DNA of 64,000 bases from Nitrobacter winogradskyi (GTDB lineage: Bacteria > Pseudomonadota > Alphaproteobacteria > Rhizobiales > Xanthobacteraceae): positions 87,660 to 151,659 of the forward strand of contig NZ_BJNF01000016.1 of the NCBI RefSeq assembly GCF_006539545.1, in the 5' to 3' direction. Below, one piece after another: positions 1 through 64,000 of the stretch; the stretch's first letter is position 1; each line of letters opens with the position of its first letter. A program made the translations under genes and the position numbers. A model generated the notes under the pieces. It searched no databases. It was not told the origin of the DNA and worked only from the letters and a program-made list of their open reading frames with translations.

Positions 1-270
1 ATGATGGACATCGTCGCGCCGACGCTGCAGGTCGGCGATCGGATGCTGTCGGAATCGGTGCGCGGCAACTGCCGTGAGGGTGACATCGGCACGCCGCTGC
101 GCGAGATCGCCGAGGCGCATCCGGACACTGCCATCGGCAGTTATCCGTTCCTCGACGAGAACGGAACGCCGAACACGAGCATCGTGGTGCGATCCCGCGA
201 TCAGGCCAGCCTGACAACGGCAATGGACGCCGTGAAGGCGATGCTGGCGGCTCTCAAAGTGCCTCAGTAA
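1..270 (+). CDS. CinA-like / molybdopterin-binding domain protein, C-terminal part (partial)
   Basis: This is the 3' end of a gene that begins before the window. The visible 89 residues resemble the C-terminus of competence/damage-inducible protein A-type proteins with a MoCF-binding fold, with a conserved stretch around IGSYPFLDENGTPNTSIVV (residues 46-64). Family proteins are about 250 residues, so roughly two thirds is missing. The first ATG here is probably an internal methionine. In other bacteria the family ranges from nucleotide-pyrophosphatase or deamidase activities to uncharacterised stand-alone MoCF domains, so no specific reaction is assigned. It reads toward gpt on the same strand, 100 bases upstream, but a repeat remnant lies between them. 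Confidence 0.7.
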   Translation: MMDIVAPTLQVGDRMLSESVRGNCREGDIGTPLREIAEAHPDTAIGSYPFLDENGTPNTSIVVRSRDQASLTTAMDAVKAMLAALKVPQ

Positions 271-280
271 CGGTCACTCG

Positions 281-350
281 TTGTTCTGGTTGGCGTGCTT
301 GTACTCAAGTCCAGGGACATGCTTTGCTCGAAAAGCGCTATCAAGACAAC
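281..350 (+). repeat. Fragment of dispersed intergenic repeat, family B
   Basis: The stretch ends in GACATGCTTTGCTCGAAAAG followed by CGCTATC. This matches the end of longer repeats at 6263-6382 and 13801-13920 (GGACATGCTTCGCTCGAAA then ACGCTATA). It is a degenerate partial copy lying between the first gene and gpt. Confidence 0.55.
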
Positions 351-370
351 ACTCCTGACGGAAATCACAA

Positions 371-877
371 GTGATCGCTCACAAAACCCCCGACAAGGCT
401 TTTCCGGTGTCCTGGGACCAGTTTCATCGCGACTGCCGCGCGTTGAGCTGGCGGTTGAACGAGACCGGGCCCTTCCATGCGGTGGTCGCGATTACGCGCG
501 GCGGTCTCGTTCCCGCCGCGATCGTGGCGCGCGAACTGGGTGTCCGCGTGATCGATACGGTGTGTATTGCTAGTTACGATCATCTCCACAAAAGCGAATT
601 GAAGGTGCTGAAAGGCATCTCCGATATGACAGTGAAACTCGGCGGCGGTTCAGGCAGGAATCTCCTGGTCGTCGACGATCTCGTTGATACCGGCGCCACC
701 GCGCGCGTGGTGCGCAGCATGATTCCGGATGCGCATTTCGCCACCGTCTACGCCAAGCCGCTCGGCAAGCCGCTGGTCGATACGTTCATCACCGAGGTTT
801 CGCAGGATACCTGGATCTATTTCCCGTGGGATCTCGACCTTGCCTTCGCGCCGCCATTGCGCGACGGCGCGGCGTAG
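371..877 (+). CDS. gpt: Xanthine(-guanine) phosphoribosyltransferase
   Basis: This 168-residue protein is a type I phosphoribosyltransferase that salvages xanthine, guanine or hypoxanthine by transfer onto PRPP to give XMP, GMP or IMP. The PRPP-binding signature [11 protein letters not shown] is at residues 100-110, and an upstream ITRGGLVPA loop at 41-49 is typical of Gpt enzymes. Length fits the E. coli Gpt class (about 152) with a short extension. The GTG start at 371 is chosen because the reading frame begins there and the N-terminus aligns with the fold; the ribosome-binding site is weak. It acts in the cytoplasm, possibly membrane-peripheral as in E. coli. It connects functionally to guaB and guaA further along this window, though they are not linked transcriptionally. 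Confidence 0.88.
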
Positions 878-1129
878 AAATTCTTCGCCGTTGCTGCCAG
901 CAACAGGAAAGGAAAACGCGCGTCCGTTTCAAACGGGGTCATGCGCCACGCAGTGATCCACCGTGCGCGAATTGCGGGCGTCGCGTGATGTTACATAAAA
1001 GTGCGACGGGTTCTTCCTATGATCGCCATCGTGACATCGAATCCTGATCGTCACACTCGTCTTGAGTCAAGGTTGACAAGCCATGGGTCGGCGGGCCAAT
1101 GCGATCGGACGAATTAAAGGAAGCAGCCC

Positions 1130-1735
1130 ATGATCGAATTCTTCTTCGACTGCGCCAGTCCCTGGACCTATCTCGCTTTCCACAACATCCAGCCGCTGGC
1201 GAAAGAATTCGGCGTGCAGATTTCGTGGCGGCCGGTTCTGGCCGGCGGAATATTCAATGACGTCAATCCGAGCGTTTCGGCCGCACGGGAAAATCCGGTG
1301 GCGGCGAAGGTTCACTACATGAAGAAGGATCTCGCGGATTGGGCGCGGCTGGCTGGACTCACGATCAGGATGCCGCCGACCGTGTTTCCGGTGAACAGCG
1401 TCAAGGCCATGCGCGGCTGTCTATGGCTCGGCAATGACGCGATGGTGCCATTCGCGAGGTCGGTGTTTGAAGCCTATTGGCGCGATGACAAGGACATCTC
1501 GCGTGAGCCGGTACTGGCCGAGATCTGCAGGTCGCTCAACATCGATCCTGAAACGCTTCTGACCGGTATCGGAGATGAGGGCATCAAGAACGAACTCAAG
1601 GCCAATACCGACGAGGCGATCGCGCGCGGCGCGTTCGGGTCGCCGACGATCTTCCTGAACAAGACCGACATGTATTTCGGCAACGACCGTCTGCCGCTGA
1701 TCCGGGAGGCGCTGCAACGGAAGAAAGCTGCGTAG
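1130..1735 (+). CDS. 2-hydroxychromene-2-carboxylate isomerase family (DsbA-like thioredoxin fold)
   Basis: This 201-residue protein belongs to the HCCA isomerase / kappa-class GST family. The N-terminal motif FFFDCASPWTYLA (residues 4-16) carries the Ser that contacts glutathione in this family, and the C-terminal half has the GAFGSPTIFL segment preceding the last helix. Family members use glutathione to isomerise aromatic breakdown intermediates, but many stand-alone copies have unknown substrates, and no aromatic-degradation genes are adjacent here. An AGGAAG ribosome-binding site lies about 8 bases before the ATG. The gene stands alone between a 252-base gap and a convergent hypothetical gene. 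Confidence 0.85.
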   Translation: MIEFFFDCASPWTYLAFHNIQPLAKEFGVQISWRPVLAGGIFNDVNPSVSAARENPVAAKVHYMKKDLADWARLAGLTIRMPPTVFPVNSVKAMRGCLWLGNDAMVPFARSVFEAYWRDDKDISREPVLAEICRSLNIDPETLLTGIGDEGIKNELKANTDEAIARGAFGSPTIFLNKTDMYFGNDRLPLIREALQRKKAA

Positions 1736-1753
1736 TAATGCGCGCGACGCTTC

Positions 1754-2152
1754 TTATTCTTCCTTCGCTTTTGAAGCGAGATAGGCGCGGGCGCGCGTCA
1801 CCAGTCGAATCTGCTCGGAGTTGTTAATTCGCATCGCCGCGACCATCTCGACCACCTTCTCGGCCTCTTTCAGTCTGGTTTCGGCGGCGATACGACGCCT
1901 GCCCTCGTTGCCGAGTTGCTCGCCGATGGATCGGTGGGATTGATCCAATGCGTCCCATTCCGCCTTGGCGTTGTTCATCGCCTGAGCCTGGGATTCGATG
2001 AGGTCGGCGGCTTCCGCGCAAGCCTTTGCGGCATCCTTCACGACGACTCCATGCCAAAGCTCGGTGAGGTTGCTCTGATAGCCGTCCTTGAGCATCTCGG
2101 CGTCCTGCCGCAACCGCTCCACCAGGTTCGTCACGTCGTCGGTTGAGGTCAT
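1754..2152 (-). CDS. Hypothetical coiled-coil protein
   Basis: This 132-residue protein has no membrane segment or signal peptide. It is rich in Ala, Glu, Lys and Arg, with long stretches of helix- and coiled-coil-type spacing, for example around residues 50-110. I do not recognise a family. It is convergent with the HCCA isomerase-like gene (18-base gap) and begins 155 bases from the tRNA-Leu. Codon usage resembles that of neighbouring genes, supporting a real protein rather than a chance frame. Confidence 0.6.
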   Translation of the reverse strand: MTSTDDVTNLVERLRQDAEMLKDGYQSNLTELWHGVVVKDAAKACAEAADLIESQAQAMNNAKAEWDALDQSHRSIGEQLGNEGRRRIAAETRLKEAEKVVEMVAAMRINNSEQIRLVTRARAYLASKAKEE

Positions 2153-2264
2153 GGGTTCATCTCCTGCATCGTTTCATTGCCGAGGGAACGCATTTGCAGA
2201 ACGCGCGGGCCGTTTGCAATACCGCCATTGCATTTCCTCTCTAAGTGTCTGAAAAGAAAAGCGC

Positions 2265-2304
2265 GCGGGCATGGCGGAATCGGTAGACGAAGGGACTTGA
2301 AATC
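2265..2304 (+). pseudogene. Truncated 5' half of a tRNA-Leu-like gene
   Basis: The stretch contains ATGGCGGAATCGGTAGACGA followed by AGGGACTTGAAATC. This closely matches the acceptor, D-arm and anticodon-arm half of a bacterial class II tRNA-Leu. It then breaks off and runs straight into the intact tRNA-Leu(UAA). The anticodon loop reads CTTGAAA, which would give UGA (a serine anticodon) on a leucine-type body. The 3' half (variable arm, T arm, CCA) is absent, so it cannot make a functional tRNA. Confidence 0.6.
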
Positions 2305-2307
2305 ACC

Positions 2308-2396
2308 GCCCCCATGGCGAAACTGGTAGACGCAACAGACTTAAAATCTGTAGTCCCGTCAGGGACGTACCCGTTCGACTCGGGTTGGGGGCACCA
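2308..2396 (+). tRNA. tRNA-Leu (anticodon UAA), CCA encoded
   Basis: The acceptor stem pairs GCCCCCA with TGGGGGC, followed by an A discriminator and a genomically encoded CCA (2394-2396). The D arm contains GGCGAAACTGGTAGACGC. The anticodon stem-loop is ACAGA-CTTAAAA-TCTGT, giving anticodon TAA. The long variable arm pairs GTCCC with GGGAC, as expected for class II leucine tRNAs. The T arm is ACCCG-TTCGACT-CGGGT. It reads UUA codons, which are rare in this high-GC genome. Confidence 0.97.
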
Positions 2397-2468
2397 TTTT
2401 GTGAACCGGCGCCGGCCCGCTCCGCCCGCAGGCGCGCCGGTGATAACGAAGATCTGGAGACAGGACAG

Positions 2469-2651
2469 GTGACCGATTATCGAGTCTACATCCTTAACGA
2501 CAAAGGCCACATCCAGAGCGACACACTCATCGTGTGCGATGATGACGCCCAGGCCATCGAAGCCGCAAAGAGATTGGTTGGCGTCCGTCATGTGGAAATG
2601 TGGGACGGGGAGCGTCTGGTCGGACGCTTCAAGACGACGCCTAACAGCTAG
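2469..2651 (+). CDS. Small conserved-looking hypothetical protein
   Basis: A 60-residue acidic protein starting VTDYRVYILNDKGHIQ, with a compact beta-alpha-beta-like pattern (VYILNDKGH, DDAQAIEAAKRLV, VEMWDGERLVGRF). Short proteins of this form are frequent in rhizobial genomes; no function is known to me. The frame stays open upstream into the tRNA-Leu, so the GTG at 2469 is chosen as the first start outside the tRNA; a GGAGACAGGAC stretch upstream can serve as ribosome-binding site. It is followed by a palindromic repeat. Confidence 0.65.
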   Translation: MTDYRVYILNDKGHIQSDTLIVCDDDAQAIEAAKRLVGVRHVEMWDGERLVGRFKTTPNS

Positions 2652-2699
2652 AGTATGTTTCAACTGCGTTGAATCAGACTCGTCGCTTATTTTTTTGTT

Positions 2700-2751
2700 A
2701 GAGCATGATCTTATCCGAAAACCCGGTTTCCACTTTTCGGGATCATGCTCT
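2700..2751. repeat. Dispersed palindromic repeat, family A
   Basis: GAGCATGATC at 2701-2710 is mirrored by GATCATGCTC at 2741-2750, with GGTTTCCACTTTTCGG in between. It is the same family as 10879-10925 and lies between two same-strand genes. It could form a hairpin in mRNA but has no U-tract. Confidence 0.85.
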
Positions 2752-2799
2752 AGTCGGCGGTCCCGATTCAGCCGGCGTCATTTTTTGGGATAAGTTCGC

Positions 2800-4071
2800 A
2801 TGACCCAGCATCAGCGCGATATCGTCACGCCGATCGATCCGGTGAAGCTGGATCGTCTGGCGGAAGTCGCGGTCAAGGTCGGCCTCCGGCTTGCGCCGGG
2901 ACAGGACCTTCTGATCACTGCGCCCGCCGTGGCGCTGCCGCTGGTCCGGCGGATCGCCGAACATGCCTACCGGGCGGGGGCGGAACTGGTGACGCCGTTC
3001 TTCTCCGACGAAGACATCACGTTGTCGCGCTTCAGGTTCGGGCCGGACGAGAGTTTCGATCGCGCCGCCGGATGGCTCTATGAGGGCATGGCCAAGGCGT
3101 TCGCGGCCAACACCGCGCGGCTTGCCATCGTCGGCGACAACCCGATGCTGCTGTCGGGTGAAGACGCAGCGAAAGTCGCCCGCGCCAACAAGGCGAATTC
3201 CGTGGCCTACCAGCCGGCGCTTGAAAAGATTGTCGGTTTCGACGTCAACTGGAACATCGTCGCCTATCCGGGCGCGGCATGGGCCAGACTGATGTTTCCC
3301 GACGACAGCCCGGACGGCGCGGTGGCGAAGCTTGCGCAGGCGATTTTTTCCGCCTCGCGCGTCGACGACGATGATCCGGTCGCGAACTGGACCGCGCACA
3401 ATGCGGCGTTGCGCCAGCGGACCGACTGGCTCAACGGTCAGCGCTTCCATGCCTTGCATTACGCCGGACCCGGCACCGACCTCACGGTGGGCCTGGCCGA
3501 CGGCCATGAATGGGTGGGCGGTGCTTCCATGGCCAGGAATGGCATCATCTGCAATCCTAACATCCCGACCGAGGAGGTGTTCACGACGCCTCATGCCTTG
3601 CGGGTCGAGGGGCATGTCCGAAGCACCAAGCCGCTGTCGTATCAGGGCACGCTGATCGAGGGGATCGCGGTGCGCTTCGAGCAGGGACGGATCGTCGAGG
3701 CCAAGGCGTCGCGCGGCGCCGACGTGCTCAACAAGGTGCTGGATACGGACGAGGGCGCGCGGCGGCTCGGAGAGGTGGCGCTGGTGCCGCATTCCTCGCC
3801 GATTTCGAAGAGCGGGCTGTTGTTCTACAACACGTTGTTCGACGAAAACGCGGCGAGCCACATCGCGCTCGGTCAGTGTTATTCGAAGTGCTTCGTCGGC
3901 GGCGAGAAGCTGTCGCCGGAGCAGATCGCGGCGCAAGGCGGCAACAAGAGCTTCATTCACATCGACTGGATGATCGGGTCAGGCGAGACCGATATCGACG
4001 GCATCAGCGGCGACGGTCGTCGTGTTCCCGTTTTCCGCAAGGGCGAGTGGGCGCAAGCCGCCCGCGCCTGA
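2800..4071 (+). CDS. M29 family aminopeptidase (aminopeptidase T/AmpS-like)
   Basis: This 423-residue cytoplasmic metallo-aminopeptidase would remove N-terminal residues from peptides using two divalent metals. It is full length for the M29 family (about 400-420). Family landmarks are present: the ASHIALG segment with a metal-binding His, and the C-terminal HIDWMIGSGETDIDG segment, where H387 and D389 correspond to the last metal ligands. The RRLGEVALVPHSSPI region carries a further ligand Glu. The ATG at 2800 has a GGGATAAG ribosome-binding site. The gene is monocistronic, with repeats upstream and a divergently regulated lipoprotein gene downstream. Confidence 0.92.
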   Translation: MTQHQRDIVTPIDPVKLDRLAEVAVKVGLRLAPGQDLLITAPAVALPLVRRIAEHAYRAGAELVTPFFSDEDITLSRFRFGPDESFDRAAGWLYEGMAKAFAANTARLAIVGDNPMLLSGEDAAKVARANKANSVAYQPALEKIVGFDVNWNIVAYPGAAWARLMFPDDSPDGAVAKLAQAIFSASRVDDDDPVANWTAHNAALRQRTDWLNGQRFHALHYAGPGTDLTVGLADGHEWVGGASMARNGIICNPNIPTEEVFTTPHALRVEGHVRSTKPLSYQGTLIEGIAVRFEQGRIVEAKASRGADVLNKVLDTDEGARRLGEVALVPHSSPISKSGLLFYNTLFDENAASHIALGQCYSKCFVGGEKLSPEQIAAQGGNKSFIHIDWMIGSGETDIDGISGDGRRVPVFRKGEWAQAARA

Positions 4072-4157
4072 TCGTTCGATCGGCCTCAATGCGGTCACGA
4101 GCCGGTGCTTTTTCGCAGTTTAACGGGCGCTTGGTCCGGCTTCGTCAATGGGGAATA

Positions 4158-4547
4158 ATGTCGGACCTGACCGTGAATGACCGTCGTTTGCAGCTGCTCG
4201 CGGTCGTTTCTTTGCTGACCATGGGTGGCGGTCTCGGCGGTTGCGCCAATCTCGGCGACAGCGCTGTCTCGGGCGCGTTCGTCGATCCCGCGACGTATGA
4301 TCTTTACGACTGTCCGCAACTCGATGCGCAGCGCAAATATCTGGCGGCCCGCACAGCGGAGTTGCAGAGGCTGATTGACAAGGCCCATACGGGCGTGGCG
4401 GGTGTCGCCGTTGCCGAAGTCGCGTATCGCAACGACTACATCACCACGCGCGCCTCGGCCAAACTTGCCGATGAAACGTGGCGGAAAAACAGGTGTGACG
4501 AGGCTTCCGCGGCGCAGGAGAAGCCCGCAGGCGACCCCCGCAGGTGA
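4158..4547 (+). CDS. Putative small lipoprotein
   Basis: This 129-residue protein has an N-terminal hydrophobic segment (residues 11-26) ending in the lipobox L26-G27-G28-C29, so it is predicted to be lipidated at C29 by the prolipoprotein pathway and anchored in the envelope. The mature part is helical (LDAQRKYLAARTAELQRLID) and contains two Cys residues. No catalytic motif is visible. The frame is open further upstream, but the ATG at 4158 places the signal peptide correctly. I do not know a function; similar Cys-anchored helical proteins occur widely in Bradyrhizobiaceae. Confidence 0.75.
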   Translation: MSDLTVNDRRLQLLAVVSLLTMGGGLGGCANLGDSAVSGAFVDPATYDLYDCPQLDAQRKYLAARTAELQRLIDKAHTGVAGVAVAEVAYRNDYITTRASAKLADETWRKNRCDEASAAQEKPAGDPRR

Positions 4548-4607
4548 CGCCTGCGTTGCACCGGGGCGTTCCGACAGGGCCGTTTATTGAGTTTGAGTCC
4601 GTCCGCT

Positions 4608-5810
4608 TCAGGGCCGCCAACTGTAGATCCAGTCCTGACGCGCCAGCATACGCTGCGGACCCATCGCCCTGATGGCGAGATCGCGCGCCGAGGCGGCGAC
4701 GCCCCCGAGATGGTAGATTCGTCCATTCAGTTGCGCGGTGTCTTGCACCCGCGCCACGCGTGCGCGCCGCAGCCCGGCATAACGCGCGAGCGCGGACGCG
4801 GCGCTTTCGGCGTTTCCGTTCGCGGCTTCGCCGAGGCACTGCGCCAGAACCGCGGCGTCCTCGATCGCCATGCCCGCACCCTGCGCGGCGAACGGCAGCA
4901 TCGCATGGGCGGCATCGCCGAGCAGCGCCGTGGTGTCGCGGTGCCACGCCGCCATCGGCGGCATCGTGAACAGCGCCCATTTGCGCCAGTGGTCGACCGC
5001 GTCGATCATCAAGCGCGCGGGCCGGGACCAGTGCGCTTGCGCGAACGCGTGTTGGATGTCCGCGGCATCTCCCGAAGCGTTCCGGCCGGGCTCAGTCCAG
5101 CCGCCAGAAACGACCGCGACCAGGTTGATCCGGTGTCCCCCCGACATCGGATAGGTCACGAGATGCGCGTCTGGACCCATCCAGAGCTGTATGCGCGGCG
5201 CGGTCATGTCACGCGGGAGCCGTGCGGTCTCGACGGTCCCGCGCCATGCGATTAGGCCGGAAAACAGCGCCGTGGCGTCCGGAAAAAGCCGCCTGCGCAA
5301 AGTGGACCACACGCCGTCCGCGCCGATCAGCGCCCATGCGGTATCCCGTGAGCCTGTCGTGCCGCCGCACACCTCGGCATTCCCGCCGGTGGCATACGCG
5401 GCCGCGTCTTCGACGTTGGCTCCGAGACGCAGTTCGATGCCGGGATGATCGTGAACCTGCTCCAGCAGCGCCGCCTGCAGGTCGGCGCGATGCATCACCC
5501 AGTAGGGCGCACCGGCGCGCGAGGCGGCTGCCTCGCCAAGCGGGAGGCGGCAGATCTCGCCGCCGCGCCTTACGCTCATGATGCTGACGGCTTCCGGAAC
5601 GACTGCGCGGGCGGACAGCCGCTCATGCAGGCCGAGCTCGATCAGGATACGCGTTGCATTTGGCGAAAGTTGCAGCCCCGCGCCCGCCTCTTCGAGGCGT
5701 TCGGCCGTTTCGATGATGAGAACGCGAAACCCTCTCGCCGCCAGCGCCAGCGCGGCCGTCAAGCCTCCGATTCCGGCGCCGGCGATGACGACTGTGCGTA
5801 ACGTGCGCAC
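4608..5810 (-). CDS. FAD-dependent aromatic monooxygenase (salicylate hydroxylase / 3-hydroxybenzoate 6-hydroxylase type)
   Basis: This 400-residue class A flavoprotein monooxygenase would use NAD(P)H and O2 to hydroxylate an aromatic substrate. The Rossmann dinucleotide motif GAGIGG is at residues 11-16, followed by the acidic end of beta2 (IIETAERLEEAGAGLQLSPN). The second FAD signature GDAAHAMLPFAAQGAGMAIE is in the C-terminal third. Overall architecture fits salicylate 1-monooxygenase/UbiH-like enzymes. The substrate cannot be read from the sequence, and no ring-cleavage genes are adjacent. It lies just downstream of the zinc-finger gene (8-base gap, same strand), so the two may be co-transcribed. 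Confidence 0.88.
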   Translation of the reverse strand: MRTLRTVVIAGAGIGGLTAALALAARGFRVLIIETAERLEEAGAGLQLSPNATRILIELGLHERLSARAVVPEAVSIMSVRRGGEICRLPLGEAAASRAGAPYWVMHRADLQAALLEQVHDHPGIELRLGANVEDAAAYATGGNAEVCGGTTGSRDTAWALIGADGVWSTLRRRLFPDATALFSGLIAWRGTVETARLPRDMTAPRIQLWMGPDAHLVTYPMSGGHRINLVAVVSGGWTEPGRNASGDAADIQHAFAQAHWSRPARLMIDAVDHWRKWALFTMPPMAAWHRDTTALLGDAAHAMLPFAAQGAGMAIEDAAVLAQCLGEAANGNAESAASALARYAGLRRARVARVQDTAQLNGRIYHLGGVAASARDLAIRAMGPQRMLARQDWIYSWRP

Positions 5811-5818
5811 AGGCTAGA

Positions 5819-6064
5819 TCAGGCGGCCTTGTCCCTCACCACGCATTCGGGAGGACGGGACTGTCCGGGACCGAGGTCGGCCGCGAAACGATACAGCGTC
5901 GAGCAATAGGGGCAGATGATTTCGCCGTCGTCGCCGAGATCGAGAAAGACGTGCGGATGATCGAAGGGTGGATTGGCTCCGACACACATGAATTCCCGCG
6001 AGCCGATTTCAATGACGGCAACGCCGGTATCGTTATGGAAGTGGGGAACGACGTGATCGGACAT
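5819..6064 (-). CDS. CHCC zinc-finger protein (NDUFS6-like)
   Basis: An 81-residue protein whose C-terminal half contains C-x8-H-x14-C-x2-C (CVGANPPFDH ... ICPYC). This is the CHCC zinc-binding pattern found in alphaproteobacterial homologues of mitochondrial complex I subunit NDUFS6. The start is placed at the ATG giving MSDHVVPHFHNDTG because upstream codons show no conserved character. In alphaproteobacteria this protein is thought to assist or belong to complex I; that role is family knowledge, not visible here. It is followed after 8 bases by the FAD monooxygenase gene. Confidence 0.85.
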   Translation of the reverse strand: MSDHVVPHFHNDTGVAVIEIGSREFMCVGANPPFDHPHVFLDLGDDGEIICPYCSTLYRFAADLGPGQSRPPECVVRDKAA

Positions 6065-6548
6065 GCTTTCAACCTCAAGTCGTTGCGAGACATTGATACA
6101 CCGATACGCAACGACATCGCGCGGCACCATACTGGCCGGCGCTTCGAATTCCTAGCGCGTATTCCGCAAAAGTGGATACCGGTTCTGCGATCAGATACGC
6201 GTCAGATCAAAAAGCTGGAGCCCTTCACCGCTTTCGTGAAGTGGTGAAAGGCTCCAGAGCAATCCTGATTCTGACTGAATTTGAAGTGAGGCTCTAGATT
6301 GTTGTTTTCACAGGCTTTTCACGCGAGCCGGTTTCTCGTCCACAGGGTCACTCCCGCGGACATGCTTCGCTCGAAATGCTATCGCTCCCCGGAACCCGAT
6401 CTGGAAAATCCGCCGGTTCGTTAGCCATGCAGTTCGACATAACCCTTTCGTTTGAGGGAGCCCCTTTTTTGGTGGGACAAGCTGTGCTTGAAAAACGGCT
6501 CACCACCCTGGGCGTGCAACGAAGGGCTCGCCGCGATCGGGATTTTCA
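6065..6548. other. Intergenic stretch with hairpin and family B repeat, no gene seen
   Basis: No convincing coding frame was found in these 484 bases. A strong hairpin pairs CTGGAGCCCTTCACC (6215-6229) with GGTGAAAGGCTCCAG (6243-6257), matching at 14 of 15 positions. A family B repeat follows at 6263-6382. The last 160 bases before the next gene contain nothing I can identify and are a likely promoter and leader region. Confidence 0.7.
6263..6382 (+). repeat. Dispersed intergenic repeat, family B
   Basis: This shares an ordered series of blocks with 13801-13920: GGCTCTAGATTGTTGTT, then TTCACGCGAGCCGGTTTC, then GGACATGCTTCGCTCGAAA and GCTAT. Several blocks are degenerate compared with the other copies. 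Confidence 0.75.
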
Positions 6549-7661
6549 ATGAGCAAGCGGCGAATTGGCAGCGCGATGGCGGCAGCGGCAATCTGCGCGG
6601 CGGCGTTCGCCGTGCTGTTGCCACGCGCCACGGATGCCGGCGCCGTTCTGGTTGCCCAGGATGACCCCGTGCGGCTCGCCGATCTTCAGCTTGAATCCGT
6701 TCTTCGAAACGATCCTGCGCTGATCGGGCGCAACATCGAGGCGGCGCTGGCGTCGCAGGATCCGGACCTTGCGGGTAGTTTCGTCGATCTTGCGGAAGCC
6801 AGGGGCATATCGATCCCCGGCGATTTGACTCAACGCGTCACCGAGGCCGCCGAAGAAGAGAATTCCACCAAGGACGTCGCAAGGAGATTCTTCTCCGGGC
6901 TGGTCACGGGCAATGCCGTCGATGGAGCCAGTCTCTCGGGCACGCTCGCCGGCGATCTTTGCGTATTCGGTGATGTCCGGGACATCGTGCGGGAGGGAAG
7001 CCATCTGGCGAAGGGCGAGGATACCGACCGGCTGTTGCTGGGGCTCGCTGTCGCAGGCGTCGCCGTGACCGGCGCCACCTTCGTGACCGTTGGCGGCGCT
7101 GCGCCGGCCCGGGTCGGGCTTACCCTGGTCAAGGATGCCCGCAAGGCCGGGCGTCTCGGTGAGGGCCTGAGCCGGTGGGCAGGTCGTTCGGCGCGCGAGA
7201 TGGTCGATATGCGGCAACTGAAAAAGGCCTTAGCGGCGGGATCGCTGGCGCAACCGCGTCAGACGGCGGTCGCCATCAAGGCCGCGGTTCGCGCCGAGAA
7301 AGCCGGCGGACTGGTGCGCCTCGCTAAGGATGTCGGCCGCATCAGCGAGAAGACAGGGACGCGCGGTGCACTCGACATCCTGCGGATCGCTCAGGGCCCG
7401 AAAGATGTGGCGCGCGCCGCTCGCCTTGCAAAAGCCAAAGGCGGACAGACCCGCGCGATCATCAAGATCCTGGGGCGAGGGGCGCTGCTGCTCACTGCCG
7501 GTGCGTTTAATCTCACGATGTGGGTGTTCAGCGCCGCGCTGGCGCTGCTCGGTTTCCTGTCATCGATCAAGACCGCGACCGAGCGCCTGACGCGCTCATC
7601 GCTGCAACGTTCAAAGGCCAGGCGTTTGCGGCGGCTATCCGCTGCGCCGTCGCCGGCGTAA
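6549..7661 (+). CDS. Hypothetical exported/membrane protein
   Basis: This 370-residue protein has a signal-peptide-like N-terminus (charged start, hydrophobic residues about 9-24, AxA-type end near 30). A hydrophobic segment lies in the middle (LLLGLAVAGVAVTGATFVTV), and a stronger one near the C-terminus (around residues 312-340), followed by a very basic tail rich in Arg and Lys. The region between is Ala-, Arg- and Lys-rich and helical. I do not recognise a family. The tail overlaps an unrelated frame preceding the downstream hydrolase, but the two genes do not overlap when the hydrolase starts at 7718. Confidence 0.7.
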   Translation: MSKRRIGSAMAAAAICAAAFAVLLPRATDAGAVLVAQDDPVRLADLQLESVLRNDPALIGRNIEAALASQDPDLAGSFVDLAEARGISIPGDLTQRVTEAAEEENSTKDVARRFFSGLVTGNAVDGASLSGTLAGDLCVFGDVRDIVREGSHLAKGEDTDRLLLGLAVAGVAVTGATFVTVGGAAPARVGLTLVKDARKAGRLGEGLSRWAGRSAREMVDMRQLKKALAAGSLAQPRQTAVAIKAAVRAEKAGGLVRLAKDVGRISEKTGTRGALDILRIAQGPKDVARAARLAKAKGGQTRAIIKILGRGALLLTAGAFNLTMWVFSAALALLGFLSSIKTATERLTRSSLQRSKARRLRRLSAAPSPA

Positions 7662-7717
7662 TCGTCTTACCGATCGTTGCTGGCCATCCCGTCTCCATTC
7701 AAAGCACGGAAGCGCTG

Positions 7718-8470
7718 ATGCCGAGCTTTCATCACGGCGAAGTTGAAATCTCCTACCTCGACGAGGGCGAGGGCGATCCCGTCGTTCTCGTGCACGGCTT
7801 CGCGTCGAGCAAGAATGTGAACTGGGTGTATCCGACCTGGGTGTCGGAATTGCGCAAGAGCGGATTCCGGGTCATCGCCCTCGACAATCGCGGCCATGGC
7901 GATTCCACCAAGCTCTACGATCCCGAAGATTATCACATCGGCACGATGGCGAGCGACGTCACGGCGCTGATGGATCACCTTGGCGTCGCGCGCGCCGATA
8001 TCATGGGGTATTCGCTTGGCGCCAGGATGACGGGAATCCTCGCGGATACAAGACCCGAGCGGGTACGTTCCGGAATCTTCGGCGGTCTTGGCGTCGGCCT
8101 GATCGAGGGCGGCGGTCCCGGCGAAAGCGTGGCGAGGGCGCTGGAGGCAGCCTCGCTCGACGACGTTACCGATCCCTTCGGCCGCACGTTCCGCGCGTTC
8201 GCCGATCAGACCCGATCAGACCGCCGTGCGCTGGCGGCCTGCCTGCGCGGATCGCGGCGGCTGATGACGGAAGCGGAAGCCGCGAGCATCAGCGTGCCGA
8301 CGCTGATCGCGGTCGGCAGCAAAGACGAAATCGCAGGCTCCGCGCAGGCGTTGGCGAGGATCATTCCCGGAGCGGAAGTGCTGGATATTCCAAACCGCGA
8401 CCACATGCGGGCGGTAGGCGACAAGGTCTATAAGGATGGCGTGCTGAAGTTTTTGTCGCGCCGGCCGTAA
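7718..8470 (+). CDS. Alpha/beta hydrolase
   Basis: This 250-residue cytoplasmic protein has a full alpha/beta hydrolase fold. The oxyanion-hole segment VVLVHGFASS begins near residue 22. The nucleophile elbow GYSLGA contains the catalytic Ser. The acid is probably in the GSKDEIAG segment, and the catalytic His in NRDHMRAV near the C-terminus. The start at 7718 is chosen because it leads directly into the first beta strand. The substrate is unknown; esterase, lactonase or haloperoxidase-like activities all occur in the family. Its 3' end overlaps by 43 bases the end of the convergent membrane-protein gene. Confidence 0.87.
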   Translation: MPSFHHGEVEISYLDEGEGDPVVLVHGFASSKNVNWVYPTWVSELRKSGFRVIALDNRGHGDSTKLYDPEDYHIGTMASDVTALMDHLGVARADIMGYSLGARMTGILADTRPERVRSGIFGGLGVGLIEGGGPGESVARALEAASLDDVTDPFGRTFRAFADQTRSDRRALAACLRGSRRLMTEAEAASISVPTLIAVGSKDEIAGSAQALARIIPGAEVLDIPNRDHMRAVGDKVYKDGVLKFLSRRP

Positions 8471-9792
8471 AGCGGACCATAGCGGTTGGCGAGAGATCTC
8501 GCCGCCGCGATCAGCACGACGAAGGTCGCAACCCACACCATGCGCGCGCCGTAGCGGTCGTGGGGGCCCGATAAAACGCCGCAGATGAAGGCATTGCCGA
8601 GCAGCGCGACGGTAACCGTGGCGGCTAGAAGATCGACGTCGTCAAGCCGCCTGCGCCACAGCGCGGCGAGGGCGATCGCGGCAAGCAACAGCATCGAGGC
8701 AAGCGCGACAGGGACGTGGATCCAGTTGATAGCCGTGAATTTCATATTCCAGTGCTGCTGCCGCGCGGCGCGCATGACCTTCACTTGCTCCGGCAGATAG
8801 CGCTCGATGATGCCGTAGGTGTGCGGTATCCATCCGGTATTGCCTTCGCCGGTGTCGACGCTCACCAGTTGCTCTGCCGTTGCTTCGACCGCGGCTTCGG
8901 CCTGCCAGAGCGGGTAGGCCACCAGCGCGTGCGTGGCGATGAACTCCATCTCCCCGTTCAGGCCCTCGAAGCGGCCGAGCTTGTCGAAGATGCTGTCATT
9001 ACCCCAAAGGAAGTCATCCGCCGTTGCCGGCAGTTGATCGCGATAGGGGCACAGCTTCAGCTTGATTTTGTCGCAATGGTCGTTGAGATAGCGCGCCACG
9101 ATGCCGTCCTGCATCATGCGCCCGAACGATACGGCCGCGCCGCCGGGCGTCCAGGTAAGCTGACCCGTCAACATGAAGTTGGCGGCCAGCAGCATGGCCG
9201 CGCCGGTCACGATCGTCAGGGAACCCTGAACCAGACCTCCGACCTGAAGCCTGGGGCCGAGCAATGGCTTGACAATCCAGCCCGCGCAGCACAGGCCCAA
9301 CAGAACACCGAATGTCGCCGTGTGGCTTGCCGCCGCGAAGGACGTAAACAGAAACAGCGAGATCTTCTCGGCGATCGAGAGCTTGCCGTTATGCACAACG
9401 AGGATATAGAGCGCGAGCACCGCCAGCCCCGCGAAAATGTCGGTCAGCAGCATGCTGGCGAGCCAGGGTAGCGCCGTGGCCGTGATCAGGATCAGGGCGA
9501 TCGTGAGGAGTCGCAATGGCTGCGCCATGTTGAGCACGCGCAGGGTCAAATGCAGGATCCACAGCGTCAGCAGCGCCTGGCATGCCAGGTTGATCCAGAA
9601 GTAGGAACCCTGGCCCAGATGAAGGTAGATGCCATACGCGTTCGAGCGGCTGATCTCGAGATGGCTCTCGTACCATCGCGCCAGATAGCCGCCGGTATCA
9701 TGTTGAAGCAGCGGATAGCCGTTCCAGATCGCGGGGGCGAGCAGAAGAATGGGAATGATGGCAGCCGCGATCCAGGCCCAAGGTGCTTCCAT
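8428..9792 (-). CDS. Multi-spanning membrane protein of unknown function
   Basis: This 454-residue integral membrane protein begins with a hydrophobic helix at residues 6-22 and contains about nine to eleven hydrophobic segments. These are interrupted by a large hydrophilic loop (around residues 225-360) with several Trp and acidic residues. The topology, with a first loop bearing WNGYPLLQHDTGGYLARWYE, is reminiscent of GT-C-type glycosyltransferase-like proteins, but the diagnostic catalytic motifs are not convincing, so that is only a suggestion. The start at 9792 is preferred over 9918 because the extra 42 residues are basic and lack protein character. It is convergent with and overlaps the hydrolase gene. 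Confidence 0.75.
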   Translation of the reverse strand: MEAPWAWIAAAIIPILLLAPAIWNGYPLLQHDTGGYLARWYESHLEISRSNAYGIYLHLGQGSYFWINLACQALLTLWILHLTLRVLNMAQPLRLLTIALILITATALPWLASMLLTDIFAGLAVLALYILVVHNGKLSIAEKISLFLFTSFAAASHTATFGVLLGLCCAGWIVKPLLGPRLQVGGLVQGSLTIVTGAAMLLAANFMLTGQLTWTPGGAAVSFGRMMQDGIVARYLNDHCDKIKLKLCPYRDQLPATADDFLWGNDSIFDKLGRFEGLNGEMEFIATHALVAYPLWQAEAAVEATAEQLVSVDTGEGNTGWIPHTYGIIERYLPEQVKVMRAARQQHWNMKFTAINWIHVPVALASMLLLAAIALAALWRRRLDDVDLLAATVTVALLGNAFICGVLSGPHDRYGARMVWVATFVVLIAAARSLANRYGPLYGRRDKNFSTPSL

Positions 9793-10030
9793 GGAGCGCC
9801 TGTGTAGGACTCGGGTGGAAATGCGTTTTCCTCCGGTTGCGCGGCGCGCCGTTACGCCTATTGAGTGTCCGGCGTAAATGCATAATTTGCTTGGGGTAAA
9901 TCGACCCGCTGGGGACACCCCTCAAGGGTTCGGATCCTAAGCAGGCCGAATGAATATTCGCTGAACGGCAAGGACAACGACCTCGCGCCATGTTAAACTG
10001 CGAGGCAGAGTTCAAGGTTTCGAGACGACC

Positions 10031-10861
10031 ATGGCGATCCAGCACGTCAATCCGCAGAACCCCAAATTCGCTGCGCTCGATCCGATATGGGATCGCGTCC
10101 GCAGCGAGGCCGAAGACATCGTTCGCCGCGAGCCTGAGCTGGCGGCCTTCATCTATTCGGCCGTTCTTCACCATGATCGGCTTGAGGCTGCGGTGGTGCA
10201 TCGTGTCGCGGAGCGGCTCGACCATTCGGCCCTGTCAGGCGACCTGATCCGCCAGACCTTCGATGAGGCGCTTCGCGACGATCCCGACATCGGCAACGCG
10301 TTTCGCGCCGATCTGGTGGCGGTGTATGACCGGGACCCGGCAACGGCGCGGTTCATCGATCCGCTGCTCTATTTCAAGGGTTTCCAGGCCATTCAGACCC
10401 ACCGCCTTGCGTACTGGCTCTTCCAGAAAGGCCGCAAGGATTTTGCCTATTACCTACAAAGCCGTTCCTCGTCGGTGTTTCAGGTGGATATCAATCCGGC
10501 AGCCAGGATCGGCCGCGGCATTTTTCTCGATCATGCCACCGGGTTTGTGGTTGGCGAAACCGCCGTTATTGAAGATGACGTGTCGATCCTGCATGGCGTG
10601 ACGCTCGGCGGCACCGGCAAGGAGAACGAGGACCGCCATCCGAAGATCCGTCACGGCGTCATGATCGGCGCGGGCGCGAAAATCCTCGGCAATATCGAGG
10701 TCGGACATTGCGCGCGCATCGCGGCCGGATCGGTCGTCGTGAAACCAGTGCCGCACAATGTCACCGTCGCCGGCGTTCCAGCCAGGACGATCGGTCCGGC
10801 CGGCTGCTCGGAGCCCTCGCGCACCATGAATCAGATGCTGAACGCGACACTCGAAACATAA
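10031..10861 (+). CDS. cysE: Serine O-acetyltransferase
   Basis: This 276-residue enzyme acetylates L-serine with acetyl-CoA to O-acetylserine, the first step of cysteine synthesis. The N-terminal helical domain (residues 1-145) is followed by left-handed beta-helix hexapeptide repeats (IGRGIFLDHATGFVVGETAV, then IEDDVSILHGVTLGGTGK). The LDHATG histidine and the GVTLGGTGK acetyl-CoA loop are characteristic. Length and architecture fit standard CysE. The C-terminal tail after VPARTIG is the region that binds CysK and mediates cysteine feedback in the family. No cysK lies nearby. A family A palindrome directly follows the stop codon. Confidence 0.96.
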   Translation: MAIQHVNPQNPKFAALDPIWDRVRSEAEDIVRREPELAAFIYSAVLHHDRLEAAVVHRVAERLDHSALSGDLIRQTFDEALRDDPDIGNAFRADLVAVYDRDPATARFIDPLLYFKGFQAIQTHRLAYWLFQKGRKDFAYYLQSRSSSVFQVDINPAARIGRGIFLDHATGFVVGETAVIEDDVSILHGVTLGGTGKENEDRHPKIRHGVMIGAGAKILGNIEVGHCARIAAGSVVVKPVPHNVTVAGVPARTIGPAGCSEPSRTMNQMLNATLET

Positions 10862-10878
10862 GCTTGCCAAGGTTCTCT

Positions 10879-10925
10879 AGAGCATGATCCCGAAAAGTGG
10901 TTTCCACTTTTCGGGATCATGCTCT
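10879..10925. repeat. Perfect family A palindrome
   Basis: A perfect inverted repeat with 22-base arms and a TTT loop. The left arm starts AGAGCATGATCCCGAAAAG and the right arm ends CTTTTCGGGATCATGCTCT. It sits 17 bases after the cysE stop, where it could protect or terminate the transcript, but no U-tract follows. Confidence 0.95.
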
Positions 10926-10977
10926 GGAGCGGCGGCCGGTCAAATGGAATCAGCTCCGCCGCTCCAGTTAATTGATT

Positions 10978-11027
10978 GAGCATCGGATTTATCCCGAAAC
11001 CGGTTCCCACTTTCGGGTCCGATGCTC
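10978..11027. repeat. Variant family A palindrome
   Basis: GAGCATCGGA (10978-10987) is mirrored by TCCGATGCTC (11018-11027), with the internal CCGAAACCGGTTCCCACTTT segment shared by the family. It is a second copy 52 bases from the perfect palindrome. Confidence 0.85.
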
Positions 11028-11064
11028 TAGAAGCCCTGCGAACCCTCAACATCTGGAGATTGCC

Positions 11065-11283
11065 GTGAACGTTCAGGAAGTCAGGAAACTCGACGCCTAC
11101 CTCAAGCGCGTGTTCGGCAACGCCAAGATTCGTGTGGTGCCACGTCCGAAGAAGGACGACTCGGCTGAGGTCTATATCGGCGAGGAGTTCATTGGCGTGC
11201 TGTTCGTCGATGACGAGGATGACGACCGCTCGTTTCAGTTTCAGATGGCCATCCTTGAGGAGGATCTGGCCGACGTTGGTTAA
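11065..11283 (+). CDS. DUF3126 family protein
   Basis: A 72-residue acidic protein beginning VNVQEVRKLDAYLKRVFGN. It matches the short DUF3126 family seen throughout Rhizobiales, with the conserved middle EVYIGEEFIGVLFVDDEDDD. Function is unknown. The GTG at 11065 is chosen over upstream in-frame codons because those lie in the palindromic repeat. Its 3' end overlaps by 4 bases the end of a convergent gene. Confidence 0.85.
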   Translation: MNVQEVRKLDAYLKRVFGNAKIRVVPRPKKDDSAEVYIGEEFIGVLFVDDEDDDRSFQFQMAILEEDLADVG

Positions 11284-11996
11284 CGATCTTGCATCGGGCG
11301 CACTTGTTGCGCGAGCCGCTCCATCGCCCCGGCAACGTCGCGCCACTCGGTCAGCCATTGTCTCGGAAAGCGGAACGTCAGGTCGGCATCGCCGATCCGG
11401 CGTTCACTCAGGCACATGCCCGGCGTCATGGCCTCGCGCGTGCATCGCGTCACCAGCGCTGGCGTCTGCGCGATGAACAGATCCTCTCCCGCATATGGCG
11501 TTCCGTCACGGAATGCGTGCATCGATAATCCGTCCTCGGCCTGCGTGCGGGCCGTATCAAGGTAACGAGGGTAGATTGTCCGCACGAGGGCGTCCGGCGC
11601 CAGAGAATCGTGATGGGCGGTGATCGACAGGAAGATGCGGTCTAACGCCTGCGGTTCATCTTCGGCGCTTTCGGCGGTGACACGTCTTGGCGCGTCCGGC
11701 GTGGCCAGCGAAGGATAGAGGAAACTCAGATCGATGCGCTCCTGCGGTCCCGAATGCCTCTGAACTTTCACGCGGAAGGCGCGCTCCGGCACATTGAACA
11801 CGGTTTGCCCGATGCTGACCGGCAACCGCTTGTTGTCGTCAGGTGCTTTGGGAGTCCAGGTTGGCCACAACAGATAGGCGACCGCGGTGATCGAAGGCAT
11901 CGCGATCACGGCGGCTGCGAGAAGGGGGATCAGGTGACTGGCGCGCGGTTTATGTGATCCGCGCGACCGACGCGGAGCGGACAGCAGCAAGGCCAT
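11280..11996 (-). CDS. Hypothetical membrane-anchored protein
   Basis: A 238-residue protein with a basic N-terminus and one transmembrane helix at about residues 22-44 (LIPLLAAAVIAMPSITAVAY), followed by a periplasmic domain of about 190 residues. That domain has two Cys in a TRCTREAMTPGMC arrangement that could form a disulphide. I do not recognise a family. Its stop overlaps the DUF3126 gene end by 4 bases on the opposite strand. Confidence 0.7.
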   Translation of the reverse strand: MALLLSAPRRSRGSHKPRASHLIPLLAAAVIAMPSITAVAYLLWPTWTPKAPDDNKRLPVSIGQTVFNVPERAFRVKVQRHSGPQERIDLSFLYPSLATPDAPRRVTAESAEDEPQALDRIFLSITAHHDSLAPDALVRTIYPRYLDTARTQAEDGLSMHAFRDGTPYAGEDLFIAQTPALVTRCTREAMTPGMCLSERRIGDADLTFRFPRQWLTEWRDVAGAMERLAQQVRPMQDR

Positions 11997-12191
11997 GGGA
12001 CGGACATTTCCGAGAGGACGAATCAGCCCGCGACTATGCCACGCAATATGAAGTTTTCATGCCGAAGGCATTTGCAGTCGCCGTGCAACTGTCGCGGTGT
12101 GCGTCGCGTTAACCGTTTCTTAAGGATAAGGTGGCGGGGCAGTCGGCATTTTGCGAAGGAGGGGACGTGGTCGTGAACGGATGCCCTTCTG

Positions 12192-12521
12192 ATGTCGCCG
12201 GATGCGTTGAATTCCTTCTTCTCCCTGTGCATCGGATTCGCCATCGCGGGCGCGCTTGCCAGCGGTTACCAGGCGTTTGTCAAACGGCCGGCCGGATTCG
12301 GATTGCTGCAGCAGGGAATCGTCGCCCGGGCGTTTGCCGCGGTGCCGTTCCTGGTCTTCGCGGCGCCTTTCATCATCATGCGCAACACACTTCGCGGACG
12401 ACGCATCGAGCGCCGCCGTTTTGAGTTCGTCATGATGGCGACGGTGATCGCCGGGTTCTGGAGCCTGATGTCCGGCACCTGCGTGGTGATGACGCTGCAG
12501 GCGGTGGGGCTGCTCGTCTGA
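12192..12521 (+). CDS. Small inner-membrane protein
   Basis: A 109-residue protein with three predicted transmembrane segments, at about residues 10-28, 45-64 and 80-105, and a basic cytoplasmic loop RGRRIERRRFE. It resembles short hypothetical membrane proteins common in Bradyrhizobiaceae; no function is known to me. It lies 55 bases upstream of the gamma carbonic anhydrase-like gene on the same strand and could share a transcript. Confidence 0.7.
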   Translation: MSPDALNSFFSLCIGFAIAGALASGYQAFVKRPAGFGLLQQGIVARAFAAVPFLVFAAPFIIMRNTLRGRRIERRRFEFVMMATVIAGFWSLMSGTCVVMTLQAVGLLV

Positions 12522-12576
12522 GCGGCGCTGTGGCATTGTCGCCCCTGGAGCATTTTCGCTATAGCAGGAGGCCGTC

Positions 12577-13107
12577 ATGGCGACTTACGAACTCGATGGG
12601 CAGGGGCCGGACCTTCCTGAAAGCGGGCGCTATTTCATCGCCGAAAACGCCGCGGTGATTGGCAGGGTCCGTCTGCGCGAGGATGCGAGCGTGTGGTTCG
12701 GAGCGGTGCTGCGCGGGGATCATGAGTGGATCGAGGTTGGAGCGGGTTCCAACGTTCAGGACGGCTGCACCTGTCATACCGACGAAGGGTTTCCTCTGAC
12801 CATCGGCAGCGACTGCACCATTGGCCATAACGTTATTCTGCACGGCTGCACCATCGAAGATGGCGCGCTGATCGGTATGGGTTCGATCGTGATGAACGGT
12901 GCGCGGGTTGGTCGCGGCTGTATCGTCGGCGCCGGTGCGCTCATCACCGAAGGCAAGCAGTTCGCGGAGTATTCCCTCATTGTCGGTGCGCCTGCGCGCG
13001 CGATCCGCACGCTTGAGCCTTCCGAGATCGAGACGATGGGAAGCGGCGCGAAGGCCTACGCCGCGAACGGCCTGCGTTTCCGAAAGGGCCTGAAGCGAAC
13101 CGGCTGA
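12577..13107 (+). CDS. Gamma-class carbonic anhydrase family protein
   Basis: This 176-residue protein is a left-handed beta-helix trimer-type protein. Three metal-binding histidines are visible: one in CTCHTDEG and two in IGHNVILHGC, as in Cam/CamH and YrdA-type proteins. Family members are either zinc/iron carbonic anhydrases or inactive scaffold proteins; the three ligands being intact supports metal binding. An AGGAGG ribosome-binding site lies just before the ATG. It is cytoplasmic, with no signal peptide. Mitochondrial homologues associate with complex I, but nothing here links it to nuo genes. Confidence 0.9.
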   Translation: MATYELDGQGPDLPESGRYFIAENAAVIGRVRLREDASVWFGAVLRGDHEWIEVGAGSNVQDGCTCHTDEGFPLTIGSDCTIGHNVILHGCTIEDGALIGMGSIVMNGARVGRGCIVGAGALITEGKQFAEYSLIVGAPARAIRTLEPSEIETMGSGAKAYAANGLRFRKGLKRTG

Positions 13108-13207
13108 TCCCGGCGGAATCTCAACGCTGGCGGTCGCAAAAAGCCGTGGTCGTCGCGTGTCTCTTGGGTTAGAGGTGGAGACCGTTAACAGGCTGGAGAA
13201 CGTAGCG

Positions 13208-13672
13208 ATGCGGGTGCTTCGATATGCGGGCGTTTTGACGTTTGTTCTCGCGGTTGCGTCCGGCAGCGTTATTCTGATCGAGGCCTCAGCTACGGCAGCG
13301 GCCCAAACCGCGGAGAAAACCATGACGACAGCATCGGGTTTGCAGATCACGGACACAAAGGTCGGGGATGGTCCGTTGCCCCAGCCGGGCCAGATCTGCA
13401 TCATGCATTATACCGGCTGGCTCTACGAGAACGGGCAGAAGGGCAAGAAATTCGACAGTTCGGTGGATCGCAATGAACCCTTCGAGTTCCCGATCGGCAA
13501 GCGTCGCGTGATCGCAGGTTGGGACGAAGGCGTCGCGACGATGAAGGTCGGCGGCAAGCGTACGCTGATCATTCCGCCGGAACTCGGTTACGGCGCGCGC
13601 GGTGCCGGCGGCGTCATTCCGCCCAATGCAACGCTGATCTTTGACGTCGAGTTGCTCGGCCTGAAAGGTTGA
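13208..13672 (+). CDS. FKBP-type peptidyl-prolyl cis-trans isomerase, exported
   Basis: This 154-residue protein has an N-terminal signal sequence (about residues 1-32, ending in TAAAQTA) followed by one FKBP domain of about 110 residues. The active-site landmarks are present: HYTGWLYENGQKGKKFDSS, FPIGKRRVIAGWDEGV, and the C-terminal LGYGARGAGGVIPPNATLIF. It would catalyse proline isomerisation during folding of periplasmic proteins. The ATG at 13208 with a GGAGAA site is preferred because it gives a proper signal peptide. Confidence 0.92.
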   Translation: MRVLRYAGVLTFVLAVASGSVILIEASATAAAQTAEKTMTTASGLQITDTKVGDGPLPQPGQICIMHYTGWLYENGQKGKKFDSSVDRNEPFEFPIGKRRVIAGWDEGVATMKVGGKRTLIIPPELGYGARGAGGVIPPNATLIFDVELLGLKG

Positions 13673-13800
13673 GCCGCTGGCGACCGCTGTTTCATGTGGT
13701 AGCGCGCTGATCGGCTCCACAGCGGAAAGAGAAAAGTGCGGTGCGGTTTTCCGTCCACATTCCACTTCTCAGAAATATTGAAGTTGACCTCGAGTATTTC

Positions 13801-13920
13801 GCTTCTGATTGAATCAGAAGCGAAGCTCTGGATTGTTGTTCTGGCGCGTTCTCTTCACGCGAACCGGATTCCATCCTTAGGGCTCAAGCCCGAGGACATG
13901 CTTCGCTCGAAAACGCTATA
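13801..13920 (+). repeat. Dispersed intergenic repeat, family B
   Basis: The best copy of the family in the window. It has an inverted repeat GCTTCTGATT/AATCAGAAGC at the start, then GCTCTGGATTGTTGTTCTG, TTCACGCGAACCGGATTCCA and CGAGGACATGCTTCGCTCGA followed by AAACGCTATA. It occupies most of the 366-base gap between the FKBP gene and the convergent peptidase gene; the rest of that gap holds no gene. Confidence 0.85.
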
Positions 13921-14038
13921 GTCCTCGTCAGCTTTCCCAAAAGGGGTGCGGCCAGCCTCTTGGGGGAAGGCTGGCCGCGCGCGAGCCGGTCTGGGGACGG
14001 GGAGGGGTATGACCGGGTCGCGGGTCTCGTATTGTTGT

Positions 14039-14659
14039 TTATCGGGAACTGGCCGTCGCGACCGCCGGATGATTGTCATCCAGTGCGACCCAGATATCAG
14101 GGTCGCTTTGCGATTGCCTTTTCATGAAGCGATAGCCGGTCTTCGTCCAGGCCAGGACGTTCTCATTCTGGTTGTCGAGGATGAACTCACCCTTGTCGGT
14201 CTTTACGGTCAGGACGGCATGGCCATCGCCCTGCTTGTCGCGGACGACCGTGACCAGCAACGCTTCACGCGGCCACCCGGCGTCGATCAGCATCTTGCGC
14301 TTCAACAGGACGTAATCCTCGCAGTCTCCGTGGCCGTCGGTGGGAAGCGACCACTTTTCGACGACGCCCCAGTGATCCTTGTCCGTCATCGGCTTGATGG
14401 TTTCGTTGACCCAGCGGTTGACCTTCAGAAGATCCCGCCAGGCGTCTGGCGTTAAGACGATATCGCGCGGCTGTGTTGCGCCAGGACGGCACTCTTTCGG
14501 AGAGTCGTTGCAGAACTCCACCCAGCCGATCGGAGCCCGTGTGGCGTCGCCGAGACTTGCATAGAGCTTTTCTGCTTCCGCGGCGCCCGCTGATGTTGCT
14601 ACTCCCCACAGGATGGCGCCAACGACCGCCAGTCCCACTCCCTGTCCCCTGTTGAGCAT
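14039..14659 (-). CDS. Transglutaminase-like cysteine peptidase (BTLCP family), exported
   Basis: This 206-residue protein has a signal peptide (residues 1-27) and a bacterial transglutaminase-like cysteine peptidase domain. The catalytic triad is visible: C113 in DGHGDCEDYVLLK, H147 in GDGHAVLTV and D162 in EFILDNQ. The family (related to LapG) includes periplasmic proteases that control biofilm adhesins in response to c-di-GMP, but most rhizobial copies are uncharacterised. No LapD-like partner is adjacent, though a double-PilZ protein is encoded 3.3 kb away. The start at 14659 gives the signal peptide. The upstream region carries an array of TTGAWTCAA palindromes that could regulate it. 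Confidence 0.88.
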   Translation of the reverse strand: MLNRGQGVGLAVVGAILWGVATSAGAAEAEKLYASLGDATRAPIGWVEFCNDSPKECRPGATQPRDIVLTPDAWRDLLKVNRWVNETIKPMTDKDHWGVVEKWSLPTDGHGDCEDYVLLKRKMLIDAGWPREALLVTVVRDKQGDGHAVLTVKTDKGEFILDNQNENVLAWTKTGYRFMKRQSQSDPDIWVALDDNHPAVATASSR

Positions 14660-14765
14660 TGTGGCCCCCGTTTCTTGTTGGGACCACATTTCGCACAAAG
14701 AATTTGCACCGCCGCTAAGTACTCGAAGTGTATTCGACGCAAATACAAGTCAAGTTCGCAGCTAA

Positions 14766-14822
14766 TTGAATCAATACTTGAATCAAAATTGATTCAAATT
14801 TTAGCGATCGTCCTTGATTCAA
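14766..14822. promoter_or_regulatory. Array of four TTGAWTCAA palindromes
   Basis: Four copies of a 9-base palindrome lie at 14766-14774 (TTGAATCAA), 14778-14786 (TTGAATCAA), 14789-14797 (TTGATTCAA) and 14814-14822 (TTGATTCAA). Start-to-start distances are 12, 11 and 25 bases, close to one, one and two helical turns. They lie about 107 bases upstream of the BTLCP peptidase start in an AT-rich stretch. The layout suggests cooperative binding by a dimeric regulator; the protein is unknown. Confidence 0.6.
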
Positions 14823-15012
14823 ACTTTAGGCATTAGCGATTGAATCCCGATGGAATCGGGATTTTCTTATTGAAACACGCCTGCCATTAACCTTGAGGGT
14901 CGCGAGCTTCTATCGTGGCGGAAGCGGATGGCGGCGATCGGGGAGGTGATTTTTCGAGAACGGCCGTTTACCGGGCGGTGACGCTATTCGCGAGAGCGTC
15001 GGAAAGTGGCTC

Positions 15013-15228
15013 ATGAATGAACCCGGGCGCGAAGTCTCTCGCCAGGAGCTGATGGAACTAAGGACCTCGGACAATATCAATTTGTTGAAGACAGCCTCGG
15101 CTGGATCAAGAGTTCCGCTGGGCCAAAGTCAACTACGAGGCCGTGAGCGGGTGGGTGCCGTCTTCGCCTTGGCGCTTGCCGCCTATAATTTGATACGGCT
15201 TCCCAAGCTTCTGCTGGCACCAACATGA
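15013..15228 (+). pseudogene. Degenerate transposase C-terminus (DDE type, IS5-like)
   Basis: One frame reads FVEDSLGWIKSSAG (around 15078-15120) and the next frame continues LRGRERVGAVFALALAAYNLIRLPKLL (15133-15215). Together they form the typical end of a DDE transposase (FGWIKSSAG ... ALAAYNLIRLPKLL), separated by a frameshift. The N-terminal catalytic part is missing and no clear terminal inverted repeats are seen. It is therefore a dead insertion-sequence remnant. Confidence 0.7.
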
Positions 15229-15604
15229 GCATTCGGGGCAGAGGGAGGTCGTAGAGACACCGGGCTACGAATACTTGGGGCTACGAATACTTGGGACCGA
15301 CGGTGTGCAGGATACGCTTATTCTAGCAGCTGTGCTGATCCTCGCAGTCCTACCTACACAGACCTGCCGCTGTGAACCTGCAGCTGTGAACTTGAGCACT
15401 CCGACACATCCTTTTGAGTTGCCAGCCAAATCCGAGGCGACACTGATCTGGCGGTCAGGCTGCGCCCTAAAAGATAGCAGTTATTAGGCGACAACAACGC
15501 GCATGGCGCAGAGCATCGATTGGGAGCAATATGTCCCAAAAACGCTGGTCTCAATAGGATAGCGTCGGCCGCGCTAAAGCGCCGCACAAGCACGGAGATT
15601 GATC
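15229..15604. other. Intergenic remnant DNA with a 16-base tandem duplication
   Basis: No gene is visible in this 376-base stretch. A 16-base unit, GGCTACGAATACTTGG, is present twice in exact tandem (15263-15278 and 15279-15294). Further on, GCTGTGAACCTG is nearly repeated as GCTGTGAACTTG (around 15368-15395). The stretch follows the transposase remnant and is probably decayed mobile DNA. Confidence 0.55.
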
Positions 15605-15928
15605 ATGAGGTATTCGAACTCTCTGCTCACCACCATCCTTGCTGCAATCATCGTGATGATCGGCATGAGCGCCCACGCCGGGCCGGTGCCGACACATATA
15701 ACGACGATAAAATCTATGAATTATCAGAACACTGCCGAAGTACGCTGGCGCGGCGGGGGTTGGGACCACCCCGATTATGGCTACCCGTTCGTGTCCTCCT
15801 ATAACTATGATGACAGCTATGGCTACAGCTATTGTTCGCGCCCTTTGGCGACCAGGCCGGCTGTTCGGGGGGCCCAGAACCGGTACATGGGAACCGACCC
15901 TGATAAGAGATTGCCCTGGACAGATTGA
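15605..15928 (+). CDS. Small Gly/Tyr-rich secreted protein
   Basis: This 107-residue protein has a clear signal peptide (residues 1-24, ending AHA) and a short mature chain containing RWRGGGWDHPDYGYPF and a Tyr/Ser/Asp-rich run (SYNYDDSYGYSYC). A GGAGATTGATC ribosome-binding region precedes the ATG. No family is recognised; small Tyr/Gly-rich exported proteins in rhizobia are often envelope or surface-associated. It lies among decayed mobile DNA, so its conservation elsewhere is uncertain. It does have proper signal-peptide architecture, which argues against a chance frame. Confidence 0.55.
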   Translation: MRYSNSLLTTILAAIIVMIGMSAHAGPVPTHITTIKSMNYQNTAEVRWRGGGWDHPDYGYPFVSSYNYDDSYGYSYCSRPLATRPAVRGAQNRYMGTDPDKRLPWTD

Positions 15929-16417
15929 GGGACTTTCCGAAGGGAGGGTCTCTGGTTCATCCTAGCCGCAACGTGCGAAGATAAAGCAGATCCCGGCCCG
16001 TCGAGGCGCCGCCAGACCACGTTCTGAAGAACATCCGCCGACAGACATGTCGACGTTACTCGGCCGACGAGAAGATCCGCAGAGGCCGAAGGAAGGCAAG
16101 AGGACAGCCCGGAGAACGTATTCTCCGGGCGGTTGCATCGCACGTCCAGGTTTTCGCCCGATGGCGACAATTTCTCCGGTCCGAAGGCGTATCCGGCGCG
16201 ATTCGACTTATCGCCGGTCACACTCTGTTCAACAAAATTTTGCAACCGGTTCATTTTACAACCCTGGATGAGCGTAAAGTCCCGTGAAACTCGAGGAAAG
16301 GCAACATTGAACTCAACTCAACGGCATCTTCCGCACCTAAGAGGAAGCCTACTTATGATTTATGACAGGCATACGACATAGGGGCGTCATTGAAGGACAT
16401 CAGCAATTTTGAGCGTA
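15929..16417. other. Intergenic region, no gene seen
   Basis: These 489 bases between the small secreted protein and the 3' end of the porin gene show no convincing coding frame, RNA or repeat structure. Base composition is mixed, more AT-rich toward the porin end. Confidence 0.5.
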
Positions 16418-17845
16418 TCAATAGTTCCACTGGAGCTGGAATCTCACAACATCAGCCCTGTATCGTTCGTAAGGGGCGTTCGTCACATCGGTGCGATTCA
16501 TCATGTGATAAACCGCTGTAAGCTCAATCTCCTTCGTAAACTGCCATTCCAGGCCGAACTCCCAATCATTGACGTAGTTCTGTGGAGCGTTGCGCTCGAA
16601 CTTCTGCCCACCCTCGAAGTGCTGCCATTTAACGAACGGGAACAGCACGCCCCACTGTCCCGCATCATATTTGTAGTTTGCTAGAACATAACCGCCGCTG
16701 AGCGGAGCTTCGGTAAGCATGGTCTGAGTGTCGTTCAACCGAGGCCCACGTCCCCAGTTCCATTCCGCCTGAAACCCGAAGGGCTGGGGATAAAGGACAG
16801 CGTGCACCCCGATACGCTCATCCTTGAATCCTTTCGCGGGGGCGTTCATGATCGGAGTAATTCCGTTTACAGGGCCGGTCGATGTAACGAAGCGCCCATG
16901 TAAAGCCTGTACACCTGCTTCAAAGATCTGACCGTTGCCGAACATATACGGATAGGTGACGCGGGCGACCATATGCATATCATTATTCTGTTCAACCCGG
17001 TTGGCGCCCTGTCCATTGTAGAAACCGAAGGCGAACACGCCATAATCGCCCGATCCTTTCAGATTGTTCGCTACGAGGTCTTTGAACCGTTCGCGTATAT
17101 GAGCCGGGGCCCAGTAGAAGAACGCGCCGATGTCGCGCTCATCCCGACAGCAACTATTCAGCGCGTCGTTACGGTCAAGCGCAAGGCGATTCTGGCTGGA
17201 TTGCATGTTCTCAAAACTGAAGGGGACTTTTGATTGCCCGACCCTGACGCGGAATTCCTTTCTGTCATCGAAGGCAATATCGGCGTAGGCATCCCTTAGC
17301 TGGCCGAAATTACCTGTGCTGGAGCCGGACGGAGTACTGGCGAAATCAGGCTGTAGATACAGATAGAGATTATCGCTGACATCTCCGTACAAAATCAGAC
17401 GCGCCCGTCTGATGAATAAAGAGCTATTCTCGCCTACCGAGCGATCAGGCCAGTAGGAGACCGCATCCTTGTCTCCGCCCACGGTGCTGGCGTAGCGGAA
17501 TTGCGTATAGCCACGAATTTTGAGCTTATCGTACCACTCTTTTTTCTCCCTGGTTTTTACAACCGGGAGATCATTATCCTGCGCGACGGTGCGGTCTGCG
17601 ACGGCTTGTCCTGTATTTTTCTGTGCCTGGTGGCTTGAGCCCCTCTGCGCCCGCTGGCCTGAACCCTTCTTTATCTGCTGAAAAGTCCCCATCATCACCC
17701 TGTTCTTACCGGGCTCCGTGTAAACCTGCTTGGTAACTGTATCGACATACAGTTCCATTTCCTGGGCGCCGGCCGGGGTGAGCTGGGATGTAGCTAAAAC
17801 TAATCCAAAGCCGCATACTGCCGCGTTGAATTTCTTCTTATTCAT
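16418..17845 (-). CDS. Porin of the phosphate-selective porin O/P type
   Basis: This 475-residue outer-membrane beta-barrel protein has a signal peptide (residues 1-28, ending PAGAQ). A short linker rich in Gln, Ser and Lys follows, then a barrel of alternating amphipathic strands typical of OprO/OprP-like porins: LKIRGYTQFRYAS, SSLFIRRARLILYGDVSDNL, EFRVRVGQSKVPFSFEN. It ends in an aromatic residue (FQLQWNY), as required for BAM recognition. The start at 17845 has an AGAGGCGAAG ribosome-binding site. Substrate selectivity cannot be read; phosphate, pyrophosphate or other anions are possible. Base composition looks less GC-rich than neighbouring genes, and it sits beside decayed mobile DNA, suggesting acquisition. 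Confidence 0.88.
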   Translation of the reverse strand: MNKKKFNAAVCGFGLVLATSQLTPAGAQEMELYVDTVTKQVYTEPGKNRVMMGTFQQIKKGSGQRAQRGSSHQAQKNTGQAVADRTVAQDNDLPVVKTREKKEWYDKLKIRGYTQFRYASTVGGDKDAVSYWPDRSVGENSSLFIRRARLILYGDVSDNLYLYLQPDFASTPSGSSTGNFGQLRDAYADIAFDDRKEFRVRVGQSKVPFSFENMQSSQNRLALDRNDALNSCCRDERDIGAFFYWAPAHIRERFKDLVANNLKGSGDYGVFAFGFYNGQGANRVEQNNDMHMVARVTYPYMFGNGQIFEAGVQALHGRFVTSTGPVNGITPIMNAPAKGFKDERIGVHAVLYPQPFGFQAEWNWGRGPRLNDTQTMLTEAPLSGGYVLANYKYDAGQWGVLFPFVKWQHFEGGQKFERNAPQNYVNDWEFGLEWQFTKEIELTAVYHMMNRTDVTNAPYERYRADVVRFQLQWNY

Positions 17846-17953
17846 TATTGCTTCGCCTCTTTTCAGAGATCCCGTCACTGGAACCCATTGAAACCGGAGG
17901 CGTTATTTCACTCGCTTATGACACGCTTATTACACCGCGGAGGGTGAGGCCAT

Positions 17954-18562
17954 TTACCTGGCGGTAACGTCGTCTTCAAGCGTGTCGGGGTGTTGCTCGT
18001 GGATGAATTCGAGCGCGAAACCTTCTTCCAGATTTCGCACCACGCGGGCCAGCACCTTGCCGAGTGCGACCCTGGACTGCAGCGGGGGTGTCTTTTCAGC
18101 TGAGACGGCGGCGCCTGACATCGAGAGGTCGATGATCCGGCATGTCATCCTTGTACCATCCTCGAGGGCGAGGATCGCGATTGGGTTGCGGGGCACGATG
18201 CGGTCGTGGCGGCGATCCTCAGGAAGGTTGAGGATATCGCGGTTGGCGAGCCAGGTGAGTTGCGAGGCCAGCTTGTCGCGCTTGCGCGGGGTCGCGCTGA
18301 TGTTCATGGCGAACCCGCTGTCGATAATCCGGGTAATCCTGCCTTCGACCCGGCCGATGTGGTCGAGATAGACAATAACCCGGTCGCCGACATGGCCGAT
18401 ACCGGGCGCCAGCATGGCCAGCCCGCCGGGGGACATGTTGATAACCTGGCAGGGGAACTCGCGCCGATCCGGCAGCATGTAGCGGCCCAGCAGGTGAACC
18501 CTGACCCGCTGGAAGCGCCGGCGCTCAACCGGTAGGTTTGAGATTTTCTGCGCCAACGCCAT
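17954..18562 (-). CDS. Tandem PilZ-domain protein
   Basis: This 202-residue cytoplasmic protein has two PilZ domains, the c-di-GMP receptor module. The first has RRRFQRVRV with NMSPGGLAM; the second has DRRHDRIVPRNP with DLSMSGAAV. These give RxxxR and (D/N)xSxxG motifs in both. No output domain is fused, so it probably signals through protein interactions, for example on motility, cellulose synthesis or biofilm. The ATG at 18562 is preferred to the one 36 bases upstream. It is preceded by a fragment of the family B repeat. Confidence 0.88.
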   Translation of the reverse strand: MALAQKISNLPVERRRFQRVRVHLLGRYMLPDRREFPCQVINMSPGGLAMLAPGIGHVGDRVIVYLDHIGRVEGRITRIIDSGFAMNISATPRKRDKLASQLTWLANRDILNLPEDRRHDRIVPRNPIAILALEDGTRMTCRIIDLSMSGAAVSAEKTPPLQSRVALGKVLARVVRNLEEGFALEFIHEQHPDTLEDDVTAR

Positions 18563-18638
18563 AAATCGGCCCGCCGGTCGACCGGTGATCGGTATCAATA
18601 AACCCTACGATTGTCAGGGTTAACGCGGAGTTAGCCTG

Positions 18639-18663
18639 TAGTGTTTTCGAGCGAAGCATGTCT
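18639..18663 (-). repeat. Fragment of family B repeat
   Basis: GTGTTTTCGAGCGAAGCATG followed by TCTCC is the reverse complement of the CATGCTTCGCTCGAAAACGC block of the family B repeats. It lies between the PilZ gene and purB. Confidence 0.6.
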
Positions 18664-18701
18664 CCCCGCCTGATTTGGCGATTGGATGGCGGCTTGCGCG
18701 C

Positions 18702-20009
18702 TCAAGCGCTTCCGAACACCCGCTTGAAGATCGTATCGACGTGCTTGAGGTGATAATTGAGGTCGAACTGCTCGGCAATATCGGCGTCGGTGAGATATTT
18801 CGTCACCTCGGCATCGTTCTTCAGAAGCGTCTCGAAGTCACCTTCGCCGCGCCACACCGGCATGGCGTTGCGCTGAACCAGCTTGTAGGCATCCTCGCGG
18901 CTCGCGCCTTTTTGTGTGAGCGCGATCAGCACGCGTTGCGAATGCACGAGTCCGCCGAGACGGTCGAGGTTCTTTTGCATGGTGGCGGGATAGACCAGAA
19001 GCTTGTCGATGACGCCCGCGAGGCGATTGAGCGCGAAGTCGAGCGTCACGGTGGCGTCCGGGCCGATCATGCGTTCGACCGAGGAGTGCGAGATATCACG
19101 TTCATGCCATAGCGCGACATTCTCCAGAGCGGGGGTCACACAGGCGCGCACCATACGCGCCAGCCCCGTGATGTTTTCGGTCAGGACCGGGTTGCGCTTG
19201 TGCGGCATCGCCGACGAGCCTTTCTGGCCTTCGGAGAAGAACTCCTCGGCTTCCAGCACCTCGGTGCGTTGCAGATGGCGGATCTCGATGGCAAGCCGCT
19301 CCATCGACGACGCGATGACGCCGAGCGTCGCGAAGAACATCGCGTGGCGGTCACGCGGTATCACCTGGGTTGAGACCGGCTCGGGGATCAATCCCATCGC
19401 GCCCGCGACATGCTCTTCCACGCGCGGATCGATCTGGGCGAAGGTGCCGACCGCGCCCGATATCGCGCAGGTCGCGACCTCCCGGCGGGCCGCGGTCAGG
19501 CGCTCCCTGGCGCGCGAGAACTCCGCATAGGCGTAAGCCAACTTGAGGCCGAAGGTTACGGGTTCGGCGTGAATGCCGTGCGAGCGGCCGATGGTCGGCG
19601 TCATCTTGTGTTCGAACGCGCGGGTCTTCAGCGCCCCGAGCAGCTTATCGATATCGGCGATCAGGATATCGGCAGCCCGGGTGAGCTGCACGTTGAGGCA
19701 GGTGTCGAGCACGTCCGATGACGTCATGCCCTGATGCACGAAGCGCGCCTCGGGACCGACGATTTCGGCGAGGTGAGTGAGGAAGGCGATGACATCGTGC
19801 CTGGTTTCGCGCTCGATCTCGTCGATTCGCTGAATATCGAAAGTGGCGTCTTTCGCCTTGGCCCAGATAATCTCGGCCGCTTCCTTCGGAATTACGCCGA
19901 GTTCGGCCTGGGCATCCGCGGCGTGAGCCTCGATCTCGAACCAGATCTTGAAGCGGGTCTGCGGCTCCCAGATCGAAACCATTTCCGGGCGGGCGTAACG
20001 GGGGATCAT
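18702..20009 (-). CDS. purB: Adenylosuccinate lyase
   Basis: This 435-residue fumarase/aspartase-superfamily enzyme catalyses two steps of purine synthesis: SAICAR to AICAR plus fumarate, and adenylosuccinate to AMP plus fumarate. The superfamily signature EGQKGSSAMPHKRNP is present, as are the catalytic-histidine segment GRSHGIHAEPVTFGLK and the HQGMTSSDVLDT segment. Length is standard for the short bacterial PurB class. The start at the ATG giving MIPRYARPEM is the conserved N-terminus. It is divergent from the DUF1491 gene with 168 bases between. Confidence 0.97.
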   Translation of the reverse strand: MIPRYARPEMVSIWEPQTRFKIWFEIEAHAADAQAELGVIPKEAAEIIWAKAKDATFDIQRIDEIERETRHDVIAFLTHLAEIVGPEARFVHQGMTSSDVLDTCLNVQLTRAADILIADIDKLLGALKTRAFEHKMTPTIGRSHGIHAEPVTFGLKLAYAYAEFSRARERLTAARREVATCAISGAVGTFAQIDPRVEEHVAGAMGLIPEPVSTQVIPRDRHAMFFATLGVIASSMERLAIEIRHLQRTEVLEAEEFFSEGQKGSSAMPHKRNPVLTENITGLARMVRACVTPALENVALWHERDISHSSVERMIGPDATVTLDFALNRLAGVIDKLLVYPATMQKNLDRLGGLVHSQRVLIALTQKGASREDAYKLVQRNAMPVWRGEGDFETLLKNDAEVTKYLTDADIAEQFDLNYHLKHVDTIFKRVFGSA

Positions 20010-20177
20010 GAACGGTCCTTGAGTATTTCGGAGGATTTTCAAGCTCACGCTCTAGCAGAGCCGCCGGAAGCAGACAAACGACGGAAGCTGAAGAGCGGAC
20101 CCCATGCCTGCTCGACCCTGCCGCATCAATGCACAGGCCGCACTGGCATCGCCGTCGCGAATTGCGTATCGTCGTTC

Positions 20178-20525
20178 ATGATGCGTCTGAAGTCGAGCAT
20201 ATGGGTCGCTGCCTATCTGCGCCGTTGCCAGGGCGAGGGCGTTTTCGGGGCGGTGCGCCGCCGTGGCGCGGATGAGGCAGGCGCCGTATTCGTCAAGCTG
20301 GCGTTGCTCGACGGCAATGCGATGCTTTACGCCCCCGCGCCGCAGGCCGTATACGACGACAGTCGGCCCGTTGAGCGTGTGTTTGCGCCTTCGTCGGCCG
20401 AGCCTGTCGCCGAGCAGGCGATCGAAGATCGCCTTGCGAGAGAAGTTCGATTCGATCCGGATGCGTGGATCGTTGAAATCGAAGACAAGGCAGGGCGGCA
20501 TTTTCTCGACCTGGCGCGAGGATGA
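20178..20525 (+). CDS. DUF1491 family protein
   Basis: A 115-residue protein starting MMRLKSSIWVAAYLRRCQ, followed by GAVRRRGADEAGAVFVK and a C-terminal FDPDAWIVEIED segment. This pattern fits the alphaproteobacterial DUF1491 family. Function is unknown. Two adjacent ATG codons (20178 and 20181) are possible starts. It is divergent from purB, and in many relatives a DUF1491 gene is found near peptidoglycan or cell-cycle genes, but nothing here supports a specific role. Confidence 0.85.
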   Translation: MMRLKSSIWVAAYLRRCQGEGVFGAVRRRGADEAGAVFVKLALLDGNAMLYAPAPQAVYDDSRPVERVFAPSSAEPVAEQAIEDRLAREVRFDPDAWIVEIEDKAGRHFLDLARG

Positions 20526-20654
20526 GGGAGTACAGCCGAAGTTTCCCGCGACGGTGAGCCGCAGTTTTATGCCTCGATAAGACTTTTCTTTTGATCCGAG
20601 CTAACCATTTTAGGGGCACGTATCCTGCAGGAAAAGAGAGAAGAGGAACAACGT

Positions 20655-21593
20655 ATGAAATTGGCTAAGCGGGCGTCCGGCTTGATGAAGGCTTTCGCCG
20701 TCGTCCTGTCGTTGGCGCTGCCCTTGATGTTCGCTGTCTCGACAGCGGACGCCCGCATCGGTGGAGGCAAGAGCATGGGGTCGCGCGGCTCGCACACCTT
20801 CTCCGCGCCGCCCGCCACCAGCACCGCGCCGAACGCGGCGCGTCCGTTCGACCGCACCATGAGTCAACCCGGCCGTCCCGCCGCCGGCGCCGCGGCGGCT
20901 GGACGCTCCGCCCGGCCGGGCATGGGGATGCTCGGCGGTCTCGCCGCCGGTTTTCTCGGCGCTGGCTTGTTGGGCATGCTGTTCGGCGGCGGTCTGTTCG
21001 GCGGCCTCGAAGGTCTGTCGTCCATCATCGGCCTGGTGCTCCAGGTCGGCCTGATCTATCTCCTCGTGCGTTTTGCGATGTCGTGGTGGCAGCGGCGTAA
21101 TGCGCCTGCCTATGCCGGACCGACGCCGGGACCCGCTGCTCAAACCAATGCCCGCAGCGGTCTCGGTTTCGGTTCGATGTCAAACGCCGCGCCGCTGGAA
21201 ATCACGCCATCCGATTATGAGACCTTTGAGCGCCTGCTCGGAGATATCCAGGCCGCGTGGTCGAAAGAAGAGGTCAATACCCTGCACACGCTGGCGACGC
21301 CGGAAATGGTGTCGTACTTCACCGAAGATCTCCGGGCCAACGAGGCCCGCGGCGTTGTCAACACGGTGTCAGACGTCAAGCTTCTGCAGGGCGATCTTGC
21401 GGAAGCATGGCGCGAGGGCGTGACCGACTATGCCACGGTGGCGCTGCGCTACTCGCTGATCGACAAGACCACTGAGCGCGCCAGCGGCCGCATCGTGGAT
21501 GGCGGCGACCAGCCGCAGGAAGCGGCCGAGATCTGGACCTTCGCGCGCCGGGATGGAGGAAAGTGGGAGTTGTCGGCCATCCAGCAGACCTGA
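20655..21593 (+). CDS. Tim44-like domain membrane protein
   Basis: This 312-residue protein has an N-terminal signal or anchor (residues 10-34), then a Pro/Ala/Gly-rich linker. A Gly-rich hydrophobic region (MLGGLAAGFLGAGLLGML) and a transmembrane segment (LVLQVGLIYLLVRFAMSWW) follow. The Tim44 fold occupies about residues 180-312 (SDYETFERLLGDIQAAW ... IWTFARRDGGKWELSAIQQT). Bacterial Tim44-like proteins, such as TimA of Caulobacter, are related to the mitochondrial import motor component, but their bacterial role is poorly known. An AGAGAAGAGG ribosome-binding site precedes the ATG. A terminator-like hairpin follows the gene. Confidence 0.9.
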   Translation: MKLAKRASGLMKAFAVVLSLALPLMFAVSTADARIGGGKSMGSRGSHTFSAPPATSTAPNAARPFDRTMSQPGRPAAGAAAAGRSARPGMGMLGGLAAGFLGAGLLGMLFGGGLFGGLEGLSSIIGLVLQVGLIYLLVRFAMSWWQRRNAPAYAGPTPGPAAQTNARSGLGFGSMSNAAPLEITPSDYETFERLLGDIQAAWSKEEVNTLHTLATPEMVSYFTEDLRANEARGVVNTVSDVKLLQGDLAEAWREGVTDYATVALRYSLIDKTTERASGRIVDGGDQPQEAAEIWTFARRDGGKWELSAIQQT

Positions 21594-21614
21594 CCGGTCA
21601 GGATGATCATCGAA

Positions 21615-21647
21615 AGGCGTCGCGATAGCATCGTGGCGCCTTTTTTG
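21615..21647 (+). terminator. Rho-independent terminator after the Tim44-like gene
   Basis: AAGGCGTCGCGAT pairs with ATCGTGGCGCCTT, allowing G-U pairs, around an AGC loop, followed immediately by a run of T residues. It lies 22 bases after the stop codon. Confidence 0.8.
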
Positions 21648-21689
21648 TTTTGCGCTGAACGAAGGGCTGAAAATGTTCTGGAGCGGCTT

Positions 21690-21800
21690 TAAGCGAAGCA
21701 TGTCCTCGGGCTGACCCGAGGACGGGCACCGGTTCGCGTGAAGAAAACGCGTCAAAACAAAATCATGGAGCCCGCTGCTGATTCCATCAGAAGCGGAAGG
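21690..21800 (-). repeat. Dispersed intergenic repeat, family B (reverse orientation)
   Basis: Read on the minus strand, it shows the same blocks as 13801-13920: GCTTCTGATGGAATCAGCAG, TTTTGACGCGTTTTCTTCAC, GCGAACCGG and GAGGACATGCTTCGCTT. It fills the gap between the Tim44-like gene and the convergent GFA-family gene. Confidence 0.8.
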
Positions 21801-21838
21801 GCTCGGGCACGAAAACGTTATGGCGAAAGCGCGGGGTT

Positions 21839-22198
21839 TCAGAGACTGCGTCCGTCGACCGGCGTCAATGTAAGACGGGACAGCTCGATGCCGTCGATGC
21901 AACTCACATTGAGGGCGACCACCTCGGTGCCATCAGGTTTCTTGCCGCGCGCGAATACCTCGACGCCGCAGTCGATGCAAAGCTGATGCCGGATCATTTG
22001 CCTGTTGAACAGGTATTCCCTGAGGTTATCCTCGCCCGCCCGGAGTTGAAAACTTTGAGGCGCGAGAAATGTGATGTGCAATCCCTTCTTGGTGCAGATC
22101 GAGCAGTTGCACGCGGTCACCATGGCAAGATCCGTCGTGCACTCGAAGCGCACCTGGCCGCAATGGCAGCCGCCTGTGTAAGTTTTCTCATCCTGCAT
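21839..22198 (-). CDS. GFA (glutathione-dependent formaldehyde-activating / CENP-V) family protein
   Basis: This 119-residue protein has the zinc-binding cysteines of the GFA fold: GGCHCGQVRF near the N-terminus, CNCSICTKKG in the middle and CIDCGVEVF later. That gives the CxC, CxCxxC and CxxC ligand groups. The founding member Gfa was proposed to catalyse glutathione-formaldehyde adduct formation, but most homologues are of unknown function, and the activity of Gfa itself is disputed. It is a stand-alone gene, convergent with the Tim44-like gene across a repeat. Confidence 0.9.
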   Translation of the reverse strand: MQDEKTYTGGCHCGQVRFECTTDLAMVTACNCSICTKKGLHITFLAPQSFQLRAGEDNLREYLFNRQMIRHQLCIDCGVEVFARGKKPDGTEVVALNVSCIDGIELSRLTLTPVDGRSL

Positions 22199-22294
22199 TT
22201 TTGACCCTCCAACGCAAAGCCTGGAGAGAATACCAGATCGCCGCGACGACTGGCAGCGAATCCCGGCCGAGGCAGTTCCGATGGTTCGCGCCGT

Positions 22295-22765
22295 TTACTC
22301 GTCGATGCCGCGGGACACCGCGATGGCGGAACTGGTCTTGGTGCGGGTGCAATGCATGTTCAGCCGCCGGAAGCGCGTCTGCACGTCGTCGCCGCGTAAC
22401 AGGCCCATGCGTTTCATGCAGCGGGTCGCGCCTCTCAACGTGTCGGCGATCGGGATCGTGAAGATGATGGCGGAGGCTCGCGCCACCAGATCGTAAAACT
22501 CGGGATTCGGTTTGCGGGTGTCTGTGCCCGCGATAAGTTCATTGGTGAACTTGCGGTTGGAGCAACCGAGGATCAACTGCGTGGTCGCGGGATGCGACAG
22601 GTAAATCACATTGGCTGCGGTCTTGCCGATGTTCAGGCCGTCGATCTGGCTTTTAAGTTGCGCGGCCAGATCGTCGCAGCGGTCGGCGAGGGCTGGTAGA
22701 GGGGCAAGCATCGTCGCCGCGGCAACACAAAGGCTGGCGGTGAGGCAGCGGCGCGAGCTTGTCAT
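22295..22765 (-). CDS. Hypothetical exported protein
   Basis: This 156-residue protein has a signal peptide (residues 1-27, ending PALA). The mature chain has four Cys residues spaced to allow disulphides (DRCDDLAA, GCSNRKF, TRCMKRMG, MHCTRTK). I do not recognise a family. It is upstream of the GFA gene on the same strand with a 96-base gap, and may or may not be cotranscribed with it. Confidence 0.65.
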   Translation of the reverse strand: MTSSRRCLTASLCVAAATMLAPLPALADRCDDLAAQLKSQIDGLNIGKTAANVIYLSHPATTQLILGCSNRKFTNELIAGTDTRKPNPEFYDLVARASAIIFTIPIADTLRGATRCMKRMGLLRGDDVQTRFRRLNMHCTRTKTSSAIAVSRGIDE

Positions 22766-22899
22766 TCAACGATCTCCCGAAAAAACAATCAAGCTGGTCG
22801 GCGGTGGATACGTTCGTATTCGAGTCTGCCAAACTACGTCTCAAGGCCTGATGGCGTACTCCGAACAGTCATGGAATCGCGGGGCGCACGAGGCACGGA

Positions 22900-23868
22900 T
22901 CACGGCTCCAGCGTCACCTGCAAGCCGTCGTCGCTCTCGACATGCACATAACGCGGCGCGATCGGACGACCCCGTCCGCTAGCCACGGTGACGATGTCTT
23001 CGAGCGAAGCGATGCGCGCATCCGCCTCTGGCCGGGAAAGGATCAAATCGGCGTGAAACAGACCTTCGGACTCAAGTCCTGTTGAATCGATCTGGGCGGC
23101 CGCAAGTGTCGCAAGGCTGTTCTCGAACTCTTCGGCATCGCGAAAACGGCGCTGGATGAAGGTTACGCCGCCCAGCTTTTCCGTGACCAGGCCACGCTGG
23201 GCGAAGGTCTTTTCAAGCGCGTCATAAGGAAACATTCGCAGCACGAAGGAAATGATCCATGGCTTCTTGTCGGTTGCATCGAGCAGCTTGCTGAACGTCT
23301 TTTCGGTGACATAGCCGATGCATCCCGTGGACAGAATGACGTCGACAGGCTTGATGATGCGCGTGTCTTCCGCGGAAAGCGGCTGGCTCTCGAGGTCGGC
23401 GACGATACCCTGATCGAGAAGTCCGACGCGCGTCGCATAGCGAACGGCCGGCGCAGATACGTCGAGGCCGATAAACCGTGCGAGACCATGATCGGGCCAG
23501 CCCGCATAGAAGTTGCGGTCGAGCTGCATCAGCTCTTCGGAAGACACGGCCTTGATCTCGCGCCGGGCGTAGCGATGGCGCAGGCTGCCGAAGGTCAGCG
23601 GGAAGCGATGCACGGCGGCGTTGATGCCGTATGAGCAGCCGACATCGAGCACGACTGGTTTGGATTCGGTGACGGAAGCCTTGGCGGATAGTATCTGGCG
23701 GATGACCGGCTCGGCGACATCGGTGATCATGTAGTCGAGGTCGCCCAGGGTCGAGAAATACGACCTTGGATCGTCCTGGATGTAGATGTCATCGAAGACC
23801 GCCTTGGCCTGATTGATCCGGGAGAAATCCACCTTTAACAATGCTTCGTCCTTTTTCGAGAGCCCCAT
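22900..23868 (-). CDS. Class I SAM-dependent methyltransferase
   Basis: This 322-residue protein has the SAM-binding motif I VVLDVGCSYGINAA in its first third and a motif-IV-like segment VDVILSTGCIGYVTE. A C-terminal extension carries FHADLILSRPEADA. No organelle or membrane signals are seen. The fold is clear but the methyl acceptor is not: the long insertion between motif I and the GLDVSAP strand is unlike standard small-molecule methyltransferases. It is divergent from the SET-domain gene (182 bases between them). Confidence 0.8.
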   Translation of the reverse strand: MGLSKKDEALLKVDFSRINQAKAVFDDIYIQDDPRSYFSTLGDLDYMITDVAEPVIRQILSAKASVTESKPVVLDVGCSYGINAAVHRFPLTFGSLRHRYARREIKAVSSEELMQLDRNFYAGWPDHGLARFIGLDVSAPAVRYATRVGLLDQGIVADLESQPLSAEDTRIIKPVDVILSTGCIGYVTEKTFSKLLDATDKKPWIISFVLRMFPYDALEKTFAQRGLVTEKLGGVTFIQRRFRDAEEFENSLATLAAAQIDSTGLESEGLFHADLILSRPEADARIASLEDIVTVASGRGRPIAPRYVHVESDDGLQVTLEP

Positions 23869-24050
23869 TATCGTTTACGCTTCCAGCGCACGAGTTGCTT
23901 ATTGCAGAAACCAGGGCGAAGATAAACCCATATGCCGTGAGGGACGGTCAACACGCATGGAGGGAGACACCTGACAATTGCCGTGGAATCATGCAAAACA
24001 GCGCATTCACGAAGCTCGTCATCATCAGTGAGCATTTCAGTTAGCCGATC

Positions 24051-24641
24051 ATGCCTGTCATCTCTCCGAATAAGCCTTACCGCATCGGTCGCTCCCGCAC
24101 CGGGCTCGGCCTCTTCGCCACCAAGCCAATCAAGAAGGGCACGAAGATTATCCGATACGTCGGACGCCTGCTCGATTGCACCAAGGAGAAGGACGACGCG
24201 GTCGAGAACAAGTATCTCTTCCAGATCACCAGCCGCTGGACCATCGACGGTTCCATGCGCTCGAACATCGCGCGCTATATCAACCATTCCTGTAAACCGA
24301 ACGCGGAGTCGGACGTCCGCAAGGTCAAGCGCCGCGTTGATATTCGCGCCATCAAGGACATCGCGCCTGGCGAGGAGATCAACTACGATTACGGCACCGA
24401 ATATTTCAAGGAGTATCTGAAGCCGATCGGCTGCAAATGCGACGCCTGCGAAAGGAAGCGAAAGAAGCTGCGTGCGGCGGCGCGCGAGGAAAAGAAACAC
24501 TCTCTGGCGAGCGCTGAAAAGAGCGCCGGCGCCGTGCGCGGCCGCAGAAAGCTGAACGGGCACAAGGCGCATTCCGCCGCTCCAAAGAAGTCGAAGGCGC
24601 TGCCGACCGCCAAGGGCGGACGATCAAAGAAGCCTTCTTGA
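24051..24641 (+). CDS. SET-domain protein-lysine methyltransferase with basic tail
   Basis: This 196-residue protein is built from a SET domain (about residues 8-118) with RSRTGLGLFATKPIKKGTKI and the SAM-binding and knot motif RYINHSCKPN (N78-H79-S80-C81). The C-terminal motif ends in YDYGTEYF. A post-SET cysteine cluster follows (C128, C130, C133) and would coordinate zinc with C81. A Lys/Arg/Ala-rich tail (residues 140-196) resembles histone-H1-like tails and could bind nucleic acid. SET proteins are typical of eukaryotes but occur in scattered bacteria, where their targets are mostly unknown. All core motifs are intact, so activity is likely. Confidence 0.9.
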   Translation: MPVISPNKPYRIGRSRTGLGLFATKPIKKGTKIIRYVGRLLDCTKEKDDAVENKYLFQITSRWTIDGSMRSNIARYINHSCKPNAESDVRKVKRRVDIRAIKDIAPGEEINYDYGTEYFKEYLKPIGCKCDACERKRKKLRAAAREEKKHSLASAEKSAGAVRGRRKLNGHKAHSAAPKKSKALPTAKGGRSKKPS

Positions 24642-25020
24642 AACCGTTGATCTGCTGTTGCCGCTTTCATGCGGTCACCTTGACCCCGCGTTGGCGGTGG
24701 CGGGAAGGTTGGGCAGTTCTGTGAAAAGATCCCGTAAACGCTCCTGAACCCTGTGTTTCCGACAGAACGGAGCCTTTCTGCTTCTGATGGAATCAGAAGC
24801 GGGGTTCTAAGATATTGTCTTGACGCGTTTTATTCATGCAGACCGGTACTTCATTCGCCGGGAAACGCCATATATCCTGACATGAGACCAGGGCGGGAGG
24901 GAGAGTGTGGCAGCTATCCGCTCGCGTCCCGCTCAAAATAGATGCCGATCACGTTGATGGTTTTTGGAATCCATCCGCTCCGGAATCATCGTGATCCGGG
25001 CCAGGATAGGGAGCAGGATC
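24642..25020. other. Intergenic region with family B repeat, no gene seen
   Basis: The 379 bases between the SET gene and the thiolase hold no convincing gene. A family B repeat lies at 24780-24870. The remaining 150 bases before the thiolase are the probable promoter region of the valine-degradation cluster. Confidence 0.6.
24780..24870 (+). repeat. Dispersed intergenic repeat, family B (3'-truncated)
   Basis: GCTTCTGATGGAATCAGAAG then CGGGGTTCTAAGATATTGTC and TTGACGCGTTTTATTCATGC match the first two thirds of the copy at 13801-13920. The terminal GCTTCGCTCGAAAACGC block is missing. Confidence 0.75.
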
Positions 25021-26190
25021 ATGAGCGCCAACATCGTGGGATGGGCTCATACGCCGTTCGGGAAACTGGACACCGAGACCGTCGAAAGCCTTGTGGTAAA
25101 GGCCGCAACCGGTGCGCTGGCCGACGCCGGGGTCTCCGCCGGCGATGTCGATGAGATCGTGCTCGGGCATTTCAATGCCGGCTTCTCACCGCAGGATTTT
25201 ACCGCGGCTCTCGTGCTGCAGGCCGCTCCGGAGCTCCGCTTCAAGCCGGCGACGCGGGTGGAGAACGCCTGCGCCACCGGATCGGCGGCGGTGCATCAAG
25301 GCGTCCGCGCGATTGCGTCCGGGGCTGCGAGAATCGTGCTGGTGGTCGGCGTCGAGCAGATGACGCGAACGCCCGGTCCGGAGATCGGCCGCAATCTGCT
25401 ACGCGCTTCCTATCTGCCCGAAGATGGCGAGACCGCCGGCGGCTTCGCCGGCATTTTTGGCAAGATCGCGCAAGCCTACTTTCAGAAGTACGGCGACGCC
25501 TCGGATGCGCTGGCGATGATCGCGGCGAAGAATCACAGGAATGGCGTCGCCAACCCTTACGCGCAGATGCGCAAGGATGTCGGCTATGACTTCTGTCGCT
25601 CCGAGAGCGAGAAGAATCCTTTCGTGGCGGGGCCGTTGAAGCGCACGGACTGTTCGCTGGTGTCTGACGGCGCGGCCGCGCTGGTGCTGGCGGATGCCGA
25701 CACGGCAAGGTCAGCGCGCAAGGCGGTCAGCATTCGCGGGACCGGTCACGCGCAGGACTTCCTGCCGATGTCGAGGCGCGACATTCTCGCGTTCGAGGGC
25801 TGCACGGTGGCCTGGCAGCGGGCGCTGGCGAAGGCCGGGGTCGCGCTGTCCGATCTCTCTTTCGTCGAGACCCATGATTGCTTCACCATTGCCGAACTGA
25901 TCGAGTACGAGGCCATGGGGCTGACGCCGAAGGGGCAGGGGGCGCGCGCCATCAAGGAAGGCTGGACGCAGAAAGACGGCCGGTTGCCGGTCAATCCATC
26001 CGGCGGCCTGAAGGCCAAGGGGCATCCGATCGGCGCCACCGGCGTTTCCATGCATGTGATGAGCGCGATGCAACTCGTGGGCGAGGCGCCCGAGGGCATG
26101 CAGATCAGGGACGCCAGGCTCGCCGGCATCTTCAACATGGGTGGCGCGGCGGTTGCGAACTATGTTTCGATTCTTGAGCCGTTTCGATAG
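25021..26190 (+). CDS. SCP2-type thiolase (acetyl-CoA acetyltransferase family)
   Basis: This 389-residue thiolase carries the nucleophilic cysteine C84 in VENACATGSAAVH. The HDCF motif at residues 285-288 is characteristic of SCP2/SCP-x thiolases, followed by GHPIGATG. The C-terminal CxG cysteine of classical thiolases is absent (NMGGAAVANY instead); in the SCP2 class the HDCF cysteine takes its place. It would cleave or condense beta-ketoacyl-CoA with CoA. It is the first gene of a same-strand valine/isobutyrate catabolic cluster, where a thiolase is not strictly needed, so it may serve isoleucine or branched-chain acyl-CoA degradation. The ATG at 25021 has an AGGGAGCAGG site upstream. Confidence 0.9.
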   Translation: MSANIVGWAHTPFGKLDTETVESLVVKAATGALADAGVSAGDVDEIVLGHFNAGFSPQDFTAALVLQAAPELRFKPATRVENACATGSAAVHQGVRAIASGAARIVLVVGVEQMTRTPGPEIGRNLLRASYLPEDGETAGGFAGIFGKIAQAYFQKYGDASDALAMIAAKNHRNGVANPYAQMRKDVGYDFCRSESEKNPFVAGPLKRTDCSLVSDGAAALVLADADTARSARKAVSIRGTGHAQDFLPMSRRDILAFEGCTVAWQRALAKAGVALSDLSFVETHDCFTIAELIEYEAMGLTPKGQGARAIKEGWTQKDGRLPVNPSGGLKAKGHPIGATGVSMHVMSAMQLVGEAPEGMQIRDARLAGIFNMGGAAVANYVSILEPFR

Positions 26191-26284
26191 CCTCTAACAA
26201 CGTGCATCGCTCAAGACGCGAGGCAAAGGGTATACGGATCAGGGGGCGTCCCAACGGGACTATGCAAGCGAGCCGGAAGGAAAC

Positions 26285-27778
26285 ATGCGCATCATCGGGC
26301 ACTTCATCGGCGGCAGGAATGTCAAGGGTGCATCGGGACGTTTCGCCGATGTGTATCAGCCGATGACAGGCGAGGTGCAGGCCAGGGTCGCATTGGCGTC
26401 GAAAGCCGAACTGCGCGAGGCCGTGGAGAATGCCAGGGCAGCGCAGCCGGCTTGGGCTGCGACCAATCCGCAGCGCCGCGTCCGCGTGCTGATGAAGTTT
26501 CTCGAACTGGTGGCGCGCGACAATGATGCGATCGCCGAACTGCTCGCCCGCGAACACGGCAAGACGATTCCCGACGCCAATGGCGACATCTTCCGCGGCG
26601 TGGAGGTCGTCGAATATGCCATCGGCATTCCCGAACTGATGAAAGGCAGCTTCACCGAGAACGCCGGTCCCGGCATCGACAGCTATTCGATGCGTCAGCC
26701 GCTCGGCGTCGTCGCCGGAATCACGCCGTTCAATTTCCCGGCGATGATTCCGATGTGGAAGTTCGCGCCGGCCATCGCCTGCGGCAACGCTTTCATCCTG
26801 AAGCCGTCCGAGCGCGATCCGGGCGTGCCGATGCGGCTGGCCGAATTGATGCTTGAGGCCGGATTGCCGCCCGGCATTCTCAATGTCGTCAACGGCGACA
26901 AGGAGACGGTCGACGCCATTCTTGACGATCCCGATATCGCGGCGGTCGGCTTTGTCGGCTCCTCTTCGGTCGCGCATTACATTTATTCTCGCGCCGCCGC
27001 GACGGGTAAACGGTGCCAGTGCTTCGGCGGCGCCAAGAATCACATGATCATCATGCCCGACGCTGACATGGATCAGTCGGTGGAGGCGCTGGTCGGGGCG
27101 GGCTATGGCGCGGCCGGTGAGCGCTGCATGGCGGTGTCGGTCGCGGTTCCCGTGGGCGAAGCCACGGCCGACCGGCTGATGGAGAAGCTCATCCCGCGCG
27201 TGGAAGGCCTGAAGATCGGGCCGTCCACCGATGCGTCCGCCGATTTCGGGCCGCTCGTCACCAGGGCGGCGCTGGAGCGTGTCAGGGAATATGTCGAGAT
27301 CGGCGTCAGGGAAGGCGCGACACTGGCGGTCGATGGCCGTCGCTTCAAAATGCAAGGTTACGAGAACGGATTCTACATGGGGGCCTGTCTGTTCGACAAC
27401 GTCACCAGGGAGATGCGGATCTACAAGGAGGAAATCTTTGGTCCCGTGCTCTCGGTGGTGCGCGCGAAAGATTTCGACGAAGCGGTGGCGTTGCCGTCCG
27501 AGCACGACTACGGCAACGGCGTCGCGATCTTCACGCGCGATGGTGACGCCGCGCGGGAATTCGTCTCGCGCGTCCAGGTGGGCATGGTCGGCATCAATGT
27601 GCCGATCCCGGTGCCGGTCGCCTACTACACCTTCGGCGGCTGGAAGCGCTCGGCCTTCGGCGACCTTAACCAGTACGGTCCGGATTCAGTTCGGTTCTAC
27701 ACGAAAACCAAGACCGTCACCTCGCGCTGGCCCTCCGGCGTCAAGGACGAGGCGCAGTTCGCATTCCATAGCAAGTGA
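26285..27778 (+). CDS. mmsA: Methylmalonate-semialdehyde dehydrogenase (CoA-acylating)
   Basis: This 497-residue aldehyde-dehydrogenase-superfamily enzyme converts methylmalonate semialdehyde plus CoA and NAD+ to propionyl-CoA, CO2 and NADH, the last step of valine breakdown. The catalytic C281 lies in GAAGERCMAVSV, typical of MmsA. The NAD-binding and substrate segments GITPFNFPAMIPMWKFAPAI and FGGAKNHMIIMPDAD are also diagnostic. A GGAAGGAAAC site precedes the ATG. It is followed after 16 bases by the acyl-CoA dehydrogenase gene of the same pathway. Confidence 0.97.
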   Translation: MRIIGHFIGGRNVKGASGRFADVYQPMTGEVQARVALASKAELREAVENARAAQPAWAATNPQRRVRVLMKFLELVARDNDAIAELLAREHGKTIPDANGDIFRGVEVVEYAIGIPELMKGSFTENAGPGIDSYSMRQPLGVVAGITPFNFPAMIPMWKFAPAIACGNAFILKPSERDPGVPMRLAELMLEAGLPPGILNVVNGDKETVDAILDDPDIAAVGFVGSSSVAHYIYSRAAATGKRCQCFGGAKNHMIIMPDADMDQSVEALVGAGYGAAGERCMAVSVAVPVGEATADRLMEKLIPRVEGLKIGPSTDASADFGPLVTRAALERVREYVEIGVREGATLAVDGRRFKMQGYENGFYMGACLFDNVTREMRIYKEEIFGPVLSVVRAKDFDEAVALPSEHDYGNGVAIFTRDGDAAREFVSRVQVGMVGINVPIPVPVAYYTFGGWKRSAFGDLNQYGPDSVRFYTKTKTVTSRWPSGVKDEAQFAFHSK

Positions 27779-27794
27779 CCGGCAGGGATCGCGT

Positions 27795-28940
27795 ATGCAG
27801 TTCGCGCTGACTGAAGAGCAGATCGCTGTCCGCGACATGGCGCGGGACTTTGCCGCCGCGAAGATCGCGCCGTTCGCGCTTCAATGGGATGAAGAGAAGC
27901 ACTTTCCGGTCGAGGTGATGCGGGAGGCGGCGGCGCTCGGGATCGGCGGCATCTGCATTCGCGACGATGTCGGCGGCTCGGCTTTGAGCCGGCTTGACGG
28001 GACGCTGATCTTCGAGGCGCTGGCGCGGGGTTGCCCCACCGTATCGTCGTTCATCTCGATCCATAACATGGCGTCGTGGATGATCGATGCCTATGGTTCG
28101 GACGAGCAGCGGCGAAAATGGCTGCCGAAACTCTGCACCATGGAGCTGCTGGCCAGCTATTGCCTGACCGAGCCCGGCGCGGGATCGGATGCGGCTGCCT
28201 TGCGGACTCGCGCGAGGCGCGATGGCGATCACTACGTCGTCGACGGACAGAAGCAGTTCATATCGGGAGCCGGCGCGAGCGACCTCTATGTGGTGATGGT
28301 GCGCACGGGAGACGATGCGCCTGGCGGCATCTCGACGCTTGTGGTCGAGCGCGACACGCCGGGCCTTTCGTTCGGCGCCAACGAGCGCAAGATGGGATGG
28401 AACGCACAGCCCACGCGTGCTGTTCTCTTCGAGAACGCGCGGGTGCCGGTCGCCAACCGTCTTGGCGACGAGGGTATCGGATTCAGGATCGCGATGGCCG
28501 GACTCGATGGCGGACGGCTGAACATCGCCGCGTGTTCGCTCGGCGGCGCGCAGTCGGCGTTCAACAAGGCGCTCGTTTATATGAAGGAGCGCAAGGCGTT
28601 CGGCAAGCGGCTCGACGAATTCCAGGCATTGCAATTCAAGGTCGCCGACATGGCGACCGAGCTGGAAGCGGCGCGAACTTTTCTGTGGCGCGCGGCTTCC
28701 GCGCTGGACCGTGGAGACGCCGATGCCACCATGCTGTGCGCGATGGCGAAACGGCTTGCCACGGATGCCGGCTTCGAGGTCGCCAATCAAGCGTTGCAAC
28801 TTCTCGGCGGCTACGGCTATCTCAGCGAGTACGGCATCGAGAAAATCGTGCGCGATCTGCGCGTGCATCAGATCCTCGAAGGGACCAACGAGATCATGCG
28901 CCTGATCGTGTCGCGCAAGCTGATCGAGGGGACGCGATGA
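27795..28940 (+). CDS. Acyl-CoA dehydrogenase, probable isobutyryl-CoA dehydrogenase
   Basis: This 381-residue flavoprotein would oxidise isobutyryl-CoA to methacrylyl-CoA, passing electrons to ETF. It has the standard three-domain architecture: LTEPGAGSDAAALRTRA for FAD and substrate binding, and the C-terminal QLLGGYGYLSEYGIEKIVRD. The catalytic base is E362 in QILEGTNEIMR. The substrate is inferred from position between mmsA and the 3-hydroxyisobutyryl-CoA hydrolase gene; related short or branched-chain dehydrogenases would look similar. Its stop overlaps the next start in an ATGA arrangement, indicating translational coupling. Confidence 0.93.
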   Translation: MQFALTEEQIAVRDMARDFAAAKIAPFALQWDEEKHFPVEVMREAAALGIGGICIRDDVGGSALSRLDGTLIFEALARGCPTVSSFISIHNMASWMIDAYGSDEQRRKWLPKLCTMELLASYCLTEPGAGSDAAALRTRARRDGDHYVVDGQKQFISGAGASDLYVVMVRTGDDAPGGISTLVVERDTPGLSFGANERKMGWNAQPTRAVLFENARVPVANRLGDEGIGFRIAMAGLDGGRLNIAACSLGGAQSAFNKALVYMKERKAFGKRLDEFQALQFKVADMATELEAARTFLWRAASALDRGDADATMLCAMAKRLATDAGFEVANQALQLLGGYGYLSEYGIEKIVRDLRVHQILEGTNEIMRLIVSRKLIEGTR

Positions 28941-30010
28941 CGATCGCAATAAGCAATGAGCCGGATCTGATCACGCGGCGCGAGGGGAGCGCGGGCATCG
29001 TTCGCCTCAACCGTCCGAGGGCGATCAATGCCGTCACCCTGGATATGTTTCGCGGGATCCACAAGGCGCTGGACGAGTTCGAGGCCGACCCCGCTGTCGG
29101 TCTGATCCTGCTCGAAGGCGCCGGCGAGCGCGGTCTGTGCGCGGGCGGCGATATCCGCTCGCTCTGGGAAAGCGCGAATGCCGGAGGTGATCTCGGCAGG
29201 GTGATGTGGCGCGAGGAATACCTTCTCAACGCGCGGATTGCGAAATTTCCAAAACCCTATGTCGCCTTCATGGACGGCATCGTCATGGGCGGCGGCGTCG
29301 GATTGTCGGCGCACGGCGCGCACCGCGTCGTCACCGAGAGAACCAGACTCTCAATGCCGGAGGCCGGTCTCGGCTTCTTCCCGGATGTCGGAGGAACCTG
29401 GCTGTTGTCGCACGCGCCCGGCGAGATCGGAACTTACTTCGGGCTGACCGGCCAGAACATGAACGGAGCGGAGGCGATCTACGCCGGCCTTGCCGATGTG
29501 AGCGTACCGTCGCGAAAACTCGCCGCGTTGCGCGAGACGCTGGTCGATCTTGACGCGCGCGCGGATTCAGCCCGCGTGAGAGCCGCGATCGCGGGATTTA
29601 CCACCGGCGAGTCCGCGAGTTCTGTCGCGGCGATCCGGCCCCGGATCGATGCGTGGTTCGCCCATGGCCGAATGGATGATATCCTGACGACGCTGCAACG
29701 TGATGGGTCCGAACTCGCGCGGTCAATCCTCAGAGTACTGAACGAGAAATCGCCACGCGGCCTTGTCGTGACGTTAAAGCTGCTGCGGCTCGCGCGCGCC
29801 TCGGCCACGCTGGAGGAGTGTCTGGCGCGGGAATATCGTGCCGCGCTTGCGGTCTTTGCGAGCGACGATTTTCGCGAAGGCGTCCGCGCCGCGATTATCG
29901 ACAAGGATCGCAATCCAAAATGGTCGCCGGCCGCGGTCGACGATGTTACGCCGGAGATGATAGCACCCTATTTTGCGAATGCCGGTGTGGACGAACTCGT
30001 GTTCAGTTAG
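28937..30010 (+). CDS. 3-hydroxyisobutyryl-CoA hydrolase
   Basis: This 357-residue crotonase-fold enzyme would release CoA from 3-hydroxyisobutyryl-CoA in valine degradation. The length (longer than the 260-residue enoyl-CoA hydratases) and the segments LCAGGDIRSLWE, GIVMGGGVGLSAHG and MPEAGLGFFPDVGGTWLLS are characteristic; the Glu and Asp of the last segment are the family's catalytic pair. The ATG at 28937 overlaps the previous stop. Pathway position between the acyl-CoA dehydrogenase and mmsB supports the call over a plain enoyl-CoA hydratase. Confidence 0.93.
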   Translation: MTIAISNEPDLITRREGSAGIVRLNRPRAINAVTLDMFRGIHKALDEFEADPAVGLILLEGAGERGLCAGGDIRSLWESANAGGDLGRVMWREEYLLNARIAKFPKPYVAFMDGIVMGGGVGLSAHGAHRVVTERTRLSMPEAGLGFFPDVGGTWLLSHAPGEIGTYFGLTGQNMNGAEAIYAGLADVSVPSRKLAALRETLVDLDARADSARVRAAIAGFTTGESASSVAAIRPRIDAWFAHGRMDDILTTLQRDGSELARSILRVLNEKSPRGLVVTLKLLRLARASATLEECLAREYRAALAVFASDDFREGVRAAIIDKDRNPKWSPAAVDDVTPEMIAPYFANAGVDELVFS

Positions 30011-30113
30011 AGCATTTTCCGGCGAAGGGGATACCGGTTCGCCGCAAGAAAATGCGACCAGACAACCATTTCTAGAGCATGGTCCGATTCAATTTGATCG
30101 GATCATGCTCTAG
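30011..30113. repeat. Two palindromic repeats between hydrolase gene and mmsB
   Basis: The first (about 30011-30056) pairs GAGCATTTTC with GAAAATGC around CCGGCGAAGGGGATACCGGT. The second (30072-30113) pairs CTAGAGCATGGTCCGAT with ATCGGATCATGCTCTAG. Both are variants of family A. They split the valine cluster and could set differential mRNA stability for mmsB. Confidence 0.8.
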
Positions 30114-30148
30114 ATAAAAAGAACAAGTCACCTCGACTGGAGGTCAGC

Positions 30149-31045
30149 ATGGCGGCCATAGCATTCATCGGTCTCGGCAACATGGGCGGACCCATGGCGG
30201 CCAATCTCGTCAAGGCCGGTTACACGGTGGCCGGTTTTGATCTGGTCCCGGCCTTGTGCGATGCGGCCAGAACGAACGGCGTGACGATCGCGGGCAGCGC
30301 AAGAGCCGCGGTGACTAATGCGGACGTCATCATCACCATGCTGCCGGCCGGCCGGCACGTGGTGTCGGTGTGGACCGATGTCATGCCCGCGGCCACCAGG
30401 GGCGCGCTGATGATCGATTGTTCAACCATCGATGTCGAAAGCGCCCGGCGGGCCCATATGCTGGCGGCGAGGGCTTCCCTGCATTCGGTCGACGCGCCGG
30501 TCTCGGGAGGCGTCGCGGGCGCGAGGGATGCAACGCTGACGTTTATGGCCGGGGGAGAAGTTGAATCCTTCGAGGACGCAAAGCCTTTCCTGGAAGCGAT
30601 GGGCAAGAAGATCGTCCATTGCGGCCGGGACGGGACGGGGCAGGCCGCCAAGATCTGCAACAACATGATCCTGGGCGTTTCGATGATCGCGGTCGCCGAG
30701 GCCTTCGTGTTGGCGGAAAAGCTCGGCCTGTCGCATCAGGCGCTGTTCGATGCCGCGTCAAAGGCGTCAGGCCAGTGCTGGTCGCTCACCAGCTACTGTC
30801 CGGTGCCGGGACCGGTTCCGGCATCGCCCGCGAATAACGACTACAGACCGGGTTTCGCCTCGGCGCTGATGCTGAAGGATCTGACGCTGGCGAGGGCGGC
30901 GGCGGATTCCACCGGAGCGGTGACGCCGCTCGGACAGCATGCGCAGGATATCTACAAGGCGTTCGACGCGGCCGGAAACGGCGGGGTCGATTTCTCGGGT
31001 ATCATCCGGCATATCCGGGCTCTTGCGGAAAGCAGGGGTGGCTGA
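30149..31045 (+). CDS. mmsB: 3-hydroxyisobutyrate dehydrogenase
   Basis: This 298-residue beta-hydroxyacid dehydrogenase oxidises 3-hydroxyisobutyrate to methylmalonate semialdehyde with NAD+, supplying the MmsA substrate. The N-terminal Rossmann motif IGLGNMGGPMAANL is present. So are the substrate-binding segment DAPVSGGVAGARDATLTFMA and the catalytic-lysine segment GTGQAAKICNNMILG. Length is exactly that of the family. A GACTGGAGGTCAGC ribosome-binding region lies before the ATG. Confidence 0.96.
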   Translation: MAAIAFIGLGNMGGPMAANLVKAGYTVAGFDLVPALCDAARTNGVTIAGSARAAVTNADVIITMLPAGRHVVSVWTDVMPAATRGALMIDCSTIDVESARRAHMLAARASLHSVDAPVSGGVAGARDATLTFMAGGEVESFEDAKPFLEAMGKKIVHCGRDGTGQAAKICNNMILGVSMIAVAEAFVLAEKLGLSHQALFDAASKASGQCWSLTSYCPVPGPVPASPANNDYRPGFASALMLKDLTLARAAADSTGAVTPLGQHAQDIYKAFDAAGNGGVDFSGIIRHIRALAESRGG

Positions 31046-31178
31046 TGACGGAGCTTGCGAAGGGCGCGAATTTCCGTTGTGGCGTCGCGCGGATGATGCG
31101 CCACGGGGCGTCACTTTTCGTAAAGGTGACCTTCCTGAAATTCCGGCGTCCAGGTCAGGAACGGCGGAGGCGCTGGTC

Positions 31179-31655
31179 GTGAATGAGGTCTGGAAGCAGC
31201 CATCGGTCTCGCTCGAAGCGTACAGGCAGATGATTGGTCAGGAGATCGGCGTTTCCGCGTGGCACCTGATCGATCAGAAGCGGATCGACCTCTACGCCGA
31301 CGTGATCGACGACCATCAGTTCATCCACGTCGACCCGGAGCGGGCCCGGACAACAGCTTTCGGCACAACCGTCGCGCATGGATTCCTGACCATGTCGCTG
31401 CTCAGCGTCATGTCGCACGAGGTGATTCCACCGGTCACTGGCGTCACCATGCGGGTGAATTACGGCTTCGACCGCCTCCGTTTCATATCGCCCGTCAAAT
31501 CCGGATCGCGCGTCAGGGGCCGCTTCACGCTAGCCGAGGCGACGCTTCGCAAGCCCGGCGAACTGCTGTCACGCACCGCCGTCAGCGTCGAGATCGAGGG
31601 TGAGACGCGGCCAGCGCTCGCCGCCGACTGGCTTGCCATTCTGTACTTTTCCTGA
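31179..31655 (+). CDS. MaoC-like (R)-enoyl-CoA hydratase / dehydratase
   Basis: This 158-residue hot-dog-fold protein has the hydratase 2 motif YADVIDDHQFIHVDPERA, supplying the catalytic Asp/His pair, and the second conserved segment TVAHGFLTMSLLSVM. It would hydrate enoyl-CoA to (R)-3-hydroxyacyl-CoA. A GTG start at 31179 with GGAGG about 7 bases upstream is preferred; the frame is open further upstream but those codons lack protein character. The gene closes the valine cluster and may act on related branched acyl-CoAs or feed polyhydroxyalkanoate synthesis. Confidence 0.87.
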   Translation: MNEVWKQPSVSLEAYRQMIGQEIGVSAWHLIDQKRIDLYADVIDDHQFIHVDPERARTTAFGTTVAHGFLTMSLLSVMSHEVIPPVTGVTMRVNYGFDRLRFISPVKSGSRVRGRFTLAEATLRKPGELLSRTAVSVEIEGETRPALAADWLAILYFS

Positions 31656-31676
31656 CGACCGCCCTGTGCCGCTTGC

Positions 31677-32903
31677 ATGCGTGACGTCCTCCATATCCAG
31701 TCCGCGGTTCTCGGCGCGGGTCCCGCCGGACTGATGGCGGCGGAAGTGCTCGCGCGCGGGGGTGTGCGCGTGACCGTGTTCGACGCCATGCCGTCGGCCG
31801 GCCGCAAGTTTCTGATGGCGGGGCGCGGCGGTCTCAATCTGACGCACAGCGAGCCGCTACCGCAGTTTCTCGCGCGCTATGGCGCGGCCGCAACGTATTT
31901 GAAGCCGGCGATCGACAGCTTCACGCCGGCAGCGCTGAGAAAATGGGCCGGCGATCTCGATCAGCCGACGTTCGTGGGGTCGAGCGGCCGCGTGTTTCCG
32001 AAAGCGCTCAAGGCGTCTCCGTTGTTGCGTGCGTGGCTTAGGCGGCTTGATACGCTTGGCGTGACGTTGGCGCTGCGGCATCGCTGGATCGGCTGGGACC
32101 ACGCCGGTCATCTAAAATTTCAAACGCCTGACGGCGAGCGCACGGTGGCGGCGGATACGGCGATCATGGCGCTTGGCGGCGCGAGCTGGCCGCGGCTTGG
32201 CTCCGATGGCGCGTGGGTCGAACAGCTTGCGTCCAAAGGGGTCGCCACGTCGCCGCTGCGACCGGCCAACTGCGCCTTCGACGTAGCGTGGAGCGCTGTC
32301 TTTCGCGATCGCTTCGAGGGCCGGCCGTTGAAGAACGTCGCGCTGTCGCTAGGTTCGCATACGGTACGCGGGGAAGCTCTCATCACGCGTGAAGGCATCG
32401 AGGGTGGAGGGATCTATGCCCTCTCGGCGGTGTTGCGCGAACGCATCGACATCGCGGGAAACGCTGTTTTGTACATCAACCTTCGGCCTGATGTCGCGAC
32501 GGATCAACTCGCCGCGCGCTTGAGCACGTCGCGCGGAAAACAGTCGATGTCCAACTGGTTGCGCAAAGCGGCGGGTCTTTCGCCGGTCGCGATCGGACTA
32601 TTGCGGGAAGCGCCGACTGATCATCATCCGGCATCGGCGCAGCCGGCATCGCTTGCGGCGTCGATCGGCGCTGTTCCGGTCACGCTGACCGGTGTGGCGC
32701 CGCTCGCGCGGGCGATTTCGTCCGCCGGAGGCATTGCGTTCAGCGAGCTTGACGAGGATTACATGCTCCGGCGTTTGCCGGGCGTCTTCGTGGCAGGCGA
32801 AATGCTAGACTGGGAAGCGCCGACCGGCGGCTATCTGTTGCAAGCCTCGTTTGCGACCGGCGTTGCGGCCGGACGAGGCGCGCTGAAATGGTTGCGGTGT
32901 TAG
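31677..32903 (+). CDS. BaiN/HI0933-family FAD-dependent oxidoreductase
   Basis: This 408-residue flavoprotein starts with the dinucleotide-binding motif VLGAGPAGLMAAEVLARGG, followed by the family hallmark AGRKFLMAGRGGLNLTHSE. The C-terminal second FAD motif is GVFVAGEMLDWEAPTGGYLL. The BaiN-like family has one member implicated in bile-acid modification, but most members, including those in soil bacteria, have no known substrate. Start at the ATG 22 bases after the MaoC gene; the two may be cotranscribed. Confidence 0.88.
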   Translation: MRDVLHIQSAVLGAGPAGLMAAEVLARGGVRVTVFDAMPSAGRKFLMAGRGGLNLTHSEPLPQFLARYGAAATYLKPAIDSFTPAALRKWAGDLDQPTFVGSSGRVFPKALKASPLLRAWLRRLDTLGVTLALRHRWIGWDHAGHLKFQTPDGERTVAADTAIMALGGASWPRLGSDGAWVEQLASKGVATSPLRPANCAFDVAWSAVFRDRFEGRPLKNVALSLGSHTVRGEALITREGIEGGGIYALSAVLRERIDIAGNAVLYINLRPDVATDQLAARLSTSRGKQSMSNWLRKAAGLSPVAIGLLREAPTDHHPASAQPASLAASIGAVPVTLTGVAPLARAISSAGGIAFSELDEDYMLRRLPGVFVAGEMLDWEAPTGGYLLQASFATGVAAGRGALKWLRC

Positions 32904-33082
32904 AGCATGCTCCCGACCCGAAGGGCGCGTCAGCGCAAAGCGGTGAACCGGTTTTCGGATAAGATCATGCTCAATCAAAATAGAGACTGCTTCTAGAGTC
33001 TGCTTCTGATGGGAGCCTCGGATTTTGATCTGACGCGTTGACTCACGCGAACAGGTCATCCGCTTCGCTCAGAAACGCTATG
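32904..33082. repeat. Family A and family B repeats side by side
   Basis: At 32904-32971 AGAGCATGCTCCCGA is mirrored by TCGGATAAGATCATGCTC around a CGGTGAACCGG core (family A). At 33000-33082 CTGCTTCTGATGGGAGCC, TGACGCGTTGACTCACGCGA and CGCTTCGCTCAGAAACGCTA form a degenerate family B copy. Together they fill the space between two convergent genes; no gene is present. Confidence 0.75.
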
Positions 33083-33093
33083 GATGCGCGCTC

Positions 33094-34902
33094 TCAGGCC
33101 TGCTCGATCTCTTCGCGAAGCATTTCCAGCTCTAGCCAGCGATCCTCAGCCTGTTGCAGCTCCGCCTGGGCCCTGGCAAGCGCGGCGGAAGCCTGATCGA
33201 AGGCCGCGCGGTCTCTCGCATAGAGGTCGGGATCGTCAAGGCGCCGCTGTTGCTTGGCCATCTCGGCCTGAAGCTTATCGATCGATTTCGGGAGCGTCTC
33301 CAGCGCGTGTTTCTCGTTGAAACTGAGCCGCCGCTTGCCGGGGACCGGTGCGGGCTTCGCGGAATGGCCTGCCTCGGACACAGGTGCGGATTTCGCTGCC
33401 TCGCGCTTGAGGTCGTCGCCGCGCTGCGCCAGCATGTCGCTGTAGCCGCCGGCGTATTCGATCCAGCGGCCGTTGCCTTCGGGGACGATCACCGAGGTCA
33501 CGACGCGATCCAGAAAGTCACGATCGTGGCTGATCAGGATCACGGTGCCCTCGTAGTCTCCGAGCATGTCCTCCAGCACGTCGAGCGTTTCGAGATCGAG
33601 GTCGTTGGTCGGCTCGTCCAGCACCAGCAGGTTGGACGGCTTTGCCAGAGCGCGCGCCAGCATCAGCCGGCCGCGTTCGCCGCCGGACAACACCTCGAGC
33701 GGCGTGCGCATCTGCTCTTGCGCGAACAGAAAATCCTTCATGTAGCTGACGACGTGCTTCGGCTTGCCGCCGACCATGACGTGATCGCCGCGTCCTCCGG
33801 TCAACGCCTCCGTCAGCGTCGATTTCGGATCGAGGCTTTCGCGGTGCTGGTCGAGCGTCGCCATCTCGATGTTGGCCCCGAGCCGGATGGTGCCGCTGCC
33901 GGGGGTGTCGGCTCCCGTGAGCATGTTGATCAGCGTGGTTTTGCCTGCGCCGTTGGGGCCGACGATGCCGATGCGGTCGCCGCGCTGGATACGGATCGAG
34001 AAGCCGTCGACGATGGTCCGCTCGCCGTAGCGCTTGCTGATGCCTTTGGCCTCGATGACGAGCTTGCCGGATTTATCGGCCTCCGCAGCGGCGAGGGTCG
34101 CGCTGCCCGCCGTGCCGCGATAGTCGCGGCGCTGCTGGCGCAGTTCATGAAGACCGGCGAGTCGCTTGACGTTGCGCTTGCGCCGGCCGGAGACGCCGTA
34201 ACGCAGCCAGTGTTCCTCGGCGACGATCTTGCGGTCGAGCTTGTGCTGATCGCGCTCCTCTTCCGCCAGCACCTCGTCGCGCCATTCCTCGAACTTCGCG
34301 AAACCCCGGTCGATCTGCCGGATCTTCCCGCGATCGAGCCACGCGGTGCTGCGTGAGAGATTGGACAGGAAGCGCCGGTCATGGCTGATGAGCACCAGCG
34401 CGCCGCGCCGCGCGCCGAGTTCACCTTCCAGCCATTCGATGGTGGTGAGATCGAGATGGTTGGTCGGTTCGTCCAGCAGCAGGATGTCGGGCGAGGGGGC
34501 CAGCACCCGCGCCAGCGCCGCGCGCCGGCTCTCGCCGCCGGAAAGGTGCGCGGGATCTTCCTCGCCGGTGAGGCCGAGCTGTTCGACCAGATAGCGGGCC
34601 TGATAGGGATCGTCGCCGGGGCCCAGCCCCGCCTCCACATAGGCCAGCGTGGTTTCGAATCCGGCGAAGTCCGGCTCCTGCGGCAGATAGCGCACCGTGG
34701 CGCCGGGCTGCACGAAGCGGCTGCCGCTGTCGGGCGCCACGAGGCCGGCTGCGATCTTCAGGAGCGTGGACTTGCCGGAGCCGTTGCGGCCGATTAGGCA
34801 GAGCCGCTGGGATTCAGATACCGTGAGTTCAACGCCGGATAAAAGCGGCGTGCCGCCGAACGTCAGCGCGATATCCTTCAACTGGACGAGCGGCGGCGCC
34901 AT
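33094..34902 (-). CDS. ABC-F family ATPase (Uup-like)
   Basis: This 602-residue protein has two ABC ATPase domains in one chain and no membrane domain, as in ABC-F ribosome-associated factors. Domain 1 has Walker A GRNGSGKST near residue 35 and signature LSGGESRRAALARVLAP. Domain 2 has Walker A GPNGAGKTT and signature LSGGERGRLMLARAL. Each has Walker B with LLLDEPTNHLD or LVLDEPTNDLD. A C-terminal coiled coil (last 80 residues) matches Uup. It probably acts on ribosomes or DNA structures in the cytoplasm. It begins 5 bases after the YaiI-type gene ends and is cotranscribed with it. Confidence 0.94.
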   Translation of the reverse strand: MAPPLVQLKDIALTFGGTPLLSGVELTVSESQRLCLIGRNGSGKSTLLKIAAGLVAPDSGSRFVQPGATVRYLPQEPDFAGFETTLAYVEAGLGPGDDPYQARYLVEQLGLTGEEDPAHLSGGESRRAALARVLAPSPDILLLDEPTNHLDLTTIEWLEGELGARRGALVLISHDRRFLSNLSRSTAWLDRGKIRQIDRGFAKFEEWRDEVLAEEERDQHKLDRKIVAEEHWLRYGVSGRRKRNVKRLAGLHELRQQRRDYRGTAGSATLAAAEADKSGKLVIEAKGISKRYGERTIVDGFSIRIQRGDRIGIVGPNGAGKTTLINMLTGADTPGSGTIRLGANIEMATLDQHRESLDPKSTLTEALTGGRGDHVMVGGKPKHVVSYMKDFLFAQEQMRTPLEVLSGGERGRLMLARALAKPSNLLVLDEPTNDLDLETLDVLEDMLGDYEGTVILISHDRDFLDRVVTSVIVPEGNGRWIEYAGGYSDMLAQRGDDLKREAAKSAPVSEAGHSAKPAPVPGKRRLSFNEKHALETLPKSIDKLQAEMAKQQRRLDDPDLYARDRAAFDQASAALARAQAELQQAEDRWLELEMLREEIEQA

Positions 34903-34907
34903 CGTTT

Positions 34908-35381
34908 TCAGCCCTGCTGTGCCGCGCAGGCGCGCTGGATGCGGCGAATGGCCTGGTCCAGCGCCGACAGGAAGGCGGAACGGTCGCGCGGCTGGAATGA
35001 GCGCGGTCCGCCCGTCACTTCGCCGCTCGCGCGCAGGTCGGTCATCAGGTTGCGGACGGCCAGTGTCATTCCGATCGACTGCTCCGTGAACGGCTTTCCG
35101 TTCGGCGCGATCACGCCGGCGCCCGCTTTGACGCATCGGCTCGCCAGCGGAATGTCCGCCGTGATGACGATATCGGTGTTGCCGGCGCGTTCCGCGATCC
35201 AGTCGTCGGCCGCATCCATGCCGGGTCCGGCCGCGATGCGCTCGATCAGGGGATGGTCGGGGACGCGGATATATCCTCCCGCCACCACGCTGACGGACAC
35301 GCCGTGACGCTCCGCGACGCGATAGATTTCGTCCTTCACCGGGCAGGCATCGGCGTCAACGTAGAGGCGAATGGCGGTCAA
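34908..35381 (-). CDS. YaiI/YqxD (UPF0178, DUF188) family protein
   Basis: This 157-residue protein starts with the family signature [21 protein letters not shown] and contains [22 protein letters not shown], the two acidic motifs of this PIN-like fold. Function is uncertain; the PIN-like acidic centre suggests nuclease-type activity, but this is inference from the fold. It is the first gene of a two-gene transcript with the ABC-F ATPase. Confidence 0.93.
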
Positions 35382-35762
35382 TGGCGGATCGTCGGCTGCA
35401 CAGACATCATGGCAGCGCGTGTTACTCCATGTGAGGAAGGATTGCGAGCACGGTGCTGACGTCTCAAGTCGCAGAGGTGCATGTAGCCATCAAACGTATA
35501 TCTATGGTTGTATGAACTGGATTTATTCCAGATAGCTTGACCACTTGCGAAAGCGACCTTGCAGCGCAATAGAGCGTGAAGCTATGGAATTGCGTGGGGT
35601 TTTTGATCTTTTCTCAGTTTGCCGATGGCCCAGACGGCCGGGTTGATCCGAAAGACGATGACCCACGGAACCATGGGCGGTTGCGCTGGCGATCTGCGCT
35701 GCTAAACTTCCGGGAAAAACATTGTCGCGTAGGCTGCCGAGCGGCTGCGGAAAGACGGATCC
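35382..35762. other. Intergenic region, no gene seen
   Basis: These 381 bases separate the divergent YaiI and Ppx/GppA genes. No coding frame or repeat of note is visible. The central part (about 35,480-35,560) is AT-rich and probably contains the promoters of both genes. Confidence 0.5.
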
Positions 35763-36830
35763 ATGGATGATGATGTCCAGCGTTGCGTTGATGCCGGGAC
35801 CGGATCACGCGACAGCTTTCGGGGGGTGGAGGCCGCGATGACCGCGGCAAGCGCTATCCGTCCTTCGCCGAGCGGCGATGCCAGCGTTTATGCCGCGCTT
35901 GATCTCGGCACCAACAACTGCAGGTTGCTGATCGCCTCGCCGGCAAGCGACAGCTTTCGAGTGATCGATTCGTTTTCGCGAATTGTCCGGCTGGGCGAAG
36001 GCATCTCATCGACAGGGTGTATCAGCGAGGCGGCGATCGAGCGGACGATCGCGGCGCTTGCGATCTGCCGTGACAAGATCCGCGCGAGGAAAGCGGGCCG
36101 CCTGAGGCTGATCGCGACCGAGGCATGCAGGGCGGCGTCGAACGCCGAGAACTTTCGCAGCCGTGTCGTCGCCGCCACGGGCATCCAGCTTGAGGTGGTG
36201 GATCGGGAAACGGAAGCTGCGCTCGCGGTGATCGGTTGCTCCCCGCTGGTTCATCCCAAAGCGAGCGGCGCGATCCTGTTCGACATCGGTGGTGGTTCGA
36301 CAGAGCTCGTGCGGATAGAACGCCGTCGCGAAGGCGACCTGCGCACCATCGCATGGATCTCGATTCCGGTCGGTGTCGTCACGCTGGCCGAGTGTTTTGG
36401 CGGCCACGACATCACGCCGCAATCTTACGCCTCCATGGTGAAAGAGGTTGCCGGGCATATTGCTACGTTCGCGGACGCCTATGGCCGCGACCTTTACGGA
36501 ATGCACCTTCTGGGCACCTCGGGCACGGTGACGACGCTTGGCGGTCTCCATCTTGGCCTTGCGCGCTATGATCGCCGCAAGGTTGACGGCATCTGGATGA
36601 ACGACATCGAGGTGACCCAGGCCATCGCGCGACTCTGCGGCATGGATTATCAAAAGCGGGTCGCCAACGGCTGTATCGGGATTGAACGTGCCGATCTGGT
36701 TCTGGCGGGCTGTGCCATCCTGGATGCCATTCGACGGGCCTTTCCCTTGCCTCGTCTGCGGGTCGCGGATCGTGGTCTGCGCGAGGGCATGCTGGTTGAA
36801 ATGATGCGCGAGGATGGCGCATTCAACTGA
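35763..36830 (+). CDS. Ppx/GppA family phosphatase
   Basis: This 355-residue ASKHA-fold enzyme has the phosphate-1 motif YAALDLGTNNCRLLIA and the second motif GAILFDIGGGSTELV. A third segment, HLLGTSGTVTTLGGLHLGL, is also present. Family members hydrolyse polyphosphate or pppGpp; this short version (two domains only) is the common alphaproteobacterial type and its preferred substrate is not readable. Two starts are possible: 35763, with GGAAAG upstream, or 35838, with GGAGG upstream; the longer is reported. It lies 163 bases upstream of rlmE, a linkage conserved in many Rhizobiales. Confidence 0.9.
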   Translation: MDDDVQRCVDAGTGSRDSFRGVEAAMTAASAIRPSPSGDASVYAALDLGTNNCRLLIASPASDSFRVIDSFSRIVRLGEGISSTGCISEAAIERTIAALAICRDKIRARKAGRLRLIATEACRAASNAENFRSRVVAATGIQLEVVDRETEAALAVIGCSPLVHPKASGAILFDIGGGSTELVRIERRREGDLRTIAWISIPVGVVTLAECFGGHDITPQSYASMVKEVAGHIATFADAYGRDLYGMHLLGTSGTVTTLGGLHLGLARYDRRKVDGIWMNDIEVTQAIARLCGMDYQKRVANGCIGIERADLVLAGCAILDAIRRAFPLPRLRVADRGLREGMLVEMMREDGAFN

Positions 36831-36856
36831 GTTGATGCACAAGAACGATCTTTCGC

Positions 36857-36910
36857 CATTGCCGGGCAAAGCGCGCAGCGCGTCTTCGCGCAGGCGACCC
36901 GGCAATCCAT
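36857..36910. repeat. Intergenic palindromic repeat, GCCGGG type
   Basis: TTGCCGGG (36859-36866) pairs with CCCGGCAA (36898-36905) around an imperfect GC-rich hairpin containing GCGCGCAGCGCGTCTTCGCG. This type of palindrome, with a flanking TCCATC, is common between genes in Bradyrhizobiaceae. It lies between the Ppx gene and rlmE. Confidence 0.7.
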
Positions 36911-36993
36911 CCGCGTGAACGAGACCATGATGTCGGCAGCGCGGCTTGTTTTCTGATGGATGTCCGGATCAGGTCCGGGCACGACGGTTCGAT

Positions 36994-37686
36994 ATGGCGA
37001 AAGATACCACCGGCCGGCTGCATGTGACCGTCAAAACCGGCGGCAAGCGAAAGCTGTCGTCCAAGCTTTGGCTCGAGCGGCAGCTCAACGATCCCTACGT
37101 GGCGCAGGCGAAACGCGACGGCTGGCGCTCCCGCGCGTCCTTCAAGCTGATTGAAATGGACGACAAGCATCGCTTCCTGAAGCCCGGCATGACGGTCGTC
37201 GATCTCGGCGCGGCGCCCGGCGGCTGGAGTCAGGTCGCCGCGAAACGCGTGGGGGCCGCTGAAGGCAAGGGCAAGGTGATTGCCATTGATCTCCTGGAGA
37301 TGCCGGAGATCGTCGGCGTCACCTTTGCCCGGCTCGATTTTCTCGACGACAGCGCTCCCGACAGGCTGCTCGCGATGATGGATGGGGCCGCGGATGTCGT
37401 GCTTTCCGATATGGCGGCCAACACGACCGGCCATCGTAAGACCGACCAGCTGCGGATCGTGGGGCTGGTCGAGAGCGCGGCGGCGTTCGCGGCCGACGTG
37501 CTGCGGCCCGGCGGAACGTTTATCGCAAAAGTCTTCCAGAGCGGGGCGGATGCCGGTCTGCTCGTGCAACTCAAGCGCGACTTCCAGACGGTCCGGCATG
37601 TGAAGCCCGCCGCGAGCCGACAGGACTCCTCAGAACGCTATGTCATGGCGACGGGCTTTCGCGGCGGTACGAGGGATAAGTCTTGA
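36994..37686 (+). CDS. rlmE: 23S rRNA (uridine-2'-O-) methyltransferase
   Basis: This 230-residue RrmJ/FtsJ-fold enzyme methylates the 2'-O of U2552 in 23S rRNA (E. coli numbering) using SAM, late in 50S assembly. SAM motif I is TVVDLGAAPGGWSQVA. The catalytic K-D-K-E set is present: K in SRASFKLIEMD, D in DVVLSDMAANTTGH, K in GTFIAKVFQ and E in SSERYVMATG. The N-terminal basic extension is normal for alphaproteobacteria. It is convergent with a methyltransferase gene, with 5 bases between. Confidence 0.95.
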   Translation: MAKDTTGRLHVTVKTGGKRKLSSKLWLERQLNDPYVAQAKRDGWRSRASFKLIEMDDKHRFLKPGMTVVDLGAAPGGWSQVAAKRVGAAEGKGKVIAIDLLEMPEIVGVTFARLDFLDDSAPDRLLAMMDGAADVVLSDMAANTTGHRKTDQLRIVGLVESAAAFAADVLRPGGTFIAKVFQSGADAGLLVQLKRDFQTVRHVKPAASRQDSSERYVMATGFRGGTRDKS

Positions 37687-37691
37687 TCGGT

Positions 37692-38363
37692 TCAGTCCGC
37701 GTAAGATAGCCAGCCCTTGAAGCTGAAACCGGCATAGAACAAGCTGATGTTGGAGAAACCGGCCTCCTGCAACATCGTTTCCTCTTCCTCCGGCGCGAGT
37801 ATTGATAACCTGTCGGCTATGGCCTGTCGGGACTTTTCCATCTGATCGGGGCTTGTGTCATGTCGCGCACCGAATGCGACATGACGAGCGATCCAGAGCG
37901 ACCGCTCGGGTTCTGTCTGCGGGAAGCTGATATGGGCAACCACAAAGGGCGCGCCTGGTTTGAGACGACGGCGGATCTGCTTCAACGTTCCCGGCCGGTC
38001 GTCACGGGGAATGAAGTGAAAGGTCAGCAAGGATGTGGCGGCATCGAACGGACCCTGTGGCGCATCGTCGATATAGCCCTCGTGCAAACGCACGCGCTTT
38101 GCATGTCGTTCGATTGTCCGCTCAGCGAGCCGCAGCATGGGAGCGGACGGGTCCACCGCGTCGAATGACCAGCCGGGGTGCGATTCCGCGAAAGTCTTGA
38201 GTTCCAGCCCTCCGCCGGCGCCCAGGACCAGCACGCGAGCGTTTTCGGGGACTTGTTCCGCGAGCAGCATCGTCGTCATCCGATGCAGATCGGCGAATCC
38301 CGGCACCTGACGAGGTGGGCCTTCAGCGTAGGTATTCACCGCCGCTCCCGAGAATGGGTCCAT
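37692..38363 (-). CDS. Class I SAM-dependent methyltransferase (CmoA-like)
   Basis: This 223-residue protein has motif I RVLVLGAGGGLELKTFA and a second acidic strand SFDAVDPSAPMLRLAE. The motif-IV region DAATSLLTFHFIPRDDRPGT resembles the CmoA/YcgJ group. True CmoA makes carboxy-SAM for tRNA wobble modification; the sequence alone does not prove that here. It lies 35 bases downstream of the MFS transporter gene on the same strand. Confidence 0.85.
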   Translation of the reverse strand: MDPFSGAAVNTYAEGPPRQVPGFADLHRMTTMLLAEQVPENARVLVLGAGGGLELKTFAESHPGWSFDAVDPSAPMLRLAERTIERHAKRVRLHEGYIDDAPQGPFDAATSLLTFHFIPRDDRPGTLKQIRRRLKPGAPFVVAHISFPQTEPERSLWIARHVAFGARHDTSPDQMEKSRQAIADRLSILAPEEEETMLQEAGFSNISLFYAGFSFKGWLSYAD

Positions 38364-38398
38364 GTCGAATTTCTCCTGCGATCTTGAGGAAAAAAAGC

Positions 38399-39871
38399 TT
38401 AGCTTATCCGCTGATCCCGCGCCGTAACGGTCTCGCGGGACGCTTCCTCCTCAGCCTCGGATTCCCGGGTAGGATCGGAAATGATGACCATGCGCCGGCC
38501 GGAAACCTGATGACCGGCATCGGCCGGCAGCCGCATGAAATAGAAGGTGGACATCGCCGACAGCACGGACACGACCAGAAATCCGGGGCCGAAATCGCCT
38601 GCTGTCAATTCCGTGCCGTGGCGGAACAGCATCGTTGTCTCCACCGAGAATGCGCCGAGCGCGACCCCAGCTGAAATCGCCAGTTGCTGATTGACGCTGG
38701 CCAGCGTGGTCGCACGGCTCATCCGCTCGGGCTCGACGTCGGCATAGGTCAGGGCGTTGATCGCGGTGAACTGCAGCGAGCGAAAGAAGCCGCCGACAAC
38801 GAGAATGATCATGATCAGCAGCAGCGGCGTCGTAACCGTGAACAGCGCGCAGGCCGCGAGGAAGACCGAACTCACCACCGCGTTGACAGTCATGATGTTG
38901 CGGAAGCCGAAAGCGCGGATGATGCGGGCTGCCAGCGTTTTCATGCCGATGGCGCCGACGGCTGACGAGAATGTCACGAGTCCGGAGCCGAACGGCGACA
39001 GGCCGAAGCCAACCTGCATCAGAAGCGGCAGCAGGAACGGCATCGCGCCGACGCCGACACGAAACAGAAATCCGCCATAGATACTGGCCCGGAACGTCGG
39101 CAGGCGCAGCAACGTGAAATCCAGCGCCGGCTGTTCGATGCGGCGGGCATGAATCATATAGGCCGCCATCGAGGTCGACCCGACCCCGATCAGCGCGGTC
39201 ACCACCGTCCACGGCAACAGGTTGAGACCGGCGACCGAGAGGCCGAACGCAATGCCGCCCACCCCGAGGCCGGCCAACATCATGCCGTAAAGGTCGAAGC
39301 GTTCGGGATTGTCGCTGCCGATCGGGTCGATGTAGCGCTGCGCCATGAAGATGCCGATCAGGCCGACCGGAATGTTGATCAGGAAAATCCAGTGCCATGA
39401 GAAATAGGTGGTGATGAAGCCGCCGAGCGGCGGGCCGACCACCGGCCCGATCAAGGCGGGTATCGTCACCCACGCCATGGCGCTGACCAGCGCGCTCTTG
39501 TCGATCGAACGCAGCAGCACCAGCCGGCCGACCGGAGTCATCATCGCGCCGCCCAGCCCTTGCAGGGTTCGGGCGATCACGAAATCCGTCACCGATGATG
39601 ACAGCGCGCAGCCGATCGAGCCGATCATGAACACCACGATGGCCGCGCTGAAGACGGAGCGCGCCCCGAAACGGTCCGCGGTCCAGCCGCTTGCCGGTAT
39701 GAATACCGCCAGCGACAAGAGGTAGGACGTGATCGCGAGCTTCAGCGTCAGCGGGCTGGCGCCGATGTCGGCGGCGATCGCCGGCAGCGATGTCGCGATC
39801 ACCGTGGAGTCCATGTTCTCCATGAACAGGGCGGCGGCGACGATGAGCGGGACCAGGCGTTCCTTGTTCAT
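38399..39871 (-). CDS. MFS multidrug exporter, DHA2 (EmrB/QacA) type
   Basis: This 490-residue protein has about 14 transmembrane segments, as in the DHA2 subfamily. Family motifs are ENMDSTVIATSLPAIAADIG in TM1, GWTADRFGARSVF in loop 2-3, and GPPLGGFITTYFSWHWIFLI in TM5. It would expel drugs or other hydrophobic compounds by proton antiport across the inner membrane. No adjacent EmrA-type adaptor or TetR regulator is seen, which is unusual for EmrB-like pumps. The downstream methyltransferase may share its transcript. Confidence 0.92.
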   Translation of the reverse strand: MNKERLVPLIVAAALFMENMDSTVIATSLPAIAADIGASPLTLKLAITSYLLSLAVFIPASGWTADRFGARSVFSAAIVVFMIGSIGCALSSSVTDFVIARTLQGLGGAMMTPVGRLVLLRSIDKSALVSAMAWVTIPALIGPVVGPPLGGFITTYFSWHWIFLINIPVGLIGIFMAQRYIDPIGSDNPERFDLYGMMLAGLGVGGIAFGLSVAGLNLLPWTVVTALIGVGSTSMAAYMIHARRIEQPALDFTLLRLPTFRASIYGGFLFRVGVGAMPFLLPLLMQVGFGLSPFGSGLVTFSSAVGAIGMKTLAARIIRAFGFRNIMTVNAVVSSVFLAACALFTVTTPLLLIMIILVVGGFFRSLQFTAINALTYADVEPERMSRATTLASVNQQLAISAGVALGAFSVETTMLFRHGTELTAGDFGPGFLVVSVLSAMSTFYFMRLPADAGHQVSGRRMVIISDPTRESEAEEEASRETVTARDQRIS

Positions 39872-39988
39872 GCGGGCTCGCGGGGCAAGCGGATGGGAGG
39901 CGGCGCTGTAGCACCTATTTGAGCCGGTGCGCTATTGCGCGGCGCGTGAGCCTTCCTAAATCCTTGGTGAACTCTGGGAGATCTTGCG

Positions 39989-40237
39989 ATGATCTACGTG
40001 CTCGCCGTCCTGCTGCCGCCGCTCGGATTGCTGTTCAACGGCCAGCCGTTCTCGGCCATCCTGAACGTGGTCGTGATCGTGGTTTGCGTGATTTTCGGGC
40101 TGATCTTCCCGATCCTGTTCCTGGTGCCTTCGGCGCATGCGGTGATCGCCGTCTATATGAAGCGGGAGGATCGCCGGCATCGGGAGGTGGTCGATGCGAT
40201 CCGGGAGCACGGACCGCCGCCGAACTATCCCCGCTGA
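39989..40237 (+). CDS. YqaE/Pmp3 (UPF0057) family small membrane protein
   Basis: This 82-residue protein has two transmembrane segments: VLAVLLPPLGLLF, then a second spanning about residues 24-48. The family signature LAVLLPPLGLLFNGQPFSAI is followed by a hydrophilic tail. Pmp3-type proteins help maintain membrane potential under salt stress in yeast and plants; bacterial roles are less clear. A GGGAGAT ribosome-binding site precedes the ATG. It is a stand-alone gene. Confidence 0.8.
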   Translation: MIYVLAVLLPPLGLLFNGQPFSAILNVVVIVVCVIFGLIFPILFLVPSAHAVIAVYMKREDRRHREVVDAIREHGPPPNYPR

Positions 40238-41914
<1,677 letters not shown>

Positions 41915-42040
41915 CCACGGTCGTCTCAATTGCACCGCACTGCGGCGCGAGAAATGGGTTAGGGTCAAGCCACCGGCGTTTTATGCCGGACAGCGCTTTC
42001 ATTGCTCCGTTCGCCGGAAATGGCATGCGGGCGATCACTA

Positions 42041-42085
42041 TAGCGTTTTCGAGCGAACCGGATTCCACGTCGCTCGAAAACGCTA
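42041..42085. repeat. Perfect 16-base inverted repeat, family B related
   Basis: TAGCGTTTTCGAGCGA (42041-42056) is followed after 13 bases (ACCGGATTCCACG, then T) by its exact inverse TCGCTCGAAAACGCTA (42070-42085). It is built from the terminal block of the family B repeat arranged as a palindrome. It lies between guaB and the RsmB-type gene and could be a transcript-end hairpin. Confidence 0.85.
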
Positions 42086-42127
42086 CAGTTCTGAGCGATT
42101 AACATTGCCTCCAATCGAAAGCATGTC

Positions 42128-43426
42128 ATGACACCCGCCGCGCGGCTCTCCGCCACTATCGAAGTGATCGAGGCCATCGACAGCCAGCGGATACCGGCAG
42201 CGAAGGCGCTCAAGGAGTGGGGCACGGCGCACCGCTTCGCCGGCTCCGGCGACCGCGCCGCGATCTCGGGACTGGTTTACGACGTACTGCGCCGTCAGGC
42301 GTCCAGCGCCTGGATCATGGACGACGATACCCCCCGTTCGCGCCTGCTCGGTATGCTGAAACTGGAGCGCGGCATGAATAGTGACGCGATCGCGTCACTG
42401 TGCGACGGCGGCCGTTTCGCGCCCGAACCGCTGACCGATGGGGAGCGGCAGGCGTTGGCCTCGCGCTCGCTACTGGATGCGCCCCCTCATATCGCCGGCG
42501 ATTATCCGCAATGGCTCGACGTCTATCTGGATGAGGCGTTCGGCGATGATCGTGCCGCCGAGGCGGCCGCGATGGCGTGCCGCGCGCCACTGGATCTTCG
42601 GGTCAACACGTTGAAAGCGAAACGCGACAAGGTTCTGGGATCGCTGCAACATCTCGGCGTGACGGCGACGCCGTGGTCGCCGCTGGGCTTGAGGATCATG
42701 CTGGGCGCGGATGCACGCAATCCCGGCATTCAGGCTGAGGAAGAGTTTATCAAGGGCGCCGTCGAGGTGCAGGACGAGGGCTCGCAAATCGCGGCGCTGC
42801 TGTCGGGAGCGAGGCCGGGCGAGCAGGTAATCGATCTTTGCGCCGGCGCTGGCGGCAAGACGCTGACGCTGGCCGCCATGATGCAGGGCAGGGGCCGGCT
42901 GATCGCGACCGATCGCGATAAGCGGCAGCTTGCGCCGATCCACGAAAGGCTGTCCCGCGCCGGCGTGCATAACGCCGAGGTCCGAACCCCGAAGGGCGAG
43001 GACGATCCGTTGTCCGATATCCGGGCGTCGGCCGATCTCGTGCTGATCGACGCGCCCTGCACCGGGACCGGCACCTGGCGGCGTAACCCGGACGCGAAAT
43101 GGCGGATGCGGCCCGGCGCGCTCGATATCCGTTTGAAGGATCAGGCCGAGGTGCTTGATCGCGCGTGCGCGCTCGTGAAACCGGGTGGACGCGTCGTCTA
43201 CATCACCTGCTCGGTACTGCCGCAGGAAAACAGCGGGCAAATCCGTAAGTTTATCGGACGGCATCCGGATTTTTCAGTAATCCCGCCGTCGCAGACCGCT
43301 TCCGTACTGTGGGCCAGGACGGACGACTTTCTTGCGGCGGTTTATGTGTCGGACGAGGGATTGCTGATGACCCCGCGCCGGACCGGAACGGATGGGTTTT
43401 TCGTCTCGATTCTGACGAAGCGCTGA
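42128..43426 (+). CDS. RsmB/NOP-family 16S rRNA m5C methyltransferase
   Basis: This 432-residue enzyme has an N-terminal helical region followed by a SAM-binding methyltransferase domain with motif I VIDLCAGAGGKTLTLAAMM. The two catalytic cysteines of RNA m5C methyltransferases are present, in LIDAPCTGTGTWRRNPD (motif IV) and VYITCSVLPQENS (motif VI). RsmB itself makes m5C967 in 16S rRNA; a NOP-family relative with another target cannot be excluded. It is same-strand between guaB and guaA. Confidence 0.9.
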   Translation: MTPAARLSATIEVIEAIDSQRIPAAKALKEWGTAHRFAGSGDRAAISGLVYDVLRRQASSAWIMDDDTPRSRLLGMLKLERGMNSDAIASLCDGGRFAPEPLTDGERQALASRSLLDAPPHIAGDYPQWLDVYLDEAFGDDRAAEAAAMACRAPLDLRVNTLKAKRDKVLGSLQHLGVTATPWSPLGLRIMLGADARNPGIQAEEEFIKGAVEVQDEGSQIAALLSGARPGEQVIDLCAGAGGKTLTLAAMMQGRGRLIATDRDKRQLAPIHERLSRAGVHNAEVRTPKGEDDPLSDIRASADLVLIDAPCTGTGTWRRNPDAKWRMRPGALDIRLKDQAEVLDRACALVKPGGRVVYITCSVLPQENSGQIRKFIGRHPDFSVIPPSQTASVLWARTDDFLAAVYVSDEGLLMTPRRTGTDGFFVSILTKR

Positions 43427-43483
43427 CTGAAAGCTTTCGTCATGCTCGGCGCCCGCGTCTTGCCTTCGGCCTCGTATCAACGA

Positions 43484-43515
43484 CGTGGATGGCCGGGATA
43501 AACCCCGCCATGACG
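43484..43515. repeat. Degenerate palindromic repeat before guaA
   Basis: ATGGCCGGG is mirrored imperfectly by CCCCGCCAT around ATAAA. It is similar to GCCGGG-type intergenic palindromes of the family and sits in the 135-base gap before guaA. Confidence 0.55.
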
Positions 43516-43561
43516 CGTTTTGGCGGTTGCGACGCTGTGGCCGGTCGCGTATCTGCTGGCC

Positions 43562-45169
43562 ATGACAGCCTCCAGCAAAACGTTCGTGTCAGCGTCGGAT
43601 TCTTCTGCCGACGTGCCCCCTGCGCATGACAAGATTCTGATCGTCGATTTCGGCTCCCAGGTCACGCAACTGATCGCGCGGCGCGTGCGGGAGGAGGGCG
43701 TCTATTCCGAAATCGTGCCTTTCCAGAAGGCGGAAGCCGCGTTTCTTGCGATGAAACCGAAGGCGGTGATCCTGTCCGGCGGGCCAGCCTCCGTTCTCGA
43801 CAGGGATGCGCCCGCGGCGCCGATGGCGATCTTCACGGCCGGTGTGCCCGTGCTCGGGATCTGTTACGGCGAGCAGACCATGGCGCAGCAGCTCGGCGGC
43901 ACTGTCGAGGCCGGGCATCATCGCGAATTCGGCCGCGCCGCCATTGAGGTCATCGACGCCTGTGCGTTGTTCGACGGTGTCTGGGAGAAAGCCGGCACAT
44001 ACGACGTCTGGATGAGCCACGGCGACAGGGTGACAAAGTTGCCCGATGGTTTTCGCGCCGTGGCGAAAGCACCGGGCTCACCGATCGCGGTGATCGCCGA
44101 TGACGCGCGCAGGTTCTATGCGATGCAGTTTCATCCCGAGGTGGTGCATACGCCCGACGGCGCAAAACTGCTCCGCAACTTCGTGCGCAAGGTGGTCGGC
44201 CTCAAAGGCGACTGGACCATGCGCGCCTTTCGCGAGGAGGCGGTCGAGAAGATCAGGGCGCAGGTCGGTCAGGGCCGGGTGATCTGCGGTCTGTCCGGCG
44301 GCGTTGATTCATCGGTGGCGGCGATCCTGATTCACGAGGCGATCGGCGACCAGCTCACTTGCGTGTTCGTCGACCATGGAATGCTGCGCAAGGATGAAGG
44401 CAAGACGGTGGTGGATATGTTCCGCCATCACTACAATATTCCGCTGGTCCACGTTGACGCGTCGAAGCAGTTCCTGAGCGAGCTTGAAGGAGTCACGGAT
44501 CCGGAAGCGAAGCGCAAGACCATCGGTCGTCTCTTTATCGACGTGTTCGAGGCGGAGGCGAAAAAGATCGGCGGCGCTGACTTTCTCGCCCAAGGCACGC
44601 TCTATCCTGATGTGATCGAAAGTGTTTCGTTCACCGGAGGACCGTCGGTGACGATCAAGTCGCACCATAATGTCGGCGGTCTGCCTGACCGCATGAACAT
44701 GAAGCTGGTCGAACCCTTGCGTGAACTTTTCAAGGACGAGGTGCGATTGCTGGGGCGGGAGCTCGGCCTGCCGGAAATTTTCGTCGGCCGTCATCCCTTC
44801 CCGGGTCCCGGGCTCGCGATCCGTTGCCCCGGCGAGATCACCAACGAAAAGCTGGATATCCTGCGTGAAGCTGATGCCATCTATATAGACCAGATCCGCA
44901 AGGCCGGGCTCTACGATGACATCTGGCAGGCGTTCGCGGTGCTGTTGCCGGTGAAGACGGTGGGGGTGATGGGCGACAGCCGTACCTACGACTATGTCGT
45001 CGGCCTGCGCGCGGTGACATCGACCGACGGCATGACCGCGGATTTCTATTCCTTTGACATGCGATTTCTCGGCGCGACGGCGACACGGATCATCAATGAG
45101 GTCAAGGGCGTAAATCGCGTGGTGTATGACGTGACGTCGAAGCCGCCAGGCACAATTGAGTGGGAGTGA
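43562..45169 (+). CDS. guaA: GMP synthase (glutamine-hydrolysing)
   Basis: This 535-residue enzyme converts XMP, ATP and glutamine to GMP. The N-terminal glutaminase domain has catalytic C101 in [17 protein letters not shown]191 and E193 in [11 protein letters not shown]. The synthetase domain has the P-loop [14 protein letters not shown]. The dimerisation domain ends in the near-universal PPGTIEWE. The start at 43562 is preferred since the frame upstream lies in a repeat. The island described below is inserted at its very last codons, which serve as the attachment site, so the coding sequence stays intact. Confidence 0.98.
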
Positions 45170-45170
45170 A
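45153..45170. mobile_element. attL: guaA 3'-end attachment site
   Basis: The 18 bases ACAATTGAGTGGGAGTGA span the last codons of guaA. They recur with 14 of 18 identities at 62321-62338 (ACCATCGAGTGGGAATAA), sharing an uninterrupted GAGTGGGA core. Mismatches fall mostly at third codon positions, as expected when an element carries its own copy of the gene end. Confidence 0.85.
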
Positions 45171-45282
45171 TTAGGGTGGTTTCAGACCATCTCGCTCCGT
45201 GCCGAAAATCGCACGACCCCGTTGATTAGTAAGGATTATTTTTCTTACCCCGTATCGCTGCATGTCACCCCAACCCAGCCAC

Positions 45283-45359
45283 TTTGTTGGTAGCGATGTT
45301 GGTATGGCGCAGGATGGTCGAGAAACGGGCTTTCGCTACCAACAACCCCTTTGTTGGTA
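45283..45359. promoter_or_regulatory. Arm-type repeats of the first integrase
   Basis: A decamer recurs in the gap between attL and the integrase: TTTGTTGGTA at 45283-45292 and 45350-45359, GATGTTGGTA at 45295-45304, and the inverse TACCAACAA at 45337-45345. Mixed direct and inverted spacing next to the attachment site is typical of arm-binding sites for integrases with an N-terminal arm-binding domain. Confidence 0.75.
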
Positions 45360-45389
45360 TCCGTTTGCCCCCAGACCGGATGCGGATTT

Positions 45390-46739
45390 ATGGGCGATCT
45401 TACTGATAAAGAACTGAAAAATCTGAAGCCGAGGGCCAAGCTTTACAAGGTGACGGACCGCGACGGGATGCACGCGGCCGTCACTCCGACCGGGGTCATC
45501 TCGTTCCGGTATCAGTACCGGGTGAACGGGCGGCAGGAGATCTTGACCATCGGCCGGTATAGCGCCGAGGCGGCGCGCAAGCTGACACGCGCGCCCGATG
45601 CGCTGGAATACGGAATGGAGGTGTCGCTTGCGGAGGCGAGGACGCTGCTGGCGCGTGCCCGGCGTCAGGTCGAGCGGGGCGAGTCGCCATCGAAAGCCAA
45701 GGTGGAGAAGCGCACCGCGTCAGCCGAGGCGTTCACGTTCGGCGGGTGGGCGGAAGCCTATTTCAAGCACAAGGCCGATCCCAAGTCGGGGGCCGAAAGA
45801 CTGGCCGACAGCACCTTGACGATGCGCCGATCCGTCTATGATCGCGCTATCGCGGGAGAGTTGTCGAAGCTCAAGCTGGGGGAGGTGACGCCGCAACGCC
45901 TCAAACGTCTGTGCGACGAGGTTAAGGAGAAGCGCGGGCCGGCCGTCGCCGTACATGTCCGCGAGGTCGTGTTGCTGGTGTTCCGCCACGCCCAGGGATG
46001 CGGGCTGGATGTGAGCAACCCCGCCGAGTCGATCCGCACAAGCGCCATCGCCACCTTCGAGCCGCGCGAGCGCGCCCTGTCCCCGTCTGAGGTCCGCGCG
46101 GTCCTGACTGCGTTGGATCATGTGGCGGCGGCTCCCACGCTACGTTCGGCGGTGAAGTTTGTCCTGCTGACCGGCGTCCGTAAGTCGGAGTTCATCGACG
46201 CCACATGGAAGGAAATCGACTTCGCCGCCGCGCGTTGGACTATCCCGGCCGAGCGCATGAAGGCCGGCAAGGCGCATGTCGTCCCGCTGAGCGATCAGGC
46301 GCTCGACATTCTGACGGCATTCCGCATCATGTTCGGTGCCAGCCGATACCTGCATCCCGGCCGGTACGATGGCGATACGCCGATCAGCAACGCCACGCTC
46401 AACCGTGTAATCGACACGGCCGTAGAACGCATCCGGGAGACTGATCCTGACTTTCAAAGCTTTGGTGTTCACGACCTGCGCCGCACGTTTTCGACCGGCC
46501 TAAATCGCGCCAAGTTCGATGATCGTTGGATCGAGATGAGCTTGGCCCACGCGCCTCGGAACCGGATCGCGGCGATCTACAATGTGAACCGCTACCTCGC
46601 CGAGCGGAAAATCATGCTTCAGTGCTGGGCTGACATGCTCGATGCTTGGGTGAAGGGCGAATCCGCGAGGGAGTTGATCGCCGACGCGAAGCGACGTGCC
46701 GCCGAAGTCCATGATGACGAACTGGACGACGATCTCTGA
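45390..46739 (+). CDS. Tyrosine-recombinase integrase of island 1
   Basis: This 449-residue integrase has an N-terminal arm-binding domain of the DUF4102 type (LYKVTDRDGMHAAVTPTG) and a core-binding helical domain. The catalytic domain has R264 in LTGVRKSEF, H361-x-x-R364 in HDLRRTFST and the nucleophile Y397 in AIYNVNRYL. It would insert and excise the island at the guaA 3' end. The ATG at 45390 is chosen because the longer TTG start would overlap an arm-type repeat. The neighbouring attL and arm sites support its role. It is related to, but clearly divergent from, the second integrase at 62657. Confidence 0.95.
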   Translation: MGDLTDKELKNLKPRAKLYKVTDRDGMHAAVTPTGVISFRYQYRVNGRQEILTIGRYSAEAARKLTRAPDALEYGMEVSLAEARTLLARARRQVERGESPSKAKVEKRTASAEAFTFGGWAEAYFKHKADPKSGAERLADSTLTMRRSVYDRAIAGELSKLKLGEVTPQRLKRLCDEVKEKRGPAVAVHVREVVLLVFRHAQGCGLDVSNPAESIRTSAIATFEPRERALSPSEVRAVLTALDHVAAAPTLRSAVKFVLLTGVRKSEFIDATWKEIDFAAARWTIPAERMKAGKAHVVPLSDQALDILTAFRIMFGASRYLHPGRYDGDTPISNATLNRVIDTAVERIRETDPDFQSFGVHDLRRTFSTGLNRAKFDDRWIEMSLAHAPRNRIAAIYNVNRYLAERKIMLQCWADMLDAWVKGESARELIADAKRRAAEVHDDELDDDL

Positions 46740-46740
46740 A

Positions 46741-46971
46741 CTACATGCGGCCCGCGTCCATTCTGTCAGCCGTTGTCATTGGTGGCCGCCAGCCGGCAGG
46801 ATCGGCGATCCAGCGGTCGATGTCGGATTCATGCCATCCTGCGCCGTTGATGCTGATTCTGAGCTGGGGCGGGAAGGTGCCTTCGGCAATCTTGCGATAG
46901 ATGGTGGACCGGGACAGGCCGGTGCGGGCGAGGACGGTTTTCAGGCGGACGATACGGTCTGGTTCACGCAT
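46741..46971 (-). CDS. AlpA-family HTH regulator / excisionase-like protein
   Basis: This 76-residue protein has an AlpA/MerR-type helix-turn-helix with RLKTVLARTGLSRSTIYRK, the typical EGTFPPQLRIS, and GWHESDIDRWI. AlpA-type proteins regulate integrase or excision in genomic islands. It ends 1 base from the integrase gene on the opposite strand. The convergent arrangement with int suggests it may act as the recombination directionality factor, which is inference. Confidence 0.9.
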   Translation of the reverse strand: MREPDRIVRLKTVLARTGLSRSTIYRKIAEGTFPPQLRISINGAGWHESDIDRWIADPAGWRPPMTTADRMDAGRM

Positions 46972-47108
46972 GGCTGCGCTGCCTCCTGCTGGCTGTTTCT
47001 GACGATTACAGGGACCAGACAGAACAACGATTTATCATGGTGCAAGAGATATTTGGCCATCGTAGTACTGCGGCGTACAAAGGGCGGCAAAAAGGACGGT
47101 TCTACGAT

Positions 47109-50078
47109 CTACAATCCGATGCCTCTTCCCCTGCCGAGGCCGTGACTGAGGGCAAGTTGACGCCCGAGCCTCATCCCTGAGTCGAAATCCATGCCGATGC
47201 CGAGTTGCTTCTTGCGGCCTTCGAGCAGGGATTCGAGCTGCGGGTCGCGTTCGAGGGTGGCGACCATGTTGCCCATCTCCGCGCGCGCGGCTCTGTGGCC
47301 GGAATAGTTGCCCGCCGTATATTGCCGGTTGCCGGTCTGCTTGAGTTCCCGGAACCGTTCCACGAAACGATCCGCGCGGCGCTCCGGGCTGGTGCGAATC
47401 TCGGTTTCGAGCTGGAGGGCGCGGATGGCGCGATTGACCTTGCCCGATCCCGCCTCATGGGCAAGGCTCTCATCCTTGGCATAGGCCGCTTCCGCGTCCT
47501 GCCAGCCATAGGGCCGCACCTCATCGAATGCCTTACGGGAATCGACCAGTTCTTCCCATTGTGCGGGGCTTGCCTTGCTCCCGACATCCTCGGCGTTGAA
47601 GACCTGGCCAACGGCATGGGCATGGCGGATGAGCGCCATTCTGCGGGCGTGGCGCAAGGCGTCTTCCGAATCTATTCCGGCGTCCCGCGCCACCGCCTCG
47701 ATCTCCTGCTTTATCCCCCCGCCGGTCGTCTCTCTTTCCAGCCCTTCTGCGCCGTCACGAGGTTCGCGCACGCTGAAGATAATATCGTCGATCCGGTCAA
47801 GGGCATTGTCCGGGCCGGGTATCCGTTCAACGGCAGCATCATGGGCATGGGAGGCAATACCGCGCCTCTCAGCGTAGCTCTGCGCCGGTTCGTAGTCCGT
47901 CGCCATATCCTTGGCCCGGTCCCGCGACAGGGTGTTGATGAGTTTGTCCTGACTGGCGAAGTCGTCGCGGCCGTAATGCAGGTCCATACCGTCGCGGTGC
48001 CGGGACAGGGCGACATAGCTGCCGTGGGCGTCCAAGCCCGGCGTCGCCAATACATGCGTCCGGTCCACCGTCATGCCCTGCGCCTTGTGGATGGTCGCGG
48101 CATAGCCGTGGTCGATGCGGTCGTAGTCTTTCAGATCAAACGAGATGCCGCGCCCGTCATCGGTCTGCACGGTCATGGACTGTGTGCTGACCTGTTCGAT
48201 GGTGCCGAGCGTGCCATTCTTTACGCCAAGCCCGCGCTCATTTTGCAGGAACATGACGCGATCCCCGGCGGCGAAGTTTCTTTCTCCGCGTTCAACGGTT
48301 ACGCGCACGTCCTCGCCCAGATCGCCAGCGTCCTGCATTCTGTCGCGGGCGGCTTCATTGAGATTGCGCACCTCGGCATTGGTGTGGGTAAGAATGATGC
48401 GGCTACTGTCGGGGGATGCCTGCCGGTCGCGGTCCCAGCGGTCGATCAGATCGTCACGCGCCTGCTCGCGGGTCTGCGCCTCATGCACCATGTCGTGCGC
48501 GTCATAGGCATGGATCGCCGCGCCGGTCGTCCCCGTTGCCAGATCGCGGGTCGCGTCACGCTGCCAGTCCTCACGCTGGCGCCACACCTCGCCGATCTCC
48601 GCGCCGCCGTGGCGTTCGTGGATAGAACGGAAGGCCGCGCCTGCCTCGATGGATTGCAGCTGCTGCGGATCGCCGACCAGCACCACCTTTGCGCCGACTT
48701 CCTGCGCATGAGACAGCACCCGCTCCAATTGCCGCGTGCCGACCATGCCCGCCTCGTCGATCACCAGCACATCGCGGGACGTGAGCATGTCGCGGCCGTT
48801 CTTCCAGCCGTGCTCCATGCTGGCGATGGTGCGGGAGGCGATGCCCGATCCGCTTTCCAGATTCTCGGCGGCAATGCCCGACAGCGCCACACCGCGAACC
48901 TCATAGCCCGACGCTTCCCAAGCCTCGCGGGCAACGCCAAGCATGGCGCTCTTTCCCGTCCCGGCATAACCGACGACAATGCCAAGGTCGCGCCCGTCAG
49001 TGACATGCGCCAGCGCATCGGCCTGCTCGCCGGAAAGGACAAGGCCGCGCTGTTCGGCGCGGGCAAGTGCTGCCTGTTTGTCGGCCTCGTTCACTTCATG
49101 GCGTTCGCGCTCGGCCATCATCTCGGCAGCGCGGTGTAACCGCTGTTCGGCCTCGATCATCTCGCGGGTCGTGAACCGATCCTCGCCCCGGCCGTCTTGC
49201 CCAAGTTCGACCAGATCGGGCGAGCCGCGCATCGCGCCCATGACTTCGTTGAACTGGTCGATGCCGTCACTGTGCCGATGCGCAAACATCGCCATGTCGC
49301 GCCGCGTGAAGGTCGATTGTTGATGTGTGATCGCATCCAGCGCAACGGAAGGATCGGCGATGATGCGCGCGCCGTTGTTGCGCGCGATCTCGCGGTGCAT
49401 GTCGGCGCGGTCTGCGGCCTCGATCCCTTCGCCCTCGATCCGCTGCGCAGGCGCGCCGATCTGGCTTTGCGGCTCAAGCCCGATCCCCTGCGCCTCAAGG
49501 CTGCGGTGGTCGATGCGGGCATCTATGTCGAGTTCGGCCAGCCGCTCGTTGACATGCTCGGCCCAGCGTTCGCGCCACCGCTCCACCATCTCCGTGCGGT
49601 TCCAGTCCCGCACCTTCTGGCCGAAACCGTTCTCGTCCACGCTGCGCATGGTGAGCATGACATGGGCATGGGGTTTGGGGCTTCCGTCCTCGCCGATGTC
49701 CCAATGCACATTGAGGTCGGCGATCATACCCTGATCGACAAATTCGGCTTGGGCGAAGTCGCGGGCAAGCTCGATGCCCTGCGCCTGCGTCATCTCGCGC
49801 GGAATGGCGAACTCCACCTCGCGGGCAAGCTGTGCGTCCTTGCGCACCTCGAACGCTTCAACGTCGTTCCAGAGCCGTTCGCGGTCGGACCAGACTTCGG
49901 GCGCACTATCCGGCAACATGATCTCGGAATGGACGACGCCGCGCTTGCTGGAAAAATCCTGCACGCGGTCGATGCGCTCGTCGCGCAGCCGCGAGGCCGA
50001 ACGATAGGCGGCGGACGCAACCGCGCTGCTTCCGGCCTTGCGGCCAATGACCTTGACGTGAAGATGATAGATCGCCAT
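47109..50078 (-). CDS. traA: Ti-type conjugative relaxase/helicase TraA
   Basis: This 989-residue protein combines a MobA/MobL relaxase domain with a TraI/RecD-like helicase. The relaxase has the presumed catalytic Y25 in ASAAYRSAS and the metal-binding histidines in HWDIGEDGSPKPHAHVMLT. The helicase has Walker A VGYAGTGKSAML and Walker B VLVIDEAGMVGTRQ, then IHKAQGMTVDRTHV and YVALSRHRDGMDL. It nicks oriT and unwinds the strand to be transferred. It is full length for TraA proteins that lack a long C-terminus. Gene order traA divergent from traC-traD copies the Ti plasmid. The start at the MAIYHLHVK methionine matches the family. Confidence 0.95.
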   Translation of the reverse strand: MAIYHLHVKVIGRKAGSSAVASAAYRSASRLRDERIDRVQDFSSKRGVVHSEIMLPDSAPEVWSDRERLWNDVEAFEVRKDAQLAREVEFAIPREMTQAQGIELARDFAQAEFVDQGMIADLNVHWDIGEDGSPKPHAHVMLTMRSVDENGFGQKVRDWNRTEMVERWRERWAEHVNERLAELDIDARIDHRSLEAQGIGLEPQSQIGAPAQRIEGEGIEAADRADMHREIARNNGARIIADPSVALDAITHQQSTFTRRDMAMFAHRHSDGIDQFNEVMGAMRGSPDLVELGQDGRGEDRFTTREMIEAEQRLHRAAEMMAERERHEVNEADKQAALARAEQRGLVLSGEQADALAHVTDGRDLGIVVGYAGTGKSAMLGVAREAWEASGYEVRGVALSGIAAENLESGSGIASRTIASMEHGWKNGRDMLTSRDVLVIDEAGMVGTRQLERVLSHAQEVGAKVVLVGDPQQLQSIEAGAAFRSIHERHGGAEIGEVWRQREDWQRDATRDLATGTTGAAIHAYDAHDMVHEAQTREQARDDLIDRWDRDRQASPDSSRIILTHTNAEVRNLNEAARDRMQDAGDLGEDVRVTVERGERNFAAGDRVMFLQNERGLGVKNGTLGTIEQVSTQSMTVQTDDGRGISFDLKDYDRIDHGYAATIHKAQGMTVDRTHVLATPGLDAHGSYVALSRHRDGMDLHYGRDDFASQDKLINTLSRDRAKDMATDYEPAQSYAERRGIASHAHDAAVERIPGPDNALDRIDDIIFSVREPRDGAEGLERETTGGGIKQEIEAVARDAGIDSEDALRHARRMALIRHAHAVGQVFNAEDVGSKASPAQWEELVDSRKAFDEVRPYGWQDAEAAYAKDESLAHEAGSGKVNRAIRALQLETEIRTSPERRADRFVERFRELKQTGNRQYTAGNYSGHRAARAEMGNMVATLERDPQLESLLEGRKKQLGIGMDFDSGMRLGRQLALSHGLGRGRGIGL

Positions 50079-50099
50079 CGCGATCAAGCATTGCCACGG

Positions 50100-50142
50100 C
50101 CAAGCGCACGTCGGAACGACGTATAAGCGCGCCCTCCCTCGA
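50100..50142 (+). promoter_or_regulatory. Origin of transfer (Ti-type oriT)
   Basis: A perfect hairpin ACGTCG-GAA-CGACGT (50108-50122) is followed directly by ATAAGCGCGCCCTCC. This closely resembles the nick region of Ti/RSF1010-class origins (TAAGTGCGCCCT). It lies in the intergenic space between divergent traA and traC, exactly where oriT is in Ti plasmids. The remaining bases to the traC start presumably hold promoters. Confidence 0.8.
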
Positions 50143-50249
50143 AAAAATCTCGGGATGGACCGGGCTGTGCCAGACCGTCCCGGCAACAATACTGCGTTTC
50201 GCGCCACGCGCAACTATCATCGCTGCATCAACAGCTTATGGAGGTGATG

Positions 50250-50576
50250 ATGCGCAAACCACGGGACTACGATGCGGAATTGAAGGCGCTTGAGGACAAG
50301 GCGCGGGAACTGAAAACCCGCAAGGTGCAGCAGCTTGGCGAGTTGGTGATCGCTACCGGGGCGGACGGCCTCACCGCCGACGAACTGGCTGGTGCGCTGG
50401 TCGTGCTGGCGGAAACGACCGATGCCGCAAAGAGGGAGGCATGGGCCAAGCGCGGTGCGGCGTTCTTTCAGGGCCGGTCGCGGCGAACTGCATCAGCGCC
50501 TGATCGCGACAGCGGCGGCGCTCCAACGCAATCGGCCGGCGTGCACCCGGCATCAAGCGGCGCGGGCGCGGCATGA
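50250..50576 (+). CDS. traC: Conjugal transfer accessory protein TraC
   Basis: This 108-residue protein begins MRKPRDYDAELKALEDKARE, a pattern typical of Ti-type TraC/TraD-associated proteins, and continues GELVIATGADGLTADELAGA. It is thought to help process oriT with TraA. A GGAGG site lies 5 bases upstream of the ATG at 50250. The C-terminus is Gly/Ala/Ser-rich. It ends 1 base before traD. Confidence 0.88.
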   Translation: MRKPRDYDAELKALEDKARELKTRKVQQLGELVIATGADGLTADELAGALVVLAETTDAAKREAWAKRGAAFFQGRSRRTASAPDRDSGGAPTQSAGVHPASSGAGAA

Positions 50577-50577
50577 T

Positions 50578-50844
50578 ATGCGGACGTGGCAGGTCGAACG
50601 CCGCAAGCGCACCCGGCATCTGATCGAACTCGGCGGCCTCGTCGTCAAGGCGGGCATGGTGGACCTGACCGGAGACGACCGCGCCATGATCTACGGCGCG
50701 CTGCTCTGGATCGCCGACAAGCTCAACAGCGAGGACGGCGACCATGCGCGCGATACATGGACGAAACTCGGAAAGACGGCGTTCGAGATGGAGCGTCCGG
50801 CAGGCGCATATGGCAGAACTCAACCGCCGCAGGATCGGGCGTGA
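50578..50844 (+). CDS. traD: Conjugal transfer accessory protein TraD
   Basis: This 88-residue protein contains RKRTRHLIELGGLVVKAGMV, typical of the Ti-plasmid TraD (a small protein unrelated to F-plasmid TraD), and ALLWIADKL. It follows traC with 1 base between them and is surely cotranscribed. In Ti plasmids traG, the coupling protein gene, would follow; here it is missing. Confidence 0.88.
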   Translation: MRTWQVERRKRTRHLIELGGLVVKAGMVDLTGDDRAMIYGALLWIADKLNSEDGDHARDTWTKLGKTAFEMERPAGAYGRTQPPQDRA

Positions 50845-50847
50845 CCG

Positions 50848-51174
50848 ATGGCGGGCGGCGCGGAGACCTCACATATCGCAGCGCCGCCCGCCATCGCGCG
50901 GCAACGCCGCGCAAAGACACGCAAGCAAAAATGGAACGGAAGGAAAGCCGTCACGGCGCAACGCTCTGGATGGCTGACAAGCGTCAAAGCGATGAGCGAG
51001 AAAGCATTGGCGCTCTGGGCCGCAAAGGGGAAAGAGGCGTTCGAGGCTGAGCGCAACAGCGTCGTGGGGATGTTTAGACTCCGAACCGCTCCCGCATGTC
51101 TGCGGCCTTCGCCCATTCGTCGCCGGGTATCCGGTCGATCAGTTCCTTCATCACCCGGACAAACGTGGTCTTGA
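50848..51174 (+). CDS. Possible small protein after traD (doubtful)
   Basis: A 108-codon frame begins 3 bases after the traD stop. Its middle (EKALALWAAKGKEAFEAERN) looks protein-like, but the last 34 codons overlap the 3' end of the convergent AbiEii gene and have little protein character. No family is recognised. It could be a genuine short gene, a remnant of the deleted traG region, or a chance frame. Confidence 0.25.
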   Translation: MAGGAETSHIAAPPAIARQRRAKTRKQKWNGRKAVTAQRSGWLTSVKAMSEKALALWAAKGKEAFEAERNSVVGMFRLRTAPACLRPSPIRRRVSGRSVPSSPGQTWS

Positions 51175-51934
51175 GGGTTTCGTCGGTCAGAGCTTTGGCG
51201 CGATCCGTTGCAAGCAATGGGCGCATGTCGGTGAAGAAGGTCGGATTGGCAAGTTTTTGGAACATGCGCTGCTGCGCTTCGGCCCTCGAAATCGTAGTCT
51301 CCGCCTTTTCGAGATAGAGGCGGAAACATGCGATGATCCTGGCGGTGTCCAGCCCATCGAACACGGTGAGCGCGTGATCGAGGTCGAACAGGTCGCGGCC
51401 CTTGTTGCGCTGAAGCAAGGCCCGCAACTTGGTCGCCAGCATTTCCTCCCGCGAGAATGTCGGGATTGCGACCCTGCCGATGAACCACGGATTTTCGATG
51501 CCGAACAGTATCTCGATGGGCGGATCGTAGGCTTCCCGCTCGCGCGTGTTGATCTCGATTTTGAGGTTGATGCGCACGTCGGCGGGTTCGCCTTCCGCAT
51601 CGACGCGAAAGCGAAGCTTGGGAGCGACGGGGCTTGGATCGGACTTTGCCTTGCCAAGCCACGGTTCCAGCACGGCGCGAACACCATCGAGGACTGGCCC
51701 AATCGGGCCGGCGCTCGTTCGCACGAGGTCGATGTCTTCCGAATAGCGCAGCGGCGCGGGGAAATGCAGCTTGTTGAGCGCCGTGCCGCCACGGAAGCGC
51801 AGTTCGCCGCGCAAGAACGGATCGGAGAAGATAGCGACAAGCGCGCGGCTGATGATGAGGTCTTGCTCGACCTGCCGCTGGCTTGCCCACGGCGCGACAC
51901 GGCTCCAGGCAGTGATGTAATCCTGCGGGATCAT
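51074..51934 (-). CDS. AbiEii-type nucleotidyltransferase toxin
   Basis: This 286-residue protein belongs to the AbiEii/AbiGii nucleotidyltransferase toxin family. The signature FRGGTALNKLHF with SEDIDLVRTS gives the G-G/S and D-x-D elements of the nucleotidyltransferase active site. In AbiE systems the toxin transfers nucleotides to target tRNA or other molecules and causes growth arrest on phage infection. Its ATG overlaps the antitoxin stop by 4 bases, so the pair is translationally coupled. Length is normal for the family. Confidence 0.92.
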   Translation of the reverse strand: MIPQDYITAWSRVAPWASQRQVEQDLIISRALVAIFSDPFLRGELRFRGGTALNKLHFPAPLRYSEDIDLVRTSAGPIGPVLDGVRAVLEPWLGKAKSDPSPVAPKLRFRVDAEGEPADVRINLKIEINTREREAYDPPIEILFGIENPWFIGRVAIPTFSREEMLATKLRALLQRNKGRDLFDLDHALTVFDGLDTARIIACFRLYLEKAETTISRAEAQQRMFQKLANPTFFTDMRPLLATDRAKALTDETLKTTFVRVMKELIDRIPGDEWAKAADMRERFGV

Positions 51935-52758
51935 TCGTCGATCTCCGGCGGCCGGCGGACGATCACGCGCCAGCGTGCATCGCGTTCGGATGGCGGCGGC
52001 GACAAATCAGGATCGCCCGCCTGCTTGGGATCGAGTTCGACCCACGGCAGCGATCCGCGCGCCGACAGCGCCACGAACATCGCCTCCGCGATCTGCGGAT
52101 GCCCCAGCCTTCCGAGCAGATGCCCGAGGCGCTGCACGACCGCCTTCTCGAAAGCGCCCGACAGGGCGGCGAGCTTTTTAGGTTGCAGCCGTTCGGCAAG
52201 CTCGGAAAGCACCGTCGCGATGTTGTCTAGACCTGCGCCGGACTGCGGGTAGCGCACCAGATCGAGCGCCGTGAGTTCCGGCGAGGACAGCTTCATATAG
52301 CCCGATTGCGTCTTGCGATCTTCGATTCCCGCCGCCACCGCCGTCATACCCTTGCGGTAGGAAAAGACGATTCGCGTCCGCCCCGCCTCGATGTCGGGCA
52401 GGAGCTTATTCGTGACGACCTGAAACTCCATCACGGCCTGGTGGGAAGCGCCGTGGGCCGTCGCCGCCGTCAGCAGCCCTACATAGTAGGGTCGCTGCTC
52501 ATGGCGCATTAGGGCGTCGATGTACCATTCCGGCGGCGGCGCTCCTGCCGTGGCGTGCTGGGGCGGCACTACCACATAGAAGCCGCGTCGGGGCCGGATA
52601 AGCTGGCCGTGCCGCTGCAAACGCTCGGCGGCGTCGAGGAACGCGCCCCGGCTGACGCCGATCTCCTTCTGTGCCTCATCCGCAGAAAAGACCCCCCGGC
52701 CCCTGGCAAGCAAGCCGGAAGCGTAGGAGGATAAGGCTGATCGTTCGATTCGAATCAT
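51931..52758 (-). CDS. AbiEi-family antitoxin
   Basis: This 275-residue protein has an N-terminal winged-helix-like segment (VFSADEAQKEIGVSRGAFLD) typical of AbiEi antitoxins, and a long C-terminal domain. AbiEi proteins bind their own promoter through inverted repeats and neutralise the toxin without tight complex formation in known type IV cases. It is the upstream member of the operon. The intergenic region ahead of it contains inverted repeats, listed separately. Confidence 0.9.
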   Translation of the reverse strand: MIRIERSALSSYASGLLARGRGVFSADEAQKEIGVSRGAFLDAAERLQRHGQLIRPRRGFYVVVPPQHATAGAPPPEWYIDALMRHEQRPYYVGLLTAATAHGASHQAVMEFQVVTNKLLPDIEAGRTRIVFSYRKGMTAVAAGIEDRKTQSGYMKLSSPELTALDLVRYPQSGAGLDNIATVLSELAERLQPKKLAALSGAFEKAVVQRLGHLLGRLGHPQIAEAMFVALSARGSLPWVELDPKQAGDPDLSPPPSERDARWRVIVRRPPEIDE

Positions 52759-52857
52759 ATCCCATTATCCGCTTATAGAGCGGAAATTTCAATATGATTC
52801 CGCATATGAGTCATACTCGAAAATCCGCTTTCAAGGCCGATTTTCCAATATGATGCT
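52752..52857. promoter_or_regulatory. Candidate AbiEi operator and divergent promoter region
   Basis: Inverted repeats flank the antitoxin start: GAATCATAT (52752-52760) with ATATGATTC (52792-52800), and TCCGCT-TATAG-AGCGGA (52768-52784). A further ATATGATGC lies at about 52849. The AT-rich stretch separates the AbiE genes from the divergent HTH/methyltransferase operon, so it may regulate both. Confidence 0.55.
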
Positions 52858-52960
52858 GCTACGGCTTCGGTTCTTGCCGAGCGGACAGCGACCACCACTA
52901 TCTTCTCGAATTTTCCCTGATCCTCTATATGCTTCATGGAACGCGACTCACGGCGGGCGC

Positions 52961-53155
52961 ATGACCGACGAAATCCTGACGATCCGGGAGGTGGCCGAGC
53001 TTCTCAAGCTCAATGAGAAGACCGCCTACAAGCTCGCCCTCGCGGGCGAGATTCCCGGCTTCAAGGTCGGCGGATCGTGGCGTTTCGAGCGGCAGGCAAT
53101 CGCAAGCTGGATCAAGCGCAAGGTCGAGGAGCAACAGAAAGAACGGCCGGCATGA
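52961..53155 (+). CDS. Excisionase/MerR-like HTH protein upstream of the defence-like operon
   Basis: This 64-residue protein is a single helix-turn-helix of the HTH_17/excisionase type: ILTIREVAELLKLNEKTAYK, then the wing FKVGGSWRFERQAIASWI. It lies 19 bases before the methyltransferase gene on the same strand and is probably the first gene of that operon. It may act as a local repressor or as a recruitment factor. The ATG at 52961 is the only one giving a complete HTH. Confidence 0.9.
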   Translation: MTDEILTIREVAELLKLNEKTAYKLALAGEIPGFKVGGSWRFERQAIASWIKRKVEEQQKERPA

Positions 53156-53174
53156 AGGCCGGTGCAGGGGGCAG

Positions 53175-55940
53175 ATGAACGCCGTCGAGATCGAGGAAGC
53201 CATATCGGCGCTTGCCGAACTGCCGTTCGACGGCGGCGAGTTCCCGTTTGCCTTCCTGCAAGCCTTCGGCAACAAGGACGCCACGATCAAGCGGCTGCGG
53301 GCCGGCGCGTCGAATAGCTCCGACCTCGGCGGCGTCCTGCAACGCAATCACATTCATATCGCCGTTTGCGTGCCGGGCGCGGCGACGGCGGCTCTGGCCG
53401 CCTTAAAAGTCAGCCCTGCCACGACGAAGGCGAAGGCGCGTTTCATCCTCGCCACGGACGGCGTAGCCTTCGAGGCGGAAGATTTGGATACAGGCGAAAC
53501 GGTCGCCTGCACCTATGCCGACTTCCCTAACCATTTCGGATTCTTCCTACCGCTTGCCGGGATCACCACCGTTAAGCAGGTGCGCGAAAGCTCGTTCGAC
53601 ATCCGGGCGACCGGCCGCCTGAACCGGCTTTATGTGGAGTTGTTGAAGGACAACCCTGATTGGGGCGCTGCCGACCGCCGCCCCGACATGAATCACTTCA
53701 TGGCGCGGCTGATCTTTTGCTTCTTCGCCGAAAGCACGGACATCTTTTTCGGCGACGATCTATTCACGGCGACGGTTGCGCAGATGGGCGCGAAGGACTC
53801 GTCCAACACCCATGAGGTGATCGGGACGCTGTTCCGCGCCATGAACACGAAGATCGAGGATCGCGCGGCGGCTAACATCCCCCGCTGGGCGGATGCGTTT
53901 CCTTATGTGAACGGCGGCCTGTTTTCCGGCAGTATGGATGTGCCGCGCTTCAGCCGGATCGCTCGCTCCTACCTTATCCACATCGGCGGTCTCGACTGGA
54001 AGAAGATCAACCCCGACATCTTCGGTTCGATGATTCAGGCCGTTGCGGAGGACGAGGAGCGCGGCGCGCTCGGGATGCACTACACGAGCGTTCCGAACAT
54101 CCTGAAGGTGCTCAATCCGCTATTCCTCGACGATCTGCGCGCGCGGCTCGACGAAGCCGGGGACAACCCCCGCATGTTGCTGAACCTACGCAAGCGCATG
54201 TCGCGGATCAGGGTCTTCGACCCGGCCTGCGGCTCCGGCAATTTCCTTGTCATCGCCTACAAGCAGATGCGGGAGATCGAGGCCACGATCAACAGTCGGC
54301 GCGGCGAACCGGACAGGCGGAGCGAAATCCCGCTGACCAATTTCCGGGGGATCGAGCTGCGCAGCTTCCCGGCCGAGATCGCGCGGCTGGCCCTTATCAT
54401 CGCCGAATATCAGTGTGATGTCCTTTATCGGGGCCAGAAGGAAGCCCTGCGGGACTTCCTGCCGCTCGACGCTGAGAACTGGATCACCTGCGACAATGCC
54501 CTGCGGCTGGACTGGTTGAGCGTCTGCCCTCCAACTGGGACCGGCGTAAAGCATCAAGCCGACGACCTATTTCATACGCCGCTCGATCAAGCGCAGATCG
54601 ACTTTGTGAACGAGGGCGGCGAAACGTACATCTGCGGAAATCCGCCATACTACGGGAGCCGAAAACAGACCAAGCACCAGAAGGATGACCTTTTACAGTT
54701 ATGCGGAAAGCGGATTCCAAAGTGGAAGTCTTTGGATTATGTTGCTGGATGGTTCCTTAAAGGCAAAGACTATATCGAAAGGCAACCCGCAACATTTGCA
54801 TTTGTCTGCACGAGTTCAAATTGCGAGGGGCTCCAGGTTTCAGTACTTTGGAAGGAGATACTTCAGGGCGGTATTCATATCACCTTCGCGTATCGTCCAT
54901 TCAAATGGGCGAATCTGGCCACCAACAACGCAGGTGTTACAGTTAATATCGTCGGCGTCTCCAATCTTGTATCCAGATCCGACAGGAAAATCTTTGATGG
55001 AGGCCAAGTTAGGTCGGTCAATAATATTAGTCCTTACCTACTTTCTACATCAAACATCTTCGTAGACACCTCTCCAAAGCCACTCTCGCAACTGTCCCCC
55101 ATGATTACTGGCAGCATGCCTAGGGATGGGGGACACCTCATTCTATCATTCGATGAGGCAGCCGAACTCACGCACGCGCATCCGCACGCAGCAGATTTCA
55201 TCCGTCCCTATGTTGGAACCGATGAGCTGATCAAAGGCAATCAACGCCAATGTCTTTGGATAGAGGACGACCAACTGTCCGTTGCCACGACAGTTCCCTA
55301 TATTGCAAACAGGCTTGAAAAGGTCCGCCTTATGCGAACCGAAAGCCCCCTAGATTCTACTCAGGAGTTCGCGGATAGACCGCACAGGTTCGTTTATCTG
55401 GCTGGGCAATCGCGCTCTCACACGATAGGAGTAGGAGGGGTCTCCTCTGAAAGTCGAGAGTACCTCCCTGTCGCGCTCTTTGATAAGCGCGCAGTTCTGA
55501 GCAATCTCGCCTATGCACTATACGATGCGCCCGTTTTCAGCATCGCGCTTATCGCTTCACGTTTGCATCTCGTCTGGATTGCAACAGTGTGCGGCAAGTT
55601 GGAAACCCGATACCGTTATTCCAACACGCTCGGCTGGAATACCTTTCCAGTGCCGACGCTCACAGAGAAGAACAAGGCCGATCTGACTCGCTGTGTCGAG
55701 GACATCTTGTTGGCGCGCGAGGCGCATTTCCCGGCGACCATCGCCGACCTTTACGATCCCGACAACATGCCCCCCGACCTGCGCGAAGCCCATGAGCGCA
55801 ACGATGAAGTGTTGGAGCGCATCTATATCGGCCGCCGGTTCCGCAACGACACCGAGCGGCTGGAAAAGCTATTCGAGCTTTACACCAAGATGACCGCCGA
55901 AGCAGGGGTGGGGAAGAAACGAAAGGTGAGCGCCGCATGA
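53175..55940 (+). CDS. MmeI-like DNA adenine methyltransferase without visible nuclease domain
   Basis: This 921-residue class I methyltransferase has the SAM motif FDPACGSGNFL starting at F348 and the catalytic NPPY (N489-Y492), as in N6-adenine methyltransferases of the MmeI/type IIL group. The helical spacer and target-recognition parts follow. The D/E-x-K nuclease motif found in MmeI-type N-termini is not visible; the N-terminus instead reads SSDLGGVLQRNHIHIAV. It would methylate host DNA in a sequence-specific way. Bases about 54,640-55,660, the putative target-recognition part, look clearly more AT-rich than the rest. It overlaps the next gene in ATGA. A GGGGG site precedes the ATG at 53175. 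Confidence 0.88.
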   Translation: MNAVEIEEAISALAELPFDGGEFPFAFLQAFGNKDATIKRLRAGASNSSDLGGVLQRNHIHIAVCVPGAATAALAALKVSPATTKAKARFILATDGVAFEAEDLDTGETVACTYADFPNHFGFFLPLAGITTVKQVRESSFDIRATGRLNRLYVELLKDNPDWGAADRRPDMNHFMARLIFCFFAESTDIFFGDDLFTATVAQMGAKDSSNTHEVIGTLFRAMNTKIEDRAAANIPRWADAFPYVNGGLFSGSMDVPRFSRIARSYLIHIGGLDWKKINPDIFGSMIQAVAEDEERGALGMHYTSVPNILKVLNPLFLDDLRARLDEAGDNPRMLLNLRKRMSRIRVFDPACGSGNFLVIAYKQMREIEATINSRRGEPDRRSEIPLTNFRGIELRSFPAEIARLALIIAEYQCDVLYRGQKEALRDFLPLDAENWITCDNALRLDWLSVCPPTGTGVKHQADDLFHTPLDQAQIDFVNEGGETYICGNPPYYGSRKQTKHQKDDLLQLCGKRIPKWKSLDYVAGWFLKGKDYIERQPATFAFVCTSSNCEGLQVSVLWKEILQGGIHITFAYRPFKWANLATNNAGVTVNIVGVSNLVSRSDRKIFDGGQVRSVNNISPYLLSTSNIFVDTSPKPLSQLSPMITGSMPRDGGHLILSFDEAAELTHAHPHAADFIRPYVGTDELIKGNQRQCLWIEDDQLSVATTVPYIANRLEKVRLMRTESPLDSTQEFADRPHRFVYLAGQSRSHTIGVGGVSSESREYLPVALFDKRAVLSNLAYALYDAPVFSIALIASRLHLVWIATVCGKLETRYRYSNTLGWNTFPVPTLTEKNKADLTRCVEDILLAREAHFPATIADLYDPDNMPPDLREAHERNDEVLERIYIGRRFRNDTERLEKLFELYTKMTAEAGVGKKRKVSAA

Positions 55941-56770
55941 GCAGCCTCACCGACATCGAAAAACGCTATTTTGAAAAGTTGCTCGGGATGCAGAGCGGCT
56001 ATGTTCTGGACTATTCCGATGCGACGTTTGGCGAATTTTTCAACCGCCACCGGGTCAACATTCACGGCCAGAAGTATCAGACCTACGGCAGTTCCAAGGC
56101 CAAGAAGATGCGGGCTTTCTGGGAACAAGAGCCCGATGTTCTGGTCGGAAAAGTGCTTGGAGAGATGCTGGATGCCTATGAGGCAGACTGCACCCTGAAC
56201 AATCGCGATGCAGAGGCGTCGGTTCTCGAAAAGTCGCGCGGCATCGTCGCGCGTCTTTCAGGGGTGCGCGCGCCTGCAAAACCGACCCAGACCATTGACG
56301 ACTTTCTGCATAGCGAATTTTCGATTCCCAACATTCAGAAATTGCCGATTGAGGCGATGGCCGTGCCGATCATCGAGAGTCGCCTGAACGAAGCGCGGGC
56401 GGCAATGGGCGCGGGCGCGTACCTCTCTACTATCTTCCTGTGTGGTAGCGTGCTGGAGGCGGTCCTTCTCGGAGCGGCACAGAAAGAGCCTGCGCGCTTC
56501 AACAGGGCTTCGGCCAGCCCGAAGGCCGTGGACGGCAGCGTGAAGCGTTTCCACGAATGGAGCCTCGCACAGTTCATAGATGTCGCCTGTGAGGCTGGGT
56601 TGCTGAAGCCGGACGTGAAGAAGTTCAGTCACGGGCTTCGGGATTTTCGCAACTACATCCATCCATACGAACAAATGGTATCCGGCTTCACACCGGACGA
56701 ACATACGGCGAAAGTCTGTTTTCAGGTGCTGAAGGCGGCGCTTGCCAGCGTAGCGGGGGAAAGAAAATGA
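55937..56770 (+). CDS. HEPN-type protein of the methyltransferase operon
   Basis: This 277-residue protein has an N-terminal domain of about 100 residues with GYVLDYSDATFGEFFNRHR and SKAKKMRAFWEQEPDVLVG. A C-terminal helical domain carries R235-x6-H242 (RDFRNYIH), the HEPN signature of many RNases and abortive-infection proteins. The N-terminal part resembles domains seen in AbiJ-like and HEPN-associated proteins, but I cannot name it with confidence. It starts within the ATGA of the methyltransferase stop and overlaps the helicase start likewise. It may act as RNA-targeting effector or as an assembly factor. Confidence 0.75.
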   Translation: MSSLTDIEKRYFEKLLGMQSGYVLDYSDATFGEFFNRHRVNIHGQKYQTYGSSKAKKMRAFWEQEPDVLVGKVLGEMLDAYEADCTLNNRDAEASVLEKSRGIVARLSGVRAPAKPTQTIDDFLHSEFSIPNIQKLPIEAMAVPIIESRLNEARAAMGAGAYLSTIFLCGSVLEAVLLGAAQKEPARFNRASASPKAVDGSVKRFHEWSLAQFIDVACEAGLLKPDVKKFSHGLRDFRNYIHPYEQMVSGFTPDEHTAKVCFQVLKAALASVAGERK

Positions 56771-58824
56771 AGCCAGAAGCCAAATCCATTCCCTCCGTCT
56801 CCGTCACCTATGCGCACAACGGCGGCTCGACCAAGGCCAACTCGCTCGGCATGAGGCCCATGCAAGAGCGCGTCTATGAGAAGCGCGGTGAGCAATATCT
56901 TCTCATCAAGTCGCCGCCGGCTTCCGGCAAGAGCCGCGCGCTCATGTTCGTCGCCCTCGACAAACTCGCCAACCAGGGGCTCAAGCAAGCCATTATTGTC
57001 GTGCCGGAGAAAAGCATCGGCGCGAGCTTCAACGACGAGCCGTTGTCCCGCTTCGGATTCTGGACCGACTGGATGGTCGCGCCGAAATGGAACCTCTGCA
57101 ACGCCCCCGGCTCGGACAATGGCGGCAAGGTCAATTCGGTCGAGGCTTTCCTGAACAGCGACGACAAGGTGCTGGTCTGCACCCATGCCACCTTCCGCTT
57201 CGCCGTGGACAGGTTCGGGGTGGAAGCCTTCGACGACCGACTGATCGCCATAGACGAGTTCCATCACGTCTCGGCCGATCCAGACAGCAAGCTCGGCCAG
57301 CACCTCGGTCAACTGATCGCCCGCGAAAAGACGCATATCGTGGCGATGACCGGCTCTTACTTCCGTGGCGACGCCGTGCCGGTGCTGGCCCCACAGGACG
57401 AGGCCAAGTTCGAGTCCGTCACCTACACCTATTACGAACAGCTCAACGGCTACGAATATCTGAAGCAGCTCGACATCGGTTATTTCTTCTATTCCGGCTC
57501 CTATGCAGACGACATCCTCGCGGTACTCGATCCCACCGAGAAGACCATCGTCCATATTCCGAACGTCAATTCGCGCGAAAGCACGAAGGACAAGATCAAG
57601 GAAGTGGAACACATCATCGGCGCGCTCGGCGACTGGCAGGGCATCGACGCTGCCACGGGATTCCAGCTCGTCAAGACGCCGGGTGGCCGGACGCTCCGCA
57701 TCGCCGATCTCGTCGATGACGAAGCGAACAAGCGCGACCGTGTTTCCCTGGCGCTGAAAGACCCCACGCAGAAGAACAACCGCGACCATGTGGACATCAT
57801 CATCGCGCTGGGCATGGCCAAGGAAGGCTTCGACTGGATCTGGTGCGAACACGCGCTGACCGTCGGCTATCGCTCCAGCCTCACCGAGATCGTGCAGATC
57901 ATCGGCCGCGCGACCCGCGATGCGCCGAACAAGACCCGCGCGCGCTTCACCAATCTGATCGCCGAACCCGATGCCGCCGAGGATGCCGTGACCGAGGCCG
58001 TCAACGACACGTTGAAGGCCATCGCCGCCAGCCTGCTCATGGAGCAGGTGCTTGCCCCGCGCTTTGAGTTCAAGCCGAAGAACCCGCAAAGCGGGCCGAC
58101 CCCAGGCTTCGACTATGGTGAAGGCGGCTACGATCCGAACAAGTGCAATGTTGGTTTCAGCGAGGAGCGCGGTGTCTTCCAGTTCGAGATCAAGGGCCTT
58201 GTCGAGCCCAAGAGTCACGAGGCTGCGCGCATCTGCCAGCAGGATTTGAACGAGGTGATCGCCGCCTTCGTTCAGGACAAGACCACCATCGAGCGCGGTC
58301 TGTTCGACGACGAGCTGGTGCCCGAGGAACTGACGCAGGTTCGTATGGGCAAGATCGTGAAGGACAAATATCCCGAGCTGAGCGACGAAGACCAGGAGGC
58401 GGTCCGCCAGCACGCTATCGCCGCGCTCAACATCACTCAGCAGGCCAAGCAATCCATGCTTGATCGCGTGAACGGCGAACCGACCGCCAACACCGCCCTG
58501 ATCGATGGCGTGCGCAAGTTTGCGATGGACGTGCGCGAACTCGACATCGACCTGATCGACCGCATCAACCCGTTCAAGGAAGCTTATTCGATCCTCGCCA
58601 AAACGATGAACGAGGAACGCTTGCAACAGGTGAAAGCCGCGATTGCCGCGAAGCGCACCACGCTGACGCCGGAGGAGGCGAAGGAATACGCCGTGCGCGC
58701 GGTCAAGTTTAAGAAGGAGCGCGGACGGCTGCCCTCAATCAGCTCGACCGATGCCTGGGAGAAGCTGCTGGCCGAAGGCGCAGCCGCCTTCGTGCGCTTC
58801 AAGGATGAGGGCCGCTATGAGTGA
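56767..58824 (+). CDS. SF2 DEAD/DEAH-box helicase of the methyltransferase operon
   Basis: This 685-residue protein has Walker A PPASGKS (K55), motif II D163-E164-F165-H166 (a DExH box), motif III VAMTGSYF and motif VI Q377-IIGRATR. Together they form an SF2 type III-restriction-like helicase core. The C-terminal 80 residues (VKFKKERGRLPSISSTDAWE) resemble a helicase-associated module. It could translocate DNA to find or process unmodified target sites. It overlaps its upstream neighbour by 4 bases and the next gene by 8. Confidence 0.9.
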   Translation: MKPEAKSIPSVSVTYAHNGGSTKANSLGMRPMQERVYEKRGEQYLLIKSPPASGKSRALMFVALDKLANQGLKQAIIVVPEKSIGASFNDEPLSRFGFWTDWMVAPKWNLCNAPGSDNGGKVNSVEAFLNSDDKVLVCTHATFRFAVDRFGVEAFDDRLIAIDEFHHVSADPDSKLGQHLGQLIAREKTHIVAMTGSYFRGDAVPVLAPQDEAKFESVTYTYYEQLNGYEYLKQLDIGYFFYSGSYADDILAVLDPTEKTIVHIPNVNSRESTKDKIKEVEHIIGALGDWQGIDAATGFQLVKTPGGRTLRIADLVDDEANKRDRVSLALKDPTQKNNRDHVDIIIALGMAKEGFDWIWCEHALTVGYRSSLTEIVQIIGRATRDAPNKTRARFTNLIAEPDAAEDAVTEAVNDTLKAIAASLLMEQVLAPRFEFKPKNPQSGPTPGFDYGEGGYDPNKCNVGFSEERGVFQFEIKGLVEPKSHEAARICQQDLNEVIAAFVQDKTTIERGLFDDELVPEELTQVRMGKIVKDKYPELSDEDQEAVRQHAIAALNITQQAKQSMLDRVNGEPTANTALIDGVRKFAMDVRELDIDLIDRINPFKEAYSILAKTMNEERLQQVKAAIAAKRTTLTPEEAKEYAVRAVKFKKERGRLPSISSTDAWEKLLAEGAAAFVRFKDEGRYE

Positions 58825-60040
58825 CCTCGACCTTGATGAACTGCGCAACGAACTCGCGGATTTCGCCCAGCCTGAAAAGAAGGGCGGACGCTCCGCACGC
58901 GAGGAACGCATCATCGCGGGCTTCGAGGAAATTCAGCGTTTCGTCGATCAGCATGGCCGTGCCCCGCAACATGGCGAGGAGCGTGATATTTTCGAGCGGC
59001 TTTACGCCACGCGGCTCGACCGCCTGCGCGCGCTGGAAGAGTGCCGTTCTCTTCTTACATCACTCGATCATCAAGGCTTGCTTGCGGGTGCAGAGGATGC
59101 GGTTGCCGCTCCGGCGGAGGAAATGGACGACGATGAATTGCTCGCCGAGCTGGAGGGCGCGGCAGGCACGACGGACATCACCGATGTTCGCCACGTCCGC
59201 ACCACCGCCGAAAAGCGCGCCGCCGAGGAAATCGCCAACCGTGAACGGTGCGAGGACTTCCCCCGCTTCAAGCCGCTATTCGATACCGTCCAGGCTGACA
59301 TCGACAGCGGCGCGCGCATCACCCAACCGATCCGCAAGGACGCTGGCTTCCTGAAAACCGACATCAAGGCTGGGGAGTTTTTTATCCTTGGCGGACAGAT
59401 CGCCTACGTCGCCGAAGTCGGCGAACCCTTCAAAGCGCCGAATGGCGAAAGCGACGCCCGCCTGCGCGTCATCTATTCCAACGGCACAGAGAGCAACCTG
59501 CTACTCCGGTCCCTGCAACGCGCGCTCTACAAGGACGAAACCAGCCGCAGCGTGTCCGAGCCGAGCGCCGGGCCGTTGTTCGCCAGCGAAAGCGAAACCG
59601 ACGACCTCGCCAGCGGCACCATTTATGTGCTGCGTAGCCAGTCGGACAATTCCACTGTCGCCGCCAACCGCAACCTCGTTCACAAGATCGGCGTCACCGG
59701 CAGCGATGTCGTAAAACGTATCGCCAACGCCAAGCTGGACCCGACTTTCCTATTGGCGGACGTGGAGATCGTAGCGACCTACAAGCTCTACAACATCAAC
59801 CGCACCCGGCTGGAAAACCTGATCCACCGCATCTTCGGCCCCGCACGGCTCGACATCGAGATCAAGGATAGGTTCGGCAACCCGGTCATCCCGCGTGAAT
59901 GGTTCCTCGTGCCGTTGTTCGTGATCGACGATGCGGTGGAGAAGATCAAGGACGGCACGATTACGGGATTTGTCTACGATCCGAAGACCGCCAGTCTTGT
60001 AAAGCACAGCGCGTCGCCCTTGCCGGGGAATTTGGCATGA
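58817..60040 (+). CDS. GIY-YIG family protein of the methyltransferase operon
   Basis: This 407-residue protein has an N-terminal stretch with FVDQHGRAPQHGEERDIFER, similar to the helicase-associated module on the helicase C-terminus. An acidic linker follows. The C-terminal part looks GIY-YIG/T5orf172-like: I269-YVL, H289-KIGVTG, a conserved Arg in KRIANA and the catalytic-type E333 in LENLIHRIF. It could be the DNA-cutting component. The GIY and YIG tripeptides are relaxed (IYV and HKIG), so activity is not certain. It overlaps the helicase gene by 8 bases and ends inside the next start (ATGA). Confidence 0.8.
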   Translation: MSDLDLDELRNELADFAQPEKKGGRSAREERIIAGFEEIQRFVDQHGRAPQHGEERDIFERLYATRLDRLRALEECRSLLTSLDHQGLLAGAEDAVAAPAEEMDDDELLAELEGAAGTTDITDVRHVRTTAEKRAAEEIANRERCEDFPRFKPLFDTVQADIDSGARITQPIRKDAGFLKTDIKAGEFFILGGQIAYVAEVGEPFKAPNGESDARLRVIYSNGTESNLLLRSLQRALYKDETSRSVSEPSAGPLFASESETDDLASGTIYVLRSQSDNSTVAANRNLVHKIGVTGSDVVKRIANAKLDPTFLLADVEIVATYKLYNINRTRLENLIHRIFGPARLDIEIKDRFGNPVIPREWFLVPLFVIDDAVEKIKDGTITGFVYDPKTASLVKHSASPLPGNLA

Positions 60041-62040
60041 GCAATGTCAACGTCAAGCGGCTGGTCGAGAACATTCGTTCCGGCACCAATATATACACAC
60101 CGTTGGTAGAGCTGGTCGTGAATGCGATTCAGGCCATCGACGCAAAAGGCATACAGAACGGCTTGGTCGAAATCGAAGTTCTCCGAAACGGACAAGCCGA
60201 CATAATCGATCGCCTCGAGGAGGTTGACGGCTTTAGGGTTAAGGATAACGGCATAGGCTTCACCAAGACCAACCGCGACGCCTTCGACACTCTCTACACC
60301 GAGCAGAAAATCGCGGATGGAGGCAAAGGATTCGGCCGCTTCACCTGCCTGAAATATTTTGACCGGGTGAAGGTATCCAGCACCTTCGCCGAAGGCGATG
60401 CCTTCCATGACCGTTCTTTCAGGATGGGCTTGGACAAGGACATCATCGTCGATGAAAAGGAAGGTCCGTCTCAGGCGCAGGCGGCCGGCGCTACCATCGA
60501 GATTTCTGGTATCAAGTCGGTCAGATTTCCCGATAAGAAGCTGGAAACCATCAGCCGTGTTGTGGTGGAGCGGTTGCTGTCCTATTTCGTGGATCAAGAT
60601 CGCCCCTGTCCGAGCGTGGTGATCCGGGAAGCCAAGAATCCATCCGATTCCCTCTCCCTCAATGACTATCTAGGCAAGGAGAACAGCCAGATCGTCGAGA
60701 TGAAGGTGGACGAAGGGACGTTTTCGCTATCAGCGAACGAAGATAAAAAATCCTTTCAGGTCCGCGTGTTCAAATTCTTCGCGCCGCGAATGGCGAAGAG
60801 CAAGATCAGTCTTGTCGCGCATCGGCGGGAGGTGACGGACAATCCGCTCCAAACATACATTCCTGAATTTGGGGAGGAGTTCTTCGAGCCGGGGCCGGAT
60901 CAGGATTTGGCCAAGGGACGCAACTTCGTCATCAAAGCCTATGTGTTCGGCGACTACCTGAACGATAACGTATCTCTCGAAAGAGGCGAGTTTCGTTTTC
61001 AAACCGACACTGACCTATTGAACGGCATATCCCAGACCGACATCGAGCAGAAGGCCGCCGAGATCGCGCAATCGGCGGTGGGCGCGGAGATCGCCGAACG
61101 GAAGAAGCGCAAGGAGGTGCGCATCGCTGAGTATGTGACCAATGACGCGCCCTGGCATCGCATCCTTGCAAAAGAGGTGGATTTCAGCGCCTTGCCCATG
61201 CGGCCATCAAATCAGGACATCGAGCTTCACCTTCAAAAGAAAAAGTATGAGCAGGAGATAACGACGCGAGCGCAGGTCACGGCGCTGCTGAAGTCGGAAA
61301 ACCCCGATGAGCTTGGCGAGAAAATCTCACAGTTGATCGAAAAGATTTCAGACACCAGCAAGAACGACCTGATCCACTACGTCTCCATGCGCAAATGCGT
61401 CCTTGAGTTATTTTCCAAGTCGCTGGAAATCGGAGCCGAAGGAAAACACAAGTCCGAAGGCGATGTGCATGACATCATCATGCCGCGCAAGAAGGACTCT
61501 GAGGAATTGAATTACGACGCGCATAATCTCTGGATTTTGGACGAGCGGCTGAATTTCACATCCTATGTATCGTCCGACAAACCCCTGCAATCGTCGAGGG
61601 ACCGCACTGACATCACCGTCTATAATCGCCGCGTGGCCTATCGTGGCGACAATGAAGCCAGCAATCCCATCACGATTTTCGAGTTCAAGAAGCCGCAACG
61701 GGACGATTTTGCCGACCCGTCCTCGAAGGAAGACCCAGTTCAGCAGATTATCCGCTACGTCAATCAAATCCGGGAGGGCAAGTTCAAGACCCCGACCGGA
61801 CGCGACATCCTTGTGAACGATACGACACCGTTCTACGGCTATGTCGTCTGCGACCTGACCAAAAAGGTCAAAGACTGGCTCCAAAAGGAGAAGAATTTTA
61901 CCCCGATGCCCGACGGGCTCGGATGGTTCAACTGGTTCGGCAACATCAGCCTTTATATGGAGGTGGTTAGCTGGACAAAGCTGCTGCGCGACGCGGAAAT
62001 GCGGAACAAGATTTTCTTCAACAAGCTCGGTATCGACTGA
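60037..62040 (+). CDS. GHKL ATPase with PD-(D/E)XK-like motif
   Basis: This 667-residue protein has a GHKL (gyrase/Hsp90/MutL-type) ATP-binding domain at the N-terminus: E25-x3-N29 in ELVVNAIQAID, D70-x-G72-x-G74 in KDNGIGF, and G95-G-K-G-F-G100. A C-terminal region has D525 (RTDITVY), then E549-x-K551 (TIFEFKKPQ), giving a D-x23-E-x-K pattern of PD-(D/E)XK nucleases. ATP-driven clamp closure linked to a nuclease would suit a damage- or foreign-DNA-sensing effector. It is the last gene of the operon and lies just before attR. Confidence 0.85.
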   Translation: MSNVNVKRLVENIRSGTNIYTPLVELVVNAIQAIDAKGIQNGLVEIEVLRNGQADIIDRLEEVDGFRVKDNGIGFTKTNRDAFDTLYTEQKIADGGKGFGRFTCLKYFDRVKVSSTFAEGDAFHDRSFRMGLDKDIIVDEKEGPSQAQAAGATIEISGIKSVRFPDKKLETISRVVVERLLSYFVDQDRPCPSVVIREAKNPSDSLSLNDYLGKENSQIVEMKVDEGTFSLSANEDKKSFQVRVFKFFAPRMAKSKISLVAHRREVTDNPLQTYIPEFGEEFFEPGPDQDLAKGRNFVIKAYVFGDYLNDNVSLERGEFRFQTDTDLLNGISQTDIEQKAAEIAQSAVGAEIAERKKRKEVRIAEYVTNDAPWHRILAKEVDFSALPMRPSNQDIELHLQKKKYEQEITTRAQVTALLKSENPDELGEKISQLIEKISDTSKNDLIHYVSMRKCVLELFSKSLEIGAEGKHKSEGDVHDIIMPRKKDSEELNYDAHNLWILDERLNFTSYVSSDKPLQSSRDRTDITVYNRRVAYRGDNEASNPITIFEFKKPQRDDFADPSSKEDPVQQIIRYVNQIREGKFKTPTGRDILVNDTTPFYGYVVCDLTKKVKDWLQKEKNFTPMPDGLGWFNWFGNISLYMEVVSWTKLLRDAEMRNKIFFNKLGID

Positions 62041-62320
62041 GCGGCCCGGTGGTCGGTGGCTGCAACGAAAACGTAATCCTCATCACTATCGGTCGTGGTC
62101 CAGCGAGGCTGACGAAGGGGAGGCATCTGCTCTCGAAGTTACGACTCTTTTGCTCCGCATTCTCCCGACGTTCGTTTATGATGCGAGCACGCTGATAGCG
62201 GGATGGTCGCTGGAGAGAATCCACGAATCCAGTTCCCTTGGCTTGGTGGTATCGCAGTTGGTATGGACTTGGAGCGCAGGCGGAAAGACCAATATTTACA
62301 ATACGAACTCAAACCCATTG

Positions 62321-62338
62321 ACCATCGAGTGGGAATAA
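62321..62338. mobile_element. attR of island 1 / attL of island 2 (second guaA 3'-end copy)
   Basis: ACCATCGAGTGGGAATAA encodes TIEWE-stop in frame, like the true guaA end at 45153-45170. It marks the far end of the first island and, since an integrase with its own arm sites follows, the near end of a second element. Confidence 0.85.
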
Positions 62339-62453
62339 TTTTTGCCCATCCGGGCGTATCCAACATCACGCTATAATACGAAATAAACCAATGAAAATGC
62401 TGAAAAAATCTCTCTGAGGCTTTCGGCGTCTATCGCCGGGTTAGCCTCCCGTT

Positions 62454-62612
62454 TGACGGTATGGCTGGCGTATGGCGCGTCCTGTCTCAACCGAAAAACG
62501 CATATACCGTCAGGGGCAAGAGAGCTTCTGACGGTATATTTTTTTGGCTTAAGCACTTGTAAGTGTTGAATAAAACCCATGTCAGGCGGTCCAATTTTGG
62601 CCTGACGGTATA
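62454..62612. promoter_or_regulatory. Arm-type repeats of the second integrase
   Basis: CTGACGGTATA occurs exactly at 62528-62538 and 62602-62612, as exact inverse TATACCGTCAG at 62503-62513, and as the partial TGACGGTAT at 62454-62462. The layout mirrors that of the first integrase but with an unrelated motif. Confidence 0.8.
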
Positions 62613-62656
62613 ATTGGGTGCTCTCCTGCATTTTTTGACCGATCTGGAGGGTGCAG

Positions 62657-63952
62657 ATGCTGACCGACGCCGCCATCGAGGCACTGAAACCAAAAGATAA
62701 ATTATACAAGATTGTGGATCGTGACGGTATGTACGTCGTGGTCCAACCTTCAGGTTCAATCGTGTTCCGCTTGGACTACCGGCTCAACGGCCGTCGGGAG
62801 ACCCTGACGTTGGGTCGTTATGGCCCGGCGGGTCTATCTCTGGCCCGAGCGCGTGAGAAGCTGATTGATGCCAAGCGCGCGATTTCCGAGGGTCGCTCGC
62901 CGGCGCAGGAAAAGCAGCGCGAGAAGCGGAGGATCAAGGAAGCCAAGAGCTTCGGCCAGTTCGGTGAACGCTGGCTTCAGGAAGCTGGGATGGCGGACAG
63001 TACACGCGCGATGCGGCAGTCGATCTTCGAGCGCGACATCCTGCCGGCGTTTCGCAATCGACTGCTAACCGAGATCCTGCCAGAGGATCTGCGCGGGTTG
63101 TGCACGAAGGTAAAGGAACGCGGGGCGCCGGCAACAGCGGTCCACGTCAGAGACATTGTGAAGTTGGTTTTCGCCTTCGCCATCCTGCACGGGGAGAAGG
63201 TCGCCAACCCGGCCGACGAGGTTGGCCCATCGTCGATCGCGACCTTCATGCCGAAGGACAGGTCGCTATCTCCCGCGGAGATCCGCATCATGCTCGGACA
63301 GCTTGAGCATGTCCCGACGCTACCGACGATACCGACGATCCGTCTCGGGATAAAGCTGATCCTGCTCTCGATGGTGCGAAAGAGCGAATTGCAGGATGCA
63401 GTCTGGGACGAGGTCGATTTTGAGAACGCCGTCTGGTCGATCCCCAAGGAGCGAATGAAGCGCTCGAAGGCGCACAACGTCTATCTATCGCAGCAAATGC
63501 TCGACATCTTCATCGCTCTCAAGACCTGCGCCGGTAACTCGAAATACGTCCTGCCGTCGCGCTACGACGCTGACGCGCCGATGTCGCGGGCCACGTTCAA
63601 TCGGGTCACGGCGGCGGTGGTGGTGCGGGCCAAGAAGGAAGGAATCCCGCTGGAGTCCTTTACGGTTCACGATCTCCGACGCACCGGCTCGACTCTGCTG
63701 AACGAACTGGGCTTCAACAGCGACTGGATCGAGAAGTGCTTGGCGCACGAGGATGGCCGATCCTCACGGGGCATCTACAACAAGGCGGAATATGAGCACC
63801 AGCGCCGCCACATGATGCAGGAATGGGCCAACCTGATCGACGCCTGGGTTGGTGGTCAGAAATACGTGCCTACGCTCTATCCGGCTTCCATGGATCTTCT
63901 GGCCCCGGAGCCTAGCTGTTCAGTCCCGGCATTTGATGGATTGGGTTTATGA
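62657..63952 (+). CDS. Tyrosine-recombinase integrase of island 2
   Basis: This 431-residue integrase has the same domain layout as the first: an arm-binding DUF4102-type N-terminus (LYKIVDRDGMYVVVQPSG), a core-binding domain and a catalytic domain. The catalytic residues are R241 in SMVRKSEL, H338-x-x-R341 in HDLRRTGST and Y374 in GIYNKAEYE. A GGAGG site lies 6 bases before the ATG at 62657. It would integrate at guaA too; its gene follows the second guaA-end repeat directly. The downstream cargo is outside the window. Confidence 0.94.
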   Translation: MLTDAAIEALKPKDKLYKIVDRDGMYVVVQPSGSIVFRLDYRLNGRRETLTLGRYGPAGLSLARAREKLIDAKRAISEGRSPAQEKQREKRRIKEAKSFGQFGERWLQEAGMADSTRAMRQSIFERDILPAFRNRLLTEILPEDLRGLCTKVKERGAPATAVHVRDIVKLVFAFAILHGEKVANPADEVGPSSIATFMPKDRSLSPAEIRIMLGQLEHVPTLPTIPTIRLGIKLILLSMVRKSELQDAVWDEVDFENAVWSIPKERMKRSKAHNVYLSQQMLDIFIALKTCAGNSKYVLPSRYDADAPMSRATFNRVTAAVVVRAKKEGIPLESFTVHDLRRTGSTLLNELGFNSDWIEKCLAHEDGRSSRGIYNKAEYEHQRRHMMQEWANLIDAWVGGQKYVPTLYPASMDLLAPEPSCSVPAFDGLGL

Positions 63953-64000
63953 TGAATCGATCCGGCTCTGAAGTCCAGCGTTTACAGATTGACCTGACTG
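63952..64000 (+). CDS. Start of an unidentified gene (partial)
   Basis: A frame with ATG codons at 63949 and 63952 overlaps the end of the integrase gene and runs off the window (MNRSGSEVQRLQIDLT). Overlap with the integrase stop suggests a coupled small regulator or cargo gene, but 16 residues are too few to name it. Confidence 0.4.
   Translation, partial: MNRSGSEVQRLQIDLT

What the first reader, a model, noticed from the sequence alone, without database searches (positions are those of the whole stretch)
53175..62040. Five-gene, fully overlapping operon: methyltransferase, HEPN protein, SF2 helicase, GIY-YIG protein and GHKL ATPase with nuclease-like motif; candidate new defence system
Seen directly: five genes with ATGA, ATGA, 8-base and ATGA overlaps, an HTH gene 19 bases upstream, all on a mobile island beside an abortive-infection pair. 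Known families: MmeI-like methyltransferases, SF2 helicases, GIY-YIG nucleases and GHKL ATPases all recur in anti-phage systems. The combination lacks PglZ/BrxC (BREX), DUF1998/DrmB/PLD (DISARM), Dnd/Ssp genes and HsdR/HsdS, so I cannot assign it to a named system. Inference: the methyltransferase marks self DNA; the helicase and GHKL ATPase sense unmarked DNA; GIY-YIG, PD-(D/E)XK-like or HEPN effectors act.
Basis: partly seen in the sequence, partly recalled or inferred. Interest (0 to 1): 0.9.

Follow-up and report, generated by a model that had tools for sequence, protein, structure and literature searches.

The report
Restriction operon with swappable defence genes
This stretch of a bacterial mobile island carries a known three-gene, restriction-like set (DNA methyltransferase, helicase, GIY-YIG nuclease-family protein) in which relatives hold different extra genes at two fixed places, here genes predicted to encode an RNA-cutting HEPN protein and an ATPase-nuclease, so it likely acts as a phage-defence platform into which back-up weapons are swapped.

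Summary
In detail: five genes with ATGA, ATGA, 8-base and ATGA overlaps, and an HTH gene 19 bases upstream. The reading as a new five-gene system is only partly right. Methyltransferase, helicase and GIY-YIG protein match, by domains and order, the DnmA-YeeB-YeeC cluster of Bacillus subtilis: an MmeI-type methyltransferase without nuclease motif, then motor and nuclease. A published Vibrio deletion study links it to phage resistance; the B. subtilis copy showed none. The three are present in 76 of 80 helicase-anchored loci (four stop at contig ends) and 17 of 17 from a class sample, though one GIY-YIG gene is truncated. HEPN (7 of 80) and GHKL-nuclease (5 of 80) are optional. HEPN occupies a slot between methyltransferase and helicase that is filled in 51 of 91 loci; the helicase/GIY-YIG junction is never opened (0 of 93). 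HEPN is unclustered on the helicase tree; RhuM is inherited in one clade. A second slot, after the GIY-YIG gene, holds the GHKL-nuclease or others (reverse transcriptases, GajA). All five recur in two loci of other genera. New variant of a known kind; defence is predicted, not tested.

The parts
52961..53155 (+). HTH_17 / excisionase-family DNA-binding protein (64 aa), candidate operon regulator
   Evidence: A related HTH lies 65 bases before the methyltransferase in 5 of 80 related loci. NCBIfam MAD1 model 70.4 bits, below its cut-off of 80.
53175..55940 (+). DnmA-type (MmeI-like) DNA adenine methyltransferase, 921 aa
   Evidence: Pfam MmeI_N, hel, Mtase, TRD, C; PDB MmeI 5hr4 E 1e-129; NPPY motif in 78 of 80 aligned rows.
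53322..53357 (+). place of the lost MmeI nuclease site (residues 50-61)
   Evidence: five fused MmeI-type comparators read IDL(L/F)W-(K/P)-G-x-LLVE(H/Q)K; here SDLGGVLQRNHIHIAVC; a loose D-x6-20-(E/Q)xK pattern in the first 140 residues occurs in 2 of 80 rows.
55050..55661 (+). target recognition domain, hypervariable
   Evidence: Pfam MmeI_TRD 626-829. Residues 501-830: median identity 46% against 79 relatives, the other parts 78-88%.
55937..56770 (+). HEPN-domain protein (277 aa) in cargo slot A
56639..56662 (+). HEPN catalytic-type motif RDFRNYIH
56767..58824 (+). YeeB-type SF2 helicase (685 aa)
   Evidence: Pfam DEAD/ResIII; nearly all residues of motifs I, II, III, V and VI the same in 96 of 96 rows.
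58817..60040 (+). YeeC-type GIY-YIG (T5orf172/MUG113) nuclease-family protein (407 aa)
   Evidence: domain residues 267-377; Y, HK-x-G, R, E and EWF in 91 of 91 rows.
60037..62040 (+). paraMORC3-type GHKL ATPase with C-terminal PD-(D/E)XK-like motif (667 aa), in downstream slot B
   Evidence: Model residues 1-357 match topoisomerase VI-B, MutL and MORC; E25, N29, N71-G72-x-G74 and G98-x-G100 invariant in 24 rows.
61609..61758 (+). nuclease-like motif D525...E549-x-K551...Q570xxxY574
   Evidence: invariant in 24 of 24 rows, two of them at 27% and 32% identity; this part of the model is low confidence.
62651..63952 (+). tyrosine integrase, mobile context
   Evidence: Phage_integrase and Arm-DNA-bind_3.
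51074..52758 (-). AbiEi/AbiEii pair, context only
   Evidence: AbiEii 339 bits, AbiEi 341 bits.

Best explanation
By domains and gene order the operon is a DnmA-YeeB-YeeC-type gene trio carrying two extra genes that relatives exchange or lack, and it is predicted to work as a split restriction-modification system with plug-in back-up effectors. Predicted steps: (1) the MmeI-type methyltransferase, whose own nuclease motif is gone (shown in sequence), would place N6-methyladenine on one strand of an asymmetric site and so mark the cell's own DNA. (2) At unmodified sites on incoming DNA it would load the YeeB helicase, which would travel along the duplex using ATP. (3) The YeeC GIY-YIG protein would cut. 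(4) The HEPN protein in slot A is likely an RNase held as second line, stopping translation if restriction fails. (5) The GHKL-nuclease in slot B is likely a separate ATP-gated DNA clamp that restricts foreign DNA by itself, like VcSduA. Shown: the gene order, motif loss and retention, the variety of slot contents and purifying selection. Inferred: every biochemical step.
For: All three genes present in 76 of 80 helicase-anchored loci; the other four stop at contig ends. All 17 loci of the 16 further genomes with the helicase among 385 of the class carry all three. Nuclease motif of the methyltransferase lost, helicase and GIY-YIG catalytic residues kept, so motor and cutter would have to come from the other two genes. 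The recognition domain is the fastest part, 46% against 78-88%; two relatives with 95-96% identical helicases share only 43-46% there, as expected if specificity is switched. Published: B. subtilis DnmA makes m6A in GACGAG; dnmA and yeeB deletions in V. crassostreae raised sensitivity to some phages (as cited in PMC9973331). Slot A filled in 51 of 91 loci, helicase/GIY-YIG junction in 0 of 93. Slot A contents include PADLOC candidate defence families PDC-S05 (RhuM), PDC-S02 (DUF1016) and PDC-S26; after the GIY-YIG gene PDC-S06, GajA, RT_UG19 and Drt3a occur. A 78% relative of the HEPN protein lies next to HsdM and HsdS. HEPN is unclustered on the helicase tree: 6 changes for 7 rows.
Confidence: 0.62

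Rival explanations
1. One integrated five-gene machine: methyltransferase, HEPN, helicase, GIY-YIG and GHKL proteins act together and all are needed.
For: Tight overlaps through all five genes; the same five families in the same order in L069 (Sphingopyxis terrae, with one more ORF) and L074 (Sphingomonas canadensis) at 68-81% identity; all five under purifying selection.
Against: 78 of 80 loci lack at least one of the two extras or are cut short. The nearest relatives by helicase (95-96%) have an empty slot A or other genes in it. The HEPN family is in 6 other genomes of the 385, none with the helicase; the GHKL family in 6 others, of which 4 lack the helicase.
Confidence: 0.12
2. A decayed restriction system: only the methyltransferase works, as an orphan that tunes gene expression, and the rest are passengers on the island.
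For: This is the authors' conclusion for B. subtilis DnmA-YeeB-YeeC. One relative (L016) has a truncated GIY-YIG gene.
Against: The window's copies are full-length with the catalytic motifs kept; helicase dN/dS 0.075, GIY-YIG 0.13-0.18; all three genes present in 17 of 17 class-sample loci; V. crassostreae deletions changed phage sensitivity (cited in PMC9973331).
Confidence: 0.12
3. A selfish stabilisation module: methyltransferase plus nuclease, AbiE and a HEPN toxin keep the mobile island in its host by post-segregational killing, and phage defence is incidental.
For: Integrase, relaxase/helicase-like gene and AbiE pair next door; toxin-type slot contents such as BrnT and zeta toxin elsewhere; HEPN toxins are common addiction toxins (recalled).
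Against: The second slot also holds GajA, reverse transcriptases and PDC-S06, which are not addiction modules (last point recalled); slot A is empty in 41 of 93 loci.
Confidence: 0.1

Closest known systems
DnmA-YeeB-YeeC cluster (B. subtilis; V. crassostreae homologues)
   Same: MmeI-type methyltransferase without nuclease motif, SF2 helicase, T5orf172/GIY-YIG protein, same order; matches the published description (PMC9973331, PMC7261158, passages).
   Different: Two further overlapping genes (HEPN, GHKL-nuclease) and an HTH gene; slots with exchangeable genes were not described in the passages I read (they mention an 'uncharacterized protein family' in the neighbourhood).
MmeI (type IIL restriction-modification)
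   Same: Homologous from residue 87 on; base-contact positions can be aligned.
   Different: D70...E80-x-K82 nuclease site absent; cutting and motor would be separate proteins (catalytic residues from PMC4833311, passages).
paraMORC3 / VcSduA (Shedu type I-D)
   Same: GHKL ATPase, S5 domain, C-terminal PD-(D/E)XK-like site; glutamate and lysine at 25 and 551 against 27 and 557 in VcSduA.
   Different: No match to Pfam or PADLOC Shedu models and none to one annotated Shedu nuclease; placed inside a restriction-like operon.
Genes embedded in type I R-M and Hma clusters (PrrC, TgvAB, HEC genes)
   Same: Defence genes inserted between the genes of a restriction operon (PMC3710099, PMC11411939, passages); one close HEPN relative is beside HsdM and HsdS.
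   Different: Host operon here is the DnmA-YeeB-YeeC trio; two fixed slots, one junction not opened in any of 93 loci.
Type III R-M (EcoP15I-like)
   Same: Would share one-strand methylation and an ATP-driven motor (inference).
   Different: MmeI-family methyltransferase instead of a Mod subunit; motor and nuclease on separate chains.

Membership tests
DnmA-YeeB-YeeC cluster | MmeI-type methyltransferase lacking the nuclease motif | tested here: met
DnmA-YeeB-YeeC cluster | SF2 helicase then T5orf172/GIY-YIG gene downstream, same strand | tested here: met
   genes present in this order in 76 of 80 and 17 of 17 related loci, one GIY-YIG gene truncated.
DnmA-YeeB-YeeC cluster | Direct sequence homology to named YeeB and YeeC of B. 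subtilis | tested here: inconclusive
   No B. subtilis sequence was compared. A plasmid homologue in such a trio is annotated YeeB; MmeI_N rings in B. subtilis alone of 14 control genomes.
DnmA-YeeB-YeeC cluster | m6A on one strand of a non-palindromic site | not testable with these tools
   Needs methylome data.
MmeI type IIL enzyme | D...E-x-K nuclease site in the N-terminal domain | tested here: not met
   2 of 80 rows show even a loose pattern.
Type I R-M | HsdM, HsdS and HsdR | tested here: not met
   No Methylase_S or HsdR match in the six proteins.
BREX / DISARM / Dnd | PglZ and BrxC; DrmA/DrmB; DndCDE | tested here: not met
   None among the six proteins. Partial hits only: methyltransferase to DrmMI 98 bits and PglX 27 bits (type IIG model 907 bits), helicase to PbeA 20 bits.
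MADS | mad1-mad8 proteins | tested here: not met
   HTH 70.4 bits under cut-off 80; MAD2 12.5 bits under 720.
paraMORC3 | GHKL plus S5 domain, conserved ATP-binding motifs | tested here: met
   Motifs; residues 1-357 match GHKL-plus-transducer structures.
paraMORC3 | C-terminal REase-fold nuclease with E-D-ExK | tested here: inconclusive
   D525, E549-x-K551 and Q570 invariant, but the fold of this part is low confidence.
Shedu type I-D | DUF4263 nuclease domain | tested here: not met
   No Pfam or PADLOC match (two relatives each); hhalign with one annotated Shedu protein 0.3%. Remote kinship is not excluded.
HEPN superfamily | R-x4-6-H motif | tested here: met
   R235-x6-H242 in 32 of 32 rows.
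HEPN superfamily | HEPN helical fold | tested here: inconclusive

The most novel reading that the evidence does not exclude
DnmA-YeeB-YeeC loci are a plug-in immune platform: a constant motor-cutter pair and a specificity-switching methyltransferase, with two translationally coupled docking slots whose effectors, drawn partly from the same pool as those inside type I restriction operons, are kept silent by the working core and released when restriction is blocked. The helicase would double as guard of its own failure.
Probability: 0.3. Interest if true: 0.78.

Novelty: new variant of a known kind. Interest (0 to 1): 0.5.

Why it matters
The trio is common (helicase in 17 of 385 genomes of the class sample; in 98 of 5426 E. 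coli genomes, 90 of them over most of its length), yet the PADLOC library gave only weak partial hits for its helicase and GIY-YIG protein, so annotation by it would miss the set. The two slots are a source of untested candidate defence genes, some without a Pfam match. Because close relatives differ mainly in slot contents and recognition domain, they make a clean natural experiment on whether back-up effectors sense the failure of a restriction system, an idea best known from PrrC (described in PMC3710099).

Full report
OBSERVATION. All coordinates hold. HTH 52961-53155, methyltransferase 53175-55940, HEPN 55937-56770, helicase 56767-58824, GIY-YIG 58817-60040, GHKL 60037-62040, with ATGA, ATGA, 8-base and ATGA overlaps. 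Pfam gives five MmeI domains, DEAD/ResIII, MUG113/T5orf172, HATPase_c just under its cut-off, and for HEPN only a DUF4145 hint at E 0.15. dN/dS against relatives ranges from 0.03 (HEPN) to 0.21 (methyltransferase) in the nine of ten comparisons where dS was finite.

THE KNOWN CORE. The GIY-YIG gene follows it in 79 of 80 loci and the methyltransferase precedes it in 77 of 80; the exceptions L040, L048, L081 and L067 stop at contig ends. In nine of the 77 the methyltransferase is cut by, or in L067 also split near, the contig start; in L016 only the first 65 residues of the GIY-YIG protein match although the contig goes on. In an even sample of 385 genomes of the class, 17 have the helicase including the window's own; the 17 loci of the other 16 genomes all have matches to all three, three methyltransferases being cut by contig ends and L102 being the same contig as L016. 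This order is that of dnmA-yeeB-yeeC in B. subtilis. PMC9973331 and PMC7261158 (passages) report that DnmA is an MmeI homologue lacking the endonuclease motif, that YeeB is an SF2 helicase and YeeC a T5orf172/GIY-YIG protein at the first and second positions downstream, that deletions in the B. subtilis trio changed infection by none of three phages, and that deletions of dnmA and yeeB in Vibrio crassostreae increased sensitivity to some phages. A plasmid trio is annotated with the name YeeB, and the MmeI_N model rings in B. subtilis alone of 14 control genomes. I compared no named B. subtilis YeeB or YeeC sequence.

CATALYTIC STATE. Five fused MmeI-type relatives (L133-L137) read IDL(L/F)W-(K/P)-G-x-LLVE(H/Q)K where the trio's methyltransferases read SD-x-GGVLQ-x-x-(N/H)IH; a loose D...(E/Q)xK occurs in 2 of 80. 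MmeI needs D70, E80 and K82 (PMC4833311, passages). The methyltransferase motifs DPACGSG (80 of 80) and NPPY (78 of 80) are kept. Motifs I, II, III, V and VI of the helicase are kept in essentially all of 96 rows and the GIY-YIG residues in 91 of 91 rows long enough to align. So modification, motor and cutter would be on three chains. The recognition region has median identity 46% to 79 relatives, the other parts 78-88%; L014 and L015 have 96% and 95% identical helicases but 43% and 46% there.

SLOT A. Between methyltransferase and helicase 51 of 91 non-redundant loci have a gap of 250 bases or more; between helicase and GIY-YIG 0 of 93 (the class loci L101, L102 and L105 repeat L015, L016 and L086 and were dropped). 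By ORFs, 52 of 93 loci have at least one ORF and 41 none (window and L101 included). ORF families by similarity, each named from one to three members scanned: RhuM (10 ORFs), the window's HEPN (7 loci plus window), DUF1016/YhcG nuclease (6), a 260-aa family without Pfam match (6), a 286-aa family (4), PLD-like (3, weak), Schlafen AlbA_2 with HATPase_c_4 (3), BrnT (3), and singletons including PDDEXK_4, zeta toxin, YobI-ATPase and, by eye, PIN. Some singletons are doubtful, one being a piece of the L067 methyltransferase. On a quick helicase tree of 96 rows the HEPN label needs 6 changes for 7 rows (shuffle mean 6.8; 75 of 500 shuffles as low), that is, no clustering; L069, which has HEPN plus another ORF, was labelled apart. 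Against this, RhuM is shared by all seven rows of one clade, so some cargo is inherited. Among the nearest helicases the slot holds HEPN (window), a 286-aa gene (L014), a 238-aa gene (L016) or nothing (L015). Against L034 the methyltransferase 3' end and HEPN have dS about 0.4 while the methyltransferase 5' part and helicase have 0.8; against L022 HEPN and helicase agree at 0.76 and 0.75. So one pair shows a likely block transfer, the other does not. The Spearman test was inconclusive.

SLOT B. An ORF starts at the ATGA of the GIY-YIG stop in 13 of 94 rows (3 rows end at contig ends): GHKL-nuclease in 5 including the window, PLD-like in 4 (no Pfam match, weak ZacB hit), TrlF/Ppl-like in 2, PDC-S06 in 1, and a deaminase-like ordinary gene in 1 (by eye). 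Less tightly placed genes include RT_UG19 (L014), Drt3a (L065), GajA (L027) and a sixth GHKL-type protein (L093). Full-length matches to the window's GHKL protein are in 5 of 80 loci (L015, L046, L058, L069, L074). The GHKL family also occurs without the trio on plasmids, some beside type I or other restriction genes. It fits paraMORC3 (PMC2292703, parts 1-2 of 4 read). VcSduA, of that architecture, restricts phages and needs its ATPase glutamate and nuclease lysine (PMC12137116, section 12). The window protein has both residues but does not match Shedu models.

MECHANISM. Core: predicted split restriction-modification, resembling type III in logic (one-strand mark, ATP motor) but with another methyltransferase family. 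HEPN: predicted second-line RNase. GHKL-nuclease: predicted independent ATP-gated nuclease. The integrated five-gene reading is weakened because 78 of 80 loci lack one or both extras or are cut short; it is kept as a rival because L069 and L074 carry all five.

NOVELTY. The trio and the idea of embedded defence genes are known (PMC3710099, PMC11411939, passages). What I did not find in the held papers is the two-slot layout of this trio with its closed helicase/GIY-YIG junction. E. coli carries the helicase in 98 of 5426 genomes; the two that I read have the trio with slot A empty.

Noticed in passing
window 51074-52758: AbiEi/AbiEii pair on the minus strand directly before the operon.
   Followed up: yes
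window 47109-50213: Relaxase/RecD-helicase-like gene (RecD/Tra ATPase hits; MobA/TraA by eye), suggesting a conjugative or mobilizable element.
   Followed up: partly
window 62651-63952: Tyrosine integrase; the contig ends at the window's last base, so the island's right end is unseen.
   Followed up: partly
L040:4401-4472: Only the last 23 residues of the GHKL protein remain, 100% identical, after an intact GIY-YIG gene: a fresh-looking deletion of the slot B gene.
   Followed up: no
L016:4003-4197: GIY-YIG gene matches only over its first 65 residues (89% identity) although the contig continues: a truncated or replaced copy.
   Followed up: partly
L014:7933-10017 and L065:13301-14647: Defence reverse transcriptases (RT_UG19, Drt3a) 3 and 23 bases after the GIY-YIG gene.
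   Followed up: partly
L124:7817-12808: 78% relative of the HEPN protein in the order HsdM-HsdS-HEPN-M78 peptidase with 4-base overlaps on both sides of HEPN.
   Followed up: yes
L009:7919-14004: On a Celeribacter plasmid a 54% relative of the GHKL-nuclease overlaps a 4086-base gene annotated restriction endonuclease by 4 bases.
   Followed up: no
window 55937-56257: Residues 1-107 of the HEPN protein match plasmid proteins named 'abortive infection family protein', the rest not, so this looks like a mobile N-terminal domain.
   Followed up: no
L035, L038, L039, L058, L067, L070: A 260-aa slot A family; the member scanned (L035) has no Pfam or PADLOC match, a candidate unknown effector.
   Followed up: no
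L014:3815-4675 and kin L032, L047, L055: A 286-aa slot A family; the member scanned (L014) has no clear Pfam or PADLOC match.
   Followed up: no
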